Shown: one piece after another, positions 1 to 64,000 of the stretch
How the letters are laid out: each line of letters starts with the position of its first letter
Numbering within the stretch: the first letter of the stretch is position 1
Assembly (NCBI RefSeq): GCF_900109665.1
Contig: NZ_FOAO01000002.1
Coordinates: 248,001 to 312,000, forward strand
Direction: 5' to 3'
Length of the DNA stretch: 64,000 nt
Origin: Blastococcus sp. DSM 46786
GTDB taxonomy: Bacteria > Actinomycetota > Actinomycetes > Mycobacteriales > Geodermatophilaceae
Notes under the pieces: model-generated
Database searches by the model: none
What the model was told of the DNA's origin: nothing
What the model saw: only the letters and a program-made list of their open reading frames with translations
Position numbers and translations under genes: made by a program

Positions 1-756
1 GGCGTCGCGCTGCCGCTCCGCCTCGAACCCCAGCAGCGCGGCGTGCACGTGCGCGAACAGCTCCACGCTGCTCACCCCGCGGTCGCGCATGGCGGCGTGC
101 GCGGCGTGGCCGGTGATCTCCAGCCGGAAGGTGAGCGCGCCGGCGTGGGCGGTCACCACGGCCTGCGCCGTCGGCTCGGGGATCACGCACAGCTCGCCGG
201 TGTGGCCGCGGCGCAGGGTGGCCCAGGCGCCCAGGCCGCCGTCCTCCTCGCCGACGACCCCGTGCACCGCCAGCGGCCGGGCCAGGCGCACCCCCGCCGT
301 CCGCAGGGCGTGCACCGCGGCGAGGCCGGCGACGACGCCGGCCTTCATGTCGCAGGCCCCGCGCCCGTGCACCGCGCCGCCGGCGAACCGGGGGACGAAG
401 GGATCGCCGGACCACAGGTCGAGGTCGCCGGGCGGGACGACGTCGGTGTGCCCGGACAGGACCAGCGCCGGGGCGCCCTCGCCGCCGACGGTGCCGACCA
501 CGCCCCACGCCTCGGTGCGCACGACCTCCTGGCCGGGGGCGTCGGCGGCGGTGACCGCCTCGGCCAGGTCGACCGGCCAGCAGTCGACGTCGCAGCCGAG
601 TTCGTCGAGCCAGCCGGCGAGCAGGTGCTGCACCTCGCTCTCGGCCGCTGTGCCGCCCACCGACGGGACGGCGATCATCGCTGCGAGCCGGTCCACCGCC
701 CACCGCTCGTCGACGGCGGAGAGGACGCGGGCCTCCACGTCGGTCAGGTCGGCCAC
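1..756 (-). CDS. M20 family metallopeptidase (ArgE/DapE type), 3' end cut by window
   Basis: Zinc-dependent amidohydrolase of the M20 family, which contains acetylornithine deacetylase and succinyl-diaminopimelate desuccinylase; the substrate cannot be told here. The 252 visible residues include the first metal-ligand motif SGHTDVVPPGD, then GRGACDMKAG with its catalytic Asp and metal Asp, and the Glu-rich GEEDGGLGA motif. The start of the dimerisation domain (AHAGALTFRLEITGHAAHA) is also present. The GTG start at 756 follows the short leader TCCGACC, and no longer start is better supported. The reading frame is open at base 1, so the C-terminal part of the catalytic domain lies outside the window. 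It is a lone gene here. Confidence 0.85.
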   Translation of the reverse strand, partial: MADLTDVEARVLSAVDERWAVDRLAAMIAVPSVGGTAAESEVQHLLAGWLDELGCDVDCWPVDLAEAVTAADAPGQEVVRTEAWGVVGTVGGEGAPALVLSGHTDVVPPGDLDLWSGDPFVPRFAGGAVHGRGACDMKAGVVAGLAAVHALRTAGVRLARPLAVHGVVGEEDGGLGAWATLRRGHTGELCVIPEPTAQAVVTAHAGALTFRLEITGHAAHAAMRDRGVSSVELFAHVHAALLGFEAERQRDA

Positions 757-1072
757 GGTCGGAGTCTGGCACGGGGCTGCCGGGCCCCGGACGGTGTCCA
801 CGTCCCCCGACCGCACCGCGGCGGCGGCCGCTCCGAGGACATGACGCCGGTTCGTCCGGCGCGTACGGTGGAAGCCGTCCGGGCCGGGTGCATCGTGCCC
901 CCGGGTGCCATTTGGTTACGCCTTCACGGACTACCGCCCCGACCTCGGTCGGGGGCCTGGAGCCGTGTTGTGCTTCTCGCCGCGAGGCGGCCGTCATCCG
1001 GTCCGGACCTGTACGCACGAGAGCCCCCGCCCTTCCCGGGCGGGGGCTCTCGCGTTCGCCGAGCCGGTCGGC
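757..1072. other. Longest gene-free gap, with two perfect hairpins
   Basis: These 316 bases separate the M20 peptidase start from the end of the DUF6458 gene. I find no convincing ORF. The gap holds a perfect 8-bp hairpin at 937-954 (CCCCGACC, loop TC) and a 15-bp terminator-like hairpin at 1018-1052. A smaller inverted repeat CGCCGG/CCGGCG lies near 845-861. A small RNA transcribed rightwards and ending at the big hairpin is possible, but no clear promoter is visible. Confidence 0.4.
1018..1052. terminator. Strong 15-bp hairpin, likely terminator of the DUF6458 gene
   Basis: The arms 1018-1032 and 1038-1052 are perfectly complementary (CGAGAGCCCCCGCCC and its reverse complement) around a 5-base loop. 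There is no T-tract on either side, which is common for terminators in GC-rich actinobacteria. It lies about 20 bases beyond the stop of the leftward DUF6458 gene. Confidence 0.7.
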
Positions 1073-1321
1073 TCAGTAGGTCTCCTCCGTGGTGCTCCGG
1101 TGCGCCGGACCACCTGCTGCCGGGTCGCCGTAGGCGTCGGTCCGGGTGACCCGGCGCTGGCGCGGCCCCCAGACGGCCAGCTCCAGGACGATGCCCAGCG
1201 CACCGACGATCATCAGGATCCAGCCGACGACCTGCAGGTCGACGCCGCTGACGTCCACGCGCAGGGCGAAGGTGAGGATCGCGCCGAGGGCGAGCAGCAC
1301 GATGGCGGTTCCGAGTCGCAT
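1073..1321 (-). CDS. DUF6458 family small membrane protein
   Basis: An 82-residue protein with two predicted membrane helices, about residues 4-20 and 33-51, joined by a short loop containing VDVSGVDLQ. A basic, polar tail follows (WGPRQRRVTRTD). This matches the small actinobacterial DUF6458 proteins in length and layout; their function is unknown to me. The ATG at 1321 is preceded by a clear GGAGGAG ribosome-binding site, which sets the start. An upstream in-frame extension of 29 residues is rejected because it has no such site. The gene ends next to the hairpin at 1018-1052. Confidence 0.75.
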   Translation of the reverse strand: MRLGTAIVLLALGAILTFALRVDVSGVDLQVVGWILMIVGALGIVLELAVWGPRQRRVTRTDAYGDPAAGGPAHRSTTEETY

Positions 1322-1521
1322 GACCAACTCCTCCGGTGGCGGTCGGCGGGGCGCCGACCTGCGGCGCTCGCCGCGGGGGCAGCGGTTTCCCGCGCGCCGG
1401 CCGGTCAACCGGTCCCGGCCCCGATGTCACCCTCACGGGTGGATCTGAGGCCCCCTTAGGCACAGGTGCCCACCGGGAACGGCGTGGTCGCCCGATGCCC
1501 GGCCCCCCGCCTCAGCACGAA

Positions 1522-1553
1522 CGTTCCTCTCGTCCGCACCGATGAGAGGAACG
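1522..1553 (+). promoter_or_regulatory. Leader hairpin that buries the SD of the 41-aa ORF
   Basis: Arms 1522-1534 (CGTTCCTCTCGTC) and 1541-1553 (GATGAGAGGAACG) form a 13-bp stem with one G-U pair and a 6-base loop CGCACC. The right arm contains AGAGGA, the only Shine-Dalgarno-like sequence of the ORF starting at 1557, so folding would hide it. Function (RNA switch, processing site or protein-binding site) is inferred from geometry only. Confidence 0.55.
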
Positions 1554-1556
1554 ACC

Positions 1557-1682
1557 ATGACGTACCCCAACCCCGGACTCGAGGCCGAGCTCGCCTACCG
1601 CCGCGAGGTCCTCCAGCACCTCGGCCGCAGCACCAGCACCCGGCGCGGTCCCTGGCTCCGCCGGCCCCGGCGTTCGCGCTGA
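1557..1682 (+). CDS. Small basic protein of 41 residues, unknown function
   Basis: This short ORF begins ATGACGTACCCC and encodes 41 residues: an acidic/hydrophobic N-terminal half (NPGLEAELAYRREVLQHLG) that could form a helix, and a basic tail ending WLRRPRRSR. An AGAGGA ribosome-binding site sits 7 bases before the ATG. There is no signal peptide or membrane segment. The gene lies 62 bp before the AAA-LuxR regulator on the same strand and directly after the hairpin at 1522-1553. A 6-bp inverted repeat at 1692-1709 follows it. I do not recognise a family. It could be a real small protein or the translated part of a regulatory leader. Confidence 0.5.
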   Translation: MTYPNPGLEAELAYRREVLQHLGRSTSTRRGPWLRRPRRSR

Positions 1683-1744
1683 GCACACCCCGGCCGGGTG
1701 GTGCCGGCCCCGATCGGTCACCCCCGCGTGCCACGATCCCTGCC

Positions 1745-4738
1745 GTGTCACGCTGGGACGACGCCCCGCTCGTGGGCCGGGCCGAGGAGCTCGCCCGCCT
1801 GCTCGCGCAGGTGGAGCGGGCCGTCGCCGGCCGGGCGTGCGCGACGCTGCTCGCCGGCGACGCCGGCGTCGGCAAGACCCGGCTGCTCGACGAGCTGGGC
1901 CGGCGGGCGGCCGAGCGCGGGCTGCGGGTGCTCACCGGGCACTGCGTCGACCTCGGCGACGTCGGGCTGCCCTACCTGCCCTTCGTCGACCTCCTCCGCC
2001 CGCTCGCGGCCGACCCCGAGCTCGTGCCGGCGGCCCGGTCGAACCCCGTCCTGACCGGCTTCCTCGCCGGCCACCCGGGCGCGGTCGTCCCGGTGCCGCC
2101 CCCGAGCGAGGGCCTGGACCTCGGCCGCCCCCTGCCGCACCGGGCCGCGCCGCAGCCGGTCGACGACGGGCGGCTGCAGCTGTTCGAGTCGGTCGCCGCG
2201 CTGCTCTGCGAGCTGGCCGCGGCCGGCCCGCTGCTCGTCGTGCTGGAGGACGTGCACTGGGCCGACCGGTCCAGCCGTGACCTGCTGCGCTACCTGCTGG
2301 CCCGGCTGGTCGACGAGCCGGTCGCCGTCGTCGTCTCCTACCGCGCCGACGACCTCCACCGCCGGCACCCGCTGCGTCCTCTTCTCGCCGAGCTCGTGCG
2401 GCTGCCGGGCGTCGAGCGGCTGGACCTGGCGCCGCTGCCGGATGCCGCCGTCGGTGACCTGGTCCGGGGGCTGGCGACCGGCGGCATCCCAGCGAGCGCC
2501 GTCGACGACGTCGTCGCCCGCGCGGAGGGCAACGCCTTCTACGCCGAGGAGCTGCTGGCCGCGCGGCTGCAGGGGGAGGCGCTCCCGCTCGCGCTGACCG
2601 ACGTCCTGCTGACGCGCGTGGAGCAGCGCTCCCCGGCCGCCCAGCAGGTGCTGCGGATCGCGGCGGTCGCCGGCCGCCGGGTGCGCCACGAGCTGGTCGC
2701 CGCCGTGGGCGAGCTGGGCAGCGGCGAACTGGAGGAGGCGTTCGCCGAGGCCGTGCACCACCACCTCCTCGTCGTCTCCGACGACGGCCGCTACCGGTTC
2801 CGGCACGCCCTGCTGCGGGAGGCGGTGCTGGCCGACCTGCTCCCGGGGGAGCGGGTGCGCCTGCACGCCGCGATCGCCGCGTACCTGGCGAGCGAGCCCG
2901 CCGCGGGGACGGCGGCGGAGCGAGCCCACCACGCCCGGGAGAGCAACGACCTGGCCGGCGCGTTCGGCGCCTCGCTGGAGGCGGCGGCCGATGCCTGCTG
3001 CGTCGGTGCCCCGGCCGAGCAGCTGCAGCACCTGGAATCCGCGCTGGCGCTCTGGTCGGCGGTGCCCGACGCCGTCGAGCGCGCGGGCCGCGACCAGGCC
3101 GCCCTGCTGCTGGAGACCGCCGGGGCGGCACGGACCGTCGGGGAACTGCACCGCGCCGTCGCCCTGCTGCGCTCGGCGCTCCAGGTGCTCGAGCCGGACG
3201 CCGATGCGGTGAGGCGCGCCCGGGTGCACTACACGCTGGCCCAGGCCATGGTCCGCGTCGAGGACGAGTCCGGGGCCCACCGCGAGAGCGCGGCAGCGAT
3301 GGCGCTGGTCCCGGCGCACCCGCCGTCGGAGGTGCGCACCTGGGCGGCGGCCACGCACGCCCGGATGAGCTACGCGGTCGGCCGGGCGGAGGAGGCCGAG
3401 GCCGCCGCCGACGAGGCGCTCGCGGCGGCGGACGCGCTCGGGCTCGACGGCGCCTGGTCCGACATCGCGGTCACCCAGCTGCGGGCGCACCCGGGGGCCG
3501 AGCCGGAACGGGTGCGGGCCCGCCTGGACGAGGCGCTGCTCCGGTCGCGCCGGTCCGGCGACCTCGACGTCGAGATGCGGGTGCTGTTCAACCTCGCCAC
3601 GGTCGCCTTCGAGGCAGGCCGGATCGACGAGGCGCTGAGCTGGACGCGGCGTGGGACGCGACGGGCGCGTGACCTCGGCGGCGACTGGTCCTACTACGCG
3701 GCCGAGCTGCGGCACCTGCAGGTGACGGCGCTCTACATGTCCGGCGACTGGGACGGGAGCCTCGCCGAGGCCGATCTGCTGGCCCGCGTGCCCGAGATGG
3801 CTGCCCACGTGCGTGCGGACGGGCTGCTCGTCCTGGTGGGCCGGGGCGATCCGCGGGCGCGTGAGCGGGTCGACTGGGCCCGCGGACTCATCCCGCGGCT
3901 GCGTGCCCACATCCTGCTCGACCTCGTCACGGCCGCATCGGAGATCGACCTGGCCGCCTGGCACGGGGACGCGCAGACCGCCCTGGACGTCGCCCTCGCG
4001 GCCTGCCGGCGGCTGCAGCAGGAGTGGGAGGACGACCACCTCGGCGTGCTCCGGTTGGTCGGCACGGCCCTGGCGCCGGTGGCCGACGCCGCGGCCACGG
4101 CGCGGCGGGACGGGGACGCCGGCGCCACCGAGCGCTGGGTACGAGCCGGCGAGGAGCTCGTCGTGATGGCCCGCTCCGGCGTCGAGGTCTACCGGGGCAA
4201 CTACGGCGACACGATGGGTGTCGAGGCGAGGGCCTGGCAGGCCCGGGTGGAGGCCGAGGCGGCCCGGCTGCACGGGGACGCCGCGCCCGAGCTGTGGCGG
4301 GCGGCGGTGGAGGCCTTCGGGTTCGGGCACGTCTACGAGGAGGCGCGGTCCCTCCGGCGGCTTGCCGAGGCGCTGCTGGCCACCGGCGACCGGGCCGGGG
4401 CGGCGGAGCAGGCGCGTGCCGCGCACGAGGTCGCCGCCCGGCTGGGCGCCCGGCCGCTGCGGGAGGCGGTCGAGGCGCTGGTCCGGCGAGGCAGGCTGGA
4501 CGTCCACCTGCCCGGGGTGCGGGCGGTCGACCCGGCCGCGGTGCTCACGCCTCGGGAGCAGTCGGTGCTGGCGCTGCTGGCCAAAGGCCGCACCAACCGG
4601 CAGATCGGCGCGGAGCTGTACATCAGCGAGAAGACCGCCAGCGTGCACGTCAGCAACATCCTGGCCAAGTTCGGCGCGCGCGGCCGCACCGAGGCAGTCG
4701 CGATCGCCGCCGCCCGGGGCCTGCTGGCCGGCCCGTGA
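1745..4738 (+). CDS. Large AAA-ATPase LuxR-family transcriptional regulator
   Basis: A 997-residue regulator of the MalT/LAL-like class. An N-terminal AAA domain carries Walker A GDAGVGKT at 38-45 and a Walker B-like LLVVLEDVHWAD near 170. A long alpha-helical, TPR-like middle follows. A C-terminal LuxR helix-turn-helix begins LTPREQSVLALLAKG at about 934 and continues TNRQIGAELYISEKTASVHV. Such proteins use ATP and an unknown ligand to activate promoters. The GTG at 1745 is chosen because the VGRAEELARL segment that opens this AAA family starts right after it; CACGAT 7 bases upstream resembles a -10 box for a leaderless mRNA. Its stop overlaps the next gene by one base (TGATG), so the two are translationally coupled. 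Confidence 0.85.
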   Translation: MSRWDDAPLVGRAEELARLLAQVERAVAGRACATLLAGDAGVGKTRLLDELGRRAAERGLRVLTGHCVDLGDVGLPYLPFVDLLRPLAADPELVPAARSNPVLTGFLAGHPGAVVPVPPPSEGLDLGRPLPHRAAPQPVDDGRLQLFESVAALLCELAAAGPLLVVLEDVHWADRSSRDLLRYLLARLVDEPVAVVVSYRADDLHRRHPLRPLLAELVRLPGVERLDLAPLPDAAVGDLVRGLATGGIPASAVDDVVARAEGNAFYAEELLAARLQGEALPLALTDVLLTRVEQRSPAAQQVLRIAAVAGRRVRHELVAAVGELGSGELEEAFAEAVHHHLLVVSDDGRYRFRHALLREAVLADLLPGERVRLHAAIAAYLASEPAAGTAAERAHHARESNDLAGAFGASLEAAADACCVGAPAEQLQHLESALALWSAVPDAVERAGRDQAALLLETAGAARTVGELHRAVALLRSALQVLEPDADAVRRARVHYTLAQAMVRVEDESGAHRESAAAMALVPAHPPSEVRTWAAATHARMSYAVGRAEEAEAAADEALAAADALGLDGAWSDIAVTQLRAHPGAEPERVRARLDEALLRSRRSGDLDVEMRVLFNLATVAFEAGRIDEALSWTRRGTRRARDLGGDWSYYAAELRHLQVTALYMSGDWDGSLAEADLLARVPEMAAHVRADGLLVLVGRGDPRARERVDWARGLIPRLRAHILLDLVTAASEIDLAAWHGDAQTALDVALAACRRLQQEWEDDHLGVLRLVGTALAPVADAAATARRDGDAGATERWVRAGEELVVMARSGVEVYRGNYGDTMGVEARAWQARVEAEAARLHGDAAPELWRAAVEAFGFGHVYEEARSLRRLAEALLATGDRAGAAEQARAAHEVAARLGARPLREAVEALVRRGRLDVHLPGVRAVDPAAVLTPREQSVLALLAKGRTNRQIGAELYISEKTASVHVSNILAKFGARGRTEAVAIAAARGLLAGP

Positions 4739-5067
4739 TGTTCCACGTCACCTCGTCCTCGAACCGCGCGTCGATCCTGGAACACGGGCTCGACTGGCGC
4801 CGGATGGGGACAGCCCCGGGCATCGCGGGCAGCCCGGCGCCCGAGCAGGAGGGGTGCTTCCTCGCTCCCGACGAATGGACGGCGGACTGGTTCGTCGACA
4901 TGAACAACACCGGCGGCCCGGTCGACGTCTGGGTCGTAGAGGGGGTCGACCCGGCCGACCTGGTGACCTCCGGGGAGGGATACGACTACTTCCCGGGCGT
5001 CATCCCAGCCGATCGCCTCCGGCTGGTTCGTGCAGACGTCCCACCGGTCGACGACCGAGCGTTCTAG
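4738..5067 (+). CDS. Small protein resembling the ADP-ribosyltransferase (ART/Tpt1) fold
   Basis: A 109-residue protein whose N-terminus FHVTSSSNRASILEHGLDW, followed by EGCFLAPDEW and later VDVWVVEGVDPADLV, is laid out like small ART-fold proteins: a His-containing first strand, a helix entered by SI..HGL, then an F-L strand with a following helix. An NAD-binding role is inference from this pattern; I cannot confirm catalytic residues. Its ATG overlaps the stop of the LuxR regulator, implying coupled translation and a shared process. It has no signal peptide or membrane helix. Its TAG stop lies inside CTAG, shared with the stop of the opposing helicase gene. Confidence 0.5.
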   Translation: MFHVTSSSNRASILEHGLDWRRMGTAPGIAGSPAPEQEGCFLAPDEWTADWFVDMNNTGGPVDVWVVEGVDPADLVTSGEGYDYFPGVIPADRLRLVRADVPPVDDRAF

Positions 5068-6839
5068 AGCATCGTGCGGAGGCGCTCCCGGCGGGCACGC
5101 AGCACGTCGACCGACGCCGACGCCGACGGCGGACCGGGCACCTGCTGGCGCAGCTGGCTGTGCACCACCGCCTGCGGCTGGGAGGTGCGCGCCGCCACGC
5201 GGTTGACCAGCTTGTTGATCTCTCGGCGCAGCTCGGCGGCGTCGCGCCACGAGCGGCCGGCGTCGTCCTCGTCCGGGTGATCCTCGACGACCATGAAGTC
5301 GTCGGCGTCGTTCCGGTGGCTCTGCGCGATGCGCAGCCGCAGCTCGTCGTCCCGCTTGGCCAGCAACGACGCCGTCTGCTCGGGCGTGAGCAGGCCCGGG
5401 ATGCCGAGGAAGTCCTCCTCCTCGGGGGCGACGACGGTGGCCGGCCGGCCCTCACCGGTGTGCGCCGTCCCGCCGTGCAGCACGTGCGCGAAGCGGGCGT
5501 CGGCCTCCAGCGCCTCCCACTGCTTCATCTCGCCCTCCCGCGGCTCCCGGGGCGGCAGGTCGAGCGCCTCGAGCTCCTCCTCCGGCTGGCTCCGGGGCGG
5601 CGGCATGACGTGGTTGCGCTGCTCCTCCATCGAGGCGGCCAGCGACAGCAGTGGGCGGACGGCGGGCAGGAACACCGTCGCCGATTCGTGCGACGCCCGG
5701 GAGCGGACGACGCGGCCGACGGCCTGGGCGAAGAACAGCGGCGTCCGGTAGGAGGTCATCCACGCGAGGACGGCGGCGCGCGGGACGTCGACGCCCTCGG
5801 AGATCATGCGGACGCAGACGGCGATGCGGGCCGAGCCGGTCGCGAACCGCTCGATCTTCTTCGACGCCTTCGGGTCGTCCGAGAGGATCAGCTCCGGCGC
5901 CTTGCCGGTCACCCGCCGCACGATCTTGGCGTAGTCGCGGGCGTCGTCCTGGTCGCTGGCGAGGATCAGCCCGGCGGCGTCGGGCATGCCGCCCTCCTCG
6001 CGCAGGTGGGTGATCCGGTCGTCCATCGCGGCGATGACGTGCGGCACCCACTGGCCCTTGGGGTCCAGGGCGGTGCGCCAGGCCTGCATCTCCACCGACC
6101 TGGTGCCGGCTTCGCTCAGCGACGCGGCGACCACCTCGCCCGCGGAGTTCCGCCAGCGGGAGGTGCCGGTGTAGGCGGCGAAGACGACCGGGCGGACGAC
6201 GTTGTCGGCCAGCGCCTCCTTGTAGCCGTAGGTGTAGTCGGCGCGGCTGACCAGGCCGCCGGCCTCGCCCTCGAAGGTGTCCTCCTCGTACCGGACGAAG
6301 GGGATGCGCTCGTCGGGCTTGGTGCGGAACGGCGTCCCGGTGAGGCAGAGCCGGCGGGCGGCCATGCCGTACGCCTCCTCGACGGCCTCGCCCCAGGAGA
6401 GCCCGTCGCCGGCGTGGTGCACCTCGTCGAGGATGACCAGCGACTTGACGGCGGTGGCGCGGGCGGCGTGCAGCATCGGCTTGCCCGCCACCTGCGCGTA
6501 CGTCGTGACGTAGCCCTGGGTGCCGGCGCGGACCGGGCCGACGGCGTTGGTCAGGTTCGGGTCGAGGACGATGCCCATCGCGTCGGCTGCCTCGGCCCAC
6601 TGCAGCCGCAGGTGGTCGGTCGGGGCGACGACGATCACGCGGGCGACCTCCCGCCGCGACAGCAGCCGGGCTGCCAGCGTCAGGGCGAAGGTCGTCTTCC
6701 CGGCGCCCGGCGTAGCGGTGACCAGGAAGTCCTTGGGGGATGCCTCCTCGTACTGGCCGAGGGCGGCCTGCTGCCATGCCCGGAGCGGTCGGCTGGTCGT
6801 CTGCGGGGCCCGGGCCGCCGCTGCTGCTGCAGTCGCCAT
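5064..6839 (-). CDS. DEAH-box SF2 helicase
   Basis: A 591-residue superfamily 2 helicase. Motif I is TATPGAGKTTF at 41-51, motif Ia VVAPTDHLRLQW, motif II DEVH at 138-141, motif III-like TGTP near 170, and motif VI QAVGRVVRSR near 410. After the RecA-like domains comes a roughly 150-residue charged C-terminus of unknown role. It likely remodels DNA or RNA; the partner is unknown. I chose the ATG at 6839 because CAGAAT at 6855-6850 on the minus strand fits a -10 box giving a very short leader. An ATG at 6851 is in frame but overlaps that box. The gene converges on the ART-like gene with stops sharing CTAG. Confidence 0.8.
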   Translation of the reverse strand: MATAAAAAARAPQTTSRPLRAWQQAALGQYEEASPKDFLVTATPGAGKTTFALTLAARLLSRREVARVIVVAPTDHLRLQWAEAADAMGIVLDPNLTNAVGPVRAGTQGYVTTYAQVAGKPMLHAARATAVKSLVILDEVHHAGDGLSWGEAVEEAYGMAARRLCLTGTPFRTKPDERIPFVRYEEDTFEGEAGGLVSRADYTYGYKEALADNVVRPVVFAAYTGTSRWRNSAGEVVAASLSEAGTRSVEMQAWRTALDPKGQWVPHVIAAMDDRITHLREEGGMPDAAGLILASDQDDARDYAKIVRRVTGKAPELILSDDPKASKKIERFATGSARIAVCVRMISEGVDVPRAAVLAWMTSYRTPLFFAQAVGRVVRSRASHESATVFLPAVRPLLSLAASMEEQRNHVMPPPRSQPEEELEALDLPPREPREGEMKQWEALEADARFAHVLHGGTAHTGEGRPATVVAPEEEDFLGIPGLLTPEQTASLLAKRDDELRLRIAQSHRNDADDFMVVEDHPDEDDAGRSWRDAAELRREINKLVNRVAARTSQPQAVVHSQLRQQVPGPPSASASVDVLRARRERLRTML

Positions 6840-7075
6840 GTCGGGGCCCATTCTGATCGGCGGCCGGGCAACACGCCCAACGGGGGCTTCCCGCGCGCCA
6901 CCGCCGTCGGGACGTATGGCGACCTGTCGCCGAGCCTCTGACCAGGGTGTTTGCCGACGCCGTCCGGCCGCTGTGGCGATCGTCATGGCCGGAACGGACC
7001 GGCTCGTCACTCCCGCCGGCCCCGGTGATCCCAGGCGTCCCCGGCTGCATCGCGACGGCTTGACAGACTCCGCCG

Positions 7076-7615
7076 GTGCCCCCGCTGCGCTGGCTGACCG
7101 ACCCGGACCACGTGACCCCGCGGATGCGGGCACACCTGGTCACCTGCTGGCGGGACGTGGTCAACGGCGGCGGAGCGGTCGGCTTCGCCCGGCAGGTGCC
7201 GGTGGACGACGACGTCGTCGCGCCGGTCGTCGACCACCTGGTCGACGGCCTCGACCCGCGGCTGCGCCGGCTCCTCGTCGCGCAGCACGAGGGCGGGCTC
7301 GCCGGCTGGCTGGTGCTGACGGGGAACGTCGACCCGGTCGCCGCGCACTGGGGCCGGGTGACGCACGTGCAGACGTCGCCGGCCGCCCGGGGGTGTGGGG
7401 TGGGTGGCGCGTTGATGGGCGAGGTGGCGCGGGCGGCGCGCGACGACCTCGGCCTGGACTCGCTGCGGCTCGAGGTGCGCGGCGGGATGGGGCTGGAGTC
7501 CTTCTACGGGCGGTACGGGTGGGTCGTCACCGGTCGCTGGCCCGGTGCGCTGCAGATCGCCCCGGAAGACCGGCGGGACGAGGTGCTGATGGGGCTGGAC
7601 CTGCGGTGGGGCTGA
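7076..7615 (+). CDS. GNAT-family N-acetyltransferase
   Basis: A 179-residue GNAT enzyme that transfers acetyl from acetyl-CoA to an unknown amine. The acetyl-CoA-binding motif A is seen as VQTSPAARGCGVGGALM at about 102-118, and the C-terminal strand motif as LESFYGRYGWVVTGRWPG. Length is normal for a single-domain GNAT. The start is GTG at 7076; a TTGACA sequence at 7060 is too close to act as its -35 box. It is followed after 38 bp by the SOS-box HNH gene on the same strand, but the SOS box suggests that gene has its own promoter. Confidence 0.75.
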   Translation: MPPLRWLTDPDHVTPRMRAHLVTCWRDVVNGGGAVGFARQVPVDDDVVAPVVDHLVDGLDPRLRRLLVAQHEGGLAGWLVLTGNVDPVAAHWGRVTHVQTSPAARGCGVGGALMGEVARAARDDLGLDSLRLEVRGGMGLESFYGRYGWVVTGRWPGALQIAPEDRRDEVLMGLDLRWG

Positions 7616-7634
7616 GATCCAGAAATGTCGGTGA

Positions 7635-7650
7635 TCGAACGTATGTTCGA
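7635..7650 (+). promoter_or_regulatory. LexA/SOS box, perfect match to the actinobacterial consensus
   Basis: The 16-mer TCGAACGTATGTTCGA is a perfect TCGAAC-N4-GTTCGA palindrome, the SOS box defined for Mycobacterium and close relatives. The flanking A at 7634 and T at 7651 extend the symmetry to 18 bp. It ends 3 bases before the HNH gene start at 7654, a position where bound LexA would block transcription initiation or early elongation. Confidence 0.85.
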
Positions 7651-7653
7651 TGC

Positions 7654-9735
7654 ATGGCGGAGAGGGTGCGGGCGGACGACGCCGATGCCGGTGCACCGGC
7701 GGCCGGGTGGGCGTCGGGCCCGCTCGGCGCGGTCCAGGCCGCCGACCGGGAGATCGCCCGGCAGACGGCGCTGCGGGCCCGGGCGATCGCCGATTTCGCC
7801 GCCACCCGGCCCTCCTCCGCGGACCGGCAGCCCGGCGAGCCGGGTGCCATGAGCGCCGACCGCCGGGCCTCGCGCGCGGAGGTGCTGTCCAGAGTCAGCG
7901 AGTGGGCGACGCACGAGCTTTCCCTCGCCCTGTCCCGCACCTCCCAGTCGGCGGAGGCGCTGCTCACCCGGTCCCTCACGCTCGTGCACCGGTTGCCGCA
8001 GACGCTGGACGCCCTCGAGGCGGGGGCGCTCCACGACGGTCACCTGTGGCCGATGCTCGGCACCGTCGCGCCGATCGCCGACGACAGGATCCGGGCCGAG
8101 GTGGAGGCCGAGCTGCTCGCCTGGGCCGCCCGCCGGGTCACCACCCCGGCGCAGCTGGGTGACAAGGCGCGCCGGGTCGTGCTCCGGCGGGACGCCCGGG
8201 ACGCCGCCGGCCGGCTGACCCGTGCCCTCCGCGAGCGCGGCGTCTCCGTCCGGCCCGGTGCTGCCGACGGGACGGCCGTGCTGAGCGCGCTGCTCTCCGT
8301 GCCGGAGGCACAGGCGCTCCTCGACGCGCTGGGCCGGTACGCCGACGCCCTCGAGCCCACCCCCGACGACCGGCGCACCCGTGGGCAGAAGATGGCCGAC
8401 TGCCTGCTCGACCTGGTGCTTCGGCCGGGGGAGAACGGCCTCCCGCCCGTGCAGGCGCAGCTCACCCTGGTGGCCGGTGTGCGCACCGTGCTGGGTGGCG
8501 ACCAGCCGGGGGAGATCAACGGCCAGGTGGTGCCGGCCGAGATGGTGCGGGCTCTCGCCCGCGCGCTGGGCCTCCTGCCCGACCCCGCGGCACCGGCACC
8601 GGCACCGGCACCCACGGAGCCGGACGAGACCGCGCCGCCGGACGCGACCGCGGAGCCGCCCGCAGCCGAGGAGCCGGACGAGACCTGGTCGCCCGGCACC
8701 CGCCCACCGGACGCGTGGGAAGAGGAAGCCCTCGCCGACTGGTGGGCCGCCACCGAGGCGCGGGTGCTGGAGGAGTGGGGTGGTGCGGAGGACCCGCCAC
8801 CCGAGGAGCAAGCCCGGTTCTGGGAGAAAGCGGCCCGCTGGGAGGCGATGCCGGCCGCGGTGGACGTCCTCCCGTGGCTGGACCCTGCCTGGACCGCGGA
8901 CGACGACCCGTGGTCGGAGCCCGGTCCCGAGCGGGGCTCCGGCCCTGCGCCCGCCGGCGCACCGACGCCCGACCTCCGGCCCAGCCCTGCCCTCGCCGAC
9001 GCGCCTGGGCTCGGGTCCTGGGCGGTGGCCGACCGTGCGGTCGAAGCCGCGGGAGCTGTCCTGCTCGAACTGGAGCGGGCGGTGGGGCAGGCGAGAGGTG
9101 CGGTGGCGGCCGCTGAGGTGGCTGACGCGGAGGACGAATCCGCCTGGCAGATGAGCGCGGAAGGGCGGTCGTCCTCGGCCTGTGACGCGCTCACCGCACT
9201 CGGAGCCGCGACGCAGGCTCATCGCACCGCACTCGCCGAGCTGCTCGGCCGGACCGGTGGCGGTGGGCTGGTCGACCGCCCGCGGATCGCCCTCGTCGAC
9301 GAGCTGACGGGCGCACTGGTGGCGCTCACCGACGCCGATGAACTCCGCCGGCGGTCCCGGTGCGAGGCCGGCGCCTGCCGGCGGGACCCGGCCCGCTGCA
9401 CCCACGACCTGAGCGCCCTGCCCGGCCTCGGCGCTCCGCCGCCGACCGACGGGTACCGGCCAGGCGCCCGGCTCGACCGGTTCCTGCGGGCCCGCGACCG
9501 TCGGTGCCGGTTCGCCGGCTGCCGCCGGCCGGTACCCCGGGGCGGCGAGCTGGATCACGACCGGCCCTGGCCCGAAGGGGAGACGAGTGCGGCGAACCTG
9601 GTCGGCTACTGCACCCCGCACCACCGCGGCAAGCACCAGGCGCCGGGGTGGCAGCACGAGCTGGCCGACGACGGCACGCTCACCGTGACCACCCCCAGCG
9701 GTTTGGTGGCTTCGACGTCCCCGCCGCCGTTCTGA
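7654..9735 (+). CDS. DUF222/HNH endonuclease-domain protein (13E12 type), SOS-controlled
   Basis: A 693-residue protein with a helical DUF222 domain (about 1-300, including LSLALSRTSQSAEALLTRSL and RTRGQKMADCLLDLVL), a long Pro/Ala/acidic linker (about 310-430), and a C-terminal HNH nuclease. The nuclease region reads DRFLRARDRRCRFAGCRR, GELDHDRPW, and CTPHHRGKHQ, which supplies the Cys and His residues of a beta-beta-alpha metal finger. Members of the mycobacterial REP13E12 family share this layout and several are DNA-damage induced. The ATG at 7654 follows the SOS box directly, so the mRNA has little or no leader. The next gene, a PIN-like protein, starts 34 bp downstream and may be co-transcribed. 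Confidence 0.85.
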   Translation: MAERVRADDADAGAPAAGWASGPLGAVQAADREIARQTALRARAIADFAATRPSSADRQPGEPGAMSADRRASRAEVLSRVSEWATHELSLALSRTSQSAEALLTRSLTLVHRLPQTLDALEAGALHDGHLWPMLGTVAPIADDRIRAEVEAELLAWAARRVTTPAQLGDKARRVVLRRDARDAAGRLTRALRERGVSVRPGAADGTAVLSALLSVPEAQALLDALGRYADALEPTPDDRRTRGQKMADCLLDLVLRPGENGLPPVQAQLTLVAGVRTVLGGDQPGEINGQVVPAEMVRALARALGLLPDPAAPAPAPAPTEPDETAPPDATAEPPAAEEPDETWSPGTRPPDAWEEEALADWWAATEARVLEEWGGAEDPPPEEQARFWEKAARWEAMPAAVDVLPWLDPAWTADDDPWSEPGPERGSGPAPAGAPTPDLRPSPALADAPGLGSWAVADRAVEAAGAVLLELERAVGQARGAVAAAEVADAEDESAWQMSAEGRSSSACDALTALGAATQAHRTALAELLGRTGGGGLVDRPRIALVDELTGALVALTDADELRRRSRCEAGACRRDPARCTHDLSALPGLGAPPPTDGYRPGARLDRFLRARDRRCRFAGCRRPVPRGGELDHDRPWPEGETSAANLVGYCTPHHRGKHQAPGWQHELADDGTLTVTTPSGLVASTSPPPF

Positions 9736-9769
9736 TGCGCGCCCGCGGCAGCGGCTACGGTGCGGGCGC

Positions 9770-10177
9770 ATGACGCGGTTCGTGATCGACGCACCGACCC
9801 TGCTGCATCTGGTCGCCGAGCGCGTCGACGTCGCGCCAGACCACCAGCTGGTCGCCCCCCAGGTCCTGCGCTCCCAGGCGCTCGAGCTGCTCTTCGCCGC
9901 CGTCTCCCGAGGTGAGCTCACCGAGGCCGACGCGCTCGAGCGTCACGACACGATGACCCGGGTCAAGGTCCGGTCGCTCGGTGACCGGGTCTCACGACGA
10001 GTCGCCCGGCAGATCGCTCGCGAGCACGGCCTGGCCTCGACGACCTACGCCGAATACCTGGCTGTCACCCGGCTGCAGGCCGACGTGTTCGTATCCGTCG
10101 ATCCAGCAGCCCGGGCTCGGGCCCAGGATGTCGTCCCCGTCGGCTCTGTCGATCAGTTGTCGACCGGGATCGGGTGA
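9770..10177 (+). CDS. PIN-domain-like protein (VapC-type), no visible antitoxin
   Basis: A 135-residue protein with PIN-like features: FVIDAPTLLHL at 4-14 with an early Asp, a helical middle with LRSQALELLF, and a late LAVTRLQADVFVSVD strand ending in Asp. The usual central Asp of VapC toxins (DALYLALA-like) is replaced by TTYAEYLA, so catalytic competence is uncertain; a neighbouring Glu might substitute. PIN proteins are Mg-dependent RNases, often toxins. No small antitoxin gene adjoins it: the 34-bp gap before it is too short and the gene after it is convergent. It may be an orphan, or may act with the SOS-controlled HNH protein upstream. Confidence 0.6.
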   Translation: MTRFVIDAPTLLHLVAERVDVAPDHQLVAPQVLRSQALELLFAAVSRGELTEADALERHDTMTRVKVRSLGDRVSRRVARQIAREHGLASTTYAEYLAVTRLQADVFVSVDPAARARAQDVVPVGSVDQLSTGIG

Positions 10178-10186
10178 GGCGAGCGC

Positions 10187-11872
10187 TCAGTCGGCCGGCT
10201 CGTCCACCCAGTCGGGGCCGTTGACCTCACCCGGGCCGGCCAGGTCGGCGGCGTCGACGATCGTGTAGGCGTAGCCCTGCTCGGCGAGGAAGCGCTGCCG
10301 GTGGGCGGCGTACTCGCTGTCGAGGGTGTCGCGGCTGACCACGGTGTAGAAGTGCGCCTGCCGCCCGTCGGCCTTGGGCCGCAGCACCCGGCCGAGCCGC
10401 TGCGCCTCCTCCTGGCGCGACCCGAACGTCCCCGACACCTGCACCGCGACCGCGGCCTCGGGCAGGTCGATGGAGAAGTTCGCGACCTTCGAGACGACGA
10501 GGGTCTTGATCTCCCCGACCCGGAAGGCCTGGAACAGCCGCTCCCGCTCCTTGTTCGTCGTCGACCCCTGGATCACCGGGGCGTCGAGCGCCTCACCCAG
10601 CGCCTCGAGCTGGTCGAGGTAGGCGCCGATGACCAGCTTCTGCTCGTCGGGGTGCCGGTCGAGCACTCGGCGGATCACCGGCAGCTTCGACGTCGCGGTC
10701 GCCGCGATCCGGTAGCGCTCCTCGGGTTCGGCGACGGCGTAGGTCATCCGCTCCTCGTCGTCGAGCGCGACCCGCACCTCCACGCACTCGGCCGGCGCGA
10801 TGTAGCCCTGCTGCTCGATGTCCTTCCACGGGGCGTCGTAGCGCTTGGGCCCGATGAGCGAGAAGACGTCGTCCTCCCGCCCGTCCTCGCGCACGAGCGT
10901 CGCGGTCAACCCCAGCCGGCGGCGGGACTGCAGGTCGGCGGTCAGCCGGAAGATCGGCGCGGGCAGCAGGTGGACCTCGTCGTAGACGATCAGGCCCCAG
11001 TCCTGTGCGTCGAAGAGGTCCAGGTGCCGGTACTCGCCCTTCCGGCGGGTGGTGATCACCTGGTAGGTCGCGATGGTGACCGGCCGGATCTCCTTGCGCT
11101 CGCCGGAGTACTCGCCGATCTCCTCATCGGTCAGCGTCGTGCGCGCGATCAGCTCGCGCTTCCACTGCCGCCCCGAGACGGTGTTGGTCACCAGGATCAG
11201 CGTGGTCGCCTTCGCCTCGGCCATCGCCGCGGCGCCGACCAGCGTCTTGCCCGCACCGCAGGGCAGCACGACGACGCCCGAGCCGCCGGCCCAGAAGCCG
11301 TCCACGGCCTCCTGCTGGTAGTCCCGCAGCTGCCAGCTGTCCTGCTCCAGGAAGATCGGGTGCGCCTGCCCGTCGACGTAGCCGGCGAGGTCCTCGGCCG
11401 GCCAGCCGATCTTGAGCAGCGCCTGCTTGAGCCGGCCACGCTCCGAGGGGTGGACGACGACGCTGTCGGCGTCGATCCGGGCGCCCAGCATCGGGGCGAC
11501 CTTCTTGGACCGGACGACCTCCTCCAGCACCGCCCGGTCGGTGGAGCTCAGCACCAGCCCGTGCACCGGGTCGTTCTGCAGGGTCAGCCGGCCGAAGCGG
11601 TCCATCGTGTCGGCGACGTCGACCAGCAGCGCGTGCGGCACGGGGTAGCGCGAGTAGCGCACCAGGGCGTCGACGACCTGCTCGGCGTCGTGCCCGGCGG
11701 CGCGCGCGTTCCACAGCGCCAGCGGCGTCACGCGGTAGGTGTGCACGTGCTCGGGGGAGCGCTCCAGCTCCGCGAAGGGCGCGATCGCGGCGCGGCAGTC
11801 ACGGGCCAGCGGGTGGTCGACCTCGAGCAGCAGGGTCTTGTCCGACTGGACGATCAGGGGGCCGTCAGGCAC
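10187..11872 (-). CDS. xpb: XPB-type DNA repair helicase
   Basis: A 561-residue SF2 helicase of the bacterial XPB family (Mycobacterium tuberculosis Rv0861c type). An N-terminal XPB-type domain precedes the helicase core: Walker A GAGKT at 206-210, DEVH at 298-301, LGLTATLVRED near 320-330 with the RED motif of XPB, and a C-terminal QVSGTFGSRQEEAQRLGRVLRPK motif VI. In archaea and eukaryotes XPB unwinds DNA in nucleotide excision repair; the bacterial role is likely repair. The GTG at 11872 has GGAGAG 9 bases upstream; an upstream ATG is out of frame. Its usual partner gene (Helicase_C_3 protein) lies 930 bp upstream on the same strand, split from it by two small genes. Confidence 0.9.
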   Translation of the reverse strand: MPDGPLIVQSDKTLLLEVDHPLARDCRAAIAPFAELERSPEHVHTYRVTPLALWNARAAGHDAEQVVDALVRYSRYPVPHALLVDVADTMDRFGRLTLQNDPVHGLVLSSTDRAVLEEVVRSKKVAPMLGARIDADSVVVHPSERGRLKQALLKIGWPAEDLAGYVDGQAHPIFLEQDSWQLRDYQQEAVDGFWAGGSGVVVLPCGAGKTLVGAAAMAEAKATTLILVTNTVSGRQWKRELIARTTLTDEEIGEYSGERKEIRPVTIATYQVITTRRKGEYRHLDLFDAQDWGLIVYDEVHLLPAPIFRLTADLQSRRRLGLTATLVREDGREDDVFSLIGPKRYDAPWKDIEQQGYIAPAECVEVRVALDDEERMTYAVAEPEERYRIAATATSKLPVIRRVLDRHPDEQKLVIGAYLDQLEALGEALDAPVIQGSTTNKERERLFQAFRVGEIKTLVVSKVANFSIDLPEAAVAVQVSGTFGSRQEEAQRLGRVLRPKADGRQAHFYTVVSRDTLDSEYAAHRQRFLAEQGYAYTIVDAADLAGPGEVNGPDWVDEPAD

Positions 11873-11984
11873 GCGTCAACTCTCTCCATGGGATGCGGAC
11901 TGCCCACGGTAACGCCGGGGGACGACGCGACCTTCCCTCTCACGGGGGTCGGGGGACGACGCGGGCGCCGATAGGTTGGCCGGC

Positions 11985-12485
11985 ATGGGCTCGGGGCGGT
12001 GGTGGTTCGTCGCGGGGGCCGCCGCCTGCGCGGCGGCCTGGACCTGGTCGCTGGCCAGGCTGCCCGAGCGGGTGCCGGTCCACTTCGGGGGCGCCGGCGA
12101 CCCGGACCGGTGGGCCGGCCGCGCGGAGGCGCTGTGGACCTCCGGGTTGCTGGCGCTGGGCATGGCACTGCTCTTCGCCGGCCTGGTGGTGATGGTCCAC
12201 CGAGCGCCCGCCCACCTGTTCGACGTGCCGCACCCCGAGTACTGGAAGCGCCCCGAGCGCCTGCCGCGCCTGCGGGCCCTCGTGGCCGACGACCTGTGGT
12301 GGATCGGCGCCTGGACGCTGCTGCTGATCGCCGCGGTGCAGGTGCTCGTGGTCCGCGCCGCGCGATCGGCCGACCCCCGGCTCGACGGCTGGGCCTTCGC
12401 CGTCCTCGGGCTCTACCTGCTGGCGGTCCTCGGCCGGGTCGGCTGGATGCTCACCCGCCGCTACGCCGTGCCGGATCCGGGCTGA
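11985..12485 (+). CDS. DUF1648-type membrane protein
   Basis: A 166-residue membrane protein. The N-terminal helix is followed by LARLPERVPVHFGGAGDPDRW, the diagnostic DUF1648 signature (a PxHFxxxGxPD pattern), and there are further helices at about 45-65, 105-125 and 135-155. Its function is unknown; relatives include SdpI-like immunity proteins, but this one is not next to a toxin. The ATG at 11985 is chosen over a TTG at 11976 because TAGGTT at 11972-11977 is well placed as a -10 box for a leaderless transcript. It overlaps the convergent DUF1905 gene by 35 bases. Confidence 0.7.
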   Translation: MGSGRWWFVAGAAACAAAWTWSLARLPERVPVHFGGAGDPDRWAGRAEALWTSGLLALGMALLFAGLVVMVHRAPAHLFDVPHPEYWKRPERLPRLRALVADDLWWIGAWTLLLIAAVQVLVVRAARSADPRLDGWAFAVLGLYLLAVLGRVGWMLTRRYAVPDPG

Positions 12486-12768
12486 CGGCGAGCTCGACCC
12501 GCACCCGGTCGCCGGCCCGCAACCCCTCGGCGGCCCGCACCGGCTTCTTCACCGGCAGCACGAAGGAGCCGCTCCGCGCGTCGGGGAACACCGACGTCTG
12601 CCACGAGGTGCCGCCGACGGTGGCGGTGACGCGCACGGAGCCGAAGCCGGCGCGCGCGGCCGCGCCGAGCTCCCGCACGTCGTCGGCGACCTCCGGCGGC
12701 AGGGTGAGGAAGTGCCACCCGGCCGGGCCGTCGTGCAGCCAGAGGACGGCGGTGAACGTCTCGGTCAC
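12451..12768 (-). CDS. DUF1905 domain protein
   Basis: A 105-residue protein matching the DUF1905 beta-barrel family: FTAVLWLHDGPAGWHFLTLP, then VRVTATVGGTSWQTSVFPD, SFVLPVKKPVR and GDRVRVELAV. The function is not established; the domain is often fused to or near YdeI-like proteins. I chose GTG at 12768; the frame stays open further upstream, but residues beyond this point are low-complexity and overlap the Helicase_C_3 gene's end region. Its 3' end overlaps the end of the DUF1648 gene on the other strand. Confidence 0.7.
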   Translation of the reverse strand: MTETFTAVLWLHDGPAGWHFLTLPPEVADDVRELGAAARAGFGSVRVTATVGGTSWQTSVFPDARSGSFVLPVKKPVRAAEGLRAGDRVRVELAVSPDPARRSGG

Positions 12769-12802
12769 GGCGGCACGGTAGGCCGCCCCACCGACGGGAC
12801 GG

Positions 12803-15046
12803 TCAGCTCGCGTCGTCCTCCACCAGGGCCACCGACGTGATGCGGTGGACGGCGAAGGTGCGGCTCTCCCCGCGTCGCTCGTCGTAGCCCTGCAGGAAGC
12901 CCCCGGCCAGCGAGACCGGCTGCACCACGCGCTGGCTGCCGCTGCCCTGGGCGTCCACGTACCCCAGCCACACCGGCACACCCTCCCGGACCGCCCGTGA
13001 CAAGAGCTCCAGCGTCGACGCCGTCGTCACCCCGGGCACCTGGCGCACCGCCTCGCCGCGGCGTGCGGCGAGGGCCGCGTCACCGGCACGGATCTCCCGC
13101 ACCGTCGTGTCCAGGTCGGCCCCGCTCAGCGGTCGCGGCGCGGACGGCGGCTCGGCGCCGCGGCGGCCGGCGGCGCGCGGCCGGGCCGGCGGCCGGGTGA
13201 GCACCGCCCCGCCCGGGTGCTCGCCGGCCGGGGCGTAACCGGCCTCGCGCAGCACGGTGAGCACCTCGTCGGCGCCCAGCCCGCTGACGAGCACCCCCGG
13301 GGCCAGCCGGCGCAGCTCGGCGGCCGCGGTGCGCCGGTCGCCGAGCACCTGGGAGAGCAGCCCGTGGTCGTCGGAGCGCACGTAGGACTCGATCGACCCC
13401 ACCCGCAGCCGCCCGTGCTGGCGAGCCACGTCGTCGACCAGGTAGTCCAGCGCCTGGGGGACCGGGGTGCGGGACGCCTTCGCGAAGAAGTCGTGCAGGT
13501 CCGGCGCCGACCAGCCTGCGTCCAGCGCCCGGCGGACCGAGGGCTCCGACACCCGGAACACCGTCGCCCCGCCGGAGGACTCGACGTCGGCGACGACCGA
13601 GAGGGTGTCGGCCAGGTCGGCGACCAGCGGCCCCGGGGCGATCAGCGAGAGGTCCGGCTGGGCGAGCACGTGGTCGACCGGCTCGGGCAGCAGCCCGCGC
13701 ACGCCGTCGGCGGCGCCGTCCTCCCCGGTGGCGAGCAGCCCGCGGCCGCCGGTGGAGGGCACCCCGCCCACGAGCACGCCCAGCCGCGCGGCCTCGGCCA
13801 GCATGTCGGGCACCGGCGCCAGCCGGTCGGCCCGGCGCGGGGTGCGCCAGCGCAGCAGCGCGACGAGCTCGTCGGGCGGCAGCCCGGAACCCGGCGGCAG
13901 CTCGGCGAGCACGGCCAGCGCCGACCGGCGGATCGCCGGCGCGGTGTGCCGCACCAGGTCGGGGGAGAGCGGGTTGGCGGCCTTGCCGGCCACATCGCGC
14001 ACGCCCACCAGGGAGGGCAACCGGACGGCGCCCAGCCACCCGGCGGCCAGCACCGCCCAGCGGTCGGCGAGGTCCTGTTCCCGCCAGACGTCGTAGGCGC
14101 GGGTGGGCAGCCACTCGTCGCGGTGCGGCCCGCCGACGTCGAGCAGCCCGGCGGCGTGCGCCAGCTCCAGCAGCCAGGCGGCGTCGGGCTCGGCCACCTT
14201 GAGCGTCTTGGCCAGCCGCTTCTGGTCGCGGACGCCCACCCCGCCGCTGCGCAGCAGCCCGGCCGCCTCCTCCTCCAGCAGCGCCAGCAGCTCGCCGACC
14301 CGCCCGACCTGCTCCAGCGCCGCACCGGCGGACTGCCGGTCCACCGCCTGCGGGTCGCGCGTCACCGGAGCGGGCTCCGGCCGCCGCCGCGGCGGTCCGT
14401 AGGGCCGGTCGCCGCGCAGCAGCAGCCCCAGCTCGCGGGGGAGCTCGACGTTCAGCGCGTCGATGCGGGCCAGCAGGCCCCGCTGCAGCAGCCGCCGCGC
14501 CGGGGTGGCCCCGCCGTTCGGCGCCTCGGGGAGGTGCCCGACCGGGCGGTCGCCGGCCAGCCGCTCCAGGACGGCGCGCTCCTCGGGATCCAGCTCGGCG
14601 ACGGCGGCGGGCAGGTCCGCGGGCAGCTGCAGCCGCAGGTCGACCGCCCGGCGGCCCAGCCCGGCGGGGTGCCGGACGGCGCGGCGCACCGGGTCGGGGG
14701 CGTGCAGGACGTCGTCGCCCCACAGCAGCGCCTGCGTGGTGAGCGCCTCGACGGCGGCCTCGACCACCTCGTCGGGCACCTCCGGCAGCGCGGCGACCAG
14801 CGCGTCGGGCGGCATCCCGTCGGTGGGCGCCAGCAGGACGGCGTCGAGCACCTGCAGCGTCGCGGCGTCGAGCTCGTCGAGGGCGCGGTCGACCGACACC
14901 GGGACGGCGAGCCGGCTGGCCAGCGCGACGACGTCGGAGGGGGCGGGGCGGGCGACGTCGGGCCGGGCCGCCAGCAACGCGCGCAGCTGCTCGTCGCTGC
15001 GGGTGCGCAACCAGGCGGCGAGCGTCGCAGGGGCTTCCGTGGACAT
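12803..15046 (-). CDS. Helicase_C_3 / XPB-associated domain protein
   Basis: A 747-residue protein of the helicase-associated family found beside XPB in actinobacteria (M. tuberculosis Rv0862c type). It opens with LAAWLRTRSDEQLRALLAARPD, continues with winged-helix-like repeats (LDELDAATLQVLDAVLLAP), and ends with VWLGYVDAQGSGSQRVVQPVSL and a WYL-like beta domain (GYDERRGESRTFAVHRI). It has no Walker motifs of its own, so it is not an active helicase and probably acts with DNA or XPB. The ATG at 15046 (MSTEAPATL) has GGAACGG just upstream. In this genome the XPB gene is downstream on the same strand but no longer adjacent. Confidence 0.8.
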   Translation of the reverse strand: MSTEAPATLAAWLRTRSDEQLRALLAARPDVARPAPSDVVALASRLAVPVSVDRALDELDAATLQVLDAVLLAPTDGMPPDALVAALPEVPDEVVEAAVEALTTQALLWGDDVLHAPDPVRRAVRHPAGLGRRAVDLRLQLPADLPAAVAELDPEERAVLERLAGDRPVGHLPEAPNGGATPARRLLQRGLLARIDALNVELPRELGLLLRGDRPYGPPRRRPEPAPVTRDPQAVDRQSAGAALEQVGRVGELLALLEEEAAGLLRSGGVGVRDQKRLAKTLKVAEPDAAWLLELAHAAGLLDVGGPHRDEWLPTRAYDVWREQDLADRWAVLAAGWLGAVRLPSLVGVRDVAGKAANPLSPDLVRHTAPAIRRSALAVLAELPPGSGLPPDELVALLRWRTPRRADRLAPVPDMLAEAARLGVLVGGVPSTGGRGLLATGEDGAADGVRGLLPEPVDHVLAQPDLSLIAPGPLVADLADTLSVVADVESSGGATVFRVSEPSVRRALDAGWSAPDLHDFFAKASRTPVPQALDYLVDDVARQHGRLRVGSIESYVRSDDHGLLSQVLGDRRTAAAELRRLAPGVLVSGLGADEVLTVLREAGYAPAGEHPGGAVLTRPPARPRAAGRRGAEPPSAPRPLSGADLDTTVREIRAGDAALAARRGEAVRQVPGVTTASTLELLSRAVREGVPVWLGYVDAQGSGSQRVVQPVSLAGGFLQGYDERRGESRTFAVHRITSVALVEDDAS

Positions 15047-15098
15047 CCGTTCCACGCTACGTCGCCGTCCCCGCGGACGCTGCTGCCAGCATGGGCCC

Positions 15099-15611
15099 AT
15101 GCACCCCGCGAGTGACGACCCCGCCACCCGGACCGCCCTGGCCGCCCTCCAGGTCGGGGCGCTGCGCTGGCTGGGCGGCGGCGCCATCGCCGTCGTCCTC
15201 GGCGTCCTGCTCGGCCTCGCCACCGTGACGTTGGCCGGGGAGGACGGCCGGCGGGTGCCCGGTGCCGGGCTCGCCGTCCTCGCCCTCGTCCTCGGCGGGC
15301 TGGCCGCCGTCGTCGTCGGCGCCGGCGCGTTGCTGCGCACCCGCCGCTGGCGGCGGGCGCTGGCCGGCACCACGTGGCGCACGGGGCAGCTCTACGTCGC
15401 CGGGCCCGCGGTGCTCTCCTTCGAGCCCGACGGCGGGGACGACGCCGTGCACCTGCGGCTGCTGAGCACCGCGATCTGGCGCACCCGCGCGGTGCAGGCC
15501 CTCGACGGGGCCGGCGTGCTCGCCGCACCGGTCGGGCCCGGGCAGTGGGTGTTCACCGCCGAGGGAGCGGGCACCCTCTACGGGGCCCGCGTCACCGCTC
15601 GCGGGCGCTGA
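15099..15611 (+). CDS. Hypothetical two-helix membrane protein
   Basis: A 170-residue protein with two predicted membrane helices at about 24-46 and 56-78, after a short cytoplasmic start ([12 protein letters not shown]). A soluble region of about 90 residues follows, with mixed strands such as [20 protein letters not shown] and [21 protein letters not shown] do not recognise the family. The start ATG at 15099 is the first in frame near the beginning of coding character. The gene is divergent from the Helicase_C_3 gene, so the 52-bp gap must hold both promoters. Confidence 0.6.
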
Positions 15612-15727
15612 CCGCGACACCACCGCCACCACGGGGGGCGGTGGCGCGCGGTCGGCAGGTCGGTCAGGAGAAGATGTCGGGCAACAGTGCACCGCGCGGT
15701 GCACCCGCTACCGCACACGGAGGCGTC

Positions 15728-15955
15728 ATGGCCAAGCGCAACGAGAAGCACGCGCACCTGGTGGAACCCACCTGGGGCGAGTCCGACGGCGGTGGCCCGC
15801 CGATCACCGAGCTCTCCGCCTCGGTCGCCGGTGGGCTGTCGCCGTTCGGCGAGGACCACGGCTTCCCGCTCCCGGCCGACCGGCTGCGCTACGCCCACCC
15901 GACGGACAAGCCCAACCGGGCCGGCGTCCAGACCGCAGAGGGTCGGCGGCGGTGA
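15728..15955 (+). CDS. Hypothetical 75-aa protein upstream of acyl-CoA synthetase
   Basis: A 75-residue soluble protein, Lys/His-rich at the start ([18 protein letters not shown]) and Gly/Pro-rich later, with no membrane helix or recognised domain. A GGAGG ribosome-binding site lies 5 bases before the ATG. Its stop overlaps the start of the acyl-CoA synthetase (GTGA), so the two are probably co-translated. The product is unknown; it may be a conserved small actinobacterial protein or serve mainly as a coupling leader. Confidence 0.6.
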
Positions 15956-17607
15956 CCGCGCCCGCGCTGCCGTCCTACAGCAGCGGGACCTCCACGGTCC
16001 CCCTGCTCGGCGACACGATCGGGGCGAACCTGGATCGGACGGCGGCGCGGGTGGGTGACCACGAGGCGCTCGTCGAGTGCGCCTCGGGCCGCCGCTGGAC
16101 CTATCCGCAGCTCGTCGCCGACGTCGACGCCTGCGCCCTCGGGCTGGACGCCCTCGGCGTCGGCAAGGGCGACCGGGTCGGCATCTGGGCGCCCAACTGC
16201 GCCGAGTGGGTGTTCGTCCAGTACGCGACGGCGAAGCTCGGCGCGATCCTGGTCAACATCAACCCGGCCTACCGCACCCACGAGCTCGCCTACGTGCTGG
16301 AGCAGGCCGGCATCTCGGTGCTGGTGAGCGCGCCGGAGTTCAAGACCAGCGACTACCGCGCGATGGTCGCCGAGGTCCGGGGGGACTGCCCCGCGCTGCG
16401 CGAGGTGCTGTTCCTCGGCTCCCCGGAGTGGGAGCGACTGGTGGACACCGGCCGGGCCGCCGACCGGGCCATGCTGGCCGAGCGCGAGGCTTCTCTGTCG
16501 GCCGACGACCCGATCAACATCCAGTACACGTCCGGGACCACCGGCTTCCCGAAGGGCGCCACCCTCACCCACCACAACCTGCTCAACAACGGGTTCTTCG
16601 TGGGGGAGGGCTGCGGCTACACCGAGGCCGACCGGGTCTGCATCCCGGTGCCCTACTACCACTGCTTCGGCATGGGGATGGGCAACCTCGGCGCCACTTC
16701 GCACGGCGCCACGATGGTCATCCCGGCACCCGGCTTCGACCCCGCGCTGACGCTGCAGGCGGTGCAGGACGAGCGCTGCACCTCGCTCTACGGCGTCCCG
16801 ACGATGTTCATCGCGGAGCTCGGCCTGCCGAACTTCGCCGAGTACGACCTCTCCTCCCTGCGCACCGGGATCATGGCCGGCTCCCCGTGCCCGGTGGAGG
16901 TGATGAAGCGGGTCGTCGCCGAGATGGGCATGACCGACGTGACCATCTGCTACGGCATGACCGAGACCAGCCCCGTGTCCACCCAGACCGGCGCCGACGA
17001 CGACCTCGACCGCCGCACCTCCACCGTCGGCCGCGTGCACCCGCACCTCGAGGTGAAGGTCGTCGACCCGGTCACCGGCCTCACCGTGCCCCGCGGCACG
17101 CCGGGGGAGTTCTGCACCCGCGGCTACTCGGTGATGCTCGGCTACTGGGAGGAGCCGGAGAAGACCGCCGAGGCGATCGACGCCGCACGGTGGATGCACA
17201 CCGGCGACCTCGCCGTCATGGACGAGGCCGGCTACCTGAACATCGTCGGCCGGATCAAGGACATGGTGATCCGGGGCGGCGAGAACGTGTACCCGCGGGA
17301 GATCGAGGAGTTCCTCTACACCCACCCCGACGTCGTCGACGCCCAGGTCATCGGCGTCCCCGACGAGCGGTACGGGGAGGAGCTCATGGCCTGGGTGCGG
17401 CTGCGCGAGGGCGCCGAGCCGCTCACCGCGGAGGCCCTGCGGGAGTTCTGCGCCGGCCGGCTGGCCCACTACAAGGTGCCGCGGTACGTGAAGGTCGTCG
17501 ACGAGTTCCCGATGACCGTCACCGGCAAGGTCCGCAAGGTCGAGATGCGCCAGGTCGCGGTCGCCGATCTCGGGCTGGAGTCCGCGGCGGCGGTGCGGAA
17601 CGCCTAG
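15952..17607 (+). CDS. AMP-binding acyl-CoA synthetase (FadD type)
   Basis: A 551-residue ANL-superfamily enzyme that activates a carboxylic acid with ATP and joins it to CoA, probably a short or medium chain fatty acid. Signatures are the P-loop [11 protein letters not shown] at 192-202, YGMTETSP near 340, [20 protein letters not shown], the hinge motif [14 protein letters not shown], and the catalytic Lys in [13 protein letters not shown] near the C-terminus. Length is normal. The GTG start overlaps the stop of the 75-aa gene. Its TAG stop lies in CTAG shared with the stop of the convergent membrane-protein gene. Confidence 0.88.
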
Positions 17608-17918
17608 ACGCGGGCGGTGCTGCCCGGCGCCAGCTTGATGATCAGCTTCGACAGCAGGGAGCCCGCGACCACCCAGATCAGCGCGGCCAGCGCGGCGTTG
17701 ACCGCCTCGGCGACCTCCGGGTCCGACGGCGTGAACAGGTCGCGGGTGAACCAGCCGAACGAGTCGCGCCAGCCGGCCGCGAACTGCACGAGGACGTTCC
17801 CCGGGTTGGCCTCGAAGAGCACGAAGACCGCGTGGACGACGATGACCGCGGCGATGACCGCGAACACCGTGCGCACGACCGTGGCGACCAGCGACAGGAT
17901 GCGGACGGCTCCGGGCAT
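17604..17918 (-). CDS. Hypothetical membrane protein
   Basis: A 104-residue protein with two clear membrane helices, about 4-31 ([25 protein letters not shown]) and 74-92. Between them lies an amphipathic segment with [15 protein letters not shown]. It resembles small actinobacterial proteins of unknown function. The ATG at 17918 (MPGAVRIL) is the first good start. The gene converges on the acyl-CoA synthetase and the two stop codons share CTAG. Confidence 0.6.
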
Positions 17919-17967
17919 GCGGTCATGATCCACTGCGCGGTGCGCCACCGCGACCCCTCCCCGCTGC

Positions 17968-18735
17968 TCAGCCGGCCGCGACCCGGACCACGAGCGCCCG
18001 GTGGTCCGACAGCGGCAGCCGCACCGCCTCGGCCGGGCCGTCCGCCCGCAGGTCACCGCGCACCAGCACGTGGTCCAGCTGCCGCGACGGCCGCGGCGCC
18101 GGGAAGGTGGCCGCCGTCGCCACCGGCGTCAGCCCGCTGTTCCGGGCGGCGGCGCGCGGCTGCATGTTCAGGTCGCCCATGAGCACCAGCGGCTCCGGTG
18201 TGCCCTCGAGCGAGCGCACCAGGGTGCGCAGCTGGTGGCCGTTCCACCGCGGGATGAACGACAGGTGGGTGTTGGCCACGGTGAACCGCCCGGCCGGGCC
18301 GTCGACGACGGCGGCGACGGCCACCCGCGGTTCGTCGCGGGCCAGGAACGGCCGCCGCGAATCCGGCGACCACAGCGGCACGCTCACCCGCAGCGACGCC
18401 AGCCGGACCACCCGCCAGGAGACGACGGGGTGGCGGGAGAGCAGCGAGATCCCGTAGCTCGCCGAGCCGGGCTGCTCGTCGCCGGTGGCCGCCATCCAGG
18501 TGCCGCCGGGCGTCCCGGAGAGCGCGGCGACGAACTGCGAGTCGACCGCCCCCATCGCCTCGGCGGCGACGGCGGTGAGGTCCGCGCCGAGCGAGCGCGG
18601 CTGGTCGCGGTCGACCTCCTGCAGGCCGAGCACGTCGGCATCCAGGCTCTTCACCGCCGCGGCCAGCCGGTCGACGTCGACCCGGCCGTCGTCGAGCGAG
18701 CGTCCGTGCAGGATGTTGAAGGTCGCGATGCGCAC
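17968..18735 (-). CDS. Endonuclease/exonuclease/phosphatase (EEP) family protein
   Basis: A 255-residue EEP-superfamily hydrolase with the usual motifs in order: RIATFNILHG with the metal-binding Asn, LGLQEVDRDQPR with the catalytic Glu, VANTHLSFIPRWNGHQ, VLMGDLNMQP with Asp and Asn, and a final LSDHRALVV with Asp-His. Metal-dependent cleavage of a phosphodiester or phosphate ester is expected; the substrate (nucleic acid, lipid or inositol phosphate) is open. There is no signal peptide, so it is cytoplasmic. It is divergent from the nucleotidyltransferase gene. Confidence 0.8.
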   Translation of the reverse strand: MRIATFNILHGRSLDDGRVDVDRLAAAVKSLDADVLGLQEVDRDQPRSLGADLTAVAAEAMGAVDSQFVAALSGTPGGTWMAATGDEQPGSASYGISLLSRHPVVSWRVVRLASLRVSVPLWSPDSRRPFLARDEPRVAVAAVVDGPAGRFTVANTHLSFIPRWNGHQLRTLVRSLEGTPEPLVLMGDLNMQPRAAARNSGLTPVATAATFPAPRPSRQLDHVLVRGDLRADGPAEAVRLPLSDHRALVVRVAAG

Positions 18736-18810
18736 CCGGTCCCTGTGCCCCGCGGCCCGCCGGATCTACCCCTCCGTGTGCCGGCGGCGCCCGCGGGTAG
18801 CAGGCGCTGG

Positions 18811-19377
18811 GTGCAGACGTCTCCCCGCGAGCAGGTGCGCGACCTGCTGAAGCGCACCGCCGTCGCGCTGAAGCAGGCCGACGTGCCGTTCGCGCTGTGC
18901 GGCGGCTACGCCGCCTGGGTGCGCGGTGCTCCCGAGCCCGACCACGACGCCGACTTCCTGGTGCCGGCGGGCGAGGCGGAGCGGGCGGCGAAGGCGCTGG
19001 CCGACGCCGGCCTGCAGGTCGTCGACCCCGCGGAGGACTGGCTGCTCAAGGTCGAGCGGGACGACGTCTTCGTGGACGTCCTCTGGCGCACCTGCGGGCG
19101 ACCGGTGGAGACCGACCTGGTCGACCGCGCCGAGGTCCTGCCGGTGCTCTCCGTGCAGATGCCGGTCATGGCGCCGACCGACATCCTCGTCTCCAAGCTG
19201 ATGGCGCTGGACGAGCACTACTGCGACCTCGCGCGGCTGCTGCCGGTGGCCCGGGCGCTGCGCGAGCAGGTCGACTGGGACCGGGTGGCGGCCGAGGTGG
19301 CGGAGAACGACTTCGCCGTCGTCTTCCTGCACCTGCTGGACCGGCTGGGGATCGTGCCGGGGGTCAGCCGGGGATGA
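18811..19377 (+). CDS. Nucleotidyltransferase-fold protein
   Basis: A 188-residue protein with a nucleotidyltransferase-like N-terminus: FALCGGYAAWVRGAPEPDHDADFLV carries the GG helix and a D-x-D metal pair, and VFVDVLW supplies the third acidic strand. The C-terminal half is helical (DWDRVAAEVAENDFAVVFLHLLDRL). It resembles stand-alone nucleotidyltransferases seen near toxin systems and in antibiotic modification, but no HEPN partner is present. I take GTG at 18811 as the start; an in-frame GTG lies 33 bases upstream, and neither has a strong ribosome-binding site. It overlaps the convergent DUF202 gene by 14 bases. Confidence 0.6.
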   Translation: MQTSPREQVRDLLKRTAVALKQADVPFALCGGYAAWVRGAPEPDHDADFLVPAGEAERAAKALADAGLQVVDPAEDWLLKVERDDVFVDVLWRTCGRPVETDLVDRAEVLPVLSVQMPVMAPTDILVSKLMALDEHYCDLARLLPVARALREQVDWDRVAAEVAENDFAVVFLHLLDRLGIVPGVSRG

Positions 19378-19684
19378 GGACGGCGACGGCGGCCGCGGCG
19401 CCGGTGAGCAGCACGGTCCCGGTCACCGCGCGGGCGGCCCAGGGTGCGGCGACGGCCCGGTCACCGGCCACCCGGCGCTGCACCTGGCGGTAGCGGGCCG
19501 GCGCGAGCCCGCCGAGCACCCCGAGCCCGGCCAGCGCGGCGACGCCCGCGAGGACCAGCAGCGCCGGCCGGCCGAGGTGCACCGCCCGGTGCCCCACCAG
19601 CCCGGCCACGGCCAGCAGCCCCAGGCCGGTGCGCTGCCAGGACAGGGCCGTGCGCTCGGGCTGGGTCTCCACGGGCACGGTCAC
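19364..19684 (-). CDS. DUF202 membrane protein (second of a coupled pair)
   Basis: A 106-residue protein with the DUF202 signature [20 protein letters not shown] at 9-28 opening the first membrane helix, then further helices at about 40-60 and 86-104. Function is unknown. Its GTG start overlaps the stop of the upstream DUF202 gene (GTGA), so the two are almost certainly made together and may form a hetero-oligomer. Its 3' end overlaps the convergent nucleotidyltransferase gene. Confidence 0.75.
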
Positions 19685-20022
19685 CCGTGCAGCACCTCCA
19701 CGCCCACGAGGACGCCGACGACGACCACCACCGCCGCGACGGCTGCGACCGCGGCCGGGACGAGCCGGCTGGCCGGGAGCGCACGCCCGTCCGCGATCGC
19801 CGCCTCGTTGACCCGCCAGCGGCGGTAGCCGGCCAGCGCGACACCCAGGCCGATGAGGACCAGCCCGAGCGCGACCGCGGAGCTGCCCCAGCGGACCCCG
19901 AGGTCGGGGGCGTAGGTGGCGACGGCCACGCCGCCGGCGACCAGCGCCAGCCCGGTCCGCAGCCAGGCCAGCAGCGTGCGCTCGTTGGCGAGGGTGAAGC
20001 GGTAGTCGGGGTGGTCGGGCAC
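19681..20022 (-). CDS. DUF202 / YidH-family membrane protein (first of a coupled pair)
   Basis: A 113-residue membrane protein matching the YidH branch of DUF202: [20 protein letters not shown] at 5-24 followed by three hydrophobic segments. No enzymatic role is known. The GTG start at 20022 is preceded by TACGCT, a plausible -10 box about 8 bases upstream, suggesting a leaderless mRNA. It is divergent from the cold-shock gene and overlaps the second DUF202 gene by 4 bases. Confidence 0.78.
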
Positions 20023-20160
20023 CGGCCCAGCGTAGGGACGCGCCCGGAATCGGCAGGTCGGCGCGGCGCCACGGCGGCTAACCTGTCCACCAGCGGCGTC
20101 CTGCCGCGTCGACCGTCCGGCCAGCGCGCCGCGCCACAGCGAGGAACTGAGGGATCCACC

Positions 20161-20553
20161 GTGCCCACCGGCAGAGTGAAGTGGTTCAACGCGGAGAAGG
20201 GCTTCGGCTTCCTGTCCCGCGAGGACGGTCCCGACGTCTTCGTGCACAAGGACGCGCTCCCGGCCGGCACCGACCTCAAGCCCGGTCAGCGGGTGGAGTT
20301 CGGCATCGTCGCCGGCCGCCGCGGCGACCAGGCGCTGCAGGTGCGCCTGCTGGACCCGCTGCCATCGGTGGCGGCCACCGTCGCCGCGGCGTCGCGCAAG
20401 AAGCCCGACGAGCTGGTCCCGATCGTCGAGGACCTGATCAAGCTGCTCGACGACGTCTCCGAGGGCCTGCGGCACGGCCGCTACCCCGACCGGGGCCACG
20501 CCCGGAAGGTGGCCGCCGTGCTGCGCGCGGTCGCCACCGACCTGGAGGGCTGA
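20161..20553 (+). CDS. Cold-shock domain protein with long C-terminal extension
   Basis: A 130-residue protein: a canonical cold-shock domain at 1-66 with RNP1-like [15 protein letters not shown] and RNP2-like DVFVHKDAL, then an extension of about 60 residues ([20 protein letters not shown], then [16 protein letters not shown]) predicted helical. The domain binds single-stranded RNA or DNA; CspA itself is about 67 residues, so the tail is a distinct feature shared by some actinobacterial proteins. The GTG start has GAGGGA 7 bases before it. TAACCT at 20079-20084 could be a -10 box, which would leave a leader of about 70 bases typical of cold-shock genes. Confidence 0.82.
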
Positions 20554-20560
20554 ACGCCGC

Positions 20561-21025
20561 TCAGCTCCCCAGGTCGCCACCGGCGCGCAGGAAGCCGACC
20601 GGCCAGGCCGCGGTGAACTCGCCGCAGTCGCCGCCGGCGTCCTCGACCACCACCAGGTAGAAGGCGGGCGGGACGACGTCGGAGGAGCTGATCCCGTCGA
20701 ACCTCTCCGTGCCCGCGGGGACGTCGACCTCGCCGATCAGCTCCTCCAACGACTCGTCGAACACCTGCACCTGCCACCCGCGCTCGGCGATCGACTCCGG
20801 CACGGTCAGCGTGATCGTGGTGTCCGGGGAGACCTCGACCACCGGCGGGCGCGCGCTGTAGCGCTGCCCCTCGCCGTCCAGGCAGTACTGGGTCGGCGCG
20901 GCGGTGACGTCCTGGCTGCCGGCCTGCACCCGGACGTCCTGCGGGGTCGCGGGCTCGCCGGCGCAGGCGGTCAGCGACCCGGCGGCGCAGAGGGCGAGCA
21001 GCAGGGCGGGGCGGGGCGTTCTCAC
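20561..21025 (-). CDS. DUF2771-type lipoprotein
   Basis: A 154-residue exported lipoprotein. The first 20 residues form a signal peptide (RPALLLALCAAGSLTAC) with lipobox LTAC; Cys at about 21 would carry the lipid. The mature part has beta-rich stretches (TTITLTVPESIAERGWQVQVFD, then SSDVVPPAFYLVVVED), matching DUF2771 proteins of unknown role. GTG at 21025 overlaps the stop of the upstream MFS gene (GTGA); a GTG at 21031 is also possible. The pairing with an MFS protein suggests a shared envelope function. Confidence 0.7.
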   Translation of the reverse strand: MRTPRPALLLALCAAGSLTACAGEPATPQDVRVQAGSQDVTAAPTQYCLDGEGQRYSARPPVVEVSPDTTITLTVPESIAERGWQVQVFDESLEELIGEVDVPAGTERFDGISSSDVVPPAFYLVVVEDAGGDCGEFTAAWPVGFLRAGGDLGS

Positions 21026-22512
21026 GACCACGACGGTCCCACCGGCGTCGTCGGCGCATCCGGGGCCCCCGTCGTCCCCGGCGCGGGACGGCTGCGGTAG
21101 AGGCTCCACAGGATCAGCCCCACGGCCAGCACGAGCAGGGCCGCCGCGACGGTGAACCCGATCCAGCCCGTCGGCGGGAGGGCGATGCCGAGCGCCCCGC
21201 CGGCCACCCACGCCAGCTGCAGCACCGTCTCGGAGCGGGCGAACGCCGAGGCGCGCAGGCTCTCGGGCACCTCCCGCTGGATGATCGCGTCGAGCGACAC
21301 CTTGCCCAGCGCGTTCGCCACGGCGGAGACGCCGGCGACCAGCACCGCCATGCCGAACCCGTAGAAGACCGCGGCCAGCACCGTCACCACCGCGGCGGCG
21401 GAGGCGGCGTGCAGCACCAGCCGGTCGGGGGCCGCGGAGTGCAGCCGCGACCCGACCGCCGTCCCCGTGAAGCTGCCGAGCCCGGCCGCGGCGGCCAGCG
21501 CGCCGAGGGCGAGGGTGGCCGACCAGCCGTCGGCGAACGTTGCCTGCACCAGGAAGGCGGCGAAGATGGTGAGGAACCCGCCCAGGCCGCGCAGCGCCGC
21601 GTTGGCCCGCAGCGCCAGCACCACGTGCGGGGTCACCCGCCGCCGGCGGCCCGGGACCGGGATCTCGGTGGTGCTGAGCACGTCGGCGGGCTCCTCGCCC
21701 GCGGGCACGTCGACGTGCCGGGGGAGCCGGACGGTGAGCACCGCGCCGGCCAGGAAGACCGCCGCGGTGGCCCACAGCTCCCAGTCGAAGCCGATCAGCG
21801 CGGCCACCCCGGCGCCCAGCCCGCCGGCGACCCCGGCCGTGACGAGGCCGAACACCGACAGCCGTGCGTTCGCCGAGGTCAGCGACATCGCACCGGGCAG
21901 CACGCGGGGGACCACCGCCGCCCGCAGCACGTTGTGCGCCTTGGAGAGCACGAGGACGCCGAGCGCCGCCGGGTAGAGCCACAGGTCGTCGAAGTGCCGG
22001 GCCATGACCAGGGCCAGCACCGCCCGCCCGCCCAGCGAGACCGCCAGCGCCCACCGCCGACCGCGCTGCAGCCGGTCCAGGGCGGGGCCGATGACCGGCG
22101 CCAGCAGCGCGAACGGCGCCATGGTCACCAGCAGGTAGAGCGCGACGTTGCCGCGCTGGGCGTCGGTGGTGGCCGCGAAGAAGAGCGTGCCGGCGAGCGA
22201 GACGGCGATCATCGCGTCGCCGGCCATGTGCAGGGCGTTCACCCACAGCAGCTGGGTCAGCCCGCTCTCGCCCGCGCCGTCGGCCCGGCTCGCGGCGCGG
22301 ACCCGGCGCGCGGCGGCGGTGGTCAGCTCGCGGCTGCGGGCGGCGGCGACCCGGGTGACGGTGACCTTCGGGGCGGGCGCCGGCATCGGCCGGGTCTGCG
22401 GCCGCGGGACGCCCAGCGGGGTCGTGTCCACCGGAGGCGCCGCCCCCTGCCCGTCCGTCCGCGGCCACCGGCGGGCACCGGCGGGACGGCGGGATGAGGG
22501 CACGCCGCCCAT
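21022..22512 (-). CDS. MFS-type membrane transporter
   Basis: A 496-residue polytopic protein. A positively charged N-terminal region of about 80 residues is followed by about 12 hydrophobic segments, with an MFS-like loop GPALDRLQRGRRWALAV after helix 2 and ALGKVSLDAIIQREVPESLRAS between later helices, as in drug and sugar exporters. The substrate is unknown. The ATG at 22512 (MGGVPSSRR) was preferred; upstream frame is low-complexity. It is divergent from the DUF3027 gene and coupled to the DUF2771 lipoprotein downstream. Confidence 0.75.
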   Translation of the reverse strand: MGGVPSSRRPAGARRWPRTDGQGAAPPVDTTPLGVPRPQTRPMPAPAPKVTVTRVAAARSRELTTAAARRVRAASRADGAGESGLTQLLWVNALHMAGDAMIAVSLAGTLFFAATTDAQRGNVALYLLVTMAPFALLAPVIGPALDRLQRGRRWALAVSLGGRAVLALVMARHFDDLWLYPAALGVLVLSKAHNVLRAAVVPRVLPGAMSLTSANARLSVFGLVTAGVAGGLGAGVAALIGFDWELWATAAVFLAGAVLTVRLPRHVDVPAGEEPADVLSTTEIPVPGRRRRVTPHVVLALRANAALRGLGGFLTIFAAFLVQATFADGWSATLALGALAAAAGLGSFTGTAVGSRLHSAAPDRLVLHAASAAAVVTVLAAVFYGFGMAVLVAGVSAVANALGKVSLDAIIQREVPESLRASAFARSETVLQLAWVAGGALGIALPPTGWIGFTVAAALLVLAVGLILWSLYRSRPAPGTTGAPDAPTTPVGPSWS

Positions 22513-22577
22513 GGTGCCGCACCGGGCCGGGAGTGCGGTCGGAGACGCCGGGCCGGCCGTCCGCCACAATGGGCGTC

Positions 22578-23378
22578 GTGTCCGACTCCTCCGCGCCCGT
22601 CCGGCCCGCCTCCGCAGCGGCCGAGCCGCTGACCGCCGCGATCGAGCCGGCCCGGGCGGCGGCCGTCGAGACGGCCGGCGCCGCCGATCTGGTGGGGGAG
22701 CACCTGGGCGCGACGGCGGAGGCCGTCGGGCCCGCCGAGCTCGGCGAGGTGCTCACCCACACCTTCGCCAGCCGGCTCCCCGGCTACACGGGCTGGCACT
22801 GGGCGGTCACCATCGCCCGGGCGTCCGGCGAGGAGCAGGTCACCGTCGACGAGGTGGTGCTGCTCCCGGGCGACCAGGCGCTGCTCGCGCCGGCGTGGGT
22901 GCCGTGGCACGAGCGGCTGCGCCCGGGCGACCTCTCGGTGGGCGACGTCCTGCCGGCCACCGAGGACGACACCCGGCTGGTGCCGGCGTACACGGCCGAC
23001 GACGACTCCGCCGACGACCCCGAAGGGCGCGTCGTCGCCCGCGAGGTCGGCCTCGGCCGGGAGCGGGTCATGTCGCAGGAGGGCCGGTCGGAGGCCGTCG
23101 CCCGCTGGGCATCGGGGGAGTTCGGCCCGACCTCGCCGATGGCCCGGCAGGCCCCCGGGCCCTGCGCGACCTGCGGCTTCTACCTGCCCCTGGCCGGCTC
23201 GCTCCGCCAGATGGTCGGCGCCTGCGGCAACGCCTACGCCCCGGGTGAGGGGCGGGTCGTGGCGGCCGACTACGGCTGCGGTGCGCACAGCCAGGCGACG
23301 CTCGTCGTCGTCCAGGACACCGAGGTGGTCACCTCGGCGCGCTACGACACCTCGGAGTACGACGTCCTGGGCGACTGA
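22578..23378 (+). CDS. DUF3027 family protein
   Basis: A 266-residue soluble protein typical of actinobacteria. The core HTFASRLPGYTGWHWAVTIAR and VLLPGDQALLAPAWVPWHERL is the DUF3027 signature. A C-terminal CATCGFYLPL, with further Cys in GACGNAY and YGCGAHS, may bind zinc. The role is unknown. CACAAT at 22565-22570 fits a -10 box giving transcription from the GTG at 22578, so I chose this start; an in-frame ATG at 22569 lies within that box. The gene is divergent from the MFS gene. Confidence 0.8.
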   Translation: MSDSSAPVRPASAAAEPLTAAIEPARAAAVETAGAADLVGEHLGATAEAVGPAELGEVLTHTFASRLPGYTGWHWAVTIARASGEEQVTVDEVVLLPGDQALLAPAWVPWHERLRPGDLSVGDVLPATEDDTRLVPAYTADDDSADDPEGRVVAREVGLGRERVMSQEGRSEAVARWASGEFGPTSPMARQAPGPCATCGFYLPLAGSLRQMVGACGNAYAPGEGRVVAADYGCGAHSQATLVVVQDTEVVTSARYDTSEYDVLGD

Positions 23379-23399
23379 CCGCCGGGCGGCCGACCGCGC

Positions 23400-23627
23400 T
23401 CAGCCGCGGTCGCGGGGGCCCAGCTGCCCCTGCAGCTTCATGACGCCGAGGCCGAGCAGCGCCAGCCCGATGGCGGCGACGCAGGTCCAGGTCCACATCC
23501 GGTCCACCCGGTCGCCCAGCAGCAGCAGGACGACGAGGGCCACCGCCCACACCGCGATGCCGGCGATGACCACGCGCGCGGTGTCGACCTGCAACGGCGG
23601 CGGGGCCTGCTTCGCGGGACGGGGCAC
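23400..23627 (-). CDS. DUF2530 small membrane protein
   Basis: A 75-residue protein with two membrane helices at about 18-37 and 45-62, separated by the short loop GDRVDRMWTW, which is the DUF2530 layout. A Pro-rich cytoplasmic start precedes them. The function is unknown. It converges on the DUF3027 gene (21-bp gap) and is divergent from the purine permease. In other actinobacteria DUF3027 and DUF2530 genes are also commonly close to each other, which supports both calls. Confidence 0.7.
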   Translation of the reverse strand: MPRPAKQAPPPLQVDTARVVIAGIAVWAVALVVLLLLGDRVDRMWTWTCVAAIGLALLGLGVMKLQGQLGPRDRG

Positions 23628-23732
23628 GACGGCACCTTAGATCCCGACCTGGTCACGGGTCGACGAGCCCGCCCCGCTCGTGTGGCACGCTGGCGCCGCT
23701 CGATGGCCACCCGCACCGCCCGGAGAACCCGC

Positions 23733-25292
23733 ATGCCGCAGAAGTCCCGTCCCTCCGGTGGCGCCAGCGCCTCGGCCACCGACGGCAGCACCCCCGCCGA
23801 CGTCTCGGCCGGCACGCCGCCGACCACGCCGCGCCGCAGCGAGGGGCCGCGGGTCCGCCCGAAGAACGGGCTGGACCGGTACTTCGAGATCAGCGCCCGC
23901 CGGTCGACGGTGAGCCGCGAGGTGCGCGGCGGGATCACGACCTTCTTCACGATGGCCTACATCGTGGTGCTCAACCCGATCATCCTGACCAGCATCGCGG
24001 GGCCCGACGGCACGCCGGGTGCCGACGTCGAGGGCACGGTGCTGCCCTTCGGCTCGATCGCCGCCGTCACCGCGCTGCTCGCCGGCGCGCTCACGCTGCT
24101 CATGGGGATCGTCGGGCGCTACCCGTTCGCGCTGGCCACCGGCCTGGGCATCAACGCGATCGTCGCGGTCTTCGCGGCCACCCAGCTCACCTGGCCCGAG
24201 ATCATGGGCCTGGTCGTGCTCGAGGGCCTGCTGATCACCGTGCTGGTGCTCACCGGCTTCCGCAAGGCGGTCTTCGAGGCCATCCCGGCGCAGCTCAAGA
24301 CCGCGATCGCCGTCGGCATCGGGTTCTTCCTGGCGATCATCGGGCTGGCCGACGCCGGCATCATCCGGCCGGGCAACCCGCTGATCAGCTTCGGCGTGGG
24401 CGGTCAGCTCGCCGGCTGGCCGATGCTGGTCTTCGTCGTCGGCCTGCTGCTCATGAGCCTGCTGGTGGTCCGCCGGGTCAAGGGCGCGCTGCTCATCGGC
24501 ATCGTGGCGACGACGGTGCTCGCGATCGTCGTCGAGGCGATCGCCGGGGTCGGCCCGCGCTTCGGCGAGGACGGGGAGAACCCCCGCGGGTGGGCGCTGC
24601 AGGTGCCCGCGCTCCCCGACGACGTCGTCGGCAGCCCCGACTTCTCGCTGCTCGGCAACTTCTCGCTCTTCGGCGGGTTCGAGCGCATCGGCGTCGTCGC
24701 CGCCCTGCTGATCGTCTTCTCGATCATGATCGCCGACTTCTTCGACACCGTCGGCACCGTCACCGCCGTCGGCGCCGAGGGCGACCTGCTGGACGAGAAG
24801 CGCAACCTGCCGAAGTCGCAGCCGGTCCTGCTCGTCGACTCGCTGGCCGCCGCCGCGGGTGGCGCGGGCAGCGTCTCGTCGAACACCACCTACATCGAGA
24901 GCACCGCCGGTGTGGCCGACGGCGCGCGCACCGGGCTGGCCAGCATCGTCACCGGCCTGCTGTTCCTGGTCGCGGTCTTCTTCACGCCGCTGGTGGCGGT
25001 GGTCCCGTCCGAGGCGGCCGCCCCGGCGCTGGTCATCGTCGGCGCGCTGATGATCAGCCAGATCAAGAACCTCACGTGGGACGACATGTCCCTGGTCATC
25101 CCGGCGTTCCTCACCATCGCGCTGATGCCGTTCACGTACTCGATCACCAACGGCATCGGGGCCGGCGTCATCAGCTTCGTGCTGCTGCGCCTCGCGGTCG
25201 GGCGGCGCCGGGAGATCCACCCGCTCATGTGGGTGGTGGCGCTGCTGTTCCTGGTCTACTTCGCGCTCGAGCCGCTCCAGCAGCTGTTCTGA
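23733..25292 (+). CDS. NCS2 family purine/guanine-hypoxanthine permease (AzgA/PbuG type)
   Basis: A 519-residue transporter of the AzgA-like NCS2 branch, which takes up adenine, guanine or hypoxanthine with protons. It has an N-terminal soluble tail of about 60 residues, then GGITTFFTMAYIVVLNPIIL, the family's signature first helix, ATGLGINAIVA, IADFFDTVGTVTAVG, and SSNTTYIESTAGVADGARTGLAS, the substrate-binding region. About 12-14 hydrophobic segments are seen. The ATG at 23733 has GGAG 8 bases upstream. It stands alone; the MarR gene follows but has its own promoter. Confidence 0.88.
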   Translation: MPQKSRPSGGASASATDGSTPADVSAGTPPTTPRRSEGPRVRPKNGLDRYFEISARRSTVSREVRGGITTFFTMAYIVVLNPIILTSIAGPDGTPGADVEGTVLPFGSIAAVTALLAGALTLLMGIVGRYPFALATGLGINAIVAVFAATQLTWPEIMGLVVLEGLLITVLVLTGFRKAVFEAIPAQLKTAIAVGIGFFLAIIGLADAGIIRPGNPLISFGVGGQLAGWPMLVFVVGLLLMSLLVVRRVKGALLIGIVATTVLAIVVEAIAGVGPRFGEDGENPRGWALQVPALPDDVVGSPDFSLLGNFSLFGGFERIGVVAALLIVFSIMIADFFDTVGTVTAVGAEGDLLDEKRNLPKSQPVLLVDSLAAAAGGAGSVSSNTTYIESTAGVADGARTGLASIVTGLLFLVAVFFTPLVAVVPSEAAAPALVIVGALMISQIKNLTWDDMSLVIPAFLTIALMPFTYSITNGIGAGVISFVLLRLAVGRRREIHPLMWVVALLFLVYFALEPLQQLF

Positions 25293-25303
25293 ACAGGCGC
25301 TGA

Positions 25304-25314
25304 GTTAGGCTAAC
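25304..25314 (+). promoter_or_regulatory. Palindrome overlapping the -10 box of the MarR gene
   Basis: GTTAGGCTAAC is a perfect inverted repeat with a central G. It contains TAGGCT (25306-25311), well placed as a -10 box for transcription starting at the GTG at 25319. A MarR dimer bound here would shut its own promoter; this autoregulation is inferred from position and symmetry. Confidence 0.5.
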
Positions 25315-25318
25315 GATC

Positions 25319-25753
25319 GTGGGCCGGACGACGCTGGACACCGCCGCGCTCGCCCACGAGCTGCGGCTCGCGGTCATGCGGTTCTCCCGGCGGCTGCGCA
25401 ACCAGCGGGTGGACACGTCGGTGACGCTCACCCACCTCGCGGCGCTGTCGACGCTCAAGCGGCACGGCCCGATGAGCCCGGGGGAGCTGGCCGCCCACGA
25501 GCGGGTGCAGCCGCCGTCGATGACCCGCGTCGTCGTCGCCCTGGAGCAGGCGGGGCTGGTCACCCGCACGCCGCACCCCACCGACGGGCGCCAGGTCATC
25601 ATCGGGCTGACCGCGGCGGCCGAGGAGATGCTGTCGGCGGAGGCGCGGGCGCGCGAGGCGTGGCTCGCCGGCCGGCTGCAGGAGCTCACCGCCGAGGAGC
25701 GGGCGGTGCTGCGCGAGGCGGCCGAGATCATGGACAAGCTCGCCGGTGGGTGA
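25319..25753 (+). CDS. MarR-family transcriptional regulator
   Basis: A 144-residue winged-helix repressor: dimerisation helices at both ends and a central DNA-binding unit (LTHLAALSTLKRHGPMSPGELAAHERVQPPSMTRVVVALEQAGL, about 42-85, with the wing at LVTRTPHPTDGRQVIIGLT). The GTG start appears leaderless. It lies 47 bp before an MFS exporter on the same strand, the usual MarR-efflux pairing, so the likely role is repression of that exporter until a small ligand binds. Confidence 0.85.
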   Translation: MGRTTLDTAALAHELRLAVMRFSRRLRNQRVDTSVTLTHLAALSTLKRHGPMSPGELAAHERVQPPSMTRVVVALEQAGLVTRTPHPTDGRQVIIGLTAAAEEMLSAEARAREAWLAGRLQELTAEERAVLREAAEIMDKLAGG

Positions 25754-25800
25754 CCTGCACGAGCACTGACCAGCGGACGCCGCCCGAGCAGGGGAGCGGT

Positions 25801-27120
25801 ATGTTCCGGGCCCTCCGGGTGCGCAACTTCCGCCGCTACGCCTCGGCCAACCTGCTCAGCCTGACCGGTACCTGGATGCAGCGCATCGGCCAGGACTGGC
25901 TGGTGCTCCAGCTCTCCGACGGCAGCGGCATCGCCCTCGGGCTGATCACCGCGCTGCAGTTCGGCCCCGCGCTGCTGCTGAGCGCGTACGGCGGCGTCCT
26001 CGCCGACCGCTACCCCAAGCGCCGGCTGCTGTTGATCGCCCAGACCCTCATGGGCCTGCTCGCCCTCGTACTGGGGGTCCTGGTGGCCACCGGGGCGGTC
26101 GCGCTGTGGCACGTCTTCGTCCTCGCCGGGCTGCTCGGCTCGGTCGCGGCCGTCGACGTGCCGGTGCGCCAGTCGTTCGTGCCGGAGATGGTCGGCCCCG
26201 CGCTGATCACCAACGCGGTGAGCCTCAACTCGACGATCTTCAACGGCGCCCGGCTGGTCGGGCCGGCGCTCGCCGGGCTGCTCATCGGCGCGGCCTCGGG
26301 GAACACCGCGCCGGCGTTCTTCCTCAACGCGGCGAGCTTCGCCTTCACCATCGCCGCGATCGCCGGCATGCGCACCGAGGAGCTCACCCCCAGCCCGCCG
26401 GTCGCCCGCGGCCGGGGCCAGCTGCGCGAGGGGCTGGCCTACATCTCGGCCCACCCCGACCTGCTGCTGGCGATGGGGCTGGCCTTCGTCCTGGGCACCT
26501 TCGGCTTCAACTACCAGGTCACCATCGCGCTGATGGCCCGCGAGACCTTCGGCCTCGGTGCGGAGGCCTTCGGCCTGCTCTCCACCTGCTTCGCGGTCGG
26601 GTCGCTGACCGGCGCCCTGCTGTCCACCCGGCGCAGCGTCCGGCCCCGGCAGCGCTTCCTCGTCGCCTCGGCGGTGATCTTCGGCGCGTGCACGGTCGTC
26701 GCCGGGCTGATGCCCGGCTACCTGGCCTTCGCCGCGCTGCTGGTGCCCACCGGCGCCGCGGCGCTGGTGTTCAGCGTGGCCACCAACAGCTTCGTGCAGC
26801 TCGGCGTCGACCCGCAGATGCGCGGCCGGGTGATGGCGCTGTACTTCATGTGCTTCATGGGCGGCACCCCGGTCGGGGCGCCGTTGATCGGCTGGGTCTC
26901 CGAGCGGTTCGGCGCCCCGTGGGGGCTGGTCCTCGGTGGCGGCGTCTGCGTCGTCGCGGGCCTCGCCGCAGCGGCGTGGCTGGCCCACCGCGGGTCGCTG
27001 CGGCTGGCGCTCGAGCGCGCGCCCGTGCGGGTGCGCATCCGCCCCGCCGTCCCCTCCGCGCAGGTGCGCACCGTGGAGGAGCAGCTCAGCCAGAAGGCCC
27101 CCGGTCAGCAGTCGCGCTGA
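25801..27120 (+). CDS. MFS exporter of the EntS/drug-efflux type
   Basis: A 439-residue major facilitator with 12 predicted helices. It opens FRALRVRNFRRYASANLLSLTGTWMQRI, and has the loop GVLADRYPKRRLLLIAQ after helix 2 (MFS motif A) and VPVRQSFVPEMVG. These fit the EntS-like family that exports siderophores or drugs. A GGGGAG ribosome-binding site is 4 bases before the ATG. It probably forms an operon with the MarR gene just upstream. Confidence 0.85.
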   Translation: MFRALRVRNFRRYASANLLSLTGTWMQRIGQDWLVLQLSDGSGIALGLITALQFGPALLLSAYGGVLADRYPKRRLLLIAQTLMGLLALVLGVLVATGAVALWHVFVLAGLLGSVAAVDVPVRQSFVPEMVGPALITNAVSLNSTIFNGARLVGPALAGLLIGAASGNTAPAFFLNAASFAFTIAAIAGMRTEELTPSPPVARGRGQLREGLAYISAHPDLLLAMGLAFVLGTFGFNYQVTIALMARETFGLGAEAFGLLSTCFAVGSLTGALLSTRRSVRPRQRFLVASAVIFGACTVVAGLMPGYLAFAALLVPTGAAALVFSVATNSFVQLGVDPQMRGRVMALYFMCFMGGTPVGAPLIGWVSERFGAPWGLVLGGGVCVVAGLAAAAWLAHRGSLRLALERAPVRVRIRPAVPSAQVRTVEEQLSQKAPGQQSR

Positions 27121-27175
27121 GCGTTCTCCGCGTACCGTTCGCTGCACCGGTACCGCCCGTGCGCAGGGGGACACC

Positions 27176-27559
27176 ATGGCCGCGCTCCTCCAGCTCGTCG
27201 CACTGCTCGCCGCGTTCGCCGGCCTGGTCGCCGGTCTCGGACCGCTGATCCGGCGGATCGAGGCCTGGTCGGTCCGCCGCCACGCGGCCCGCCACCCCGC
27301 GCCGCCCGGGCGCTCACTGGAGGTCGTCGCCGCCCACCTGCGCCGGCTCGCCCGCCAGGTGGCCCTGGTGCCCGCCGGCATGCCCATGGCCCGCCGCCGC
27401 GCACTGCTGGCGGCCTACGACGACGTCCTCACCGAGGCGGCCGGGATGCTGGGGGTGACCTCGGCGCTCGCGGAGCTGCCGGAGGGCCGGCCGCGTGAGG
27501 TCGAGCGCCTGCGGCTGGCCGCGGAGCTGCGCGCCGCCGGGCTGCAGGTGCCCCTCTGA
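27176..27559 (+). CDS. Hypothetical membrane-anchored protein
   Basis: A 127-residue protein with one N-terminal membrane helix (ALLQLVALLAAFAGLVAGLGPLI) and a soluble helical rest rich in Arg and Leu (SLEVVAAHLRRLARQVALV, then RRRALLAAYDDVLTEAA). No family is recognised. AGGGGG lies 6 bases before the ATG at 27176. It is followed after 11 bp by thpR on the same strand and probably shares its transcript. Confidence 0.6.
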   Translation: MAALLQLVALLAAFAGLVAGLGPLIRRIEAWSVRRHAARHPAPPGRSLEVVAAHLRRLARQVALVPAGMPMARRRALLAAYDDVLTEAAGMLGVTSALAELPEGRPREVERLRLAAELRAAGLQVPL

Positions 27560-27570
27560 ACCCGGGGTAC

Positions 27571-28161
27571 GTGCGCCGGCTGTTCTTCGCCGTCGACCCG
27601 CCCGACGCCGCGCGCCGCGACCTCGACCGCGCGCTCGGCCCGCTGCGCGACCTCCCCGGTGCCCCGCGCTGGGGCCGGCCCGAGCGCTGGCACCTCACGC
27701 TGCTGTTCCTCGGTGCCGTGCCCGAGCCGCTGGTGCCCGGCCTCGTGGCCACGGCGGCGCCGGCGGTGGCCGCGACCCCGCCGATGGGGCTGCGGCTGTC
27801 CGGGGGCGGGCGGTTCGGCTCGCTGCGCCGCCCGCAGGTCGCCTGGGCGGGGCTGGAGGGCGACGTCGACCCGCTGGTCGCGCTGGCCGGCCGGCTGGCG
27901 GCGGTCGCGCGCACCCTCGGACTCCCGGCGGAGGACCGGCCGTTCCGGCCGCACCTGACGCTCGGCCGGTGGCGCCCCGGCCGGCCCGCCGACGGCACCC
28001 TCACCGACCGGCTGGCCGGCTACCGGGGGCCGGAGTGGCCGGTGCGCGAGATCCGGCTGTGGGAGAGCCGCCTCGGCGCGGCGCCGGCGTACACGGTCGT
28101 CGCCTCCTGGCCGTTAGGGGCAAAGGATCCTTTACATGCGGATTCGGGCCCCACGCCGTAG
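27571..28161 (+). CDS. thpR: RNA 2',3'-cyclic phosphodiesterase (2H family)
   Basis: A 196-residue 2H phosphoesterase of the LigT/ThpR type, which opens 2',3'-cyclic phosphate ends of RNA. Both HxTx motifs are present as HLTL, near residues 42 and 130. It begins MRRLFFAVDPPD, the usual family start, and the natural domain end is near TVVASWPL. The last 14 residues (GAKDPLHADSGPTP) are encoded by the palindromic repeat at 28118-28179, which also provides the TAG stop. This suggests the element entered the 3' end of the gene and replaced the old stop. Confidence 0.85.
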   Translation: MRRLFFAVDPPDAARRDLDRALGPLRDLPGAPRWGRPERWHLTLLFLGAVPEPLVPGLVATAAPAVAATPPMGLRLSGGGRFGSLRRPQVAWAGLEGDVDPLVALAGRLAAVARTLGLPAEDRPFRPHLTLGRWRPGRPADGTLTDRLAGYRGPEWPVREIRLWESRLGAAPAYTVVASWPLGAKDPLHADSGPTP

Positions 28162-28179
28162 GGAAAGGATCCTTTGCCC
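28118..28179. repeat. Palindromic element with two AAAGGATCCTTT units
   Basis: GGGCAAAGGATCCTTT at 28118-28133 and AAAGGATCCTTTGCCC at 28164-28179 are exact inverted repeats 30 bases apart. Each also contains the 12-bp palindrome AAAGGATCCTTT. The AT-rich cores stand out from the very GC-rich surroundings. The element sits between convergent thpR and aldo/keto reductase genes and could end transcription from both sides. It resembles a dispersed REP/MITE-like unit, but only one copy is in this window. Confidence 0.65.
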
Positions 28180-28192
28180 GGGGGTGGGCCGG

Positions 28193-29161
28193 TCACCAGG
28201 CGTACTCCATCGGGGCGGCGCGGTAGCCGGGGAAGATCTCGTCGAGGCGGGCCAGGGCGGCGTCGTCCAGCGCGATCTCCAGCGCCCGCAGGCCGCCCTC
28301 GAGCTGCTCCATCGTGCGCGGGCCGACGATCGGCGCGGTGACGGCCGGCTGGTGGAGCAGCCAGGCCAGCCCGACGTCGGCCGGGGCGTGCCCCAGCTCC
28401 CGGCAGAACGCCTCGTACCGCTCCAGCGCGGGGCGGTGCCGCTCGATCCGCTTCCGGGTGCGCTCCTCGCTGCGGCGGGCGCCGTCCGACTTCTCCAGGG
28501 CGCCGGCGAGCAGGCCGCCGGCCAGCGGGCTCCACGGGATGACGCCGACGCCGTAGTGCTCCGCCGCGGGGAGCACCTCGAGCTCGACGTGCCGGGTGAG
28601 CAGGTTGTAGTGCGACTGCTCGCTCACCAGGCCCTGGAAGTTCCGCCGGGCCGCGGCCTCGTTCGCGGCGGCGATCTGCCACGCGGCGTGGTTGGAGGAA
28701 CCGACGTAGAGCACCTTGCCCTGGGCGACGAGCGTCTCGCAGGCCTGCCAGATCTCCTCCCACGGCGTGCGGAGGTCGACGTGGTGGAACTGGTAGAGGT
28801 CGATCCAGTCGGTGCCCATCCGGCGCAGCGAACCCTCGCAGGCGCGCACGATGTTGCGCGCGGAGAGGAAGGTGTCGTTGGGCCAGCCCGACATCCCGCC
28901 GTAGACCTTGGTGGCCAGGACCGTCTTCTCCCGGCGCTCCCCGCCCTGGGCGAACCAGCTGCCGAGCACCTCCTCGGTGCGGCCCTTGCCGGCGTCGAAG
29001 CCGTAGACGTTGGCGGTGTCGACGAAGTTGACGCCCTCGGCCAGCGCCCGGTCGAGGATGGCGTGGGAGTCGCCCTCCTCGGTCTTCCAGCCGAAGTTCA
29101 TCGTCCCCAGGCAGAGCCGGGAGACCGACAGGCCGCTGCGGCCGAGGTGGGTGTAGTCCAT
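28193..29161 (-). CDS. Aldo/keto reductase
   Basis: A 322-residue NADPH-dependent TIM-barrel reductase. The catalytic tetrad is visible: Asp and Tyr in NFVDTANVYG, Lys in LATKVYGG, and His in YQFHHVD. VGSSNHAAWQIAAA and IPWSPLAGGLLAG are typical of the potassium-channel-beta/YghZ-like branch. The substrate, an aldehyde or ketone, is unknown. I chose ATG at 29161; a GTG 9 bases earlier is in frame. The stop lies 14 bp from the palindromic repeat that separates it from thpR. Confidence 0.85.
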   Translation of the reverse strand: MDYTHLGRSGLSVSRLCLGTMNFGWKTEEGDSHAILDRALAEGVNFVDTANVYGFDAGKGRTEEVLGSWFAQGGERREKTVLATKVYGGMSGWPNDTFLSARNIVRACEGSLRRMGTDWIDLYQFHHVDLRTPWEEIWQACETLVAQGKVLYVGSSNHAAWQIAAANEAAARRNFQGLVSEQSHYNLLTRHVELEVLPAAEHYGVGVIPWSPLAGGLLAGALEKSDGARRSEERTRKRIERHRPALERYEAFCRELGHAPADVGLAWLLHQPAVTAPIVGPRTMEQLEGGLRALEIALDDAALARLDEIFPGYRAAPMEYAW

Positions 29162-29188
29162 GCCGGCCACCCTGGCACCCTGTCCGAC

Positions 29189-30016
29189 GTGCCGCAGAAC
29201 GATGACCAGGGCCTCTCCGAGTTCGACGCCGCCACCGCCGTCCGGCGATCCGAGGGCGGCGGCTTCGTCGCCGACCTCCACCCGGGCTGGGACGTGGGCA
29301 GCGGCATCCTCAACGGCGGCTACCTGCTCGCCGTCGCCGCCCGGGCCGCGCTCGCGGACAGCCCCCACCCGCACCCGGTGGCCGTCTCGGCCAGCTACCT
29401 GCGCGCGACCCCGCCCGGCCCGGCCTCGCTGGCCGTCACGCCGGGCCCGGCCGGCCGGACCCTGGCGCACACCGGCGTCGTCCTCAGCGGCCCCGCGGGG
29501 CCCACGCTCAGCGTCCAGGTGACGACGGCGGTGCTCGGGGAGGACGCCCCGCTGCGCTCGGTGCCGGTCCCGGACGTCCCGCAGGTGGAGCGGTGCCTGC
29601 GGGCCGGGCCGGGCGCCGAGATGGGCGGCCACCCCGTTCCCGCGGTGGGCCTGCGGCACCGGGTGGAGACCCGCCTGGACCCCGCCACCGCCGGCTGGGC
29701 GCTGGGCACGCCGTCGGGGGAGCCGGTGATGCGGGCCTGGCTGCGGCTCGCCGACGGGCGCGAGCCCGACCCGTTGGCGCTGCTGCTGTTCGCCGACGTG
29801 CTGCCGCCGACGAGCTGGTCGATGGGGCTCATGGGCTGGGCGCCCACGGTCCAGCTGCAGGTGCTGGTGCGCGCCCGGCCGGCTCCCGGGTGGTGCCTGG
29901 CCGAGGCCCGGGCCAACGAGATCGCCGGGGGCTGGCTGGACGAGGAGTACCGGATCTGGGACTCCACCGGCCGGCTGGTCGCGCAGAGCCGGCAGCTGGC
30001 CCGGGCCCCGCGGTAG
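29189..30016 (+). CDS. Acyl-CoA thioesterase-like (double hot-dog) protein
   Basis: A 275-residue protein with two hot-dog-like halves. The first holds LHPGWDVGSGILNGGYLLAVAARAA (the central helix motif) and VAVSASYLRATPPGPASL. The second has LLLFADVLPPTSWSMGLMGWAPTVQLQVLVRARP and ends with DEEYRIWDSTGRLVAQSRQLA, the thioesterase C-terminal signature. It probably hydrolyses an acyl-CoA. The GTG at 29189 is nearly leaderless and is divergent from the aldo/keto reductase gene with 27 bp between starts. Confidence 0.75.
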   Translation: MPQNDDQGLSEFDAATAVRRSEGGGFVADLHPGWDVGSGILNGGYLLAVAARAALADSPHPHPVAVSASYLRATPPGPASLAVTPGPAGRTLAHTGVVLSGPAGPTLSVQVTTAVLGEDAPLRSVPVPDVPQVERCLRAGPGAEMGGHPVPAVGLRHRVETRLDPATAGWALGTPSGEPVMRAWLRLADGREPDPLALLLFADVLPPTSWSMGLMGWAPTVQLQVLVRARPAPGWCLAEARANEIAGGWLDEEYRIWDSTGRLVAQSRQLARAPR

Positions 30017-30634
30017 TCAGGCCCGCGGCAGCTCCACCTCGCCGGTGAGGTAGCGCTGGACCGTGGGGCCGATCGCCGCGACCAGCTCCTCGGGGGCGGC
30101 CGAGGCGAGCGGTTCGACGCGGAGCACGTACCGGGCCACGACCAGGCCGATGAGCTGGCTCGCGACCAGGGCTCCGCGTGCCTCGCGCTCCGCCGGAGTC
30201 GCGTCCAGCGTGGCCACGACCCGGCGGAGCACCTGGGAAACCAGGAACTCGCGCAGCAGCTTCCCCGTCCACTCGTTGCCGACGGCCGACCGCACGAGCG
30301 CCAGGGCGGCCGGTTGCATGGGGCCGTCCCAGACCCGCAGCAGCATGCGGACGACGTTGCCGCCGAGCTCGTCGCGGCCGCCGGCGAGCACCTCGGGGAG
30401 GAAGTCGGCCGGGTTCGCCGGCGCCTCGATCGCGGCCAGGAAGAGCTGGTCCTTGCTGCCGAAGTAGTGGTGCACCAGCGCCGGGTCGACGCCGGCGGCG
30501 GTCGCGATGGCGCGGATGGAGGCGCCGTCGAAGCCCCGTTCGGCGAAGGCGGCGCGGGCCGCGGCGAGCACCGCCTCCCGGGTGTCGGGCCGGCCGGGGC
30601 GCCGGCCGGGAGGACGACGGGAACGGGGGGTCAG
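30017..30634 (-). CDS. TetR-family regulator with probable CTG start
   Basis: A 205-residue TetR repressor. The N-terminal HTH is REAVLAAARAAFAERGFDGASIRAIATAAGVDPALVHHYFGSKDQLF, about residues 20-66, and the C-terminal helical domain binds an unknown ligand. No ATG, GTG or TTG lies between the upstream gene's stop and the HTH. The CTG at 30634 overlaps the permease stop (CTGA) and has GGAGGAGG 5 bases upstream, so CTG is the likely start. It is the last gene of an ABC exporter operon and probably represses it. Confidence 0.82.
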   Translation of the reverse strand: MTPRSRRPPGRRPGRPDTREAVLAAARAAFAERGFDGASIRAIATAAGVDPALVHHYFGSKDQLFLAAIEAPANPADFLPEVLAGGRDELGGNVVRMLLRVWDGPMQPAALALVRSAVGNEWTGKLLREFLVSQVLRRVVATLDATPAEREARGALVASQLIGLVVARYVLRVEPLASAAPEELVAAIGPTVQRYLTGEVELPRA

Positions 30635-31422
30635 CTGGTCCTCCTCCGCAGGGTCGCCGCCGCCAGCGCGAGGGCGAGCAGGGCCGCGCCGGCGACGATC
30701 CCGACGCCGGCCCACATCCTGCCGGTCGCCTCGGGGGAGCGCCCGACCTCCTGCAGCGCCTCGACCGCGTAGGTCAGGGGGAGGACGTCGCTGATCGCCT
30801 GCAGCCAACCGGCCATCTGCTCGCGGGGGACGAGCAGCCCGCAGAGGAAAAACTGCGGTAGCACGATCACCGGCATGAACTGCACGGCCTGGAACTCGCT
30901 GCGCGCGAAGGCGCTGGCCAGCAGGCCCAGGGCCACGCCCAGGGCGGCGTCGGCGACGGCGACGAGGACGACGAGCCACACGGAGCCGGCGACGTCGAGG
31001 TCGTACAGCGTCGTCGCCACCGTCACGGTGACCACCGCCTGCAGGCCGGCCGCCAGCCCGAACGCGAGGCCGTAGCCGAGCAGCAGGTCCAGCCGGGACA
31101 GCGGAGTGGTGAGCAGCCGCTCGAGCGTGCCGGACGTGCGCTCGCGCAGCATGGCGATGCTGGTCACGAGGAACATCACGACGAAGGGGAAGACGCCGAG
31201 CATCGCGAGGCCGACGCGGTCGAAGGTGCCGGGCTGCCCGGGCGCGCTCGGCAGGTCCGCCCACAGCAGGTGGAGCAGGCCGAGCAGCAGGCTCGGCAGC
31301 ACCAGCATCATGGCGATCGTCCGGTGGTCGTGGCGCAGCTGGCGCAGCACCCGGCTCGTCGTCGCGGCGGTGAGCCGGGGGCTCAGCCGGCTCGGGGCGC
31401 GGGTCGGGGTCGCGGTGGTCAC
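30631..31422 (-). CDS. ABC-2 type transporter permease
   Basis: A 263-residue membrane protein with six predicted helices, the usual size of an ABC-2 export permease. Visible signatures are RERTSGTLERLLTTPLSRLDLLLGY before helix 3 and the FARSEFQAVQFMPVIVLPQFFLCGLLVP region near the end. The GTG start overlaps the ATPase stop (GTGA) and has GAGGAGG 6 bases upstream. With the ATPase it forms a drug- or lipid-type exporter. Confidence 0.88.
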   Translation of the reverse strand: MTTATPTRAPSRLSPRLTAATTSRVLRQLRHDHRTIAMMLVLPSLLLGLLHLLWADLPSAPGQPGTFDRVGLAMLGVFPFVVMFLVTSIAMLRERTSGTLERLLTTPLSRLDLLLGYGLAFGLAAGLQAVVTVTVATTLYDLDVAGSVWLVVLVAVADAALGVALGLLASAFARSEFQAVQFMPVIVLPQFFLCGLLVPREQMAGWLQAISDVLPLTYAVEALQEVGRSPEATGRMWAGVGIVAGAALLALALAAATLRRRTS

Positions 31423-32141
31423 GCCGCCACCTCCTCGCGGGCGCGGATCAGCCGGAGGAAGGCGTCCTCCAGGTCGTCGGTGCCCGCCTCGGCGCGGACC
31501 TCCGCCGGCGTGGCGTCGGCCAGCAGGGCGCCGTCGCGCAGCAGGAGGAGCCGGTCGCAGCGCGCGGCCTCGTCCATGACGTGGCTCGAGACGAGCAGCG
31601 TCGCGCCGCCGGCGGCCAGGGCGTGGAACCTCGCCCAGAGCTCCACCCGGAGCACCGGGTCCAGCCCGACGGTGGGCTCGTCGAGCACCAGCACCTCCGG
31701 GCCGCCCACCAGCGCGCAGGCCAGCGAGGCCCGGCCGCGCTGCCCGCCGGAGAGGTTCTCGACCAGCTGCCCGGCCGCACCGGCGAGGCCGACGGCGGCG
31801 AGGGCGGCGTCGGCCTCCTTCGCCCCGCGGCCGTACAGGGCCGCGAAGTAGCGGGCGTTCTCGCGCACGGTGAGGTCGGCGTAGACGCTGGGCGCCTGGG
31901 TGACGTACCCGACCCGGCTGCGCAGGGCGGGGGAGCCGGCCGGCTCCCCGAGCACGGTCACCTCGCCGGATCGGACGACCTGCACGCCCACGACAGCCCG
32001 CAGGAGCGTGGACTTCCCGCTGCCGCTCGGGCCGAGCAGGCCGGTGACCTGCCCCGGCGGCACGGTGCAGGAGAGGCCGTCGAGCACCCGGCGGTGCCCG
32101 CGGTCGACGACGAGATCGGTGACGGTGACGGCGGCGTCCAT
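31419..32141 (-). CDS. ABC transporter ATP-binding protein
   Basis: A 240-residue ABC ATPase powering the neighbouring ABC-2 permease. Walker A is LLGPSGSGKST, the Q-loop GYVTQAPSVY, signature LSGGQRGRASLA, Walker B VLVLDEPTVGLDP, and H-switch SSHVMDEA. The ATG at 32141 has GGAGG 7 bases upstream, which I prefer to an in-frame TTG at 32162. It is the first gene of a three-gene operon (ATPase, permease, TetR), each overlapping the next by 4 bases. Confidence 0.92.
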   Translation of the reverse strand: MDAAVTVTDLVVDRGHRRVLDGLSCTVPPGQVTGLLGPSGSGKSTLLRAVVGVQVVRSGEVTVLGEPAGSPALRSRVGYVTQAPSVYADLTVRENARYFAALYGRGAKEADAALAAVGLAGAAGQLVENLSGGQRGRASLACALVGGPEVLVLDEPTVGLDPVLRVELWARFHALAAGGATLLVSSHVMDEAARCDRLLLLRDGALLADATPAEVRAEAGTDDLEDAFLRLIRAREEVAA

Positions 32142-32157
32142 GTCCGGCCTCCGGTGG

Positions 32158-32181
32158 TTCAACGGCTGATGAATTCAACGG
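32158..32181. promoter_or_regulatory. Candidate TetR operator: two TTCAACGG direct repeats
   Basis: TTCAACGG occurs at 32158-32165 and 32174-32181, with TGAATTCA overlapping the second copy. The stretch is AT-rich for this window and lies 17-40 bases upstream of the ABC ATPase start, where a promoter should be. Binding by the operon's own TetR protein is inferred from position. Confidence 0.4.
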
Positions 32182-32203
32182 TAGGTGAGTTGCCGCCGAA
32201 CGG

Positions 32204-33157
32204 TCAACGGGCGAGCGCGCGGCCGAGCGCGGTGCCCGAGGACCACGCGCCCTCCACCTTCGCCGGGGCGTGCCAGCCGTCGCCGCAGAGGCCGATCCCG
32301 TCGACCAGGCCGAACGGCTCCTCCCGCGGGGCGGCCGGGCGGGCGAAGGTCCAGCGGTGGACCTCCGTCCACTCCGGGTCCACCTCGATTCCCAGGGCGG
32401 AGCGCACGGCCGCCACCACGGCCGGCACCGCGGCCGCGGGCTCGTCGAGGTGGTCGGCGGCCAGCGAGGCGGTCGTGTGCGCGACCAGCACCGGGGCGGC
32501 GTCCCCGCGGCGGTCGCCGTCGTCGGCGATCCACTCCACGGCCGGGTCGTCGTGCACGAAGGCGCCGTGCAGGTCGGCCGGCCACCGCCGACCGGCCCAG
32601 CCGAGCACCACCGCCAGCGCGGGATGCCAGGTCTCCGCGGCGGCCAGGTGCCCCGCCGGGCCGGCCGGATCGAGCAGCCGCGCAGCCTGCGGCCCCGGCA
32701 TCGCGAGAACGGCGGCCGGTACCGCCCGCCCGTCGACGGCGGGGCCGGCGGACACCGCGCGCACGGTCGTTCCGGGCCGGACGGTCAACCCGGTGGCGAG
32801 GTCGGTGGCCAGGCTGCGCGATCCGCCGGGGGCCCCGTACCGCAGCGGGCCGGACGTCCGCTCCCGGAGACCCTCGGGCCCGGCCACCGCGAAGGTGTCC
32901 GTCCAGGGGCGGGCCAGGCCGCGGTCGACCCAGTCGGCCACCACGGCGGCGAACGGGGAGCCGTCGCTCGCGGTGAGGTAGGAGGCGCCGAGATCGACCG
33001 GCCGGCCCCGCACCGTGCGCGAGGACAACCGCCCGCCCGGGGCCCGCCCCCGGTCCAGCACCTGGACGTCGCGGCCGGCGTCCCGGAGGGCGCGGGCGCA
33101 GGCGAGGCCGGCGACGCCGGCGCCGATGACGGTCACGGGAGCGCTGTCGGGAGTCAC
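32204..33157 (-). CDS. FAD-dependent amine-oxidase/renalase-like oxidoreductase
   Basis: A 317-residue flavoprotein. The N-terminal Rossmann motif PVTVIGAGVAGLACARAL, followed by VLDRGRAPGGRLSSR, binds FAD. DLGASYLTASDGSPF matches renalase-like proteins, as does the C-terminal FGLVDGIGLCGDGWHAPAKVEGAWSSGTALG, the second FAD-contacting segment. Length fits the short NAD(P)/FAD-dependent oxidoreductases. The substrate is unknown. The GTG start is divergent from the RNA methyltransferase gene, 53 bp away. Confidence 0.8.
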   Translation of the reverse strand: MTPDSAPVTVIGAGVAGLACARALRDAGRDVQVLDRGRAPGGRLSSRTVRGRPVDLGASYLTASDGSPFAAVVADWVDRGLARPWTDTFAVAGPEGLRERTSGPLRYGAPGGSRSLATDLATGLTVRPGTTVRAVSAGPAVDGRAVPAAVLAMPGPQAARLLDPAGPAGHLAAAETWHPALAVVLGWAGRRWPADLHGAFVHDDPAVEWIADDGDRRGDAAPVLVAHTTASLAADHLDEPAAAVPAVVAAVRSALGIEVDPEWTEVHRWTFARPAAPREEPFGLVDGIGLCGDGWHAPAKVEGAWSSGTALGRALAR

Positions 33158-33210
33158 GGCTCGATCCTGGGGGTCGCACCCCGCCGGCGCCCGCCCGGCA
33201 GAATCACCGG

Positions 33211-34011
33211 GTGCCCGCGACCATCACCGACCCGGCCGACGAGCGGGTGGCCGACTTCCGCGACCTCAAGGCGGGTGACCGGCCCGCGGGTACCCCGCGC
33301 GGTACCGGGCCGGTGATCGTGGAGGGCGTCCCCGCGGTGCAGCGGCTGCTGGCCTCCCCGTACCGGGTGCGGGCGGTGCTCGGGGTGCCCGGGCGGGTGG
33401 CCGCGCTGGGGCTGCCCGACGACGTGCCGGCCTACGAGGCGGACAAGTGGGTGCTGTCGGAGGTCATCGGCTTCCGGCTGACCCGCGGCGTCGTCGCCTC
33501 GGCCGACCGCCGTCCACCGGCCGACCTCGACGAGCTGCTCACCGGGCCGGACCCGGCGGCGCCGCGGCGGCTGGCCGTGCTCGAGGCGCTCAACGACGCC
33601 GAGAACCTCGGCTCGATCGCCCGCTCGGCGGTGGCGCTGGGGGTCGACGGGCTGCTGCTGGACCCGCGCTGCGCGGACCCGCTCTACCGCCGGTCGGTGC
33701 GGGTCTCGATGGGGCACGTGCTGTCCCTGCCGTTCGCCGTGCTGCCCGACTGGCCGGCCGGCCTCGACCGGCTGCACGACGCCGGCTACCTCACGGTCGC
33801 GCTCACCCCTGCGGCCGATGCCGTCGACCTGGCCGACGTCGACCCCCGCGCGCACCCGCGCACGGCGGTGCTGCTCGGGGCCGAGGGCCCCGGGCTCACC
33901 CCGGAGGCGCAGGCGGCCGCGCGGGTGCGCGCCCGGATCCCGATGCGCAGCGGGGTGGACTCCCTCGGCGTGGCCGCCGCGGCGGCCGTCGCGTTCGCGA
34001 GCCTCCGCTGA
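33211..34011 (+). CDS. TrmH/SpoU-family RNA 2'-O-methyltransferase
   Basis: A 266-residue SPOUT methyltransferase using S-adenosylmethionine. The N-terminal substrate-binding part is followed by the three SpoU motifs: LNDAENLGSIARSA (motif 1), VLLGAEGPGLT (motif 2), and IPMRSGVDSLGVAAAAAVAF (motif 3), which builds the knotted cofactor site. The target, rRNA or tRNA, cannot be told from sequence. The GTG start is the only reasonable one. It is convergent with the stress-protein gene, 10 bp away. Confidence 0.87.
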   Translation: MPATITDPADERVADFRDLKAGDRPAGTPRGTGPVIVEGVPAVQRLLASPYRVRAVLGVPGRVAALGLPDDVPAYEADKWVLSEVIGFRLTRGVVASADRRPPADLDELLTGPDPAAPRRLAVLEALNDAENLGSIARSAVALGVDGLLLDPRCADPLYRRSVRVSMGHVLSLPFAVLPDWPAGLDRLHDAGYLTVALTPAADAVDLADVDPRAHPRTAVLLGAEGPGLTPEAQAAARVRARIPMRSGVDSLGVAAAAAVAFASLR

Positions 34012-34021
34012 CCGCTGACCG

Positions 34022-34495
34022 CTAGCCGCGCAGCGAGAAGCGGGCGAGCAGGGCGCGGGCCTGCTCGGCCTGCGCCGGGTGGCACATCACGTCGTAGCGG
34101 CTCGCGGTGATCTTGCTGGTGCTGGTGAAGTCACGCCGGCCGCGGGTGGCGGCGTAGCCCATCCCGCCGAACGCGGCGCCGAAGGCCAGACCGATCAGCA
34201 GGCCGGTCAGCACCGAGCCGACCCAGCCGCTGCCGTCGGGGGCGAAGATGCCCAGCAGGAGGCCGACGAACAGACCCCACCAGGCACCGGCCGCCGCGCC
34301 GGCGGCGAGCGCGCGGCCCATCGTCATGCGGCCGGTCACCGTCTCGATCATCCGCAGGTCGGTCCCGATGATCGTCACGTTCTCGACCGCGAACTTCTCG
34401 TCGGAGAGGTGGTCGACGGCGGACTGCGCCTGCTCGTAGCTGTCGTAGGACCCGACCTGCACGCCGCCCAGCGGCATCGACACCGAAGCACTCAT
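34022..34495 (-). CDS. General-stress-protein-like (GSP17M/YflT domain) membrane protein
   Basis: A 157-residue protein. The N-terminal ferredoxin-like YflT-type domain (VQVGSYDSYEQAQSAVDHLSDEKF) is followed by a Gly/Ala-rich hydrophobic stretch with two membrane segments at about 66-84 and 91-115. The second half-repeat ends YDVMCHPAQAEQARALL. Related proteins are induced by general stress in Bacillus and actinobacteria; the biochemical role is unknown. It lies just downstream of sepH on the same strand with 46 bp between. Confidence 0.7.
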   Translation of the reverse strand: MSASVSMPLGGVQVGSYDSYEQAQSAVDHLSDEKFAVENVTIIGTDLRMIETVTGRMTMGRALAAGAAAGAWWGLFVGLLLGIFAPDGSGWVGSVLTGLLIGLAFGAAFGGMGYAATRGRRDFTSTSKITASRYDVMCHPAQAEQARALLARFSLRG

Positions 34496-34541
34496 GCCCG
34501 GTCAACTACCCAGCCGCGCGGCGTGTTCCACGCGCACCCGG

Positions 34542-35441
34542 TCAGCGGTTGCGGCGGACCCCGAAGACGATGTCCTCCCACGCCGGGATGCGGGCGCGCG
34601 GGTCCTCGTCGTCGTCGGTGCCGTCGCCACCGCGGCCGAGCACCACGGTGTCGTGCTCGGCGACCTCGTCCAGCAGGGCGGCCATCGACTCGTCGTCGGC
34701 CGGGCTGCCGTCGGGGGCGTGTACGTCGCGCACGTGCGCGTCCTCTGCCGCGGCGGGGGCGGGCGGGAGCTCGGGGGTGCGCACCACCGACACGGGGCGG
34801 GCGCGGGGCGCCGCGGCGGGCTGGCCGGCCGGCACCTCGGGGACGACGCGCACCAGGCGGGTGCCCTCGGCGAAGTCCGTCGTCGCGGCGTCGTGCGGCG
34901 CGACGGTGCGCGAGGGGAGGTCGAAGTTCCACCGGGCGGTGCCGGACTTCGCGCCCGCGCGCCACTCGCCGGTGACCACCCAGGTGCCGTCCTCGTCGCG
35001 GAAGGCATCCCACCGGACGGCGTCGATGTCGGTGTCGATGAGCCGCAGCCGCTCGACCATGAACTGCTGGAGCACGACACCCGGCGCACCCTCGGTGAGC
35101 CGGACCCGCGCCTCGCGGGCCTGCGTGGCCACGCGCTCGCGCTCCTGCAGCACGGGGTGCGCGAAGCGCATGATGCGCTCCACCCGGGCACCGGTGGCGG
35201 CGGCGACCTGCTCGGGTGTCTCGCCGGCGCGGATGCGCTGCTGGATCACCCGGGGCGGCAACTCGGTGCCGAGGTCGACGTCGATCTGGGTGAGCCGGCG
35301 CGCGTCCCCCCTGGCGGCGGCGCGCACGCGCTCGTCGATCGGGAGCTCGAAGCGCTCGCCCTCGGGGTGGTCGGGGCTGTCGGCGACGAGGACGAGGCTC
35401 CTCCCGTCGTCGGAGAGTGCCACGAGGCGCAGCGTGCGCAT
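34542..35441 (-). CDS. sepH: Septation protein SepH (DUF3071)
   Basis: A 299-residue SepH protein, which in Streptomyces and mycobacteria binds FtsZ and promotes Z-ring assembly. It opens with the conserved MRTLRLVALSDDGRSLVLV and contains a helix-turn-helix-like motif (QQRIRAGETPEQVAAATG) and ARWNFDLPSRTVAPHDAAT. An acidic, disordered linker follows, and the conserved tail IPAWEDIVFGVRRNR ends the protein. AGGAGG stands 7 bases before the ATG at 35441, which fixes the start against a 27-residue upstream extension. Confidence 0.9.
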   Translation of the reverse strand: MRTLRLVALSDDGRSLVLVADSPDHPEGERFELPIDERVRAAARGDARRLTQIDVDLGTELPPRVIQQRIRAGETPEQVAAATGARVERIMRFAHPVLQERERVATQAREARVRLTEGAPGVVLQQFMVERLRLIDTDIDAVRWDAFRDEDGTWVVTGEWRAGAKSGTARWNFDLPSRTVAPHDAATTDFAEGTRLVRVVPEVPAGQPAAAPRARPVSVVRTPELPPAPAAAEDAHVRDVHAPDGSPADDESMAALLDEVAEHDTVVLGRGGDGTDDDEDPRARIPAWEDIVFGVRRNR

Positions 35442-35691
35442 GGGCGACCTCCTGCAGCCGGCGCGGCGGGCCCGGACGAGACCCCGGTCTCCGAGGCTAT
35501 CCGGAGCGGCGGTGCGCGGCACGCAGGCGCCCCGGCGTGGCGCGCCGCGCCACTACCCGGTCCCGGTCCTCCCGGCGGGGGGTGCGGACGGGCCCGACCC
35601 ACGCCGATGACAGCGCTGACACGTGCCCGGAACCTGCCCCCGCCAGAGTGGGGGGCTCGTCGGCGGCACCGCACCGAGCCGAGGAGGAGCG

Positions 35692-37590
35692 ATGGCCAGC
35701 CCCGTGACCCAGCAGTGGACGGCCGCGCCCGCGGGCTGCCCCGCCCTGGCGGCGCTCGCACCCCCGGAGGCGCTGCCGGCCGCGGTCCGCCGCGCCGTCG
35801 CCGGCATCGCCGGCGCAACCGCCACCTGGTGCCCCGCCCCGGCCCCCGACGGACGCCGCGTCGCCTACGTCACCGACCGCTCCGGGCTGCCCCGGCTGGA
35901 GGTGGCCGCGCTGGACGAGCGGACGCCGCCGGTGCAGGTGTCCGCGGCGGACCAGGAGGTCATCTCGGCCTCCTGGTCGCCCGACGGCGAGCGGCTGGCC
36001 TACCTGGTCAGCCCCGGCGGTTCGATCTGCGCCGAGCTGCACGTCGTGCGCCCCGACGGCTCGGGGCGCCGGCTGGTGGCCGGTGCCGACCCGCGGGCGG
36101 CGGTCTTCGCCGGGTGCTGGGTGGGGCCGCGGCACTACGCGTGCTCGATCGCCCCGGGCTCCGGGCCCGACGCCGACGTGGTGCTGGTCGACGTGGTCAC
36201 CGGCGCGCAGCGGACGCTGGCCTCCGGCGGCTTTCTCGCCGTCACCGCGGTCTCCGCCGACGGGCGCACCGTCCTGGCCCGGCGCGGTCCGCGCGCCTAC
36301 CGGCACATCGTCGTCATCGACGTCGCGACCGGCATCCAGCGGCGGGTGGTCCCGCTCGACGCGCCCGGCGGGATCGCCTCGGAGGACGGCCGGTTCACCG
36401 ACGGCGGGGCCACCGTGCACGTGCGCGCGGCGCTGCCCGGCCCGCCCGGGGCCGACCGCGCCGGCCTCGTCGCCGTCCCGCTCGACGACGACGGAGTGCC
36501 GGGGCGCGGCCGGATCGTCCTGCAGCGCGCCGACGCCGATCTCGACGGCTACGCGGTGCGCGCCGACGGCACCGTCCTCGCGGTGTGGAACGCGGACGGG
36601 GTCAGCGAGCTGTGGCTGCACGCGCGCTCCGACGGTGCGGTGGTGCGGCGGATCGCGCTGCCCGAGCCGGTGCTCTCCGGCTGGGCGACGGCGCCCGAGG
36701 GCGACGCGCTCGTCGCCGAGCTCTCCGGGCCCCGGGCTCCCCGGACGCTGTGGCGGGTGCCGCTGGACGGCGCCGCCGCCGAGCCGCTGCCCTGCTCGCC
36801 CCCGCGGCCGGAGGCGCTGGGTCTGGTCGAGCCGGTGCGGCACGAGTACCTCGCCCCCGACGGCGTCCGGCTCTCGGGCTGGTTGTACGTGCCCGAGGGC
36901 AGCCGCGGCCCCAACCGCACGGTCGTCAGCTTCCACGGCGGGCCGGAGGGGCAGGCGCGGCCGAACTGGTCGCCGATCACGCAGAGCATGGTGGCCGCCG
37001 GGCTGACCGTCTTCGCCCCCAACGTGCGGGGTTCCGGCGGGTTCGGGCGAGCCTTCATGACCGCCGACGACGGGCCGGCGCGCGAGTCGTCGTTCGCCGA
37101 CGTCCGGACGACGGTGGACGAGCTGGTGACCGCGGGCATCGCCGCGCCCGGCCGGGTCGGCGCGCACGGCTGGTCCTACGGCGGGTACCTGACGCTGGTC
37201 GCGCTCACCCGCTGGCCCGAGCTCTTCGCGGCCGGCACCTCGCTGGCGGGCATGAGCGACCTGCGCACCTTCTTCGCCGGCACCGAGCCGTGGATGGCCG
37301 CGGCCTCGGTGACCGAGTACGGCGACCCCGTGGCCGACCGCGACATGCTGGCGGCCCTCTCGCCGATGACGGCCCTGGACCGGCTCACCGCCCCGGTGCT
37401 GCTGACCCACGGGGACCGCGACACCAACGTGCCGGTGGCCGAGTCGGTGCAGGCGCACCAGGCGCTGCAGGCCCGCGGCGCCCGCGCCGACCTGCTGCTC
37501 TTCCCCGGCGAGGGTCACGCGATCGTGGGACGCGAGCACCTGGTGGAACTGGGCGAGCGGCTCGCCGCCTGGTTCGATCGGTGGCTGTGA
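35692..37590 (+). CDS. S9 family prolyl-oligopeptidase-like serine peptidase
   Basis: A 632-residue peptidase: an N-terminal beta-propeller (repeats such as ISASWSPDGERLAYLVS) and a C-terminal alpha/beta hydrolase. The triad is visible as Ser495 in GWSYGGY, Asp in THGDRDTNVPV, and His in PGEGHAIVGREH; FHGGPEGQARPNW builds the oxyanion region. There is no signal peptide, so it is cytoplasmic and probably degrades short peptides. The ATG at 35692 has GAGGAGG 5 bases upstream. Its stop overlaps the next gene (GTGA). Confidence 0.88.
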   Translation: MASPVTQQWTAAPAGCPALAALAPPEALPAAVRRAVAGIAGATATWCPAPAPDGRRVAYVTDRSGLPRLEVAALDERTPPVQVSAADQEVISASWSPDGERLAYLVSPGGSICAELHVVRPDGSGRRLVAGADPRAAVFAGCWVGPRHYACSIAPGSGPDADVVLVDVVTGAQRTLASGGFLAVTAVSADGRTVLARRGPRAYRHIVVIDVATGIQRRVVPLDAPGGIASEDGRFTDGGATVHVRAALPGPPGADRAGLVAVPLDDDGVPGRGRIVLQRADADLDGYAVRADGTVLAVWNADGVSELWLHARSDGAVVRRIALPEPVLSGWATAPEGDALVAELSGPRAPRTLWRVPLDGAAAEPLPCSPPRPEALGLVEPVRHEYLAPDGVRLSGWLYVPEGSRGPNRTVVSFHGGPEGQARPNWSPITQSMVAAGLTVFAPNVRGSGGFGRAFMTADDGPARESSFADVRTTVDELVTAGIAAPGRVGAHGWSYGGYLTLVALTRWPELFAAGTSLAGMSDLRTFFAGTEPWMAAASVTEYGDPVADRDMLAALSPMTALDRLTAPVLLTHGDRDTNVPVAESVQAHQALQARGARADLLLFPGEGHAIVGREHLVELGERLAAWFDRWL

Positions 37591-39035
37591 GCGGGGAACT
37601 CTTCGCCGGCTACCCCACCGACCGCACCGACGAGGCCGTCGGTGCCGACGGCCGGCTGCGCGACGGGTGGGCCGGGCCGGTCGCTGCCCTGGAGCGGCTG
37701 GGGGCGGCGGGGCTGGTGGCCGCGGAGGAGGAGCTGGCGCGGCGGCGGCAGGAGCGCGGCGTCGTCGTCGGCACCTGGGTGGACGGCCGGCAGCAGCTGC
37801 GGCCGGTGCCCCTGGACCCGGTGCCGCGGCTGCTCGACGCCGGTGCCTGGCGGGCGGTGTCGGCGGGCACGGCGCAGCGGCACCGGGCGCTGAACGCCTT
37901 CCTCGCCGACGCCTACCGCCCGGCCGGGCGCCGGCGCGGTGACGCCGACCGCGCCGCGGAGATCGTCCGGGCCGGCGCCGTGCCCGAGTGGGCGGTGGCG
38001 CACGGCCCCGGCCGCGACCCCGGGGCGGTCTCCCGCGCCTGGCCGGGCCAGCCGCGCGCGACCGTGGCCGCGGCCGACCTCGTCCGGACGGCGGACGGGC
38101 GCTGGGCCGTGGTCCGCGACCACCTGCGCACGCCCGCGGGCATCGGCTACGCCCTGGCCGACCGGGAGAGCGCCCGCGCGGTGTTGCCGCAGCTGGTCGC
38201 CGGCGCCGGCGACCGGCTCCGCGACCCCGCCGACGCCGTTCCGCTGCTGGCCGGCGCGCTGGCCGACGCGGCGCCGCCCGGCGTGCCCGGCCGACCGCGC
38301 ACCGCCGTGCTCACCCAGGGGGAGAGCGACGGCGCCTGGTTCGAGCACCGGGTGCTCGCCGAGGCGCTCGACGCCCCGCTGGTGCGCGCCGGCGACCTGT
38401 GGCCGCGCAGCGACGGGGGAGTGGAGGCCGCCGTCGACGGCGGTCGCGTGCCCGTCGACGTCCTCTACCGGCGCTTCGACGACGCGTTGCTCGGCGCCTA
38501 TCCGACCGGGGCGGGGGTCCCGCTGGACCTGGCGCTGACCGAGGCGGTGCGGGCCGGACGGCTCGGGCTGGCCAACGTGCCCGGCAACGGGGTGGCCGAC
38601 GACGCGGCCGGCTACGCCTGGGTGCCGGCCATGATCCGCTTCTACCTCGGCGAGGAGCCGCTGCTGGCCTCGGCGCGGACCTGGGTGCTGGCCGACCCGG
38701 ACGCGTGGGCCGAGGTCGCCGGCCGGCTGCACGAGCTCGAGGTGGAGTCCGTCGCCGGGTACGGCGGCCGGCGCGTCGTGCACGGGCCGGCCTGCTCGGC
38801 GGACGAGCTGGCCGCGCTGCGGGCCGAGATCGCCGCCGCCCCGCACCGGTTCGTCGCCCGCGAGCCGCTGGTCCCCTCGACCGCGCCGGCGCTGGTCGAC
38901 GGGTGCCTGCGTCCCCGGCCGGTGGAGCTGCGGGTGTTCTCCGTCGCCGGGCGCACCACCACCGCGCTCCCGCTGGCGCTGACCCGGGTGGGCAGCACCC
39001 CCCTCGTCGGCAAGGACACCTGGCTGCTGCGCTGA
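37587..39035 (+). CDS. Circularly permuted ATP-grasp-like protein (DUF404/DUF407 type)
   Basis: A 482-residue protein resembling the circularly permuted ATP-grasp family. Seen are RALNAFLADAYRP near 90, ATVAAADLVRTADGRWAVVRDHLRTPAGIGYAL, AVLTQGESDGAWFEHRVLAEAL, and LGLANVPGNGVADDAAGYAWVPAMIRFYL. The family is often linked to peptide ligation with alpha-E and transglutaminase genes; neither is nearby. The GTG start overlaps the S9 peptidase stop, so peptidase and putative ligase are co-translated and may act on the same peptide. The ATP-binding residues cannot be assigned confidently. Confidence 0.75.
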   Translation: MSGELFAGYPTDRTDEAVGADGRLRDGWAGPVAALERLGAAGLVAAEEELARRRQERGVVVGTWVDGRQQLRPVPLDPVPRLLDAGAWRAVSAGTAQRHRALNAFLADAYRPAGRRRGDADRAAEIVRAGAVPEWAVAHGPGRDPGAVSRAWPGQPRATVAAADLVRTADGRWAVVRDHLRTPAGIGYALADRESARAVLPQLVAGAGDRLRDPADAVPLLAGALADAAPPGVPGRPRTAVLTQGESDGAWFEHRVLAEALDAPLVRAGDLWPRSDGGVEAAVDGGRVPVDVLYRRFDDALLGAYPTGAGVPLDLALTEAVRAGRLGLANVPGNGVADDAAGYAWVPAMIRFYLGEEPLLASARTWVLADPDAWAEVAGRLHELEVESVAGYGGRRVVHGPACSADELAALRAEIAAAPHRFVAREPLVPSTAPALVDGCLRPRPVELRVFSVAGRTTTALPLALTRVGSTPLVGKDTWLLR

Positions 39036-39111
39036 CGGGCCCCCTGCTCAGCCTGTGCGGCAACAGGTGGGTAGCCGAGCGAGCACACGCCGGCCGGTGA
39101 GTACTGGCGGC

Positions 39112-41853
39112 TCAGGACGCCGGCCGTAGCGCGGCCCGGATCCGGACCGTCGTCCCCGCGGGGCTGGGGACGGCGGTGACCTCGGCGACCGCGCTCATCA
39201 GCGTGGAGCCGCGGCCGCGGTCCATGCTCGGCACCCGCTCCCGCCACTGGCCGTGGTCGCGGACCGTGATCTCCACGGCGCCGCCCTCGATGGCCGCGGT
39301 CACCTCGACGACGGGCTCGATGGGGTCCTGGGCGTGCTCGATCGCGTTGCTGGCCGCCTCGCAGGCGGCCAGGAGCAGGTCGTAGGACTGGTCCGGGCCG
39401 ACGCCGGCGTCGGCCAGCAGCGCGCGGAGCCGCCGGCGCACCACGGGGATGGAGGAGAGCTCCGACGGCAGCCGCCAGTGCGCCCGGGAGCGGGCGCCGG
39501 ATGAGTCGCCGGCACGGGGAGCAGGCACGGGCTCGCTGCCGTGCCCGGGCCGCTCGACGTGGGTGGAGACCAGCGGGGCCGGCAGCGGTGAGGTCGCCGG
39601 CCGGGGCGGGGCGATGTCGCGCGCACCAGCGGGGGCCACGGCGTGACCGGCGGCCCGCTCCAGCGCCACCCGCACGCGGGCGAGCAGCTCCGCGGCGCGG
39701 AAGGGCTTGGCCAGGTAGTCGTCGGCGCCGGCCTCCAGCCCCTCGACCGACGCCTCCTGCCCGGCGCGGGCGGTCAGCATGATCACCGGGACGTCGCGGG
39801 TGGCCGGGTCCACGCGCAGCGCCCGCAGCAGCTCGAACCCGTCGACCCGGGGCATCATCACGTCGGTCAGGATCAGGGCCGGGCGCCGCTCGGCCACCGC
39901 GGCGAGCGCCTCCGCGCCGTCGGCGGCCGTGCGCACCGCCCAGTGGGGCTGCAGCAGGCGGGTCAGGTAGCTGCGCATGTCGGCGTTGTCGTCGACGACC
40001 AGCACGCCGGGCGCGTCCGGGACGCCGGTCGGCCGGCCCGCCGGCCGTGCGCCCTGCTGCTCCCAGCCCTCCGCCTCGCCGCGGGCGGTGTCGGAGGGGG
40101 CGGCCGCGGGGCCATCGGCGGCGGCGTCGGGCTCGCCGAACGGCAGGGAGACGGTGAACGTGCTGCCCTGCCCCGGCTCGCTGGTCACCGTGACGGTGCC
40201 CCCGTGCAGCGCGGCGAGCTCCTGCACCAGGGCCAGGCCGATACCGGTGCCCTCACGGGTGCGGGCGGCGGCCCCGGCGACGCGGTGGAAACGCTGGAAG
40301 AGCTGGGGGAGCTCCTCGGCGACGATGCCCACGCCGGTGTCGGCGACGGTGAGCACGAAGCGGTCGTCCACGCCGCGGAGGGCGACGTCGATCCCGCCCA
40401 CGAAGGTGTACTTCACCGCGTTGGCGAGGAGGTTGACGACGATCTTCTCCCACATCCGCGGGTCCACGTGGGCGGGACGCCCCAGCGGCGGGCAGTCGAC
40501 GGTCAGCCGCAGCCCGGCCCGCTCGGCGGCCGACCGGAAGATGCCGGTCAGCTCGGCGGTGAAGGTGGCCACGTCGGTCGCCACCCGCACCGGGGTGGCC
40601 CGACCGGCCTCGATGCCGGCGAAGTCGAGCAGGTCGTCGACCAGGCGGCGCAGCCGCTGACCGTTGCGCACGGCGAGGGTGACCTGCTCCCGCACGTCCG
40701 CGGTCAACGCGGCGTCGGGGTCGTCGAGCACGTCGCGGAGCGGGCCCAGCAGCAGGGTCAGCGGCGTGCGCAGCTCGTGGCTGACGTCGGCGAAGAACGT
40801 CGTCTTGGCGCGGTCCAGCTCGGCCAGGGACTCCGCCCGCGACCGCTCGACCTCGAAGGCCCGGATGTTGACGACCACGCCGGCGAACTGCCCGGCCACG
40901 AGCTCGTAGAAGGACCGGTACTCCACGTCGAGCGCGAGGTTGGGGCTGGTGCCCGCGAGGAGCAGGCCGAGCGGCTCGCCGTCCCGCGTGGCGGTGAGCG
41001 GGAGGACGACGGCCTCGGTGACGCGGTCACCGAACGGGCCGCCGGTCACGTCCAGCCGGTCGACGATCCCGGTGAGCTCGGCGTCGGTCCCCGCCGTCTC
41101 CGGCAGCAGCGTCGCGTCGCATCCCACCGCGGCGACGCGGCGGAACCCGGGTTCGCCGGGAGAGGCGAGGTACACGGCGGCGAACGGCAGGTCCAAGGAG
41201 TCGGCGGACAGGGCGGCGCACATCGCCGCCACCGTCTCCTGCTCGTCCCCGAGCTGGGATCCGACCGTGGCGAGGTCGTGGAGGAGCCGCTGCCGGCGCT
41301 CGCCCAGGATCTGCCCGGTCATCTCGGTGCACACCGCGTGCATGCCGGCCACAGCACCGTCGTCCCCGAACGCGGGGGCGTGGGAGACGGTGAAGTAGGT
41401 CTCCTCCCGGTAGCCGGCGCGCTCGAGCAGCAGCAGCAGCCCCGGCAGCCAGGAGGCCTCGCACGTGGCCATCGCCCGCTCGACCGGGGGGCCGAGCGCG
41501 TCCCAGCCCTCGGCGAGGGTCTGGCGGATGTCATCCCCGATCGCCGGGTGCTTCGCACCGATGAAGGGCGCGTAGGCGTCGTTGTAGAACTGGATGTACT
41601 CCGGCCCCCAGGTCAGGACCATGGGGAACTTGGACACCAGCACCGTGCGGACGGCGAACCGCAGGCTCGCCGGCCAGCCGTCGACCGGGCCCAGCGGGGT
41701 GCTCGCCCAGTCGAACGCGGCCATGATCCGGCCGGCCTCGCCCCCGGCGGCGAAGAGATCGCCACCGTCGGCGCCCGCAGGCACACCGGGCCCCACATCC
41801 ACCTCCACCGACACATCGTGCACGACGCCCGGTCGGCTCCCGACCGGCTCCAC
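39112..41853 (-). CDS. Hybrid histidine kinase with receiver and RsbW-like ATPase domains
   Basis: A protein of up to 913 residues combining: a PAS-like sensor (about 45-185), a GAF-like domain (190-335), HisKA with His359 in FADVSHELRTPL, HATPase_c (NLLANAVKYT near 474-483, then DTGVGI and GTGIGL), a receiver domain (615-735, phospho-Asp664, Lys716 in KPF), and a second, RsbW-type HATPase near 790-905 (EAASNAIEHA). No membrane helix is present, so it is cytoplasmic. It may link a phosphorelay to anti-sigma-factor control. The start is uncertain: GTG at 41853, or GTG codons further in, one of which (VGPGVPAG) has GGAGG before it. serC lies 28 bp upstream. Confidence 0.8.
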   Translation of the reverse strand: MEPVGSRPGVVHDVSVEVDVGPGVPAGADGGDLFAAGGEAGRIMAAFDWASTPLGPVDGWPASLRFAVRTVLVSKFPMVLTWGPEYIQFYNDAYAPFIGAKHPAIGDDIRQTLAEGWDALGPPVERAMATCEASWLPGLLLLLERAGYREETYFTVSHAPAFGDDGAVAGMHAVCTEMTGQILGERRQRLLHDLATVGSQLGDEQETVAAMCAALSADSLDLPFAAVYLASPGEPGFRRVAAVGCDATLLPETAGTDAELTGIVDRLDVTGGPFGDRVTEAVVLPLTATRDGEPLGLLLAGTSPNLALDVEYRSFYELVAGQFAGVVVNIRAFEVERSRAESLAELDRAKTTFFADVSHELRTPLTLLLGPLRDVLDDPDAALTADVREQVTLAVRNGQRLRRLVDDLLDFAGIEAGRATPVRVATDVATFTAELTGIFRSAAERAGLRLTVDCPPLGRPAHVDPRMWEKIVVNLLANAVKYTFVGGIDVALRGVDDRFVLTVADTGVGIVAEELPQLFQRFHRVAGAAARTREGTGIGLALVQELAALHGGTVTVTSEPGQGSTFTVSLPFGEPDAAADGPAAAPSDTARGEAEGWEQQGARPAGRPTGVPDAPGVLVVDDNADMRSYLTRLLQPHWAVRTAADGAEALAAVAERRPALILTDVMMPRVDGFELLRALRVDPATRDVPVIMLTARAGQEASVEGLEAGADDYLAKPFRAAELLARVRVALERAAGHAVAPAGARDIAPPRPATSPLPAPLVSTHVERPGHGSEPVPAPRAGDSSGARSRAHWRLPSELSSIPVVRRRLRALLADAGVGPDQSYDLLLAACEAASNAIEHAQDPIEPVVEVTAAIEGGAVEITVRDHGQWRERVPSMDRGRGSTLMSAVAEVTAVPSPAGTTVRIRAALRPAS

Positions 41854-41880
41854 CCCCCGCAGGGTCCAGGGGCGCCGTCC

Positions 41881-43008
<1,128 letters not shown>

Positions 43009-43028
43009 TCAGGGTGACGTGCTGGAAC

Positions 43029-43083
43029 GGCCACCCTTCAGGGGCCCGCGCCGAGCTCGCGAGGCGTGGGGGGAAGGGTGGTC
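43029..43083. repeat. Long hairpin between citrate synthase and serC
   Basis: GGCCACCCTTC (43029-43039) pairs with GAAGGGTGGTC (43073-43083), 11 bp with one G-U pair in the + strand transcript, around a 33-base GC-rich loop holding the palindrome CGAGCTCG. The stem ends 6 bases before the citrate synthase stop. It could terminate citrate synthase transcription before serC, or be a dispersed palindromic repeat. Confidence 0.5.
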
Positions 43084-43088
43084 CTTGT

Positions 43089-44210
43089 TCAGGTGAGCTG
43101 GGCGGCCTTCGTGTTGATGGTGTCCCAGCCCTCGACGGCCTCGGGCTTGCGCGGCTCGGGCCCGATGTAGCGGGCCGACGGACGCACCAGGCGGCCGGTG
43201 TTCTTCTGCTCGAGGATGTGCGCGCACCAGCCTGCCGTGCGGGCGCAGGTGAACATCGAGGTGAACATGTGGCTGGGGACCTCGGCGAAGTCCAGGACGA
43301 TGGCCGCCCAGAACTCCACGTTGGTCTCCACCGGCCGGTCGGGACGCCGCTCGCGCAGCTCCTTGAGGGCGGCGTCCTCCAGGGCGAGGGCGGCCTCGAA
43401 GCGCGGGGCGCCGAGCTCCTGGGCGGAGCGGCGGAGCACGCGGGCGCGGGGGTCCTCGGCGCGGTAGACCCGGTGGCCGAAGCCCATCAACCGCTCCTTG
43501 CGGTCGAGCAGGTCCTTCACGTACTTCTCGGCGTCACCGGTCTTCTCGACGTCGTCGAGCATGTGCAGCACCCGGGAGGGGGCGCCGCCGTGCAGCGGGC
43601 CGGACATCGCGCCGATCGCGCCGGACATGGCGGCGGCGACGTCGGCACCGGTGGAGGCGATGACGCGCGCGGTGAACGTCGAGGCGTTCATGCCGTGCTC
43701 GGCGGCGGAGGTCCAGTAGGCGTCGACCGCGGCCACGTGGCGGGGGTCGGGCTCACCGCGCCAGCGCACCATGAAGCGCTCGACGATGGTCGAGGCCTCG
43801 TCGATCCGGCTCTGCGGCACGGCGGGGACGCCGATGCCGCGGGCGGACTGGGCGACGTAGGACAGCGCCATGACGGCGGCGCGGGCCAGCTGGTCGCGCG
43901 CCTCCTCGGCGCTGATGTCCAGCAGCGGGCGGTACCCCCAGAACGGGGCCAGCATCGCCAGGGCGGCCTGGACGTCGACGCGCACGTCGCCGCTGTGCAC
44001 CGGGATGGGGAACGGCTCCGCCGGCGGCAGCCCGGGACCGAACTTGCCGTCGACCAGCAGCGCCCAGACGTTGCCGAAGGTGACCTTGCCGACCAGGTCC
44101 TCGATGTCGACCCCGCGGTAGCGGAGCGCACCGCCGTCCTTGTCCGGTTCGGCGATCTCGGTCTCGAAGGCGATGATGCCTTCCAGGCCGGGTACGAAGT
44201 CGTCGGCCAT
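43089..44210 (-). CDS. citA: Citrate synthase (actinobacterial citrate synthase 2 type)
   Basis: A 373-residue citrate synthase that condenses acetyl-CoA with oxaloacetate. The catalytic regions are GPLHGGAPSRVLHML with its His, LMGFGHRVYRAEDPRA with the second His, and the C-terminal IYG-like Asp region (VLDFAEVPSHMFTSMFTCARTAGW). The start MADDFVPGLEGIIAFETEIAEPD is characteristic of the actinobacterial CitA-like group. AGGAGC precedes the ATG at 44210. It is divergent from pdxH; TAGGGT near 44278-44283 (minus strand) may be its -10 box. Confidence 0.92.
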   Translation of the reverse strand: MADDFVPGLEGIIAFETEIAEPDKDGGALRYRGVDIEDLVGKVTFGNVWALLVDGKFGPGLPPAEPFPIPVHSGDVRVDVQAALAMLAPFWGYRPLLDISAEEARDQLARAAVMALSYVAQSARGIGVPAVPQSRIDEASTIVERFMVRWRGEPDPRHVAAVDAYWTSAAEHGMNASTFTARVIASTGADVAAAMSGAIGAMSGPLHGGAPSRVLHMLDDVEKTGDAEKYVKDLLDRKERLMGFGHRVYRAEDPRARVLRRSAQELGAPRFEAALALEDAALKELRERRPDRPVETNVEFWAAIVLDFAEVPSHMFTSMFTCARTAGWCAHILEQKNTGRLVRPSARYIGPEPRKPEAVEGWDTINTKAAQLT

Positions 44211-44365
44211 CTCGCAAGCTCCTCTGCGCGCGGACCCACGTGCGCGCAGGGAACTGGCGCACGGATTGCCTGCCGACCCTAGGCCGTCCACCCCGTCCTG
44301 GCACACGGGGGGCGGTGCGGGCGCCCTCCCGAGCCGCCGCGCGGACCCGGTGTCAGCATGGCGGC

Positions 44366-45013
44366 GTGCCCGACCTGTCCCGCATGCGCAACGACTACAC
44401 CCTCGGGCGGCTGCGCGAGGACGAGCTCGCCCCCACCTGGGTCGAGCAGTTCGACCGCTGGTTCGCCGACGCGGTCGCCGCAGAGCTCCCCGAGCCCAAC
44501 GCCGTCGTCGTGGCGACCGCGGACGCCGACGGCGCCCCGGACGCCCGGGTCGTGCTGATGAAGGGCTACGACACCGACGGCATCGTGTTCGGTACCAGCT
44601 ACGCCTCGGCCAAGGGCGCGCAGCTGGCGGTGAACCCGCGGGCCGCGCTCGTGTTCCCCTGGCACGCGCTGCAGCGGCAGGTGCGGGTGGCCGGGCGGGT
44701 GGAGCGGATCGGCGACGCCGCGTCCGACGGGCTGTGGGACCCGCGCCCGCGCGGCTCGCAGCTGGCGGCGGTCGCCTCGGTGCAGTCGACCGTCGTCGAC
44801 TCCCGGCAGGAGCTCGAGGAGCGCGTGCGGCTGCTGGACGAGCAGACGCCGGAGGGCCCGGTGCCCCGCCCCGAGGTGTGGGGCGGCTACCGGGTGGTGC
44901 CCGAGCGGGTGGAGTTCTGGCAGGGCGGGGCCGACCGGCTGCACGACCGGCTGCGGTTCGTCCGCGACACCGCCGAGGGCGGCGGCTGGGTCGTCCAGCG
45001 GCTCGCGCCGTGA
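44366..45013 (+). CDS. pdxH: Pyridoxamine 5'-phosphate oxidase
   Basis: A 215-residue FMN enzyme that oxidises pyridoxamine or pyridoxine phosphate to pyridoxal phosphate. Motifs are MRNDYTLGRLREDEL, PDARVVLMKGYDTDGIVFGTSYAS (FMN-binding), VNPRAALVFPW, PRGSQLAAVASVQS, and the C-terminal EFWQGGADRLHDRLRF with WVVQRLAP. GTG at 44366 is chosen; CAGCAT 7 bases upstream could be a -10 box. An ATG 18 bases later is a second option. Its stop overlaps the start of the MFS gene (GTGA). Confidence 0.92.
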   Translation: MPDLSRMRNDYTLGRLREDELAPTWVEQFDRWFADAVAAELPEPNAVVVATADADGAPDARVVLMKGYDTDGIVFGTSYASAKGAQLAVNPRAALVFPWHALQRQVRVAGRVERIGDAASDGLWDPRPRGSQLAAVASVQSTVVDSRQELEERVRLLDEQTPEGPVPRPEVWGGYRVVPERVEFWQGGADRLHDRLRFVRDTAEGGGWVVQRLAP

Positions 45014-46335
45014 GCCAGCCGGTCGACCCGATCGAGGGCGGGGCGCCGGTCGAGGAGCCGGTCCCCGAGCGGGTGCGCCGGCGGGGCTGGGCGATCGACA
45101 CCACCCCGCTGCGCGACCCCCGCTACCGGCGGCTGTTCTGGGGCATCGCCACGACCACGATCGGCCAGCAGATGACGCTGGTGGCCGTCCCCTTCCAGGT
45201 CTACCTGCTGACCGGCTCGTCGTTCATGGTCGGCGTGACGTCGATCGTCGCGCTGGTCCCGCTCATCGTCTTCGGGCTCCTCGGCGGCGCGATCGCGGAC
45301 GCCATGGACCGCCGGCGGCTGCTGGTGGTCACCTCGGTCGGCGCGGCGGTGACCAGCGCGCTGCTCGCGGCGCAGGCGCTGCTCCCGGGCGGCGGGAACC
45401 TGGTCCTGCTGTGGGTCCTGACCGCCGCGGTCTCCGCCTTCACCGCGGTCAACTCGCCGACGCGCTACGCCGTCATCCCCGCGCTGGTCGGCACGGCGGG
45501 CGTCCCCGCCGCGAACGCGCTCGCCATGACCGTCCGGCAGATCGGCGTGATCGTGGGTCCGCTGGTCGCGGGGCTGCTGATCGGGCTCGGGTCGCTGTTC
45601 ACCGCCTACGCCATCGACGCCGTCGGTTTCGTGGTCGCCGCCGTGCTGCTGCGCGGGCTGCCGCCGCTGCCGCCGGGACGGGACGCCGGGAAGCTGCGGC
45701 TGGGTGCCGCCGTGCACGGGGTCTGGGAGGGCTTCGCGTTCCTGCGCACCCAGCCCGTGCTGCTCATGACCTTCGTCGTCGACGTCATCGCGATGCTGTT
45801 CGCCTGGCCGCAGGCGGTGTTCCCCGAGCTGTCGGAGACCCGGTACGCCGACTCGCCCAACAGCCTGGGCTGGCTGTTCGCGGGCATCTCGATCGGCGCG
45901 CTGGGAATGGGGCTGACGTCGGGCTGGGTGTCGAAGGTGGACCGGCAGGGCGCGGTGGTGATCGTCTCGATCGCGGTGTGGGGCGTGGCGATCATCGGCT
46001 TCGGCCTCGCCCCGACGCTGTGGCTGGCGGTCCTGTGCCTGGCCGTCGCGGGCGCGGGCGACATGGTGAGCGCGGTGCTGCGCAGCGCGATGCTGCAGAC
46101 GGCGGCGCCCGAGGAGATGCGCGGCCGCATGCAGGGCGTCTTCATCGTCGTGGTCACCGGCGGCCCCCGGCTGGGTGACCTGCGCGCCGGTGGCCTGGCC
46201 AGCGCCGCGGGCGTGTCGTTCGCGATGGTCTCAGGCGGCGTCGTGGTGGTGCTCGCGATGGTCGCCGTCGCGCTGCTGGTGCCGTCGTTCTGGCTGTTCC
46301 GCGCCTCGCGGTCGGCCGTCGACCGGACCGGCTGA
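45010..46335 (+). CDS. MFS exporter (EntS-like), coupled to pdxH
   Basis: A 441-residue, 12-helix major facilitator. It begins with a roughly 30-residue acidic/basic tail, then TTPLRDPRYRRLFWGIATTTIGQQMTLVAVPFQVY, the EntS-type entry, and GGAIADAMDRRRLLVVTS after helix 2. ETRYADSPNSLGWLFAGIS and MLQTAAPEEMRGRMQGVF are typical of this group. It exports a siderophore, drug or metabolite. The 4-base overlap with pdxH implies coupled expression; whether it moves a vitamin B6 compound is only speculation. Confidence 0.85.
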   Translation: MSQPVDPIEGGAPVEEPVPERVRRRGWAIDTTPLRDPRYRRLFWGIATTTIGQQMTLVAVPFQVYLLTGSSFMVGVTSIVALVPLIVFGLLGGAIADAMDRRRLLVVTSVGAAVTSALLAAQALLPGGGNLVLLWVLTAAVSAFTAVNSPTRYAVIPALVGTAGVPAANALAMTVRQIGVIVGPLVAGLLIGLGSLFTAYAIDAVGFVVAAVLLRGLPPLPPGRDAGKLRLGAAVHGVWEGFAFLRTQPVLLMTFVVDVIAMLFAWPQAVFPELSETRYADSPNSLGWLFAGISIGALGMGLTSGWVSKVDRQGAVVIVSIAVWGVAIIGFGLAPTLWLAVLCLAVAGAGDMVSAVLRSAMLQTAAPEEMRGRMQGVFIVVVTGGPRLGDLRAGGLASAAGVSFAMVSGGVVVVLAMVAVALLVPSFWLFRASRSAVDRTG

Positions 46336-46587
46336 CCCGCCGGGTGTCCGGCCGGGCTCGCCCGCCCCCGAGAGTGGCGAGGCCGGCCGGACCTCCGGCG
46401 TTCATATCCGATCCTGCCCGGCCCTACTCCCCAGTAGCGGGATGGGGCAAGAGCTGGGGCAGCGGCGGGAGGCGCAGTCGTCCGCGGCGGCGAGTGAGCG
46501 GAAACGCCGACCTGCGCCCTCACCCCGTGGGGGGACGAGGTGAGGCACGCCTCAAGCGCGGCGGCGTGTGGACCGATCGTCGGTGGC

Positions 46588-48633
46588 ATGAGCCTTCTCC
46601 ACCGGCTACGGGGCACCAGCCTCCTCGCACGCTTCGGTGCGGTCAGCCTGCTGCTCACGTTCGCGGTGGGGGCGGTGCTCTCCTCGGTGTTGAGCACGGC
46701 GATCGAGAACCGCGCCCGCCAGCAGGCGGAGGACGCGGCCCTGATGGCGGTGCGCCTGGGGCTCCAGCCGCAGTTCACCCCCGTCGACCTCGCCGAGGGG
46801 TTCGAGGCCGAGCGCCTGGCGGACGTGGAGAGCGCCGTGAACGACGCCGCCGAGGAGTTCGGTACGGCGGGGCTCTCGCTCGCCGCGTTCGACCCGATCG
46901 AGCTCAAGATCTTCAACCGCGACCGCACGATCGTCTACCACTCGGAGAACCCAGAGCTCGTGGGCGAGACATCGGGTTCCGGTGAGCTGGGCGCGGCACT
47001 CGACGGTTACGTCGTCTCGGGCTTCGCCCACTCCGCCGACGACAGCGCCACCAGCGAGGACGGCACGCACCAGCTGCTCGAGGTCTACGTGCCGATGCAG
47101 TACGACGGTGCGGACTCGCCGGACGGGGTGATCGAGCTCTACCTGCCCTACGCGCCCGTCGCCGCCGCGGTCGCAACGGACGTGCGGACCATGACGATCG
47201 CCCTCGTCGCCTCCCTGACGGTCTTCCACCTCGTCGTCTTCCGCCTGATCGCGTCGGCGTCGAAGAAGCTGCGCCGCCAGACCGAGGACCTGCGGAGCTC
47301 CGCCGAGCGCGACCGCCATCAGGCCACGCACGACGCCCTCACCGGCCTGCCCAACTGGGAGCTGCTGCGCGACCGTCTCGACCAGGCCCTGGCCGCGGCC
47401 AGCCGCTCGGACGGCGAAGTCGCCCTGTTCCTGATCGATCTGGACCGCTTCAAGGAGATCAACGACACCCTCGGCCACTCCTTCGGTGACAGGTTGCTCT
47501 GCCAGGTGGGGCCCCGACTGGAGTCGGTGCTGCGGGAGGGTGACACCGTCGCCCGCCTCGGCGGGGACGAGTTCACCGTCCTGCTGCCCCTCGTGGATGG
47601 GGCCGGTGAGGCCGAGCAGGTGGCCGAGCGGCTGCGCGAGGCGCTGCACCGGCCCTTCGACGTCGACGGCGTGGCCGTCGACGTGGAGGCCAGCATCGGC
47701 ATCGTCGTCTCCCCGTGGCACGGCACCGACACCGAGGTGCTGCTGCGCAACGCCGACATCGCGATGTACGTCGCCAAGGAGTTCAAGTCCGGCGCGGTGA
47801 TCTTCGAGCCCGAGGAGCACGTCACCGCCCCGTCGCGGCTGACGGTCCTGGGCGACTTGAGGCGGGCGCTGGAGGGCGCCGGCGAGCTGTTCCTGAACTA
47901 CCAGCCCAAGTACACCCTGGACGGCGAGCGCATCGAGGGACTGGAGGCGCTGCTGCGGTGGCGGCATCCCGTCCACGGCCTCATCCCGCCCGACGACTTC
48001 ATCCCGGCCGCCGAGGGCACCGGCATCATCCTGCGGCTGACCGAGCACGTGCTGGATCTGGCACTCGCCCAGATGCGCTGCTGGATGGACGCCGGCCACG
48101 GCGTCCCCGTGGCGGTGAACCTGTCCACCCGCTGCCTGCTCGACGTGGGGCTGCCCGAACTGGTCCGGCGGCTGCTGACCGCGCACCGGGTACCGGCCGA
48201 GCTGCTGCGACTCGAGGTGACCGAGAGCGCGGTCATGGGCGACGCCGCCCGGTCCATGGAGGTCCTGCAGCGCCTGCACGACCTGGGCGTGAAGCTGTCG
48301 ATCGACGACTTCGGCACCGGTTACACCTCCATGGCGCACCTGCGGCGGCTGCCGGTCGACGAGCTGAAGATCGACCGCTCGTTCGTGCTGGGCATGATCT
48401 CGACCGCCCACGATGCCGTGCTGGTGCGAACCGCGGTCGACCTGGGCCACAACCTGGGGCTGACCGTGGTCGCCGAGGGCGTCGAGGGCGCCGAGCACGT
48501 GGCTGCGCTGCGCGACCTCGGCTGTGACATCGCGCAGGGCTACCACTACGCCCGGCCGATGGGCGGCGAGCAGATGAGCGAGTTGCTCGACCGGGTCGGC
48601 ACGATCCACGACGGATCGATGCCGGTCGTCTGA
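46588..48633 (+). CDS. Membrane-bound GGDEF-EAL cyclic-di-GMP protein
   Basis: A 681-residue protein with membrane helices at about 12-36 and 201-223 enclosing an extracellular sensor of about 165 residues. The GGDEF domain has an intact active site (GGDEF at 325-329) with a product-inhibition site REGD at 316-319, five residues before it. The EAL domain is also complete: EALLR at 453-457, VNLSTR, DDFGTGYTS, and DELKIDRSFV. Both synthesis and breakdown of c-di-GMP are possible. The ATG at 46588 is preferred because the hydrophobic N-terminus starts there. A strong terminator follows. Confidence 0.88.
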   Translation: MSLLHRLRGTSLLARFGAVSLLLTFAVGAVLSSVLSTAIENRARQQAEDAALMAVRLGLQPQFTPVDLAEGFEAERLADVESAVNDAAEEFGTAGLSLAAFDPIELKIFNRDRTIVYHSENPELVGETSGSGELGAALDGYVVSGFAHSADDSATSEDGTHQLLEVYVPMQYDGADSPDGVIELYLPYAPVAAAVATDVRTMTIALVASLTVFHLVVFRLIASASKKLRRQTEDLRSSAERDRHQATHDALTGLPNWELLRDRLDQALAAASRSDGEVALFLIDLDRFKEINDTLGHSFGDRLLCQVGPRLESVLREGDTVARLGGDEFTVLLPLVDGAGEAEQVAERLREALHRPFDVDGVAVDVEASIGIVVSPWHGTDTEVLLRNADIAMYVAKEFKSGAVIFEPEEHVTAPSRLTVLGDLRRALEGAGELFLNYQPKYTLDGERIEGLEALLRWRHPVHGLIPPDDFIPAAEGTGIILRLTEHVLDLALAQMRCWMDAGHGVPVAVNLSTRCLLDVGLPELVRRLLTAHRVPAELLRLEVTESAVMGDAARSMEVLQRLHDLGVKLSIDDFGTGYTSMAHLRRLPVDELKIDRSFVLGMISTAHDAVLVRTAVDLGHNLGLTVVAEGVEGAEHVAALRDLGCDIAQGYHYARPMGGEQMSELLDRVGTIHDGSMPVV

Positions 48634-48641
48634 CAGCGGAC

Positions 48642-48681
48642 ACGACAGAGGCCCAGGTCGGTGAACCTGGACCTCTGTCGT
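48642..48681. terminator. Bidirectional terminator between GGDEF-EAL gene and udgX
   Basis: Arms 48642-48658 (ACGACAGAGGCCCAGGT) and 48665-48681 are complementary over 17 positions with one mismatch, around the loop CGGTGA. It sits 8 bases after the GGDEF-EAL stop and 15 bases from the udgX stop, so it can serve both converging genes. Confidence 0.8.
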
Positions 48682-48696
48682 GGGACGAGCGCCGGG

Positions 48697-49365
48697 TCAG
48701 GCCAGCGCCCCGGCGACGGTGCGCAGGTCGGCGACCAGGGCGTCGTAGGCGGCGGCGCGCGCCTCGTCGGGCGTGCGCAGGATCGCCGAGGGGTGCGTGG
48801 TCGCGAGGATCCAGGTCTGGTGGGGCGCGTCCTCGTCGTCGTCCTCCGTCGGCGCCGGCGCGCCCGGCGGGGTCCAGGGGAGCAGCTGCCCGTGGTCGCG
48901 GGTGATCCGGAACGACGGGGAGATCAGCCCCTTGGCCGCCGTCGCGCCCAGGGCCACGACGACCTCGGGCTGCAGGACGGCGAACTCCGCCTCCAGCCAC
49001 GGCCGGCAGGCCCGCAGGTGCTCGGGCCGGGGCGTCTGGTGGATCCGCCGCTTGCCCTTCACGGTGTGCGAGAAGTGCTTCACCGAGTTCGTGACGTAGC
49101 TGTCCCGCCGGTCGATGCCGGCGTCGGCCAGGGCCTTGTCCAGCAGCCGGCCCGCGGGGCCGACGAACGGCTCGCCCTTCCGGTCCTCCTGGTCGCCCGG
49201 CTGCTCGCCCACGAAGACCACCCGGGCGGTCTCCGGTCCCTCCCCGAACACCGTCTGGGTGGTGTCCTGCCACAGCTCGCAGGCCCGGCACCCGGCCGCG
49301 GCCGACCGCAGCTGCTCCAGGCCCACCCCGGCCGGCGGCCGGGCCACGCCGTCGCGCTCGCTCAT
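48697..49365 (-). CDS. udgX: Uracil-DNA glycosylase, UdgX type
   Basis: A 222-residue family 4-like uracil-DNA glycosylase. CRACELWQDTTQTVFGEGP contains two of the iron-sulfur cluster Cys residues, and GEQPGDQEDRKGEPFVGPAG is the active-site motif. The UdgX-specific insertion KRRIHQTP at 105-112 includes His109, the residue that in mycobacterial UdgX forms a covalent bond with the abasic site. LATTHPSAILR closes the motif set. The enzyme removes uracil and stays attached to DNA. The ATG at 49365 follows GGTGG; an in-frame GTG 18 bases upstream is less likely. It is convergent with the GGDEF-EAL gene. Confidence 0.92.
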   Translation of the reverse strand: MSERDGVARPPAGVGLEQLRSAAAGCRACELWQDTTQTVFGEGPETARVVFVGEQPGDQEDRKGEPFVGPAGRLLDKALADAGIDRRDSYVTNSVKHFSHTVKGKRRIHQTPRPEHLRACRPWLEAEFAVLQPEVVVALGATAAKGLISPSFRITRDHGQLLPWTPPGAPAPTEDDDEDAPHQTWILATTHPSAILRTPDEARAAAYDALVADLRTVAGALA

Positions 49366-49496
49366 CCACCGATGACACCGCACCGGGGCGCCGGCCGCGA
49401 GGTGAACTTCCGGTACTCGGGCACCTCACCTGCCCCGACGTGATCGTGGGCCCCGATACGGTCTCGGGCAGGAACACGCGAGGGCAGGAGGAACAG

Positions 49497-50401
<905 letters not shown>

Positions 50402-50405
<4 letters not shown>

Positions 50406-51586
50406 CCGAGCTCCGCACCCTGAGCAGCGCCGCGAAGGTCCGGCTGGTCGCAACGCGGGAGCTCTCCACCCGCATCCGGGACAAGAGCTTCATCATCAGC
50501 TCGATCGTCATCCTGGTCGCGATCGTCGGCGCGATGGCGTTCCAGGTGGTCGTGAGCTCCGGCGGCGAGGAGACGCGCGTCGCTGTCGTCGGCGGGGACG
50601 CCTCCGTGACCGCCGCCCTGGAGGCCCAGGGCGAGGCGCTGGACGTCGACGTCACCGTGGTGGAGCTGGTCGACGAGGACGCCGCGCGCGCAGCGGTGGA
50701 CGCCGAGGACGTCGAGGGTGCGCTGCTCGCCGGTGCCGACCCCGAGCTGCTGGTCCGCGAGTCCGCCGGCGGCTCCCTGGAGGCGGTCGTGCAGGGGGCG
50801 GTCGGCCAGCTCGCGGTCGCCCAGCAGCTCGCCGACGCCGGGCTGACCGGTCTGGACGTGCCCGAGGTGGCGGTCACCCCGCTGGAGACCGGCGCCGCGG
50901 CCGACGGCCAGCGGATCGTCACCGCGATCATCGGCGTCGTCCTGCTCTACAGCCTGCTGATCCTGTTCGGCCAGTTCATCGCCCAGGGCGTGGTGGAGGA
51001 GAAGGCCAGCCGGGTCGTCGAGCTGCTGCTGGCGACGATGCGCCCCTGGCAGCTGCTCGCCGGCAAGATCCTCGGCCTCGGGGTGCTGGCCCTGGGCCAG
51101 ATGGTGCTGATCGGCGTCGTCGGCGTCGCGGGCGTGCTCGCCTTCGACGTCGTCGAGGTGCCGGGGGAGCTGATCGGCACCGTGCTCACGGTGATCGCCT
51201 GGTTCCTGCTGGGCTACGCCTTCTACGCCGCGGTGTTCGCGGTGGCGGCCTCGCTGGTGAGCCGGCAGGAGGACCTGGCCACGGTGCTCATGCCGACGTC
51301 CATGGTGCTCATCGTCGCGTTCTTCGTCGGCATCCAGGCCGCCTCCGACCCCGCCGGCGGCCTGGCCCGGGTGACCTCCTACCTGCCGGGACTGTCGCCG
51401 CTGGTCATGCCGGTGCGCCAGGCCGCGGGCCAGGTGGCCCTCTGGGAGGTCGGGCTGGCCGTGGTGCTGATGCTGGCCGCCATCGCGCTGATCGTGCGGC
51501 TGGGCGGGCGGGTCTACGCCGGGGCGCTGCTGCGGACCGGCGGGAAGATCAAGGTCCGGGAGGCGCTGCGGGCCGAGCGCGTCTGA
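50402..51586 (+). CDS. ABC-2 type permease (NatB-like)
   Basis: A 394-residue membrane protein: one helix near 31-50, a large extracytoplasmic domain of about 120 residues (EETRVAVVGGDASVTAALEAQG), then five or six helices in the C-terminal half with VVEEKASRVVELLLATMRPWQLLAGKILG, the ABC-2 signature seen in NatB. With the ATPase it forms an exporter of unknown substrate. The GTG start overlaps the ATPase stop (GTGA). Confidence 0.88.
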
Positions 51587-51591
51587 GGGTT

Positions 51592-51607
51592 GACCCCCCG
51601 GGGGGTC
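51592..51607. terminator. Perfect palindrome GACCCCCCGGGGGGTC after the ABC exporter
   Basis: A 16-bp perfect inverted repeat begins 6 bases after the permease stop and ends 16 bases before the LLM oxidoreductase start. With no loop spacer it would fold with a small GC loop. It probably ends transcription of the exporter, or is an operator for the next gene; there is no T-tract. Confidence 0.5.
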
Positions 51608-51623
51608 CGGGTAGCGGCGCGGC

Positions 51624-52604
51624 ATGGCGATGCAGCTGGGCTACACGATGATGACCGAGCAGGCCGGGCCGAGGGACCTGGTCCGCCACGTGGTGGGTGC
51701 CGAGGAGGTCGGGTTCGACTTCGCCGTCAGCAGCGACCACTACTTCCCGTGGCTGGACGAGATGGGCCACTCACCGAACGCGTGGGTGACGCTGGGGGCG
51801 GCGGCGCAGGCGACCAGCCGGATCCCGCTGATGACGTACGTGACCTGCCCGACCTTCCGGTACCACCCGGCGGTCGTGGCGCAGCAGGCCGCGACGCTGC
51901 AGCTCCTCTCCGGGGGACGCTTCACCCTGGGGATCGGCGCGGGGGAGAACCTCAACGAGCACGTGGTCGGCGGCGGGTGGCCCGCGGCCGACGTGCGGCA
52001 CGAGCGGATCGTCGAAGCCCTGCAGATCATCCGCGACCTGTTCGACGGCGAGGGCTACACCAACTTCCGCGGCGAGCACTTCGACGTCGAGTCGGCCAAG
52101 CTCTGGGACCTGCCGGAGAAGCGGGTGCCCATCGGCTTCGCGGCGGGCGGGGAGCAGGCGGCCACGATCGCCGGCGAGCTCGCCGACGTCCTCATCGCCA
52201 CCGACCCGATGAGCGAGCTCGTGGAGCAGTTCGAGGCCGCCGGCGGTGCCGGCAAGCCCAAGGTCGCGCAGATGCCGATCAGCTTCGGCACCGACGAGGA
52301 CGCCGCGGTGCAGCGGGCGCACAGCCTCTTCCGCTGGTTCGGGCTCGGCTGGAAGGTGAACGCCGAGCTGCCGGGCACCGCCGCGTTCGACGCGGCCAGC
52401 CAGTTCGTCACGCCCGACGACGTCGCCGGGGCCATCCCGTGCGGGGACGACGTCGAGGCCGTCATCGAGGGGGCCAAGGCCTACGCCGACGCGGGCTTCA
52501 CGCACCTGGCCCTGGTGCAGATCGGCGGGGACCAGCAGGAGCCCTACCTCGACTGGGTGCGCAGCTCCCTGATGCCGGCCTGGCGGGAGGCGTTCGGCAG
52601 CTGA
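51624..52604 (+). CDS. F420-dependent LLM-class oxidoreductase (TIGR03557 type)
   Basis: A 326-residue luciferase-like TIM-barrel enzyme. GYTMMTEQAGPRDLVRHVVGAEEVGFDFAVSSDHYFPW, VTCPTFRYHPAVVAQQAATLQLLSGGRFTLGIGAGENLNEHVVGGGWP and a late GFTHLALVQIGGDQQEPYLDW are typical of the F420-dependent TIGR03557 family, related to glucose-6-phosphate dehydrogenase (Fgd). It uses reduced or oxidised F420; the substrate is unknown. It is alone, between two terminator-like palindromes. Confidence 0.85.
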   Translation: MAMQLGYTMMTEQAGPRDLVRHVVGAEEVGFDFAVSSDHYFPWLDEMGHSPNAWVTLGAAAQATSRIPLMTYVTCPTFRYHPAVVAQQAATLQLLSGGRFTLGIGAGENLNEHVVGGGWPAADVRHERIVEALQIIRDLFDGEGYTNFRGEHFDVESAKLWDLPEKRVPIGFAAGGEQAATIAGELADVLIATDPMSELVEQFEAAGGAGKPKVAQMPISFGTDEDAAVQRAHSLFRWFGLGWKVNAELPGTAAFDAASQFVTPDDVAGAIPCGDDVEAVIEGAKAYADAGFTHLALVQIGGDQQEPYLDWVRSSLMPAWREAFGS

Positions 52605-52653
52605 TCGGGTGACCTGCCGCCCCCGGGCCGCTCCCTTGGGGTGAGGTCCGGGC

Positions 52654-52682
52654 GCGAGGGGGCGCGCAGCGCGCCCCCTCGC
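52654..52682. terminator. 13-bp hairpin terminator after the LLM oxidoreductase
   Basis: Arms 52654-52666 (GCGAGGGGGCGCG) and 52670-52682 are perfectly complementary around the loop CAG. It lies 49 bases after the LLM stop and 16 bases before the TPR gene start. Confidence 0.65.
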
Positions 52683-52698
52683 CGCGATCATCGGCGGC

Positions 52699-53556
52699 AT
52701 GACCGAGGACCTGGACGTGCGGCTGCGGCGGCTGCTCGCCTCCGACGACGCCGACGCGCTGATCGACCTCGGCTGCGACCTGGCCGACGCCGGCCGGCAG
52801 ACCGACGCCGAGGCGTGCTTCCGCCGCGCGTTCGACCTGGGCGACTCGGTCGCCGCGTTCAACCTCGGCAACTCCCTCGCCGCACAGCAGCGCTGGGAGG
52901 AGGCGGTCGACGCCTACGAGGTCGCCCTGCGCGGCGGGGAGTCGGACGCCTGGCGCAACCTCGGCCTGGTTCTGGAGGACCTGGGAGACCTCGCCGGCGC
53001 GATGCGCGCCTACCGGGGCGCGGCGGCCGCCGGTGACCTGGAGGGCGGGCTGCAGCTGGCGTTCCTGCTCCGCGAGCAGGGCGAGCGCGAGCAGGCCATG
53101 GCGGTGGCCGAGGAGTTCGCCGCCGCCGGTGACCAGGAGGCGGCGGCCGTCGTCGCCTGCTGGCGCTGGTGCTCGACCCTGGACCCGGCGCTGGAGGACG
53201 ACCTGCGAGCGGGGCAGCACCACTTCCCGGCCGCCCGCGCGGATCTCGCGCACCTGCTGCGGGAGACCGGCCGGTCGGCCGAGGCGCGCTCGGTGCTCGA
53301 GCGCGGGGCCAAGCTCGGTGAGCAGGTGGCCTGGCTACCGCTGGGCAACCTCTACCGCGAGGAGCTGGGCGACGAGGAGGCCGCCGAGGAGGCCTACCGC
53401 AGCGGCATCGCCGCCGGTGACGCGTACTGCCACCAGAATCTCGGCGTGCTGCTGGCCGACCGCGGGGACCTCGAGGGCGCCGTGGAGCAGTTCCGCCTGG
53501 GCGCGGCGGCCGGTGACCAGCTCGCGGCGCAGTGCCTGCGGGAGCTCGAGCACTGA
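52699..53556 (+). CDS. Tetratricopeptide (TPR/Sel1-like) repeat protein
   Basis: A 285-residue all-helical repeat protein with about seven 34-36-residue TPR/Sel1-like units. Examples are ALIDLGCDLADAGRQTDAEACFRRAF, AAFNLGNSLAAQQRWEEAVDAYEVAL and NLGVLLADRGDLEGAVEQFRLGA, showing the small residues at TPR positions 8 and 20. It has no signal peptide or other domain. Such proteins scaffold complexes; no partner gene is coupled to it. The gene is flanked by hairpins on both sides and so is probably single. Confidence 0.8.
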   Translation: MTEDLDVRLRRLLASDDADALIDLGCDLADAGRQTDAEACFRRAFDLGDSVAAFNLGNSLAAQQRWEEAVDAYEVALRGGESDAWRNLGLVLEDLGDLAGAMRAYRGAAAAGDLEGGLQLAFLLREQGEREQAMAVAEEFAAAGDQEAAAVVACWRWCSTLDPALEDDLRAGQHHFPAARADLAHLLRETGRSAEARSVLERGAKLGEQVAWLPLGNLYREELGDEEAAEEAYRSGIAAGDAYCHQNLGVLLADRGDLEGAVEQFRLGAAAGDQLAAQCLRELEH

Positions 53557-53561
53557 GAGGA

Positions 53562-53577
53562 CCCCGTCCTGACGGGG
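53562..53577. terminator. Hairpin CCCCGTC/GACGGGG after the TPR gene
   Basis: A 7-bp perfect stem with a 2-base CT loop starts 6 bases after the TPR gene stop. The following 140 bases to ppc hold only weak repeats (GATGTGC twice) and no ORF. Confidence 0.55.
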
Positions 53578-53717
53578 CCGGGCAGCGGACATCGAGCGCT
53601 GATGTGCAGTCGTGGCGCCTGGATGTGCGCATCGGCGCACTCTGACGGTGGGTGCGACGGGGCCGCCGTGGCAGGGGGGGACATGAGCGCGTCACGTGCG
53701 TCCCCGATACTCGCGGT

Positions 53718-56514
<2,797 letters not shown>

Positions 56515-56522
<8 letters not shown>

Positions 56523-57588
56523 CCCGGGGCTGCGCACCGCGACCAGCTCCGACCTCCCGGCCGCGGCCGAGGCGCTGGGGCTGTCGCCGGCCGCGCTCGC
56601 CCCGGCACTGCTCGACCCCTGGGCGCGGGTGCTGGTCGGCGAGGAGGGCCAGGTGGTGCTGGTCCGCCGGCAGTGGACCGACGAGGCCACCGCCGCGGCC
56701 GTGGTGGTGCGGCGGGCCGGCGTGCCGCTGGACCACCCGGTCGTGCTCGCCGCCGCGGCGGGGTGGGGCTGCGACCGGGTGCGGCACCTGGCGACCGGCC
56801 GGTGCGTCGAGGTGCCGGCGCCGCCGGCCGACGCGCCGCTGCCGCTGCGCTTCGCCCACCTGGCGGCGCTGGCGGCCACCCGGGTGGAGACGGCGGTGGC
56901 GCTCGCGCACGGCAGGGGGGAAGCGCGGACCAAGCGCGACGGCAGCCCCGCGCTCGCGGCCGACGACGCCGCCCACGACGCCGCCGTCGAGGTGCTCGGG
57001 GCGCTGGGCGTGCCGGTGCTCAGCGAGGAGAGCCGCGACACCGTGGTGGCCGCCGGGCGGCCGTGGGTGGTGCTCGACCCGCTCGACGGCACCGGCAACT
57101 TCGCCGCCGGGCTGCCGCCGTGGGCGTTCTCCGCCGCGCTGGTGCACGAGGGCCGGCCGGTGGCGGGGCTGGTCGCCGATCTCTCCTCGGGCCGGCGCTG
57201 GGCGGCGGTCGAGGGGCACGGTGCCGTGCGGGACGGGGTGCCGGTGCGCACCCGGACCGGCGGCACCGTCGTCGTCCCCAGCGGGCCCCGGGGTGCCGCG
57301 GTGGCGGTGCCGGCGACGGCCCGCCGGGTCCGGATCACCGGTTGCACCGCGGTCGACCTCTGCCTGGTCGCCGACGGCGCGGCGGCGGCCTGGCACGACC
57401 TGGACCGCGGCGGCACCCACGTGCACGACGTCGCCGGCGGGCTGGCGGTGCTGCTGACGGCCGGGGGTGCCGTCCTCACCGAGCGAGGGGAACCGCTGCG
57501 GCTGGTGCCCGACACCGGCGCGCTCATCCGGTTCGTGGCCGCGGCCGACGAGGCGGCGGCGCGGGAGCTGCTGGCGGCGATGCGCTGA
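56515..57588 (+). CDS. Inositol monophosphatase-like protein with N-terminal extension
   Basis: A 357-residue protein. Residues from about 120 to 345 form an inositol-monophosphatase-like (Li-sensitive) phosphatase: [13 protein letters not shown] gives the Glu, [26 protein letters not shown] the Asp-x-x-Asp-Gly-Thr metal site, and [23 protein letters not shown] the last Asp region. The first 115 residues ([23 protein letters not shown]) are not part of that fold and are unassigned. The GTG start lies inside ppc (8-bp overlap), so expression follows ppc. The substrate could be inositol phosphate, fructose bisphosphate or similar. Confidence 0.75.
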
Positions 57589-57589
57589 G

Positions 57590-58999
57590 TCAGCGCGCCC
57601 GGGCCGCGGCCTCCCGGACGGCGGCCAGCAGCGACTCCCGCTCGTGCAGGGTGGTGCGGGCCCGGCCGCGGCGCGCGCCCAGCGCCTGCTCGGCGGCGTC
57701 GATGGCCCGCCAGTCGTCCAGCAGCACCGGTTCCGCGCCCCGGGCCTGCAGCGTGCGCACCAGGTCGTCGACCGGGCCGCGCACCGCCAGCGTGCCGTCG
57801 GCGGCGTCGGCCAGCAGCGCGGCAACGGTCTCCCGGGCGTCGTGCTTGTTGTGCCCGACCACGCCGGTAGGCCCGCGCTTGATCCAGCCGGCCACGTACT
57901 CGCCGGCCGAGGGGTGCCCGTCGCGGAGCACCCGCCCGACGCCGTCGTGGGCGACGGTGCCGGTGCGCCCGTCGACCGGCAGCCCGGGCAGCGGGGTGCC
58001 GAGGTAGCCGACCGAGCGGACCACGAGGTCGGCCGGGAGCACCTCGAACTCGCCGGTGCCGATCGCCCGGCCGTCGCCGTCGACGGCGGTGCGCTCCACC
58101 TCGACGCCGGTGACCCGGTCGGTGCCCAGCAGCCGCACCGGGCGGGAGTAGAAGCGCAGCCGCAGCCGGGTGCGGCCGGGCTCCGGCTCGTGGGCCGACC
58201 AGTCGCGCAGGACGGCGAGGTTGCGGGTGGCGTTGCGGTCCGCCGCGGCCCGGGCCTCGGTCTCGTCGTCGAGCTCGAGGTCGGCGGGGTCGACCAGCAC
58301 GGTGCCCGCCGCCAGCTCACCGAGCTCGCGCAGCTCCTGGGTGGTGAAGGTGGCCTGCGCCGGGCCGCGGCGGCCGAGCACCGTCACCTCCTCGACCGGG
58401 GCGGCCGCCAGCACGTCGATGACGTGCTGGGGCATGTCGGTCGGCTCCAGCTCCTCCGCGGTGCGGGCGAGGATCCGCCCGACGTCGAGCGCGACGTTGC
58501 CCACCCCGATCACCACGGCGCGCCGGACGCCGGACAGGGCCGCCTCCACGGTGGCGCGGTCGGCGTCGGGGTGGCCGGTGTACCAGGCCACGAGGTCGGT
58601 GGCGGCCAGGCTGCCGGGCAGGTCCTCGCCCTCGATGCCCAGGTGCCGGTCGAGGGCGGCGCCGTAGGTGTAGACGACCGCGTCGACGTGCGCGCGCAGG
58701 TCGTCCAGCGCGAGCTCCGTGCCCACCTCCACGTTGCCGACGAACCGCACCAGGGGGTGATCGAGGCTGCGGTGCAGCGTGTCGCGGATGGCGCGCATCT
58801 TCGGGTGGTCGGGGGCGATGCCGTGGCGGACCAGGCCGAAGGGGGTGGGCAGCCGGTCGACCAGGTCGACGGCGACGGGCACCTCGCTCTGCCTCGTCAG
58901 GGCGTCGGCGGCGTAGATGCCGGCCGGTCCGGCGCCGACGACCGCCACGCGCAGCGGGTGGTCATCAGCCGGGGGAGGGGGAGCGCCGTCGTCGACCAC
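57590..58999 (-). CDS. fprA: NADPH-ferredoxin reductase, FprA/adrenodoxin-reductase type
   Basis: A 469-residue FAD/NADP flavoenzyme that passes electrons from NADPH to ferredoxin, often for cytochromes P450. FAD-binding LRVAVVGAGPAGIYAADAL near 19-37, PTPFGLVRHGIAPDHPKMRAI, NADP-binding VVIGVGNVALDVGRIL, the YSRPVRLLG segment and the C-terminal GYLGTPLPGLP and WIKRGPTGVVGHNKHDARET match mycobacterial FprA. I take the GTG at 58999 with CAGGAT just upstream as a -10-like box. The frame extends 37 codons further, but that stretch overlaps the divergent ABM gene. Confidence 0.88.
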   Translation of the reverse strand: MVDDGAPPPPADDHPLRVAVVGAGPAGIYAADALTRQSEVPVAVDLVDRLPTPFGLVRHGIAPDHPKMRAIRDTLHRSLDHPLVRFVGNVEVGTELALDDLRAHVDAVVYTYGAALDRHLGIEGEDLPGSLAATDLVAWYTGHPDADRATVEAALSGVRRAVVIGVGNVALDVGRILARTAEELEPTDMPQHVIDVLAAAPVEEVTVLGRRGPAQATFTTQELRELGELAAGTVLVDPADLELDDETEARAAADRNATRNLAVLRDWSAHEPEPGRTRLRLRFYSRPVRLLGTDRVTGVEVERTAVDGDGRAIGTGEFEVLPADLVVRSVGYLGTPLPGLPVDGRTGTVAHDGVGRVLRDGHPSAGEYVAGWIKRGPTGVVGHNKHDARETVAALLADAADGTLAVRGPVDDLVRTLQARGAEPVLLDDWRAIDAAEQALGARRGRARTTLHERESLLAAVREAAARAR

Positions 59000-59081
59000 C
59001 CTGGCATCCTGGCCCGGCCGGGGCCGCGCCACCAGGGCAACCGTCCGGGCCGTTCGATCCGCGTCGTCCCCAGGAGGCCCC

Positions 59082-59390
59082 GTGTCCGTCGTCGTCGTCG
59101 CCACCATCACCCCGAAGCCGGAGGCGGTGGATGCCGTCCGCGAGGCGATCCTCGCCGCCGTGCCGCAGGTGCACGCCGAGCCCGGCTGCGAGCTCTACGC
59201 GCTGCACGAGGGCGACGGCGTCTTCGTGATGGTGGAGCGGTGGGAGAGCCCCGAGGCGCTGCGCACCCACGGCAAGGCCGAGGCGCTGACCACCCTGGGC
59301 GGGGCGCTGGCCGGCAAGCTGGCCGCGCCGCTGGACGTCCGCCGGCTGACCGCCGTCCCGGCGGGGGAGCCGGGCAAGGGCGCGCTCTAG
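59082..59390 (+). CDS. Antibiotic biosynthesis monooxygenase (ABM) domain protein
   Basis: A 102-residue protein of the ABM / quinol monooxygenase (YgiN) fold: VVVATITPKPEAVDAVREAIL, HAEPGCELYALHEGDGVFVMVERWESPEALRTHGKAEAL. These cofactor-less enzymes oxidise quinol-like compounds, or act in stress responses. AGGAGG lies 6 bases before the GTG, a strong start signal. It is divergent from fprA. Confidence 0.8.
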   Translation: MSVVVVATITPKPEAVDAVREAILAAVPQVHAEPGCELYALHEGDGVFVMVERWESPEALRTHGKAEALTTLGGALAGKLAAPLDVRRLTAVPAGEPGKGAL

Positions 59391-59395
59391 CCGCG

Positions 59396-60244
59396 TCAGC
59401 CCCGCGCGGTGCCCCCGCGGCAGGCGTGGTTGTGGTCGAGGTCGTCCTCGACCCACTGCACCATCGCCACCCTGCCGCCGGGGACCAGCGGGTCCTCGGC
59501 GCAGCGCTTGCGGGCGTCCGCGCGGTCGTCGGCGCCGGCGAGCCAGCTGTCGAGGTCGGCCAGGTTGCTGTCCTCGGGCACCTCGCCGACGATCCGGCCC
59601 CACTGGTAGCCGGTCGAGTACACGCCCACCCGGCCGTCCCGCTCGGTGAGGTACTCGGTCATGCCCTCCAGCGCGGCCCGGTTGCGCGCGCGGGCGTCGT
59701 CGGAGCCCTGCTGCCAGGTGTTCATGGTCTCGACGTCGAGCCACCAGGTGTAGTGCTCGGGACGGCTGGCCAGCGGCACCGACCGCGCAGCGGGCCGGAA
59801 GAACCACTGGACGCTGGACCGCGCCCGTTCCCAGCCGTACTGCCAGCTGCAGGCCATCGAGTTGGTGCCGTCGCAGTCGCCGTAGGGCGTCTCGCCGTCG
59901 GCGGGCCAGGTGACCACCTGGTCGCGCACCTGGCCCGGGTTGGCGGTGTTGAGGTAGAGCTGCAGCGGCGGCTGCCCGGGCACCCCGCCCGACGAGCCGG
60001 CGCCCCACTCCAGCTGCCGGGCGAGGCAGGGGTTGGTGCGGGTGGCCAGCCCACCGTTCACGCCGACGACGGCGAACGCGGCGTCGTCGGGGAGGTCGGC
60101 GCCGCACTGCGGGTGGGAGACGTCGTACCCGGTGGTGCTCCGCGCGGTCTCCCGCTCCACCGGCGCGGCCGAGGCCGCGGTGGGCAGTCCGACCAGCCCG
60201 GCCACCGCGGTCACCGTGATCGCCCAACGTGACCGGTGTCTCAT
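59396..60244 (-). CDS. Secreted hypothetical protein, glycoside-hydrolase-like (GH25/DUF1906-like)
   Basis: A 282-residue exported protein with a signal peptide (MRHRSRWAITVTAVAGLVGLP, cleavage near AASA-AP). The mature part starts STTGYDVSHPQCG, with VVGVNGGLATRTNPCLARQLEW, PEHYTWWLDVETMNTWQQ (an acidic D-x-E on a strand, as in GH25 folds) and RVGVYSTGYQWGRIVGEVP. Several Cys residues probably form disulfides. Cell-wall binding or hydrolysis is a guess. It ends 5 bp from the ABM gene's stop, convergent. Confidence 0.6.
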   Translation of the reverse strand: MRHRSRWAITVTAVAGLVGLPTAASAAPVERETARSTTGYDVSHPQCGADLPDDAAFAVVGVNGGLATRTNPCLARQLEWGAGSSGGVPGQPPLQLYLNTANPGQVRDQVVTWPADGETPYGDCDGTNSMACSWQYGWERARSSVQWFFRPAARSVPLASRPEHYTWWLDVETMNTWQQGSDDARARNRAALEGMTEYLTERDGRVGVYSTGYQWGRIVGEVPEDSNLADLDSWLAGADDRADARKRCAEDPLVPGGRVAMVQWVEDDLDHNHACRGGTARG

Positions 60245-60287
60245 CCTTCCCGACGGTACACGCGCCGGCGGCGACGGCCGGGGGCGT

Positions 60288-61097
60288 TCAGACGGCCTGG
60301 CAGACCGGGCACCAGTAGAGGTTGCGGCCGACCATGACCTCGGTGCGGATCGGGGTGCCGCAGATCCGGCAGGGCAGCCCGGTGCGCCGGTAGACGTAGT
60401 GGACGTCCTCGCGGCGCACCGCGCCGCTGCGGCGGGATCTGTCCTCGGGCCGGGTCGTCACGATGCGGCCCATGCGGACCCCCGAGCGCATGAGCGTCAC
60501 CAGGTCCCGCCACATGCCGGCCCAGAGCTCGGCGCCGATCGCCTTGCCGGGGCGGAACGGCGAGACCCGGTGCCGGAACAGCAGCTCCGCGCGGTAGACG
60601 TTGCCGACGCCGGCCAGCACCGACTGGTCCATCAGCAGCGCGCCGACCGCCGTGCGGCTGCCCGCGATGCGCCGGTGCGCGAGGGCACCGTCGGCCCGGG
60701 GCCGCAACGGGTCCGGCCCCAGCCGGTCGAGGATCCGCTCGACCTCCGGTGCGGGCAGGACCTCGCAGGCGGTCGGGCCGCGCAGGTCGCCCCACACGCC
60801 GCCGCCGTCGGGCCCGTCGCCCACCCAGCGCATGCGCAGCGCCCCCTTCGCCACCGGAGGCGTGCCCGTGCCGGTGAGGAAGGTGCCGTAGAGCCCCAGG
60901 TGCACGTGCAGGTGGTCACCGCCGAAGCGGGCGAACAGGTGCTTGCCGTAGGAGAACACCTCGTCGAGCACCCGGCCGTCCAGCAGCGCGGCGCCGGCCT
61001 CGAACCGGCCCTGCGGGCTGGTCACGTGCACCGGGCGGCCGGCGAAGGGAAGCTGCAGGTGCTGCGCCAGCCGGAACAGGGTGTGGCCTTCAGGCAC
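60288..61097 (-). CDS. nei2: Fpg/Nei-family DNA glycosylase (Nei2-like)
   Basis: A 269-residue bifunctional DNA glycosylase/AP lyase. It starts MPEGHTLFRLAQHL with catalytic Pro2 and Glu3. DQSVLAGVGNVYRAELLFRHRVSPFRPG is the helix-two-turn-helix, and the C-terminal zinc finger is seen as CRICGTPIRTEVMVGRNLYWCPVC, with its four Cys. It removes oxidised pyrimidines. Mycobacterial Nei2 has the same PEGHTL start. It is separated from the GNAT gene by 33 bp on the same strand. Confidence 0.9.
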   Translation of the reverse strand: MPEGHTLFRLAQHLQLPFAGRPVHVTSPQGRFEAGAALLDGRVLDEVFSYGKHLFARFGGDHLHVHLGLYGTFLTGTGTPPVAKGALRMRWVGDGPDGGGVWGDLRGPTACEVLPAPEVERILDRLGPDPLRPRADGALAHRRIAGSRTAVGALLMDQSVLAGVGNVYRAELLFRHRVSPFRPGKAIGAELWAGMWRDLVTLMRSGVRMGRIVTTRPEDRSRRSGAVRREDVHYVYRRTGLPCRICGTPIRTEVMVGRNLYWCPVCQAV

Positions 61098-61130
61098 CCG
61101 CGCAGCCTAGGTGGCGGCCCGACCACCTGC

Positions 61131-61451
61131 TCAGCGGTCGGCGGGTTCCAGGCCGAAGTGCGGCCGGTCCTCGGCCGCGACGAGGTCGACCAGCTCGGGG
61201 TGCTGCTGGATGTAGTGGCGGACGAAGGAGCAGTAGGGGAGCACGGTCAGCCCGCGCTCGCGCGCCGCGTCGAGGACGCCGGCGACCAGCATCTTCCCGA
61301 TGCCCTGCCCGCCCATGGCGGGGTCCACCTCGGTGTGCGGGAGGGTCATCTGCCCCTTGTCGACGTGGTAGCTGGCCAGTCCGACGACGCGCTCGCCCTG
61401 CCGGACCTCGAAGCGCCCCCGCTCGGGGACGTCGACCACCGTGGTCTCCAT
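61131..61451 (-). CDS. Small GNAT-like N-acetyltransferase (YidJ/YjdJ type)
   Basis: A 106-residue GNAT-fold protein containing the short motif TEVDPAMGGQGIGKMLVAGVL and LTVLPYCSFVRHYIQQHPEL, the signature of the minimal acetyltransferase-like domain. These small proteins bind acetyl-CoA; their substrate is unknown. The ATG at 61451 is the only good start, with no ATG upstream in frame. Confidence 0.8.
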   Translation of the reverse strand: METTVVDVPERGRFEVRQGERVVGLASYHVDKGQMTLPHTEVDPAMGGQGIGKMLVAGVLDAARERGLTVLPYCSFVRHYIQQHPELVDLVAAEDRPHFGLEPADR

Positions 61452-61592
61452 CGTTGCGACCCACCTCTCCTGACCCCCGGCGACGCTGCCGGAGCTCGGC
61501 CTCTACCCCAGCACCGTAACCCGCTGGAAGCGTCCGCTCTCTCTCCCGTACCGACGAGTCGGGTGCTGCCGGGGTTCCGCGGGGCCACCCGC

Positions 61593-61598
61593 TAGCCT
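61593..61598 (+). promoter_or_regulatory. Candidate -10 box of the tRNA-Arg gene
   Basis: TAGCCT at 61593-61598 matches the TANNNT -10 form and lies about 39 bases before the mature tRNA start, giving a short 5' leader for RNase P to remove. No clear -35 element is visible. Confidence 0.45.
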
Positions 61599-61636
61599 TC
61601 CGGCGAAGGTCGCGGCGCGGGCTCGAGCGCGCCGTG

Positions 61637-61712
61637 GCCCCCGTAGCTCAGGGGATAGAGCATCGGTTTCCTAAACCGTGTGTCGCAGGTTCGAATCCTG
61701 CCGGGGGCACCA
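61637..61712 (+). tRNA. tRNA-Arg (anticodon CCT)
   Basis: A complete 76-base tRNA folds as expected: acceptor GCCCCCG with CGGGGGC, D-stem GCTC/GAGC, anticodon loop TTCCTAA with anticodon CCT (reads AGG), T-stem GCAGG/CCTGC with TTCGAAT loop, and an encoded CCA end at 61710-61712. Position 27-43 is a T-T mismatch at the end of the anticodon stem. It is a single tRNA. Its 3' end shows no repeated copy nearby, so there is no integrated element here. Confidence 0.95.
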
Positions 61713-61835
61713 CGACGTCTCCTCCGCGCGCCCGGGCGCAGGGTCGAGAACTCGAACGGGCTGCTCAAGCACTGCGTTCACCCGACCGATGGAGTGCAGG
61801 TCAGGTCGTCACCGAACGTGAGCGGAGCAACCAGC

Positions 61836-62531
61836 GTGTCCATCTCCACCGGCGTCACCCGGGTCCTCGTCCTCGCCGACGCGCCCGTCCTGCGTCGCGG
61901 CCTGGTCGGCATGGTCGACGAGACCGCCGGCCTGCAGGTCGTCGGTGCGCCCGGCGAGCCGCGCCGCGCGCTGGTGCTGGCCGAGTCCGCCCGCCCCGAT
62001 GCGGTGGTCGTGGAGCTCGGGTCCGGTCGCAGCGCGACGCTCACCGCCGTCCGCGACCTGCGCCGTCGCTTCCCGCGCACCGCCGTCGTCGCCGTGGCCA
62101 CCTCCGAGGACCCCGCCGTGGTCAACGAGGCGCTCGCCGCGGGCGTCCGCGGCTACCTGCTCATGAACACCTCCGCCACGCTGCTGGGCTGGGCCGTGCT
62201 GGCCGCCCGCGCCGGGCGCACCGTCGTCGACCCGCAGATCCGCCGGCTGCAGCCCGGGACGGCCGCGCCGGTCGCCCGCGAGCTCACCCCCGAGGTGCCG
62301 CTGACCCGCCGCGAGTCCGACGTGCTCGACGAGCTGGTCCAGGGCCAGTCCAACCGGCGGATCGGCGAGAACCTGTTCATCTCCGAGGACACGGTGAAGT
62401 CGCACGTCAAGGCGATCCTGCGCAAGCTGGGTGCCCGCGACCGCGCGCACGCCGTCTCGATGGTGCTGTCGGCGCGCAACGGCTGCACCTGCGGCTCGCA
62501 CGACCTGACCGCCACCTCCGTCGAGGTCTGA
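61836..62531 (+). CDS. NarL/LuxR-type regulator with degenerate receiver domain
   Basis: A 231-residue response-regulator-like protein. The receiver part (about 8-125) lacks the phosphorylation site: the residue at the usual Asp position is Glu60 (DAVVVELGSG) and the conserved Lys is Met110 (GYLLMNTSA). The DNA-binding part begins LTRRESDVLDELVQGQSNRRIGENLFISEDTVKSHV near 157, a full LuxR HTH. It therefore probably works without phosphorylation. The GTG at 61836 has GGAG 11 bases upstream; GTG at 61818 is an alternative. No kinase gene is adjacent. Confidence 0.82.
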   Translation: MSISTGVTRVLVLADAPVLRRGLVGMVDETAGLQVVGAPGEPRRALVLAESARPDAVVVELGSGRSATLTAVRDLRRRFPRTAVVAVATSEDPAVVNEALAAGVRGYLLMNTSATLLGWAVLAARAGRTVVDPQIRRLQPGTAAPVARELTPEVPLTRRESDVLDELVQGQSNRRIGENLFISEDTVKSHVKAILRKLGARDRAHAVSMVLSARNGCTCGSHDLTATSVEV

Positions 62532-62584
62532 CCGGCGCCGCCGGACTCCGGCCGGGCGCCCCGCACAGGGTTACCGTGCTGGGC

Positions 62585-62941
62585 ATGGTCGGCGTCCTGA
62601 CGGCTGTGCTGCTGGTCGTGCTGCTGGCCGGGCTCGTCGTCTGGTGGGTCTCGGTCCCCCAGCCGGCCGGCCGGGGGCTGCCCGCGCGCGAGCGGGCACT
62701 GCGGGAGCGCGCCGTCGCCGCCGCCCGCTGGCACGCCGCGCACGACGAGGTCGACGGCGTGACCCGGGTGCTGCTGCGGCGCAGCTGCCCGGGGCTGGAC
62801 GGGCACCCGGAGGTGCTCGAGGAGCGGGTGTTCGACACCTTCCCGGCGGACGACCCGCTGTGGGAGGCGCGCTTCACCGAGGCCATGGCCGGCGCCCGGT
62901 TCCGCTGCTCCTACCTCAACAACGAGGAGGGGCAGGAGTAG
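62585..62941 (+). CDS. Hypothetical single-helix membrane protein
   Basis: A 118-residue protein with one N-terminal membrane helix (VGVLTAVLLVVLLAGLVVWWV) and a soluble domain: Arg-rich helix ERALRERAVAAARWHAAHDEVDGV, then VFDTFPADDPLWEARFTEAM and the tail FRCSYLNNEEGQE. No family is recognised. TACCGT at 62572-62577 fits a -10 box for a leaderless mRNA starting at the ATG. The SRPBCC gene follows 29 bp downstream. Confidence 0.6.
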   Translation: MVGVLTAVLLVVLLAGLVVWWVSVPQPAGRGLPARERALRERAVAAARWHAAHDEVDGVTRVLLRRSCPGLDGHPEVLEERVFDTFPADDPLWEARFTEAMAGARFRCSYLNNEEGQE

Positions 62942-62970
62942 CCGATCCGCCGGAGGGCAGGATGGGCGGC

Positions 62971-63417
62971 ATGGGTCAGGTCGTCGCCACCACCGAACGT
63001 GTCCTGCGCGCCCCGGCGGACGTCGTCCGCGCCGCGCTCGCCGACTACGCCGTCACCCGGCCGGAGGTGCTCCCCGAGCAGTACAGCGAGTACCGCGTGG
63101 ACGCCGGGGGCCAGGGCGCCGGCACGAAGGTGCACTGGCGCCTGCAGGCCACGTCCAAGCGGGTGCGCGAGCAGGACGTCGTCGTCACCGAGACCCCGGA
63201 CGGGGCGCTCGTGGAGACCGACACGAACTCCAGCATGGTGACCACCTGGACCGTCAGCGCCGCCGACGCCGGGGTGAGCACGGTGCGGGCGCGCACCACC
63301 TGGACCGGTGCCACCGGCATCGGCGGGTTCTTCGAGCGGACCTTCGCGCCCAAGGGGCTGGCCCGCATCCAGGACGCGATGCTGGCCCGGCTCGAGCAGG
63401 CGGTCACCGCCGGCTGA
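62971..63417 (+). CDS. SRPBCC (START-like) family protein
   Basis: A 148-residue protein of the SRPBCC helix-grip fold: TERVLRAPADVVRAALADY (the N-terminal strand and helices), YRVDAGGQGAGTKVHWRLQ, DTNSSMVTTWTVSAADAGVSTVRARTTW strands, and the long C-terminal helix GLARIQDAMLARLEQA. Such proteins bind hydrophobic ligands. ATG at 62971 is chosen; an ATG 9 bases earlier is in frame and closer to a GGAGGG sequence, so the true start could be either. Confidence 0.75.
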   Translation: MGQVVATTERVLRAPADVVRAALADYAVTRPEVLPEQYSEYRVDAGGQGAGTKVHWRLQATSKRVREQDVVVTETPDGALVETDTNSSMVTTWTVSAADAGVSTVRARTTWTGATGIGGFFERTFAPKGLARIQDAMLARLEQAVTAG

Positions 63418-63419
63418 CC

Positions 63420-63446
63420 CCGGACGGCGGCGCGCGCGCCGTCCGG
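63420..63446. terminator. 10-bp hairpin between the SRPBCC and sirtuin genes
   Basis: CCGGACGGCG at 63420-63429 pairs with CGCCGTCCGG at 63437-63446 around a 7-base GC loop. It begins 3 bases after the SRPBCC stop and ends 16 bases before the sirtuin start. Confidence 0.65.
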
Positions 63447-63462
63447 CAGGGACGATGGGCCG

Positions 63463-64000
63463 GTGACCGCAGCGCCACCCGCCGTCGACGGGCTCTCCGA
63501 GCTGACCGGCCTCATCGCCGGGGGCGGGGCGCTCGTCCTCTCCGGCGCCGGGCTGTCCACCGACTCCGGCATCCCCGACTACCGCGGCGCCACCGGCTCG
63601 CTCCGCCGGCACACGCCGATGACCTACCAGACCTTCACCCGCGACCCGCGCGGCCGGCACCGCTACTGGGCGCGCAGCTTCGTCGGCTGGCGGCAGATCG
63701 CCGAGGCCCGGCCGAACCCGGGCCACCGGGCCGTCGCGGCCCTGCAGCGGACCGGGGCGGTGGCCGACGTGATCACCCAGAACGTCGACGGGCTGCACCA
63801 GGCCGGCGGGGCGCGGGACGTCTTGGAGCTGCACGGCGGGCTGGACCGCACCGTCTGCCTGGCCTGCGGCGACGTCGCGTCGCGGGCCGCGCTGGACGTG
63901 CGGCTGCGGACGGCCAACCCGGGCTTCCGCCCCGAGCCGACCGACGAGGTCAACCCCGACGGCGACGTCGAGCTGCCCGAGGAGGCGCTGGACGGGTTCG
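63463..64000 (+). CDS. Sir2-family NAD-dependent protein deacylase, cut by window end
   Basis: The first 179 residues of a sirtuin that removes acyl groups from lysine using NAD. Signatures are LVLSGAGLSTDSGIPDYRG at about 28-46 (NAD-binding), TQNVDGLHQAGG with catalytic-region Asn and Asp, and LELHGGLDRTVCLACGD, with His as general base and the first zinc Cys pair. The second Cys pair lies beyond the window. GTG at 63463 is the likely start, with GACGAT just upstream as a -10-like box. Confidence 0.88.
   Translation, partial: MTAAPPAVDGLSELTGLIAGGGALVLSGAGLSTDSGIPDYRGATGSLRRHTPMTYQTFTRDPRGRHRYWARSFVGWRQIAEARPNPGHRAVAALQRTGAVADVITQNVDGLHQAGGARDVLELHGGLDRTVCLACGDVASRAALDVRLRTANPGFRPEPTDEVNPDGDVELPEEALDGF

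Follow-up and report, generated by a model that had tools for sequence, protein, structure and literature searches.

Genes and features at the locus

The DUF222 gene described here lies in a 64,000-nucleotide stretch of the genome of Blastococcus sp. DSM 46786 (the window), where a GNAT acetyltransferase gene, the DUF222 gene, and a small ORF form a block flanked by two helicase genes, one SF2 (ResIII/DEAD) and one XPB/ERCC3-like (Table 1). A large protein combining Helicase_C_3 and WYL domains is encoded near the XPB-like gene. Immediately upstream of the DUF222 gene, an exact match to the mycobacterial PafBC promoter motif and an exact SOS box are packed into one 25-bp stretch.

Table 1. Features of the DUF222 locus, in window coordinates
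Feature	Position	Strand	Remarks
Helicase genes bounding the GNAT/DUF222/small-ORF block	5067-7133, 10190-11872	-	
GNAT acetyltransferase gene	7076-7615	+	neighbor, outside the promoter; ends 10 bp before the -26 element
PafBC/RecA-NDp-type promoter motif TGTCGG-N10-TATGTT (-26 element and -10)	7626-7647	+	exact match to the motif of PMC8151990
SOS box (LexA operator) TCGAACGTATGTTCGA	7635-7650	.	exact match to TCGAAC-N4-GTTCGA
-10 hexamer TATGTT	7642-7647	+	corresponds to TANNNT in the PafBC motif; lies in the right half of the SOS box
DUF222-HNH protein P0001, 693 aa	7654-9735	+	ORF; its start at 7654 is predicted to be leaderless
Large protein with Helicase_C_3 and WYL domains	12806-15382	-	near the XPB-like gene

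The two sites are superimposed rather than adjacent. The PafBC motif reads TGTCGG-TGATCGAACG-TATGTT, the SOS box starts 9 bp past the start of this motif so as to cover the -10 hexamer, and the promoter has no TTG -35 element at 16 to 18 bp. With the ATG 6 nt past the -10, the mRNA is predicted to be leaderless; this distance falls in the range of 6 to 7 nt that we used to predict leaderless genes.

Relationship of the SOS box to the LexA sites of the genome

A preliminary description of this DNA had placed a perfect SOS box right before a DUF222-HNH gene, and the box is indeed exact. It is part of ATCGAACGTATGTTCGAT (positions 7634 to 7651), in which two inverted arms of 7 bp each flank a nonpalindromic GTAT, and it agrees with the SOS box given as TCGAAC(N)4GTTCGA, with a longer form MKWMTCGAAMRYWTGTTCGA, in the accessible part of an earlier study (PMC4181829). 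The exact box occurs once in the window, with no second match at 0 to 1 mismatch, and relaxing the search to two mismatches yields 8 matches versus 1.44 expected from shuffles. From its base composition, 0.0006 exact matches would be expected in the window and 0.045 in the genome; the whole genome contains 6, as well as 37 boxes with at most one mismatch versus 4 for the reversed pattern. These shuffle, base-composition, and reversed-pattern counts rule out chance as the source of the box.

As the preliminary description had recognized, the LexA reading turns on the genome's own lexA and recA. Both genes, identified by Pfam, carry a TCGAAC-type box with one mismatch, which rules out a different box upstream of them. 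Three one-mismatch boxes lie between the region of lexA encoding the LexA DNA-binding domain and a divergent LysM gene, and the one-mismatch box TCGAACAGGTGTTCGG lies upstream of recA. A box with one mismatch is also found at ruvC, and another SOS box is found at a DUF6504 gene adjoining a DnaE-type polymerase gene. The boxes of these four genes identify the motif, as far as sequence tells, as the LexA box of this organism, and the site upstream of the DUF222 gene is accordingly classed as a putative LexA/SOS operator matching those of lexA and recA.

Two further sites of this genome are of note. Locus L034 (G000:C34:51174-51189) is an exact SOS box at the center of a long inverted repeat, possibly a terminator or a mobile-element structure and not an operator, and locus L029 (G000:C31:19937) is a one-mismatch box where an ORF begins that has a weak, below-cutoff intein match.

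A superimposed PafBC motif

In mycobacteria, PafB binds the -26 motif and PafBC is positioned between promoter DNA and sigma domain 4, which normally contacts the -35 element; single-stranded DNA activates PafBC, whereupon the housekeeping sigma factor uses -26 promoters (PMC11804915, available part). The corresponding motif has been given as TGTCGG-N10-TANNNT (PMC8151990, available part). That this definition is mycobacterial weighs against the PafBC reading in Blastococcus; the window promoter conforms to TGTCRG-N10-TANNNT on the strand of the gene and is a candidate member of the PafBC regulon. The preliminary description was right about the SOS box and overlooked this second motif lying across it.

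The genome as a whole contains 23 matches to TGTCRG-N10-TANNNT versus 2 for the reversed pattern. Contig C31 carries a Pup-ligase gene, 1.2 kb farther on a gene for a WYL and WCX domain protein, and adjacent to this a second WYL gene; this set fits pafA and pafBC, with orthology judged from the arrangement of the genes. At the genome's own recA, the PafBC motif is a separate site whose first base comes 75 bp after that of the recA SOS box. This is comparable to mycobacterial recA, whose PafBC and LexA promoters, P1 and P2, lie apart (PMC5656591, available part), whereas the window promoter carries both sites in one.

A variant -26 hexamer, TGTCGT, occurs upstream of several DUF222 genes (contigs C11, C24, C16, and C33 of this genome, G000, and locus L079). 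It is a form outside the three named in the available part of PMC8151990, and on C33 it occurs without an SOS box.

Recurrence in the genome and in Geodermatophilaceae

Eight DUF222 genes or gene fragments of this genome have their 5' end on a contig, and seven of these carry the box with at most one mismatch, the exception being the C33 copy; one of the seven, on C16, was recognized as a DUF222 copy only by its 90% DNA identity to the copy on C10. Among relatives from Geodermatophilaceae, which were found by protein similarity and not by the box, we retained the 60 of 80 loci with a match near the N terminus and with upstream DNA. The SOS box is present at up to one mismatch in 51 of these 60, the background expectation for an interval of equal length being 0.004.

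The composite itself, searched as TGTCRG-N3-TCGAAC-N-TA-N3-TCGA, gave 32 matches in 23 of 112 Geodermatophilaceae genomes and none when reversed. All 30 of the 32 that were examined precede an ORF matching the profile of the nuclease family, some of these ORFs being cut by the contig end or broken, and in 28 of the 30 a start codon lies 6 to 7 nt after the -10.

DUF222 genes outside Geodermatophilaceae

DUF222 is present in 27 of 60 genomes sampled across the phylum and in 49 of 60 across the class. From outside the family, we assembled 113 genes in two sets: 53 that are the best-scoring match of their genome, mostly one each (53 of 55 loci, those with 300 bp of upstream DNA), and 60 chosen by hand, following table order, in 14 genomes that had many or strong matches, paralogs included. 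The SOS box at up to one mismatch precedes 58 of the 113 (19/53 and 39/60 in the two sets), and the PafBC motif, as TGTC[AG][GC]-N10-TANNNT, precedes 45 (24/53 and 21/60). Either motif is found at 81 genes (35/53 and 46/60) and both at 22 (8/53 and 14/60).

Several controls indicate the background of these counts. At the thresholds used, the reversed SOS and reversed PafBC motifs each occur at 0 of the 113 genes; the reversed SOS pattern at up to two mismatches occurs at 1 of the 53, and the PafBC motif on the opposite strand occurs at 2 of the 113 (2/53 and 0/60). Sequence far from the genes of the first set gives rates per 330 bp of 0.003 for PafBC and 0.006 for SOS. TetR genes from a comparable draw of 60 genomes across the phylum (30 loci, 2 of them at contig edges) have neither motif, with 0 of 30 for each. 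Binomial tail probabilities presuppose independent loci, an assumption that paralogs break, and are given no weight here.

The preliminary description had proposed that damage control of these nucleases extends beyond mycobacteria. At the level of sites this is supported, and well beyond mycobacteria, by the relatives within Geodermatophilaceae and by the DUF222 genes outside it, with the addition that many of the latter have a PafBC motif instead of an SOS box. SOS control is not universal in DUF222 genes, the box being absent in 55 of the 113. Running against the rule, 32 genes have neither motif, and in some genomes hardly any of the sampled genes have one (G031, 0 of 4; G193, 1 of 5).

The spacing of the two sites where they co-occur is nonrandom. 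Counted from the first base of the PafBC motif, the SOS box starts 9 to 10 bp downstream in 6 of the 22 genes with both, 21 bp downstream in 12, and 23 bp downstream in 3, and it lies upstream in 1, which places the box mostly either on the -10 or just past it, on the start site. A slightly wider search interval yields 46 PafBC-bearing genes; 37 of them have an in-frame start 6 to 7 nt past the -10, and 39 have one 4 to 10 nt past it, versus 11% expected by chance for the latter range. The 7 loci with no in-frame start in that range are L162, L177, L225, L226, L231, L235, and L239; at L225 and L231 an ATG farther downstream is preceded by a purine-rich stretch, and a leaderless start is hence not the rule for every gene.

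Outside Geodermatophilaceae, the exact composite is seldom seen, occurring in one further genome among 395. This is locus L240 (G428:C2:394607-394631), where the start lies 7 nt past the -10 and opens a 231-aa ORF that, by eye, resembles an alpha/beta hydrolase and not DUF222. Its presence before another type of ORF rules out the composite as exclusive to DUF222 genes.

Exchange of -35 and -26 promoter forms

We built a tree of the P0001 family from 34 of 39 candidate rows, leaving out 5 shorter than 250 aa, and compared it with the promoter forms. The PafBC-SOS composite is found in 11 rows and a TGTCGT near match to it in 1; in 16 rows the same SOS box goes with a TTG -35 element at 16 to 18 bp, 4 rows have the box but no -26 element and no TTG, and 2 lack a box. 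When the 4 box-only and 2 boxless rows are left out, the PafBC and TTG states require two changes on the tree. The C42 paralog of this very genome has the TTG form and is nested, together with L136, in a mainly composite clade; with the composite in the window, both promoter forms are therefore present in one genome. Since this is a quick tree with open forks, the direction of the exchange is not read from it.

Predicted double gating of the promoter

On the basis of these observations, the region from 7626 to 7654 is quite probably a composite, double-gated damage promoter operating as an AND gate that opens when LexA is off and PafBC is on, so that the nuclease gene appears to be switched on only upon DNA damage by means of overlapping repressor and activator sites. 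RNA polymerase with the housekeeping sigma factor would need PafBC, activated by single-stranded DNA and bound at the -26 TGTCGG, in a sigma adaptation like that of mycobacteria. LexA on the SOS box would hide both -10 and start site and give way once RecA-single-stranded DNA filaments trigger its self-cleavage. As both locks would sense single-stranded DNA, the gene is expected to be nearly silent in healthy cells and to come on when damage frees the LexA site and activates PafBC. Transcription would then begin at the A of the ATG or an adjacent base, giving a leaderless mRNA for the predicted DUF222-HNH endonuclease.

An alternative is that LexA controls the gene without any other regulator and that TGTCGG, a leftover or a coincidence, goes unused by PafBC in this genus. 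The related paralogs with a TTG -35 element and an SOS box and no -26 element, including C42, point in this direction. The -26 hexamer is, however, held in register in all 32 composites, its motif is enriched 23 to 2 over the reversed pattern in this genome, and it recurs at DUF222 genes outside the family (45/113); we hence regard this alternative as unlikely. It is highly improbable that the promoter is driven by PafBC with the SOS-box DNA kept for another cause, for example, an ArsR-type repressor with a similar site: the likeness of ArsR and LexA sites has been noted (PMC8151990, available part) and an ArsR-family protein binds an HNH nuclease promoter in Mycobacterium smegmatis (PMC9416677, available part), but the one-mismatch box also stands at the genome's own lexA, recA, and ruvC.

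The DUF222-HNH protein and its spread

The preliminary assignment of P0001 to the DUF222-HNH type is borne out for DUF222, and for HNH it stays tentative. The Pfam DUF222 profile (PF02720) matches P0001 at 38.3 bits versus a cutoff of 24.4 and matches 17 of the 18 members of the alignment. Pfam has no HNH match in P0001, the HNH region of which falls below Pfam detection, and PF01844 (HNH) matches weakly in 2 of the 18 family members, with a best E value of 0.013. D634, H635, N648, C653, H657, and H661 are nevertheless invariant in the 18-row alignment, in an HNH-type pattern read by eye. The nearest named proteins are from Blastococcus, and one relative is named "13E12 repeat family protein"; we take 13E12 and DUF222 to be one family. 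P0001 has no match in PADLOC (0 families) or NCBIfam, and a search for homologues of solved structure returned one match only, with an E value of 0.9.

In two pairs of paralogs, the shared stretch comprises the promoter and the ORF and nothing beyond. In genome G067, two copies are 97.9% identical over a stretch that begins 34 bp ahead of the -26 element and runs through the final base of the stop codon; outside the promoter and ORF, the 8 kb compared contain no match. Likewise, the match between the copies on C21 and C24 of the Blastococcus genome begins about 60 bp upstream of the box and ends within 4 bp of the stop codon. In the box-aligned identity profile, the 30 composites were picked by motif and values at the motif are partly given by construction, so we use only the fading outside it: paralogs of G204, G180, G016, and G222 are alike at the promoter and reach background within about 30 to 120 bp upstream, and those of G038 and G215 show little likeness beyond the box itself on either side. 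The number of family matches per genome ranges from 0 to at least 31, and some contain stops.

Both flanks of the window copy are colinear in 7 of the 9 relatives compared, which suggests that it does not jump often. The content of the gap between the two helicase genes differs among genomes of the genus, with a family member in 6 of 15 loci and none in 9; these come from 15 of 23 genus genomes chosen from flank matches and are not a random sample. The shared promoter and ORF and the variable gap fit dispersal as a unit of promoter plus ORF, which is not proof of mobility. P0001 is most likely a damage-induced endonuclease of a dispersing family that duplicates as promoter plus ORF, and its role may lie in repair, in selfish spread, or in cell killing.

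Two readings of this role, both compatible with the proposed double gating, deserve consideration. That the genes are selfish cassettes of promoter plus ORF, taking damage and recombination as their cue and bringing no repair benefit to the host, is plausible, if short of probable. The near-identical G067 pair, the ends of the C21 and C24 matches, the widely varying and partly broken copies, and a window locus filled in some members of the genus and empty in others would all suit it, whereas the colinearity of the window copy and the lack of clear likeness beside the box in the G038 and G215 paralogs speak against it. A damage-triggered suicide or antiphage effector, which would explain the double lock, appears unlikely. 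Double gating would befit a toxic product, and an overproduced HNH nuclease of M. smegmatis, which may belong to another family, cuts the chromosome and kills the cell; yet only one of the five HNH proteins overproduced was lethal (PMC9416677, available part), P0001 lacks a PADLOC or NCBIfam match, and tens of copies per genome are in our judgment unusual for a suicide gene. More speculatively, and less likely than not, the DUF222-HNH genes could be phylum-wide selfish cassettes that have captured the LexA/RecA and PafBC sensors of their hosts, so that the nuclease would be made only amid breaks and recombination and the copying of the cassette would be tied to host repair.

Relationship to known systems and implications

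LexA control of 13E12 genes is already known in Mycobacterium tuberculosis, whose LexA regulon includes HNH 13E12 genes, with a suggested role in mismatch repair (PMC4181829, available part). These genes stand under the same SOS box as in Blastococcus; PafBC is not named in the available part of that study, whereas the LexA and PafBC sites are superimposed here. Five putative HNH endonucleases are among the RecA-dependent genes in the available part of PMC8151990, and in the accessible parts of the literature naming PafBC together with "HNH endonuclease," no PafBC sites are placed at such genes. Dual damage control is itself established for recA, uvrA, and uvrC, which are under both PafBC and LexA (PMC8223512, available part); the Blastococcus promoter differs in its fixed-register superposition, its predicted leaderless start, and its association with a multicopy nuclease family. 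Searches of the open-license PMC literature returned no precedent for the composite, for 13E12 with PafBC, or for DUF222 with LexA and SOS, and the PafBC overlay and the phylum-wide pattern are in no paper searched.

The presence of sites for two unrelated regulators at one gene family, singly or jointly, suggests that selection keeps expression limited to damage. In the superimposed site, a repressor and a sigma-adapting activator, both reading single-stranded DNA, would combine into a compact natural AND gate, and the exchange of -35 and -26 forms inside one gene family provides matched natural promoter pairs on which this gate can be tested. The DUF222 family, often present in many copies, thereby becomes a testable part of the actinobacterial damage response.
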